Of a stretch of 17,863 nucleotides of DNA, positions 1-17,863 are shown piece by piece. Both the position numbers and the translations under genes were made by a program. Source of the stretch: Verrucomicrobiota bacterium (GTDB lineage Bacteria; Verrucomicrobiota; Verrucomicrobiia; Limisphaerales; AV2); NCBI GenBank assembly GCA_003218935.1, contig QHPA01000345.1:1-17863 (forward strand), in the 5' to 3' direction. The notes under the pieces are model-generated. The model searched no databases and was not told where the DNA came from. It saw only the letters and a program-made list of their open reading frames with translations. The number at the start of each line of letters is the position of its first letter. Positions within the stretch are counted from its first letter, which is position 1.

Positions 1-7
1 GTTCGAC

Positions 8-397
8 TCATTTACCGGGCTGTGGCGATAGAAGAACATCGCCCAAATCGTGGCGCAGATCTCTTGCATAAGCCCAGCCTCCAAGATTTGTCTCAATCAC
101 TTTGTAGCCAAAAGCCTCCACCCGATAACTAACCAATGCACCTCGATCCAAATGAAGCCACCGGGTTTGCTTGCATCCAAAAAGATCAAACCGCCCATTC
201 AAATCGGTTCGCGTTGTCGCGGCCGCAACCGACGGCTTGAATCTCGTGACGGAACCCTTGGCGATTGGTTGATATGTTGTCGCATCAATCACCCGACCCG
301 ACGCCGGCGGCGAGACCCATTCTTTGTGAGGAAATGGCACATCCCCGCAACCGCTCACCAAGAGTAATGCAAGAATTGATGTGCCGAATTTTAACAT
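8..397 (-). CDS. Small predicted lipoprotein with carboxypeptidase-regulatory-like domain
   Basis: A 129-residue protein is read from the ATG at 397. It opens with a short positive start (MLKF), a hydrophobic stretch and the lipobox VSGC, so Cys17 would be the lipidated residue after signal peptidase II cleavage. Residues about 32-75 (ASGRVIDATTYQPIAKGSV, then TRTDLNGRFDLF) match the beta-sandwich signature of carboxypeptidase-regulatory-like or peptidase-associated domains, which are found on secreted and surface proteins. The frame is open further upstream to 442, but that would put a non-signal extension before the signal peptide and overlap the moxR end, so 397 is preferred. It starts 22 bases after the moxR stop on the same strand, which suggests co-transcription. 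No clear Shine-Dalgarno sequence is seen. The molecular function is unknown; the lipoprotein assignment is good and the fold assignment moderate. Confidence 0.72.
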   Translation of the reverse strand: MLKFGTSILALLLVSGCGDVPFPHKEWVSPPASGRVIDATTYQPIAKGSVTRFKPSVAAATTRTDLNGRFDLFGCKQTRWLHLDRGALVSYRVEAFGYKVIETNLGGWAYARDLRHDLGDVLLSPQPGK

Positions 398-419
398 AGA
401 GCAGAAGAGAAAATCTTGT

Positions 420-1409
420 TCACGGCACCGGCAGCTCATCAAAAATCTTCTGAATGACCGTCTCGCTGGTCTTCTCCTCGGCCTCGGCTTCGTAAGTGAT
501 GGCGACGCGGTGGCGCAACACGTCCATGCCGATGCTTTTCACGTCCTGCGGCGTGACGTAGCCGCGGCCGCGCAGAAAGGCGAACGCTTTGCCGGCGAGC
601 GTGAGCGCAATCGTCGCGCGCGGCGACGCGCCGAGTTGAATGAAATCCTTCACGTCGATGTTGTAGTGCGCCGGATCGCGGGTGGCGCAGACGAGGTCCA
701 CGATATAATCCTTCACTTTGTCGTCCATATAGATGTCGTTGATCACTTCGCGCGCCGCGAGGATGGTTTTGGCGTCCACGACCGCGCTCGCGCCGGGCAA
801 TCCGCTCGTGCGCGCCATCAGATCGAGGATTTGGCGTTCCTCCTCGCGGTTCGGGTAGCCGATGCGCAGTTTCAACATGAAACGATCCACCTGCGCTTCA
901 GGCAACGGGTAAGTCCCTTCCTGCTCGATCGGATTCTGCGTGGCGAGCACGAGGAACGGTTCCTCGAGTTTGAACGTCTGATCGCCGATGGTGACCTGCT
1001 TTTCCTGCATCGCTTCGAGCAGCGCGCTTTGGACCTTGGCGGGCGCGCGATTGATTTCGTCGGCGAGGACGAGATGGGCGAAGATGGGGCCGCGCCGCGT
1101 GGTGAACGCGCCGGATTGCGGATTGTAAATCTGCGTGCCGATGACATCGGCGGGCAACATGTCCGGCGTGAATTGCAGTCGTGCGAATTTAACGTTGACG
1201 CTGGCGGCGAGCGATTTGACGGAGAGCGTCTTGGCCAATCCAGGGACGCCTTCGAGCAGGACATGGCCGTTGGCCAGGAGCCCAATGATGAGCCGCTCGA
1301 CCAGATATTTTTGGCCGACGACGACTTTGTTGATTTCGTTGAGCAGCGGCTGCACGAACGCGCTGGCCTGCTGCACCTCTGCGTTGATAGCGCTGATGCC
1401 GGTATTCAT
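420..1409 (-). CDS. MoxR-family AAA+ ATPase
   Basis: A 329-residue cytoplasmic ATPase of the MoxR/RavA class, chaperone-like AAA+ proteins that remodel or activate partner proteins, often together with VWA-domain proteins. Visible motifs are Walker A GVPGLAKT at residues 54-61 (Lys60), Walker B LVLADE at about 113-118 (Asp117, Glu118) followed by INRAPAKVQSALLEAMQE, and sensor 1 LATQNP with Asn159 followed by the MoxR-typical EGTYPLPEAQVDRF. Length is normal for the family. The ATG at 1409 gives the usual MoxR N-terminus (a helix, then VVVGQ at about 29-33). It is transcribed away from the hybrid kinase and followed by the small lipoprotein. The DUF58 and VWA genes that commonly follow moxR are not in the stretch visible here. 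The family call is secure; the client is unknown. Confidence 0.95.
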   Translation of the reverse strand: MNTGISAINAEVQQASAFVQPLLNEINKVVVGQKYLVERLIIGLLANGHVLLEGVPGLAKTLSVKSLAASVNVKFARLQFTPDMLPADVIGTQIYNPQSGAFTTRRGPIFAHLVLADEINRAPAKVQSALLEAMQEKQVTIGDQTFKLEEPFLVLATQNPIEQEGTYPLPEAQVDRFMLKLRIGYPNREEERQILDLMARTSGLPGASAVVDAKTILAAREVINDIYMDDKVKDYIVDLVCATRDPAHYNIDVKDFIQLGASPRATIALTLAGKAFAFLRGRGYVTPQDVKSIGMDVLRHRVAITYEAEAEEKTSETVIQKIFDELPVP

Positions 1410-1517
1410 TTTTCGCGATGATAATGCCCGATGGACAACTGAACCTGCAAATGCGTTCAGAAAAAGTCAACGGCACAATCCTTGCATCCGCTTGCCTGAG
1501 AAGATGGTGAAATAGCG

Positions 1518-1545
1518 TTGCCAGGTTTTTGCAGATGCCTATGCT
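1518..1545 (+). promoter_or_regulatory. Possible sigma70-type promoter of the hybrid histidine kinase
   Basis: TTGCCA at 1518-1523 (5 of 6 to the -35 consensus) is followed after 16 bases by TATGCT at 1540-1545 (4 of 6 to the -10 consensus). It would start transcription about 14 bases before the ATG at 1566. This is a match by eye only. The opposite strand of the same gap (1410-1565) must hold the moxR promoter, for which no convincing pair was found. Confidence 0.3.
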
Positions 1546-1565
1546 CAACCTCCTGTTTGTCCGTT

Positions 1566-4253
1566 ATGAACGGAAATTTGCCCGAATTGCGGGAACATTT
1601 TCGCAGGATGCGAGCGGCTTATCTGGTCCTGTTGATCTCGCTGATCCCGACGCTGGTCGCCTATCGCCGGGTGAAATACAGCGTAATGGCCCGCGACCAG
1701 GCGCGGTTTGAGCAGGCGGTGCAGTCCACGCGGGATGCCCTGACGCAGCGAATGGAGAGTTACCTTTCGGCGCTGCGCGGCCTGCGCGGGCTGTTCGATG
1801 CGAACCAGACGGTCACACCGGAACAATGGGAGAAATACGCCCGCAGCATCGATTTGAAATGGAATTACCGCGGCATGGTGGACATCGGCTTCGCGCGGCG
1901 CGTCAGGCGGGAGGAAAAAGACCGCCACGTTGCGGCCATGCGCAGCGCGGCTTTTCCCGATTACAGGCTGAAGGCGAACGAGGATCGCGACGAGTATTTC
2001 CCCATGATTTACCTGAGCGCGGTCACCAATTCCGCCAACTGGGCGCCGGGCTGGGATCTTTTCAATGAGCCTGCGAGAAGCAACGCGATGGAACGGGCGC
2101 GACAGGCGGATCGTCCGATTGCCACCGGCAAAGTGACGCTGCTGACGCCCGACGGTCCCAAGCCCGAACCAGGATTTGTTATTTATCTGCCGGTATATGG
2201 CAACGGAGTAAAGCCGGAGAATTGGACGGAACGAAAAGAGGCGACGATTGGCTTCGTCTTCGCTTCGTTTGTCGCGCGCGATCTGGGCAACGCCATCCTC
2301 GGAGCGCAGACGAATGGCCTGGTGGACATCGAAATCTTCGACGGAGGAGCGCCCACGCCGGAGAACCTGGTATTTGACAGTGACGGAATCCTGGCGGCGG
2401 GAAATCCAGCCGTTTCGCGCCACGTGTCGCAGGCAGTGCCGCTGGAAGGATTTGGTCGGAGTTGGACGATTCATTTCTCCACGCTGCCGGCCTTCGAATT
2501 GGACTCCAAAAAGCATTTGCCGTGGATCGCCTTGTTCGGCGGGTTGACCGTTTCCCTGTTGCTGTTCGGCATTGCCTGGACACAGGTGGGTGCGCGCTCG
2601 GCGGCGGAAGGGTTGACCGGTGAGCTGCGCCAGTCCGAGGAGCTGCTCAGGCGAGTCAACGCAGAATTGCGCACGAAGATACACGAGCGCCAACAAGTCG
2701 AGGACGCCCTGGCGGCCGAGAAGGAACGATTGGCTGTCACGCTCCGTTCCATTGGCGATGGTGTGATCACGACGGACATCGCCGGGAACATTGTGCTGTT
2801 GAACCGCGCGGCGGAAAACCTCACTGGCTGGCCGCGATCCCACGCGGTGGGCCGGCCGTTGAGCGAAGTGTTTCAACCTTTGGATGAGACCACACGCGAG
2901 CCGTTGGACAATCCCATCGAACGGGTGCTGAAGGCCGATACCACGTTCGGCCGGGGCTCGCCGACGGTGCTGGTTTCGCGAGCGGGCCGGGAACGGATTG
3001 TCATGACCGTCGGCGCGCCGGTCCATGATCACACGGACAGCATCATCGGCGTAGTGCTCGTCTTTCGCGACATCACGGAAAACCGCAAGCTTGAAGCCGA
3101 ACTTCACAAAGCGAGCAAGCTGGAATCGCTCGGCTTGCTGGCGGGCGGCGTCGCGCACGATTTCAACAACGTCCTGACCGGCATTTTCGGGAATATTTCG
3201 CTTGCGAAAATGTTTGCCCCGACTGACAGCCCGGTCCGGGAGCGGCTGGAGAAAGCCGAGCAGTCCTGCCTACGGGCCAAGGAAATGACCGGCCAGTTGT
3301 TGACGTTTGCCCGCGGTGGGGCGCCGATCCGACGCGTCAAGTCGGTTCCACGGTTGCTGAAGGAATCGTGCGACAACGCCGTGCTGGGCTCGAATGTTCG
3401 CTGCGAGTTTTGGTGCGCCCCGGACCTTCAGCCGGTCGAAGTGGACCAGGGACAAATCACGCAAGTGTTCAACAATCTGCTGGTTAACGCCGTTCAGGCG
3501 ATGCCCGAGGGAGGGACAATCCGGGTGCGCGCGGAGAATGTCCCGGCGGGAACCAGGGCCGGCCTGCCTTCTCCCGGCGCCGGCTACGTGAGGATTTCCA
3601 TACAAGATGACGGTCCGGGGATTCCACCGGAGCATTTGTCGCGGATTTTTGATCCGTTTTTCACCACGAAGCACAAGGGCCGCGGCCTGGGGCTGGCCAC
3701 CGCGTATTCCATCGTGCGCAAGCACGACGGGCTGATCGAAGTGGAGTCCAAACGGGATCAGGGCGCGACGTTTCACGTTTATCTGCCGGCGCCGATGCAG
3801 GCGGTGGCGACGGAAACGGAGGAGCAGAACCCGCCGCCGACCGGTCAGGGCCGCATCCTCGTGATGGACGACGAGCCGGACATTTTAAATTTTTCCCATG
3901 ACGCGCTGAAGCGCCTCGGCTACGAAGCCGAGTTGGCACGCGACGGGGCAGAAGCGATTCGACGTTATCGAGAGGCACTTGAGGTGGGCCGCCCGTTTTC
4001 AGCCATCATCATGGACCTCACGATTCCCGGCGGTATCGGCGGCAAGGAAGCCATTAAAGATCTGCTCGAACTCGATCCGCAGGCCAGGGCAATCGTCTCC
4101 AGCGGCTACTCGAACGATCCGGTCATGGCCGAATTCTCCAAATACGGCTTCCGCGGGGTCGTGGCCAAGCCGTATGAAATCCGGGAGCTCGCCCGAGTGC
4201 TGCGGCAAGTGATCGGTTCCGACTCGTCGTCACACTCCCAGGCGCAGGCTTGA
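1566..4253 (+). CDS. Membrane hybrid histidine kinase (CHASE-PAS-HisKA-HATPase-receiver)
   Basis: An 895-residue sensor kinase when started at the ATG at 1566. The frame can be read back to 1518, but only through an unlikely Cys-rich leader. A transmembrane helix at about 17-34 is followed by an extracytoplasmic CHASE ligand-binding domain (about 60-240, with LRGLFDANQTVTPEQWEKY) and a second helix at about 317-340. A coiled-coil linker (345-385) leads to a PAS domain (385-500, ending VVLVFRDITENRKLE). The dimerisation box GGVAHDFNNVLTG carries phospho-acceptor His531. The ATPase domain shows the N box (NNLLVNAVQAM), DDGPGIP, FDPFFTTK and GRGLGLA. The C-terminal receiver has the acidic MDDEPD, Asp817 in IIMDLTIPGG, Ser in VSSGYS and Lys in VAKPYE, so it looks phosphorylatable. 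No separate response regulator lies next to it. The ligand is unknown. Confidence 0.95.
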   Translation: MNGNLPELREHFRRMRAAYLVLLISLIPTLVAYRRVKYSVMARDQARFEQAVQSTRDALTQRMESYLSALRGLRGLFDANQTVTPEQWEKYARSIDLKWNYRGMVDIGFARRVRREEKDRHVAAMRSAAFPDYRLKANEDRDEYFPMIYLSAVTNSANWAPGWDLFNEPARSNAMERARQADRPIATGKVTLLTPDGPKPEPGFVIYLPVYGNGVKPENWTERKEATIGFVFASFVARDLGNAILGAQTNGLVDIEIFDGGAPTPENLVFDSDGILAAGNPAVSRHVSQAVPLEGFGRSWTIHFSTLPAFELDSKKHLPWIALFGGLTVSLLLFGIAWTQVGARSAAEGLTGELRQSEELLRRVNAELRTKIHERQQVEDALAAEKERLAVTLRSIGDGVITTDIAGNIVLLNRAAENLTGWPRSHAVGRPLSEVFQPLDETTREPLDNPIERVLKADTTFGRGSPTVLVSRAGRERIVMTVGAPVHDHTDSIIGVVLVFRDITENRKLEAELHKASKLESLGLLAGGVAHDFNNVLTGIFGNISLAKMFAPTDSPVRERLEKAEQSCLRAKEMTGQLLTFARGGAPIRRVKSVPRLLKESCDNAVLGSNVRCEFWCAPDLQPVEVDQGQITQVFNNLLVNAVQAMPEGGTIRVRAENVPAGTRAGLPSPGAGYVRISIQDDGPGIPPEHLSRIFDPFFTTKHKGRGLGLATAYSIVRKHDGLIEVESKRDQGATFHVYLPAPMQAVATETEEQNPPPTGQGRILVMDDEPDILNFSHDALKRLGYEAELARDGAEAIRRYREALEVGRPFSAIIMDLTIPGGIGGKEAIKDLLELDPQARAIVSSGYSNDPVMAEFSKYGFRGVVAKPYEIRELARVLRQVIGSDSSSHSQAQA

Positions 4254-4272
4254 CCCAGGCAGTTTCGCGTTA

Positions 4273-5196
4273 TCAGAACAGGGCGTGCGCCGCCTCAATG
4301 TCCCGCTCGATTTGTTTTCGCAGCGCTTCGAGAGAAGGAAACCTGTGTTCCCCGCGCAGTTTTCCCACAAACGCAATTCCCAGTTCCTGATCGTAAAGGT
4401 CGCCAGAGAAATCGAGCAGATGGACTTCGATTTGGAGTTGCCGTGCGGGGTTTTGGAGGGTGGGGCGGAGGCCAATATTAACGACCGCCCGATGTTGCCG
4501 GCCTCCGAAAAGCGCGTGCGCGGCGTAAACGCCGTTGGGCGGAACGACCAGGCCGGCAAACTCCAGATTCGCCGTAGGAAATCCGAGTTGTCGCCCCAGT
4601 TGGTCGCCGCGGATGACCCTTCCGGCAAGCGCATAGGTGCGGCCGAGCATTTGGCTCGCGGCGTCGAGGTTGCCGTCGCGGATGGCTTCGCGAATTCTCG
4701 TGCTGCTGACCACCTTCCCGTCCAGTGACACTGAGGCCAGCCCGTGCACCATGAAAAGCAGTTCCTTTCCCAGCCGCTTCAGAAGTTCGACGTTACCGCT
4801 TCGCCGGTGCCCGAACGTGAAGGCGCTGCCGACGCACAGGCTGTGCAGGTTGCGGAAGTCTCGTACCAGCGCGCGAATGAATTGCTCGCCGGAAATTTCA
4901 CTGAATGCCTGGTCGAAATGGATCGACAGCGCGACGTCAATGCCCAACGACTCAATCACGCGCAGTCTTTGCGAAAGGGAATAAATCAAAGGTGGATTAC
5001 GTTCGGGCGCGACAACTGAATTTGGATGGCAATCAAACGTGATGGCGACGGCGATGCCTTCGTGCTGGCGCGCGTCCTCGATCGTTTGCCGGATGACCTG
5101 CTGATGGCCGAGGTGAACGCCATCAAACATCCCGATGGCCACGCAGACTCTGCGCGAGCCGGGCTCGAGTTCGTTGGCGGCGTGGATGATGTTCAT
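4273..5196 (-). CDS. ribF: Bifunctional riboflavin kinase / FAD synthetase RibF
   Basis: A 307-residue cytoplasmic enzyme that phosphorylates riboflavin to FMN and adenylylates FMN to FAD. The N-terminal FAD synthetase half has the nucleotidyltransferase signature GMFDGVHLGH (residues 22-31) and SSTRIREAI (from Ser164). The C-terminal flavokinase half has GFPTAN (205-210), PPNGVYA and NIGLRPT, then the helical end FPSLEALRKQIERD. The length is typical of bacterial RibF. It is the last gene of the nusA-to-ribF operon, 38 bases after truB, and ends convergently 19 bases from the histidine kinase. rpsO, which often follows ribF in other bacteria, is not here. Confidence 0.97.
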   Translation of the reverse strand: MNIIHAANELEPGSRRVCVAIGMFDGVHLGHQQVIRQTIEDARQHEGIAVAITFDCHPNSVVAPERNPPLIYSLSQRLRVIESLGIDVALSIHFDQAFSEISGEQFIRALVRDFRNLHSLCVGSAFTFGHRRSGNVELLKRLGKELLFMVHGLASVSLDGKVVSSTRIREAIRDGNLDAASQMLGRTYALAGRVIRGDQLGRQLGFPTANLEFAGLVVPPNGVYAAHALFGGRQHRAVVNIGLRPTLQNPARQLQIEVHLLDFSGDLYDQELGIAFVGKLRGEHRFPSLEALRKQIERDIEAAHALF

Positions 5197-5204
5197 TCGA
5201 GTTG

Positions 5205-5235
5205 AATCGTAAAACCGTAAAACCGTTTAACGATT
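5205..5235. repeat. Octamer-period, imperfectly palindromic repeat in the truB-ribF gap
   Basis: The short truB-ribF spacer is built of octamers: CGTAAAAC at 5208-5215 and again at 5216-5223, then the variant CGTTTAAC at 5224-5231. The outer parts (5205-5214 and 5226-5235) are inverted copies of each other with one mismatch, giving a 10-bp imperfect hairpin with an 11-base loop. The final base pairs reach into the truB stop codon. There is no T-run, so it does not look like an intrinsic terminator. It may be a dispersed spacer repeat. Confidence 0.55.
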
Positions 5236-5945
5236 TAAGCCGCCAGTTTCAAAAACGGAATCACGCGTTTTTCGAGTTCGCGCGGTGACAGCGCCAGCAC
5301 CTGGTCCAGCGGCAGGGCGTCGGCCACGTAGAACTTCCCGGATGAAATCCTGCGGAGTCTGGCCAGATGCGCACCGCAACCGAGCTTTTGACCGAAGTCG
5401 TGCGCGAGGGTGCGGACATACGTGCCTTTCGTGCAGGCGACGCGAAAGTGGCCAATCGGCTCCCGGTAAATGTTGAGCCGAAAGCTGTAGATGTGAATGA
5501 GCCGTTCCTTGCGTTCCACTTCGATGCCTTTGCGGGCGAGCTTGTAGAGCGGCACGCCATCCTTCTTTATGGCGGAAACCATCGGCGGCATTTGCATCTG
5601 GTCGCCGACGAAGGTAGCGGCCGCTTCGTTCAACTGATCGAGCGTCAACGGGGGGACCGGCAGGGAGGCGGTGAGTTCGCCGTCGGCGTCGTAGCTGGTG
5701 GTCGTCTCGCCGAGTTTAATCGTCCCTTCATAGACTTTGTCGGCTGCCATGAGTTTTTCGGAAAGTTTGGTGCCGCGCCCCAGCACCACGATGAGCAGTC
5801 CGGTGGCGTTGGGGTCAAGCGTGCCGCAGTGGCCGACTTTTTTGATTTGAAACCGACGGCGGACGGCGTCCACCACGTCATGCGAAGTCAGGCCGACCGG
5901 TTTATCGACAAGAAGCGCGCCGTCGAGCGGGTCAAATTCGTGCAT
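5235..5945 (-). CDS. truB: tRNA pseudouridine(55) synthase TruB
   Basis: A 236-residue enzyme that isomerises uridine 55 in the T-loop of tRNA. It shows the N-terminal motif LLVDKPVGLTSHDVV, then the catalytic loop VGHCGTLDPNATGLL with nucleophile Asp44, then YEGTIKLGETTTSYDADGE. Later there is the KGTYVRTLAHDFG segment and the LRRISSG element. It is about 70 residues shorter than the E. coli enzyme and ends soon after the catalytic domain, so the C-terminal PUA-like domain appears to be missing. No frameshift is visible. It starts 3 bases after the nrnA stop, so it is translated from the same operon mRNA. Confidence 0.96.
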   Translation of the reverse strand: MHEFDPLDGALLVDKPVGLTSHDVVDAVRRRFQIKKVGHCGTLDPNATGLLIVVLGRGTKLSEKLMAADKVYEGTIKLGETTTSYDADGELTASLPVPPLTLDQLNEAAATFVGDQMQMPPMVSAIKKDGVPLYKLARKGIEVERKERLIHIYSFRLNIYREPIGHFRVACTKGTYVRTLAHDFGQKLGCGAHLARLRRISSGKFYVADALPLDQVLALSPRELEKRVIPFLKLAA

Positions 5946-5948
5946 GAA

Positions 5949-6932
5949 TCAGTGCGCCGAGTCGAGGGCTTTTTTGAGTGCGGCGATCACGCGGCGCTGG
6001 ACGGCCAGCGGCTTGCCCGGGATGCGCGCGCCGGCCGCCGCAGGATGTCCGCCACCGCCAAACTGACTGGCGATTTCACTCACGTCCACGGACTCGCTTT
6101 TGGAGCGCAAGCTGACGCGGGTCATTTCATCGTTCATCTCCTCGAAAATGCACGCTACGACGACCGGCTCGATTGCGCGGAGATGGTCAATGAGGCCCTC
6201 GCTGTCCGCCGAGTCGGCGCCGGTGCGCGCGTAGTCCGCCTTCTTCAGCCAGAAGTAGGCGACCTGGTCGTCGTGCGCCAGCCGGAAATGATCGTAGAGG
6301 TGTTTCAACAGGCGGGCGCGGGACAGTGGATAAGATTGGTAAACTTCATGGCAGATTTTGGCGAGGTTTGCGCCGAGCTTCACCAACTCCGCGGCGACGT
6401 GGTAGGTGGACGGTCGGGTGCTCGGATACTGAAATGAACCGGTATCGGTGGAAACGGCGGTGAACAGGCAGTCGGCAATGGGCGGCGTGATGGGCCACCT
6501 CGTCGTCTTGAGCAGTCGGAAAATCAGCTCACCGGTGGACGATTCGCGTTGCGAGACCCAGTTGATGTCGCCGTAGCGTGTGTTGCTTTGGTGGTGATCG
6601 ATATTGATGAGCCGCTTCCGGTTTTGGATGCACTTCCCCACCTTGCCGAGCCGGTCGAAACTGGCGGAGTCGGTGGCAATGACGCAGTCGAACTGGTGAC
6701 CAGGTGAGGGTGGTTGAATCAGGTTTTGCGTGTCGAGGAACGCCAGTTTTTGCGGCACGCGGTCTTCATTCCAGCAAACGACTTTTTTACCCTGGTTCCG
6801 GAGCGCCAGCGCGAGGCCAAGCTGCGAGCCGGTGCAGTCGCCGTCCGGGCGGACATGGCCCGCGACGCAGATGGTTTTGCTCTTGGCGATCCCTTCCCGG
6901 ATGCGGTCGATGATCTTCGGATAGGGTTTCAT
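5949..6932 (-). CDS. nrnA: DHH/DHHA1 phosphoesterase, NrnA-like oligoribonuclease / pAp phosphatase
   Basis: A 327-residue cytoplasmic DHH-superfamily phosphoesterase. Metal-binding motifs are in order: HVRPDGDCTGS (His26, Asp30, Asp32), ATDSAS (Asp88) and NIDHHQSN (Asp112, His113, His114). The C-terminal DHHA1 domain has the substrate-binding glycine loop GGGGHPAAAGA. Members of this NrnA group degrade nanoRNAs, and some also dephosphorylate 3'-phosphoadenosine 5'-phosphate or cyclic-dinucleotide products. Its location between rbfA and truB is the usual place for this subfamily. The start codon overlaps the rbfA stop as ATGA, indicating translational coupling. The exact substrate cannot be told from sequence. 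Confidence 0.93.
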   Translation of the reverse strand: MKPYPKIIDRIREGIAKSKTICVAGHVRPDGDCTGSQLGLALALRNQGKKVVCWNEDRVPQKLAFLDTQNLIQPPSPGHQFDCVIATDSASFDRLGKVGKCIQNRKRLINIDHHQSNTRYGDINWVSQRESSTGELIFRLLKTTRWPITPPIADCLFTAVSTDTGSFQYPSTRPSTYHVAAELVKLGANLAKICHEVYQSYPLSRARLLKHLYDHFRLAHDDQVAYFWLKKADYARTGADSADSEGLIDHLRAIEPVVVACIFEEMNDEMTRVSLRSKSESVDVSEIASQFGGGGHPAAAGARIPGKPLAVQRRVIAALKKALDSAH

Positions 6933-7285
6933 GAAGGGGACTGGGACCGTTCGATCTGCTCGATAATTTCCAGCACGCGGTTGCCTCTCTTTACCGAATC
7001 GTCCAGCACGAAACGCAATCTGGGAGTGTATTTGAGCACGACGGCGCGGCCGACGAGACCTTGAATGCGCGGCCGCTCCTTCTTGAGAATTTCAAACCCC
7101 TTCCGTTGCTGTTCGGCCGTTCCGATGATGCCGACGAAAACGGTTGCGGACTGCAAGTCGCCCGCGACGCCGACGTCGTTGACCGTGATCAAGCCGGCTT
7201 CGCCGACGGGAATTTCGCGCCGAATGACTTCGCCGATCTGGCGTTTGAGAAGCTCGCGCACACGTTGGTGTCGGAGAGACTGCAT
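6929..7285 (-). CDS. rbfA: 30S ribosome-binding factor RbfA
   Basis: A 118-residue KH-like protein that binds the immature 30S subunit and helps 16S rRNA maturation. It starts with the characteristic helix (HQRVRELLKRQIGEVIRREI), continues with GLITVNDVGVAGDLQSATVFVGI, and ends in the family-typical LRFVLDDSVKRGNRVLEIIEQIE. The length is normal. It sits between infB and nrnA as in many bacteria and overlaps nrnA by 4 bases. The preceding 129-base gap after infB (7286-7414) holds no recognisable gene or strong hairpin. Confidence 0.95.
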   Translation of the reverse strand: MQSLRHQRVRELLKRQIGEVIRREIPVGEAGLITVNDVGVAGDLQSATVFVGIIGTAEQQRKGFEILKKERPRIQGLVGRAVVLKYTPRLRFVLDDSVKRGNRVLEIIEQIERSQSPS

Positions 7286-7414
7286 AGTCTTGGCTGGAGA
7301 AGTTTAAGACGCAGTTAAGGCCGATGATAAACCAGGTGTTGGTCGAATCGTTCGCGCCTGCTTCTTCTCGATCGTCGCCTCAAATTCAATTTCCAATCCC
7401 GTCCCGAGCCCTTG

Positions 7415-9826
<2,412 letters not shown>

Positions 9827-9910
9827 AAATATTCTGTTCCGACCGGATATTCCGCAAAGTCTTCACGCGCTTAACATGCTGACGTTGGAATTGGCGAGCG
9901 CACGACTTTA

Positions 9911-11188
9911 CTAGGCAACGGATGTTTCGCCAATCTTCGGATTGCGCCGGGCGGCTTCCGACCGAACCGCCTCAATAATCGCGGACGCCTGCTCCCCGAT
10001 CTCCGGAAATTCCGCCAAATCGCTCGCTTCCGCCTGAAGCAAGGCCTCCAAACTCAAAAACCCGCGGTGCACCAGCACGTCGGCCTGTTCCTGCGTAATG
10101 CCGGGAATGGAAGCGACGGCTTTGATCGCTTGAGCCACTTTCTCCTCGAACCCCAGCGTCGCGAGATGCTCCGGCTCAATGTCCACCTGCCAGCCGGTCA
10201 GTTTGGAGGTCAGGCGGGCGTTTTGGCCGCGCTTGCCGATCGCCAGCGAAAGCTGGTCTTCGCTGACCAGGATTTTCACGCGGCGTCTGGTTTCATCGAC
10301 CTCAAAGGTCTTCAACTTCGCGGGCGCGAGCGCATTGGTTATAAAATTCCTGACATGCGGATCCCACTTGATGATGTCCACCTTTTCGTTGTTCAACTCG
10401 CGGACGACGTTCTTCACGCGCTGCCCGCGCAGGCCGACGCAGGCGCCGACCGGATCCACCTTTTCGTCGCGCGACCAGACCGCCAGCTTGGTGCGGAAGC
10501 CGGGCTCACGCGCGATCCCTTTGATTTCAATTGTGCCATCGCTGATTTCGGAGACTTCCAACTGAAAAAGCTTCACGACGAACTGCGGGTCGGCGCGCGA
10601 GAGAATGATCTCCGGTCCGTGCGGGCTTTGTTCGACCGCCTTGACGTAACAGCGGATGCGTTCGCCGATTTGGTATTCCTCAGTTGGCACGCGCTCACGG
10701 TTGGGGAGCAACGCCTCGAATTTGCCCAGGTCAACCGTGACGTCCGAACGCTCGAAACGACGGACGGTGCCACTGACGATGTCGCCGGTCCGGTCCTTGA
10801 ACTCGGAATAAATGAGTTCCTTTTCCGCGCGGCGGATGTGTTGCATAAGCGCCTGCTTGGCGTTCTGCGAAGCGATGCGACCGAAGTTGGCCGGAGTCAC
10901 TTCGACTTCGATTTCATCGCCGAGTTGAGCGTCGGATTTGAGGCGCCGGGCGTCAAAGAGAGAAATCTGGTCATGCTTGGAAGCGACCTTGTCGGAGACA
11001 ACCAGCTTGGCGAACGCTCTGATGTCGCCGGTTTTGGGGTCGATGGCGCAGCGCAATTCACGGGCCGGACCGACCGCCTTTTTAGCCGCGGACAGCAACG
11101 CCTCTTCCACGGCCTTCACCAGGACGTCCTTGTTGATGCCCTTCTCGCGTTCCCAATATTCCAATATCGCTAAAAACTCAGAGTTCAT
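9911..11188 (-). CDS. nusA: Transcription termination/antitermination factor NusA
   Basis: A 425-residue RNA polymerase-binding factor that modulates pausing, termination and antitermination. The N-terminal domain begins MNSEFLAILEYWEREKGINK. It is followed by an S1 domain (about 137-200, GDIVSGTVRRFERSDVTVDLG), KH1 with VGLRGQR at 251-257, KH2 with IGKRGQN at 317-323, and a short C-terminal helix-hairpin-helix tail (about 345-410). The frame is open back to 11398, but the extra 70 residues are unrelated to NusA and would overlap the divergent gene, so the ATG at 11188 is chosen. It is the first gene of the operon; rimP, its usual upstream neighbour, is missing. The leader in front of it is strongly structured (see separate entries). 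Confidence 0.97.
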   Translation of the reverse strand: MNSEFLAILEYWEREKGINKDVLVKAVEEALLSAAKKAVGPARELRCAIDPKTGDIRAFAKLVVSDKVASKHDQISLFDARRLKSDAQLGDEIEVEVTPANFGRIASQNAKQALMQHIRRAEKELIYSEFKDRTGDIVSGTVRRFERSDVTVDLGKFEALLPNRERVPTEEYQIGERIRCYVKAVEQSPHGPEIILSRADPQFVVKLFQLEVSEISDGTIEIKGIAREPGFRTKLAVWSRDEKVDPVGACVGLRGQRVKNVVRELNNEKVDIIKWDPHVRNFITNALAPAKLKTFEVDETRRRVKILVSEDQLSLAIGKRGQNARLTSKLTGWQVDIEPEHLATLGFEEKVAQAIKAVASIPGITQEQADVLVHRGFLSLEALLQAEASDLAEFPEIGEQASAIIEAVRSEAARRNPKIGETSVA

Positions 11189-11199
11189 ACACACATCAA

Positions 11200-11220
11200 T
11201 TGTTCCCTTGCGGAGAACAA
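11200..11220 (-). promoter_or_regulatory. Hairpin immediately before the nusA start
   Basis: On the nusA strand this reads TTGTTCTC, loop CGCAA, GGGAACAA, an 8-bp stem with one G-U pair. It ends 11 bases before the nusA ATG and holds the only GGGAA-like purine stretch near the start, so it could affect ribosome access. It abuts the U-run of the preceding terminator-like hairpin and shares two bases with it. No U-run follows it. Confidence 0.5.
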
Positions 11221-11250
11221 AAAAGTCGGCAGAATCTTGATCTCCGACTT
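11219..11250 (-). terminator. Terminator-like hairpin plus U-run in the nusA leader (candidate attenuator)
   Basis: On the leftward strand, AAGTCGG (11250-11244) pairs perfectly with CCGACTT (11229-11223). The stem is extended inside by AGA/TCT around a 7-base loop with one bulged G, and it is followed by six T residues (11224-11219). This is the textbook form of a Rho-independent terminator. It lies about 31 bases upstream of nusA and downstream of the candidate promoter, with no gene ending there on that strand. It is therefore best explained as a leader attenuator for the operon; stopping spurious antisense transcription is the alternative. Confidence 0.6.
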
Positions 11251-11256
11251 CGGCGC

Positions 11257-11270
11257 GCTGGCGAACCAGC
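11257..11270 (-). promoter_or_regulatory. Small UUCG-loop hairpin in the nusA leader
   Basis: GCTGG, loop TTCG, CCAGC on the nusA strand: a perfect 5-bp stem closed by a UUCG tetraloop. It is the first of three consecutive hairpins in the leader, 6 bases ahead of the terminator-like stem. It is probably a stable folding unit of the leader RNA. Confidence 0.45.
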
Positions 11271-11297
11271 AATATTCCACTTAGTATGGGCAGCGTA

Positions 11298-11325
11298 CTT
11301 ATCCAAAATTGTGTCGTCAAGTCAA
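11298..11325 (-). promoter_or_regulatory. Candidate sigma70 promoter of the nusA operon
   Basis: On the leftward strand, TTGACT (11325-11320, 5 of 6 to the -35 consensus) is followed after 16 bases by GATAAG (11303-11298, 4 of 6 to the -10 consensus). Transcription would begin near 11291 and give a leader of about 100 bases that includes all three hairpins. It lies in the gap shared with the divergent receiver gene. Confidence 0.45.
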
Positions 11326-11379
11326 AACGCAGCAGTGAAAATTTTTGCAATTTGCGACCGTCTGTTCCAAGCTTGAACC

Positions 11380-11754
11380 ATGACGACACCGCTTGCACTC
11401 GTTTTCTATGAGAGGCTGTCGCCGGGCAGCCAGTTGGTCAACCGCTTGCAAGACCTGGGCTATCGAGTGCAAACCATCAGCGATGTCCAAACGCTCGTGC
11501 GGCAGGCCTTGCAGGAAAAACCGCTGATTCTGGTGCCTGATCTCGCCTCCGCCTGCGCAGACATGTGCGCGATCATTCGTGAGCTGAAGAGGAACCCGGA
11601 GACCCGGCACATTCCCGTCCTCGCGTTCACCGAGCTAAAGAACGAAAAAATGCAAGCGTCGGCCGCCGCGGCGGGTGCCACGATCGTGGCGGGCAATGAT
11701 GCCATTCTCGACCAGCTCCCGCAACTGTTGGATCAGGCGCTGCAGGTCGAGTAA
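11380..11754 (+). CDS. Degenerate stand-alone receiver (pseudo-receiver) domain protein
   Basis: A 124-residue protein whose whole length matches a CheY-like receiver fold, with no output domain. The alpha3-beta4 region (IIRELKRNPETRHIPVLAFT) is typical, and Asp54 (in LVPDLAS) falls at the normal phospho-acceptor position. The acidic Mg-binding pair that normally follows beta1 is replaced by Phe-Tyr (ALVFYERL), and the conserved Lys after beta5 is missing (GATIVAGND). Phosphorylation by the ordinary mechanism is therefore doubtful; it may be a constitutive or protein-binding pseudo-receiver. It is divergent from nusA and precedes the hemQ-like gene by 29 bases on the same strand, so it may be co-transcribed with it. 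The partner is unknown. Confidence 0.8.
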   Translation: MTTPLALVFYERLSPGSQLVNRLQDLGYRVQTISDVQTLVRQALQEKPLILVPDLASACADMCAIIRELKRNPETRHIPVLAFTELKNEKMQASAAAAGATIVAGNDAILDQLPQLLDQALQVE

Positions 11755-11783
11755 CCGCCCGTCATTTCCAGTTCATACGATTT

Positions 11784-12599
11784 ATGGAACTTCCCCTGGT
11801 TAAATTGACGAAGGGGATTCATGTCATGCACCTGTTTTATCGCGTCCACCGCGTTGGTTGGGCCCAACTTTCCCCCGGTGAATCCGCCAGCGCGCTCGCG
11901 AAACTCGAAGCGCTTTGCGCGACCAACGCCGCCGCGTCGCATCCGCGATTGACCACTTATGTCAACATTGGCGGCAAAGCGGACCTGGTTTTCATGCTGA
12001 CCGCGGCGGAATTAGGTCAGGCCGGCCGGATTCACCGCGATCTGGAAGCTTGTTTTCCTGCGGGAACCGTGGAGCGCGCTTACAGTTATCTGAGTGTGAC
12101 CGAACTGCCCGAATACGTTACGACCGAAGAGGACATGAAGCAGACGCTCGTTCAGCAGGAGAAGCTTGAGCCGGGCAGCGACCCGTTTAACAAGCGCCTC
12201 GCCGAAATGCGTCAGCGGCAGGCTGAATACGAGCATTATCGGCTTTACCCTGAATTACCGGATTGGGAAGTGATGGGTTTTTACGCGATGAGCAAACGAC
12301 GCAGCGGCTCGGACAACTGGTATCTGCTTGATTTCGCCTCACGGAAAAAACTGATGGCCGGCCACGCGCGCGTGGGACGCAAGTTTTCCGGACGCGTTTC
12401 GCAACTCATCACCGGCTCGACCGGCATTGACGATTGGGAGTGGGGCGTGACACTGATGGCTCATCAACTGGACGCTTTGAAGGAGATCGTTTACGAGATG
12501 CGGTTTGATGAAGTCAGCGCGCGCTACGCGGAGTTCGGGCCCTTTTATGTCAACCTTCGTCTTCAACCGGCTGCCCTTTGGCAGCACCTTCGCTTGTAG
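11784..12599 (+). CDS. hemQ: HemQ-like coproheme decarboxylase (chlorite dismutase family)
   Basis: A 271-residue chlorite-dismutase-family heme protein. The C-terminal half carries the family signatures FYAMSKRR (Tyr167), NWYLLDFASRKKLMAGHARVGR with the expected axial ligand His194, GSTGIDDWEWGVTL, and VYEMRFDEVSARYAEFGPFYV. The Tyr in Y-x-M-x-K-R and Gln207 (SQLITGS), where true chlorite dismutases usually have a distal Arg, favour HemQ, which converts coproheme to heme b. Family knowledge places HemQ in the coproporphyrin-dependent pathway. The ATG at 11784 is used; an in-frame ATG at 11826 preceded by AAGGGG is an alternative. Nearby hemW supports a heme context. An inactive or sensor-type family member cannot be excluded. 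Confidence 0.85.
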   Translation: MELPLVKLTKGIHVMHLFYRVHRVGWAQLSPGESASALAKLEALCATNAAASHPRLTTYVNIGGKADLVFMLTAAELGQAGRIHRDLEACFPAGTVERAYSYLSVTELPEYVTTEEDMKQTLVQQEKLEPGSDPFNKRLAEMRQRQAEYEHYRLYPELPDWEVMGFYAMSKRRSGSDNWYLLDFASRKKLMAGHARVGRKFSGRVSQLITGSTGIDDWEWGVTLMAHQLDALKEIVYEMRFDEVSARYAEFGPFYVNLRLQPAALWQHLRL

Positions 12600-12669
12600 G
12601 CCGGTTTTCTGAGGCGCGCGAGTGAGCCAGGCTGAACTGCGCCCCCTCCAGCTTGAGAAAAACTAATCC

Positions 12670-12698
12670 TTGACGTTAACGGCGCAGGTCCCTTAAAT
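12670..12698 (+). promoter_or_regulatory. Candidate promoter of the cold-shock gene
   Basis: TTGACG (12670-12675, 5 of 6 to consensus), a 17-base spacer, then TTAAAT (12693-12698, 4 of 6). A start near 12705 would give an untranslated leader of about 105 bases, in keeping with the long leaders of cold-shock mRNAs. Confidence 0.5.
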
Positions 12699-12738
12699 AA
12701 GCGCGTAATTCGAGGCGCATGCGTTTTTCCGTAAACTG

Positions 12739-12785
12739 AAGCGGACACTTGTTGGTGGGGGCCAAGGAGTGTCCTCTTTTATTTT
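12739..12785 (+). promoter_or_regulatory. Strong hairpin with U-rich tail in the cold-shock gene leader
   Basis: GGACACT (12743-12749) pairs perfectly with AGTGTCC (12768-12774). Inside lie a 2x2 internal loop and a TTGG/CCAA stem with loop TGGGGG. Outside, AAG (12739-12741) pairs with CTT (12776-12778) across one mismatch. The tail TCTTTTATTTT (12775-12785) follows directly. This looks like an imperfect intrinsic terminator placed 25 bases before the start codon of the same transcript, so conditional termination or a temperature-sensitive leader fold is plausible. Confidence 0.55.
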
Positions 12786-12799
12786 GCGTCTCAGAGAAC

Positions 12800-12804
12800 A
12801 GGAG
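12800..12804 (+). promoter_or_regulatory. Shine-Dalgarno site of the cold-shock gene
   Basis: AGGAG, 6 bases before the ATG at 12811. It is the clearest ribosome-binding site in the window and fixes the start over the longer frame that is open from 12769. Confidence 0.8.
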
Positions 12805-12810
12805 CAAGTT

Positions 12811-13017
12811 ATGGCCAGTGGTAAAGTCAAGTGGTTCGACAATAAGAAAGGGTTTGGCTTCATCGCCCAGGATTCCGGCCAGGATGTCTTCGTGCATCAC
12901 ACCGCCATTCAGGGACAAGGGTTCAAAACCTTGAACGAAGGGGAAGTTGTGAACTTCGAAATTGTCGAAAGTGCCAAAGGCTTGAAGGCCCAGAACGTCC
13001 AGCGCGCCCAGCAGTAG
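12811..13017 (+). CDS. Cold-shock protein, CspA family
   Basis: A 68-residue single-stranded nucleic-acid-binding OB-fold protein, acting as an RNA chaperone or antiterminator. It starts [18 protein letters not shown], with the RNP1 motif KGFGFI at residues 13-18 and RNP2 VFVHH at 26-30, and ends with the family-typical [20 protein letters not shown]. The length is normal. It is a monocistronic-looking unit with its own candidate promoter and a long structured leader. The gap after it (13018-13100) has only a weak 5-bp hairpin. Which Csp paralogue it is cannot be said. Confidence 0.97.
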
Positions 13018-13100
13018 TAAGTCGCTGGAAATCCGAGCCCCGATCCCATCGGAAAAATTTTCGTTCACGCCGCCGCGGCAGAGGGGGTAGTCTTCCGATT

Positions 13101-14402
13101 ATGACCGGCTGTTCAGCACGATCGGTGACCAGTCTCTATGTCCATGTTCCGTTCTGCGCGCACAAATGCGACTATTGCGCTTTTTACTCGGAAGCTGCTC
13201 AAGGAGACCGGGTCAATCGTTACATTGCGGCGCTGATTCGGGAACTGGAACTGGTGGCCGGCGAGCTGAGGCCGCGCACCGTTTTCTACGGCGGCGGCAC
13301 GCCTTCGCTGCTCAATCTGCGGCAATGGGAGCAGGTCCTCAAAGCGATGGAGCGTCTGAACCTGCTTGGCGCGGCGGAATGGACGGTCGAATGTAATCCG
13401 GCCACCGTCTCGCTCGACAAGGCCAGGCTGCTTCGCTCATACGGCGTGAACCGAATTTCAATGGGAGTTCAGTCATTGGACGAAGGTTTGCTCGACCGCC
13501 TGGGACGGGTTCACGACCGAGCGAGGGTGTTCAAGTCGTTCGACATTCTACGTGAGGCCGGCTTCGACAACGTCAACCTTGACCTCATGTTCGCCATCCC
13601 CGGCCAGACCATGGGCATCTGGCGCGCGACCTTGACCGAAGCGCTGGCGCTGGGCAGCGAACACTTCTCCTGCTACGAAGTCATCTACGAGGAGGACACG
13701 CCGCTCTTCGCGCAGTTGCAGGCCGGCGAGTTCGACGTGGATGAGGAACTCGCCTGCGCGATGTTCGAGGAGTTGCTTGAACGCGCTTCTGCTGCAGGAT
13801 TCCGCCAATACGAAGTGGCCAACTTTGCCCGTGATGTGCGGAAGGAAAATGGAGTAATGGAGTGTTGGAGTGATGAAACATCCGTCGGACACCGCATCAA
13901 TACTTCATCACTCCGCCACTCCATCCCCGCGTTTGCCTGCCGTCACAACATCAATTACTGGCGCGGCGGCTCGTTTTACGGCCTGGGGCCGAGCGCGACG
14001 GGCTACGTGCGCGGCGTGCGGACGAAGAATTGGTCGAACACGATCCTCTACTGCGATCAGATCGAGAAAGGCCACCGGGCGATTGAATCGCGCGAGGAGT
14101 TGGCGCCGCTGGCGCGCGCCGGGGAAACGGCGGCGTTCGGCTTGCGGATGAACGCGGGCTGGCCATTCGATCAGTTCCAGCAAACGACCGGTTTCGACTT
14201 GCGCGATGAGTGGGCGGACGAAATGAGCCAATTGGTGGACCTGGAGTGGGGCTGCCTCGAGCTCGACCGCTTCAGACTTTCAAAGCAGGGATTGCGCTTT
14301 GCGGATGCCGCGGCCCAGGTGTTTTTGAGGCCGGCTCCGGGCGGAACTGGAATCGTGGCTACCGCACGGCCTCTGGAAGCCGATGTGCCCGCTTTCATTT
14401 GA
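13101..14402 (+). CDS. hemW: HemW-like radical SAM heme chaperone with an internal extra segment
   Basis: A 433-residue radical SAM protein of the HemN/HemW group. The cluster motif is C-x3-C-x2-C (Cys19, Cys23, Cys26 in PFCAHKCDYCAF). Family blocks follow: FYGGGTPSLL, ECNPATV, RISMGVQSLDEGLLDRLGRVH, NLDLMFAIPGQT, SCYEVIYEEDTPL, CRHNINYWRGGSFYGLGPSATGY and a C-terminal HemN_C region (AGETAAFGLRMNAG). HemW is thought to carry heme to target proteins rather than oxidise coproporphyrinogen; the CxxxCxxC motif with Phe and no further Cys fits HemW. Relatives usually read NFAxPG then xCRHN. Here residues 245-277 carry about 31 additional residues between NFAR and FACRHN, encoded by a palindromic repeat, with the frame kept. 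It ends convergently 16 bases from the cyclase gene. Confidence 0.93.
   Translation: MTGCSARSVTSLYVHVPFCAHKCDYCAFYSEAAQGDRVNRYIAALIRELELVAGELRPRTVFYGGGTPSLLNLRQWEQVLKAMERLNLLGAAEWTVECNPATVSLDKARLLRSYGVNRISMGVQSLDEGLLDRLGRVHDRARVFKSFDILREAGFDNVNLDLMFAIPGQTMGIWRATLTEALALGSEHFSCYEVIYEEDTPLFAQLQAGEFDVDEELACAMFEELLERASAAGFRQYEVANFARDVRKENGVMECWSDETSVGHRINTSSLRHSIPAFACRHNINYWRGGSFYGLGPSATGYVRGVRTKNWSNTILYCDQIEKGHRAIESREELAPLARAGETAAFGLRMNAGWPFDQFQQTTGFDLRDEWADEMSQLVDLEWGCLELDRFRLSKQGLRFADAAAQVFLRPAPGGTGIVATARPLEADVPAFI
13848..13871 (+). repeat. Three tandem octamers at the left edge of the hemW insert
   Basis: AATGGAGT, AATGGAGT, GTTGGAGT in direct succession, followed by GATG. The right arm of the inverted repeat shows the same period in complement (ACTCC spaced by 8). 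The octamer is read in all three frames in turn, as expected from a nucleotide-level repeat rather than a protein repeat. Confidence 0.75.
13857..13924. repeat. Palindromic element inside hemW (21-bp inverted repeat)
   Basis: Arms 13857-13877 and 13904-13924 are reverse complements at 19 of 21 positions, with one further G-T pair and one mismatch, around a 26-base loop. The left arm reads ATGGAGTG, then TTGGAGTGATGAA; the right arm ends CACTCCAT. The element coincides with the segment of HemW that is absent from ordinary family members, and it adds a multiple of three bases with no stop codon. This resembles the protein-coding palindromic elements known from Rickettsia, although the sequence itself is different. 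Confidence 0.75.
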
Positions 14403-14418
14403 CCGAGGGACAGCGAAA

Positions 14419-16449
14419 CTACTTGTCTTTCAGCTCGATTTCGCCCGCCCAATCGGGCGCCGGCGGATGAACGCGGAGCTCGTCGATCTGGCGCAAATAA
14501 AACCTGGCCGGGCCGTCGCTGGGGCGCATCTCCAGCGTGCAGCGAAAGCCCGCTTCCGCCGCGTCAAAGTTGCGTCGTTGAAATTCCCGCAGCGCGTTTT
14601 CAAACGTTTCGCACCACGGCCTGGTGGATTCGGCGCGGTCGCGAAATCCGAGCAGTTCATATACCTCCACCGCTTTCTCGAACCCTTTGAGTTGGAAATG
14701 CCCGGCAAATCGAGTGGTGATTGTCTCCCCCGCGCCTTCCTGGGTTTGCCCAGTGATTAGAATGTCCGTGCCGAGGTATTTGTTCAGTCCTTCCATGCGT
14801 GAGGCCAGGTTGATGTTTTCGCCGAGCGCAGTGTAATCGACGCGCGCGGTGCTGCCGAAGTTGCCGACGTTTGCCACCCCGGTGTGCAGGCCGATGCGCG
14901 TGACGAGTTGCTCGTCATTCATGGATTGCGGCGGCTGATCGCGACAGCGCAGAGCGGCCTCGCACGCGCGCAGGGCGTGATCACTCTGCGGGTCAGGCGC
15001 ATTCCAGAAAGCGAAAATCGCGTCACCGATATATTTCACGATGGTGCCGTCGGTGTGATGAATGCACTGCGCGACGGCAGTCTGAAAATAACTGTTCATG
15101 TACCGCGCCAGCTCATCCGAGTCCATGCCTTCGGAGATGGAAGTGAAATTGGCAATGTCGCTGAAAAGAATCGTCAGCGTTTCCTTTTTCGCGCCGGGAC
15201 GGAGCAGTTCTTTGTTACTCGCAAATTTTTTCACCAGCTTCGGTGAAAGGTAAAGGGCCAGCGATTGTTCGTACAATTTGTTTTGAACGTAAAGCTGGAT
15301 GGAATTGAACAATACGGACCAAAGCAACGCCGTGAATATCTGGACGACCGGAATCAGCCAGGGAAACCAGAAGTGGGCGTGCAGGAAAATTTGATAGGCA
15401 ATCACGGTGATCAAGAGCATTCCCGCGAACGCGGCCGGCGCGGCCCGTGAGGGACGCAGGTGTACTAAACCGAAGCCGACTAACAATCCGAGCAACACAA
15501 TGCCGCTTCGTTCCACCAAGCCCGGAGAAGATGCCCGCGTCAGCCAGTCGCCGCGAAGCAGGTTCAGGAACATGGTCGCTTGAAGTTCGAGTCCTGACAT
15601 GAAACGGCTCCCTTTGCCGCCCCATCGGGAATAGGGAGTCGGATATTCGTCCTTGCGCTGTCCGGAGAAAACCGTCAACAGACCGGCGCCGACGAAGGCG
15701 ACCTTGTTGCTGAAGAAGCCGGAAGGAACCAGGTTTGTGTCAAGCGCCGCGTAAAAGCTTACCCTCGGAATGGCCGCGGGGACGGACCCGGGCGGGCCGT
15801 AATAATTTATCCATCGAGACTTGAAGCGCTGTGCGGCGTCTCGGGCGGCATCGGCCTTCAGCAGACTGGCGGCTGCCCAACTCAAGCTGGGCAACTCGTC
15901 CTCCGACGCGCCATGAAAATGCCGCCGAATGATGAGGTCGGAATCAGGCCTGACCTCGTCCAGGCCAAGCGCAGCGGCGTTCTCTTTGAATGGGTCGAAA
16001 GGGTAGATGAGTCGTTTGGCCTCGCCGATTCTCTCCAATCCGATCACCGGCACCGCATCGGCCGCCAGGACCACTTTGCCGTTTTCCCGGACGGCCCGTG
16101 CCAGACGCTCGTCCGCTGCCGGGTCCCGGCTGGGTCCGCTAAACAAAATGTCGAAAACGACGGCGCGACTGCCCTCGCGCGTCAGGCGCTCCAGGAACCG
16201 GGCGTGCAGGGAGCGGTCCCACGGCGCGTCAAAAGGCTGGTTAAGCTCCTTATGAGATTCGTCGTCCATGTAAATAAGGACAACGTCATTGACGTGGATG
16301 GGGCGGCGCGGGCCGAAAGGATAATCGTAACTTCGATAAACCAGGCCGAGGCCGAACCCACCATAGAGGAGCAACCCGACCAGGGTCGTGATCACGGCGC
16401 CGGTGAGGCCACCTGTTCTAAAGCGCAACAGTATCCTCGCAAAGCTCAC
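14419..16449 (-). CDS. CHASE2-domain membrane adenylate cyclase (class III)
   Basis: A 676-residue receptor cyclase predicted to make cAMP. An N-terminal membrane helix (about 17-37) is followed by an extracytoplasmic CHASE2 domain (about 45-310, with DVVLIYMDDES and VVFDILFSGPSRDPAADERLA). Three membrane helices (about 315-385) lead into the catalytic domain (about 420-600). Metal-binding Asp431 (LFSDIANFTS) and Asp476 (GDAIFAFW), substrate Lys472 (VKYIGD) and Thr540, and transition-state Asn547 and Arg551 (NINLASRME) are all present, so it should be active with ATP preference. A helical tail (610-660) resembling a TPR-type pair follows. The start is GTG at 16449 with no clear Shine-Dalgarno site and no better in-frame start. 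It lies 71 bases after the outer-membrane protein gene on the same strand, so they may share a transcript. Confidence 0.94.
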   Translation of the reverse strand: MSFARILLRFRTGGLTGAVITTLVGLLLYGGFGLGLVYRSYDYPFGPRRPIHVNDVVLIYMDDESHKELNQPFDAPWDRSLHARFLERLTREGSRAVVFDILFSGPSRDPAADERLARAVRENGKVVLAADAVPVIGLERIGEAKRLIYPFDPFKENAAALGLDEVRPDSDLIIRRHFHGASEDELPSLSWAAASLLKADAARDAAQRFKSRWINYYGPPGSVPAAIPRVSFYAALDTNLVPSGFFSNKVAFVGAGLLTVFSGQRKDEYPTPYSRWGGKGSRFMSGLELQATMFLNLLRGDWLTRASSPGLVERSGIVLLGLLVGFGLVHLRPSRAAPAAFAGMLLITVIAYQIFLHAHFWFPWLIPVVQIFTALLWSVLFNSIQLYVQNKLYEQSLALYLSPKLVKKFASNKELLRPGAKKETLTILFSDIANFTSISEGMDSDELARYMNSYFQTAVAQCIHHTDGTIVKYIGDAIFAFWNAPDPQSDHALRACEAALRCRDQPPQSMNDEQLVTRIGLHTGVANVGNFGSTARVDYTALGENINLASRMEGLNKYLGTDILITGQTQEGAGETITTRFAGHFQLKGFEKAVEVYELLGFRDRAESTRPWCETFENALREFQRRNFDAAEAGFRCTLEMRPSDGPARFYLRQIDELRVHPPAPDWAGEIELKDK

Positions 16450-16520
16450 GATCGTATTTGCGGTTAGTGAAAATGTTCTTCCGGCATTGAGTTTGCACCG
16501 TCGAGACAGCGGGCGACAGC

Positions 16521-17863
16521 TTAAAAGTAAAACTTGAAACTGGCCGCCAGTGTCCGTTCGCGGGGGAGTTCGGAATAAAGGGTGAGCGGATTGAGGCGGT
16601 AATCCTGATCCGTGATGTTCAGCAGGCCGAGCTTGAATTCAGCGCGGCGCTGCAGAAACCGGTAGCCGATGTAAGCGTTGAACTGCCAGAAGTCATCGCC
16701 CGGAATGTCCGGCGAATAACGGCGATTGGATTGCTGCGACCAAAGCGCGTCGAACTGGCTGAAGAGACCCGACGCGTAGTTGAAGCGCACAAACAGGTCC
16801 ACCTGATGCAGCGTGGCGCTCACGTCCTGTCGTGCGCCGGGACTCACGCTGGTTGGGATTTCGGTGAACTGGTTGAGCAAATCCGCCTCGGTCAGCCGGT
16901 AGCTGGCTCCCACCGCCACGTTGTCCCCGATCAACTGGTTCAGTGTCAGCGTGAGAGAACGTTCTTCGTAATCAAGTTTCTCCGGGGTGCTGGACGGGAG
17001 GGCTTGCGGCGCGCCATTGGTGAAATTGAAAACCCCCACGAGCGCGTCCGCCTTCGATTTCAGGATTTGCCCGACCGCCGTGAAGTAAGTGCCGCGATTG
17101 AATTTTTGATCGAGTGCGACGCCAAAGGTCTCAAAACGCGAACCGGGAATCGTTCCGACCACCGATTCGGGAATCAAACTGCGGAACGCTTGATTGAACC
17201 CGGCGATCTGCGTCGGTTCGAGCCGGACGCTGTTGTCGAAGAAAACACCACCCAGCGAACGTGTATAAACCGCCCGGAGCGTGGTGTTCGTCAACGGCGA
17301 CCAAAGCAGCCCGGCCTTGGGCGCGAGCCGGTACCTCGTGGCTTCTTCATCGGTGATCGGCGGGACGTCGATGTTGCGCGGAAAATGCAGCCGGTCGTAA
17401 CTCAGTCCGGCCGTGACTTGCAGCGAATCCAGAACCTGCCAGTAGTAGTAACCGTAAACGCTGAAGCGTTGGAGGTCGGTGGACGCCTGCCGGTCGTAAG
17501 GCGAAAAGACCGGCGAGAGCAAAACGTGATCCAGGCTGGCTGCGGTGTCCGATGTACCGGATTGAAAGCGCGCGCCGGCGATGAGCGTTCCCGGCTTGTG
17601 TTGCCAGATGTGTTGCAATTCGAGCGAGTAGGCTTCCAGGTCGCTCCGATTGGTTTGGGTGAATTGATTGAAGGGAAACGGTGAGAGGTTGAGAATCTGG
17701 CCGTTGTTGGTCCGAATGAACACCAGCAGGTCCGCCGACGAGTCGGTGAGCGTGAACTGGTCGTTTAATCGGCTGCCGAGAAGAAGGGTGTGATGTTCCG
17801 GACTCCACTCGTGATGGTAGCCGGCAAACACATTCGGCTCCTGCGTTTCTTTAATGCGCTGCG
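16521..17863 (-). CDS. TonB-dependent-receptor-like outer-membrane beta-barrel protein (partial, N-terminus outside window)
   Basis: At least 447 residues of an outer-membrane barrel. The frame is open to the right edge, so the start, the signal peptide and any plug domain are missing. Alternating amphipathic strands with aromatic girdles recur throughout, for example SVYGYYYWQVLDSLQVTAGLSYDRL, TTLRAVYTRSLGG, and NAYIGYRFLQRRAEFKLGLLNITDQDY. The last residues are LAASFKFYF; an end in an aromatic strand with terminal Phe is the usual BAM recognition signal. The segment LEPTQIAGFNQAFRSLIPES and the late NITDQDYRLNPL block resemble TonB-dependent receptors. The plug cannot be checked, so a TPR-linked exporter-type barrel is an alternative. 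The CHASE2 cyclase lies downstream. The substrate is unknown. Confidence 0.8.
   Translation of the reverse strand, partial: QRIKETQEPNVFAGYHHEWSPEHHTLLLGSRLNDQFTLTDSSADLLVFIRTNNGQILNLSPFPFNQFTQTNRSDLEAYSLELQHIWQHKPGTLIAGARFQSGTSDTAASLDHVLLSPVFSPYDRQASTDLQRFSVYGYYYWQVLDSLQVTAGLSYDRLHFPRNIDVPPITDEEATRYRLAPKAGLLWSPLTNTTLRAVYTRSLGGVFFDNSVRLEPTQIAGFNQAFRSLIPESVVGTIPGSRFETFGVALDQKFNRGTYFTAVGQILKSKADALVGVFNFTNGAPQALPSSTPEKLDYEERSLTLTLNQLIGDNVAVGASYRLTEADLLNQFTEIPTSVSPGARQDVSATLHQVDLFVRFNYASGLFSQFDALWSQQSNRRYSPDIPGDDFWQFNAYIGYRFLQRRAEFKLGLLNITDQDYRLNPLTLYSELPRERTLAASFKFYF

Follow-up and report, generated by a model that had tools for sequence, protein, structure and literature searches.

Results

The hemW gene of the window and its insert

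The window (the whole stretch of 17,863 nucleotides analysed, contig C84) belongs to a MAG of 3.83 Mb in 546 contigs that is 82% complete (G000). The MAG is placed in Verrucomicrobiota and probably in the order Limisphaerales: almost all of its 80 named relatives carry a Verrucomicrobiota label, and some are given as subdivision 3, Pedosphaera or Limisphaerales. It harbours hemW, in which a palindromic repeat lies in frame (Table 1). The hemW product scored 240.7 bits on TIGR00539 (cut-off 205.4) and is a HemW equivalog. Profile searches matched Radical_SAM at residues 13-177 and HemN_C at residues 336-400, in agreement with the initial annotation of an open frame with intact domains on both sides of the repeat. 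H282, N283, Y286 and W287 were invariant across 40 aligned HemW. Distant HemW proteins probably have a two-residue loop at the position of the insert. The HNxxYW signature has been linked with heme binding (available text of PMC11834973).

Table 1. Features of hemW and its insert in the window.
Feature	Position	Strand	Basis
hemW, radical SAM heme chaperone, 433 aa, with the in-frame repeat inside	13101..14402	+	TIGR00539, Radical_SAM, HemN_C
Inserted codons, residues 246-273 (VRKENGVMECWSDETSVGHRINTSSLRH)	13836..13919	+	84 nt vs. 18 nt in G002, G003 and G004; pLDDT
5' arm, three TGGAGTNN octamers at 13850, 13858 and 13866	13839..13877	+	Inverted repeat, octamer pattern
Central spacer of the palindrome	13878..13903	+	Inverted-repeat search
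3' arm, degenerate NNACTCCA octamers (cleaner copies in the sister genome G001)	13904..13942	+	
HNxxYW signature (HNINYW, residues 282-287), a short way 3' of the insert	13944..13961	+	

The best PDB fold match of the window HemW was 1olt (E. coli HemN). Its AlphaFold model (40-sequence input) had a mean pLDDT of 85.9, with values below 50 over residues 248-271 and confident segments on either side. The inserted peptide is probably a disordered loop, as predicted by this model.

Build and fold of the palindrome

The inverted repeat in hemW is imperfect: its arms (39 nt each) are 77% complementary and separated by a 26-nt spacer, and the sequence itself shows a perfect inner core of 11 bp. A palindrome had been annotated here, and one is present, although not with the clean 21-bp arms then described. 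The proposed octamer periodicity was confirmed, as TGGAGT occurs at each of the three positions listed for the 5' arm, and ATGGAGTNNTGGAGTG (up to 2 mismatches) was found three times in the window vs. 0.04 expected. One strand of the 93-nt element folds at -38.5 kcal/mol (z -5.1), and none of 200 shuffles was equally stable.

The octamer family consists of 6-nt paired blocks with two free, non-covarying positions between them. Agreement of the free dinucleotides between arms was not above chance in the 68 palindromes compared (11/93 comparisons, 17% by chance). The first free base was a purine in 333 of 354 octamer units. The free dinucleotide of TGGAGTNN showed a strong bias across several genomes: GA, GT, AA, GG, AT and GC accounted for 324 of 354. 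Among copies, the TGGAGT cores are fixed while the number of units and the centre of the palindrome vary.

Filled and short hemW sites among relatives

We compared 130 hemW loci, 119 of them unique, and kept 118; L192 was dropped because its halves were mapped wrongly. The loop at the insert position ranged from 6 to 237 nt, its length was divisible by three in 118/118 genes, and the commonest length was 18 nt (37/118). The window genome and its nearest congener G001 have a loop of 84 nt (28 residues), and the congeners G002, G003 and G004 one of 18 nt (six residues). The extra stretch that had been annotated is thus present, with 28 residues instead of about 31 and a net gain of 22 residues over the three congeners. 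The insert of G001 is palindromic as well.

G000, G001 and G004 formed a clade (SH-aLRT 99) whose internal fork was not resolved, and both a gain in G000/G001 and a loss in G004 fit the tree. A gain is favoured because the three congeners have short loops, and the insertion would then date from before the split of G000 and G001. As support for a recent insertion, the initial annotation had looked to uninterrupted orthologues, and these do exist in the three congeners; the copy, which is shared with G001 and older than that split, need not be recent. Octamer inserts in hemW of G028 and L072 sit elsewhere on the tree, where branch support is weak, and are possibly independent. No target-site duplication was recognisable at the hemW insert in comparisons with the diverged congeneric sites.

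It might be supposed that the insert has taken on a role of its own, for example as an mRNA hairpin tuning hemW or as a loop affecting heme handling beside HNxxYW. The nearness of this motif, the strong RNA fold of the element and its retention in two species are in keeping with such a role, and effects of intragenic REPs are raised as speculation in the available sections of PMC3733652. We nevertheless consider it very improbable. Between G000 and G001 the insert diverged at the rate of the gene (4/84 nt vs. 84/1149 nt in the flanks; Fisher p 0.51), three of the four changed insert codons were nonsynonymous, the loops of the congeners are short and the loop is predicted to be disordered. The insert may well be neutral.

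Positions 13101-14333 of the window differed from the nearest relative (L064) at 30/735 nt before the insert and at 54/414 nt after it. This uneven divergence is perhaps due to recombination.

Dispersal of the octamer repeat

In its own genome, the three-octamer pattern (up to 2 mismatches) gave 19 matches at 10 places, 9 of them outside hemW, while the reversed control gave none. The exact triplet was present in hemW only. BLAST revealed no full-length second copy of the 93-nt element in this genome; besides the element's own reverse arm, the matches were 14-26 nt long, with E values of 0.026 or worse. The copies expected elsewhere in the genome were found as degenerate octamers and not as near-full-length elements. 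Together, the dispersal of the octamer and the palindromic insert of the nearest relative differ from what had been set as grounds for abandoning the insertion. Twelve loci of the own genome (pattern and BLAST places) were judged by eye: most appeared to be intergenic or directly 3' of a stop codon, and three (L006, L019 and L026) fell in open frames. One of these, L006:2-538 on contig C535, contains a kinase-like frame (by eye), close to the start of which lies an arm resembling the octamers (HHSTPS).

Of 146 genomes from the order, 25 contained the exact octamer triplet, as did 21 of 288 genomes in a draw from the phylum (the own genome included in both). G009 had 164 exact matches to the octamer pattern; 49 matches were palindromic when overlapping registers were counted, corresponding to 28 separate places by hand count (control 0). 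In G001, the sole exact palindromic match sits within hemW.

The hemW loop is occupied by different repeat types

In the 118 hemW genes (136,758 bases), the six strongest inverted repeats (score of at least 13) were all located in the loop, which with its margins makes up 5.9% of the bases scanned. They comprised octamer palindromes in G000, G001 and L072, a GAATGAC heptamer palindrome in G020, a CCAATGACC palindrome in L081 and a CCCTCTCCCC palindrome in G012, the last within a 237-nt insert. The L081 palindrome is perhaps a variant of the GAATGAC heptamer; its loop contains one AATGAC and the heptamer pattern has 3 matches in its genome. At least three repeat types occupy the hemW loop. The octamer insert of G028 had an inverted-repeat score of 11.5, and 7 of the 18 inverted repeats scoring at least 11 lay within the loop. 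With a stricter mismatch penalty, the L042 repeat alone passed.

The inverted-repeat score separated the loop better than fixed-window fold z-scores, which were tried and set aside: z was below -3 in 6/118 loop windows vs. 15/1644 control windows, and below -4 in 4 loop and 3 control windows, one of the four being L187, a locus without a long insert. L187 (G019) has a 15-nt loop and a strong surrounding fold (z -5.06), and its inverted-repeat score is not high. The 237-nt loop of G012 (L180), with its CCCTCTCCCC palindrome, is by far the longest of the 118. L046, L050 and L066 have one-armed stretches resembling TCCGC in their hemW loop.

Among the 34 loops of at least 45 nt, six folded with z below -2 and 28 had no strong hairpin; many expansions are therefore not recognisable palindromes. 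Such loops, the broad length range, the variable number of units in octamer arrays and the lack of another full-length copy of the 93-nt element in the own genome are what would be seen if a hypervariable hemW linker grew by local replication slippage and the palindrome had formed in place. Against this, the TGGAGT unit with inverted arms recurs elsewhere in the own genome and in other genera, and G020 has at the same hemW site a different family that is abundant in its own genome (159 GAATGAC pattern matches with up to 2 mismatches vs. 3 in the control). On this evidence we regard growth in place as improbable.

Arrays in frame in other genes

We assembled 144 deduplicated octamer and heptamer arrays from 25 genomes, leaving out seven near locus ends. 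A stop-free frame extending at least 120 nt on both sides was present in 44 of them: 34 were scanned with Pfam, 3 were those of hemW and 7 were outside the scan. An array was counted as in-gene when a single Pfam match enclosed it or when it separated two matches that share a frame; the L324 array, at the end of one Pfam match, was among those counted. In total, 17/144 arrays were in frame inside well-matched genes, a figure that is not a genomic rate because pattern and convenience guided the collection. Three were in hemW (G000, G001 and G028). The other 14 were in a PolA-type 5'-3' exonuclease, UvrA, HrpB, a SNF2 helicase (two arrays), a sulfite reductase, two kinases, a DUF7133 protein, two PSD1 proteins, two PSCyt1-PSCyt2 linkers and a GH106 enzyme. 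One-sided or N-terminal arrays were excluded (L358 YidC, L224, L300, L319, L371, L292, the first array of L280, L208 and L212).

The arrays coincided with insertions in PDB alignments in the four genes that were run. Array sites also recurred: the PSD1 site in two genomes, the site after a YVMELAD-like sequence in both G028 kinases, and the PSCyt linker before NPID, which holds a heptamer array in G020 and an octamer array in G126. In L006 of the own genome, a stretch ending in NPGPLPRGEGE follows YVMELADDA near the contig end, at the place of the octamer inserts of the two G028 kinases.

Two of the excluded frames of G020, a sulfatase (L208:163-1776) and another open frame (L212:1336-2424), have N-terminal regions that come from translation of the GAATGAC repeat (HSSFVI). 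These regions are signal-peptide-like and the start codons are putative.

Reading frames and capture

In 65 octamer arrays of at least 40 nt that were not counted as coding, 206/390 frames were stop-free and each array had at least one open frame. With no stop in about half of its six frames, an octamer element is easily captured. This applies to octamers; in nine heptamer arrays, 9/54 frames were stop-free and seven arrays had at least one open frame.

The survey of in-frame copies was limited to open frames by design. From 81 listed flank pairs, 25 were selected by length and searched for frame-broken copies, and no domain was split across frames by an array (0/25 frame-shifted pairs shared a Pfam family); in seven pairs Pfam matched both flanks, always with different families. 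These results bear on the idea that ribosomes bypass the element or RNA processing removes it, giving a protein without the peptide. A strong hairpin within a conserved gene would suit it, but loop length divisible by three in every hemW gene, and 25 pairs without a frame-broken captured copy (7 informative on both sides), make it exceedingly improbable.

Y1_Tnp genes and terminal tags

Y1_Tnp genes, with RAYT and IS200 types not told apart, were present in 12/12 genomes. None of the 30 (of 79) Y1_Tnp matches examined had an exact octamer pair nearby, and a RAYT neighbourhood is not supported by them; for one of the 30, a heptamer pair was present at a distance of about 1 kb. L268 is a possible exception, as degenerate octamers run about 100 nt from its Y1_Tnp match. 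In L254 and L260, Y1_Tnp matches have a CTCCGCA heptamer array no more than about 1.3 kb away. In 72 octamer arrays, the 14 nt next to the arm ends were scored for exact tags: GTAG was present in 4 (control 4) and CGTC in 7 (control 20). The octamer arrays are not enriched for terminal GTAG or CGTC tags.

Discussion

Comparison with known repeats

According to the available sections of PMC3733652, GTAG/CGTC REPs are short palindromes that lie mostly between genes and also in frame within them. More than half of the intragenic inserts add 20-30 residues, and the richest intragenic GTAG set is that of a verrucomicrobium, Opitutus terrae. Among the genes struck in one species or another are those for UvrA, DNA polymerase I and RNA helicases, and two Xanthomonas species have recB interrupted at nearly the same position. 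The PolA, UvrA and helicase arrays of this work echo the targets given in those sections. The REPs are tagged, whereas the present elements are palindromes of tandem 7-8-mers without tags (checked for the octamer arrays), and here different repeat families have made use of the same hemW loop. We consider the octamer arrays a distinct version of a known kind because of their different build and the lack of tag enrichment. A family of protein-coding repeats outside Rickettsia, as had been suggested from the window, agrees with the in-frame copies; it is not the first such case, as palindromic repeats translated in other bacteria have been published before (PMC3733652, same sections).

The RPEs of Rickettsia (105-146 bp) are dispersed palindromes fused in frame in conserved proteins and tolerated there, as tested for gmk (available portion of PMC2229807). 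The present elements are likewise dispersed palindromic stem-loops found in frame in several conserved genes. They are set apart from RPEs, as described, by the 84-nt insert, the arms of tandem short units and the Verrucomicrobiota host. The same portion of that source covers RU-1/2/3, YPAL and Correia/NEMIS, stem-loop repeats whose open frames have become joined to genes, and one such small mobile repeat that forms part of a signal peptide, a case that L208 and L212 resemble. The units of these repeats are longer and MITE-like, several with target-site duplications. MITEs are marked by a target-site duplication and fixed terminal inverted repeats. The present copies have fixed TGGAGT cores and a variable number of units and variable centres.

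Cyanobacterial STRRs are dispersed short-unit arrays akin to the TAACTGA type. The TAACTGA heptamer arrays of Beggiatoaceae are built of short units, dispersed between genes and spread by an unknown mechanism (available text of PMC4679880). Almost all of them are direct repeats, mostly directly upstream of start codons, whereas the present ones are palindromic. Tandem repeats have been reported in Methylacidiphilum, without unit sequences in the accessible part of PMC4210602. A broad literature search found no report of octamer or heptamer palindromes in Limisphaerales.

Insertion, retention and significance

Most probably, a dispersed palindrome with TGGAGTNN arms inserted in the variable loop of hemW before the split of G000 and G001, and has been translated and tolerated as a disordered loop. 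This upholds the insertion and tolerance first put forward for hemW, on the basis of the short congeneric sites, the dispersal of the octamer and the predicted disorder. A non-autonomous palindrome would insert into genes, out-of-frame and damaging events would be lost, and permissive loops would retain copies; the hemW loop and similar loops elsewhere would have been struck more than once, by different repeat types. The palindrome centres differ between copies, unlike those of a simple transposed unit, and this counts against insertion of a dispersed element, as do the chance-level pairing of the free dinucleotides and the failure to find a second full-length copy in the own genome.

More tentatively, and with the balance rather against it, a dispersal process of Verrucomicrobiota for hairpins of 7-8-nt units might keep seeding new peptides into loops of core proteins, aided in the case of octamers by the open half of their frames, with unrelated families sharing the same loops. 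The peptide types so seeded would be WSDGVMEx and TPALQHS from octamers and HSSFVIR from heptamers. The recurrence of repair and helicase genes here and in the survey of PMC3733652 (available sections) could reflect a biased target set and not only tolerance.

In a phylum already known for tagged intragenic REPs, these arrays form a further class of translated palindromic repeat, one with a different structure. The repeated occupation of a single hemW loop, by repeats of different types, offers a natural experiment in insertion tolerance, and the many captured copies allow the study of how non-coding repeats turn into protein segments.
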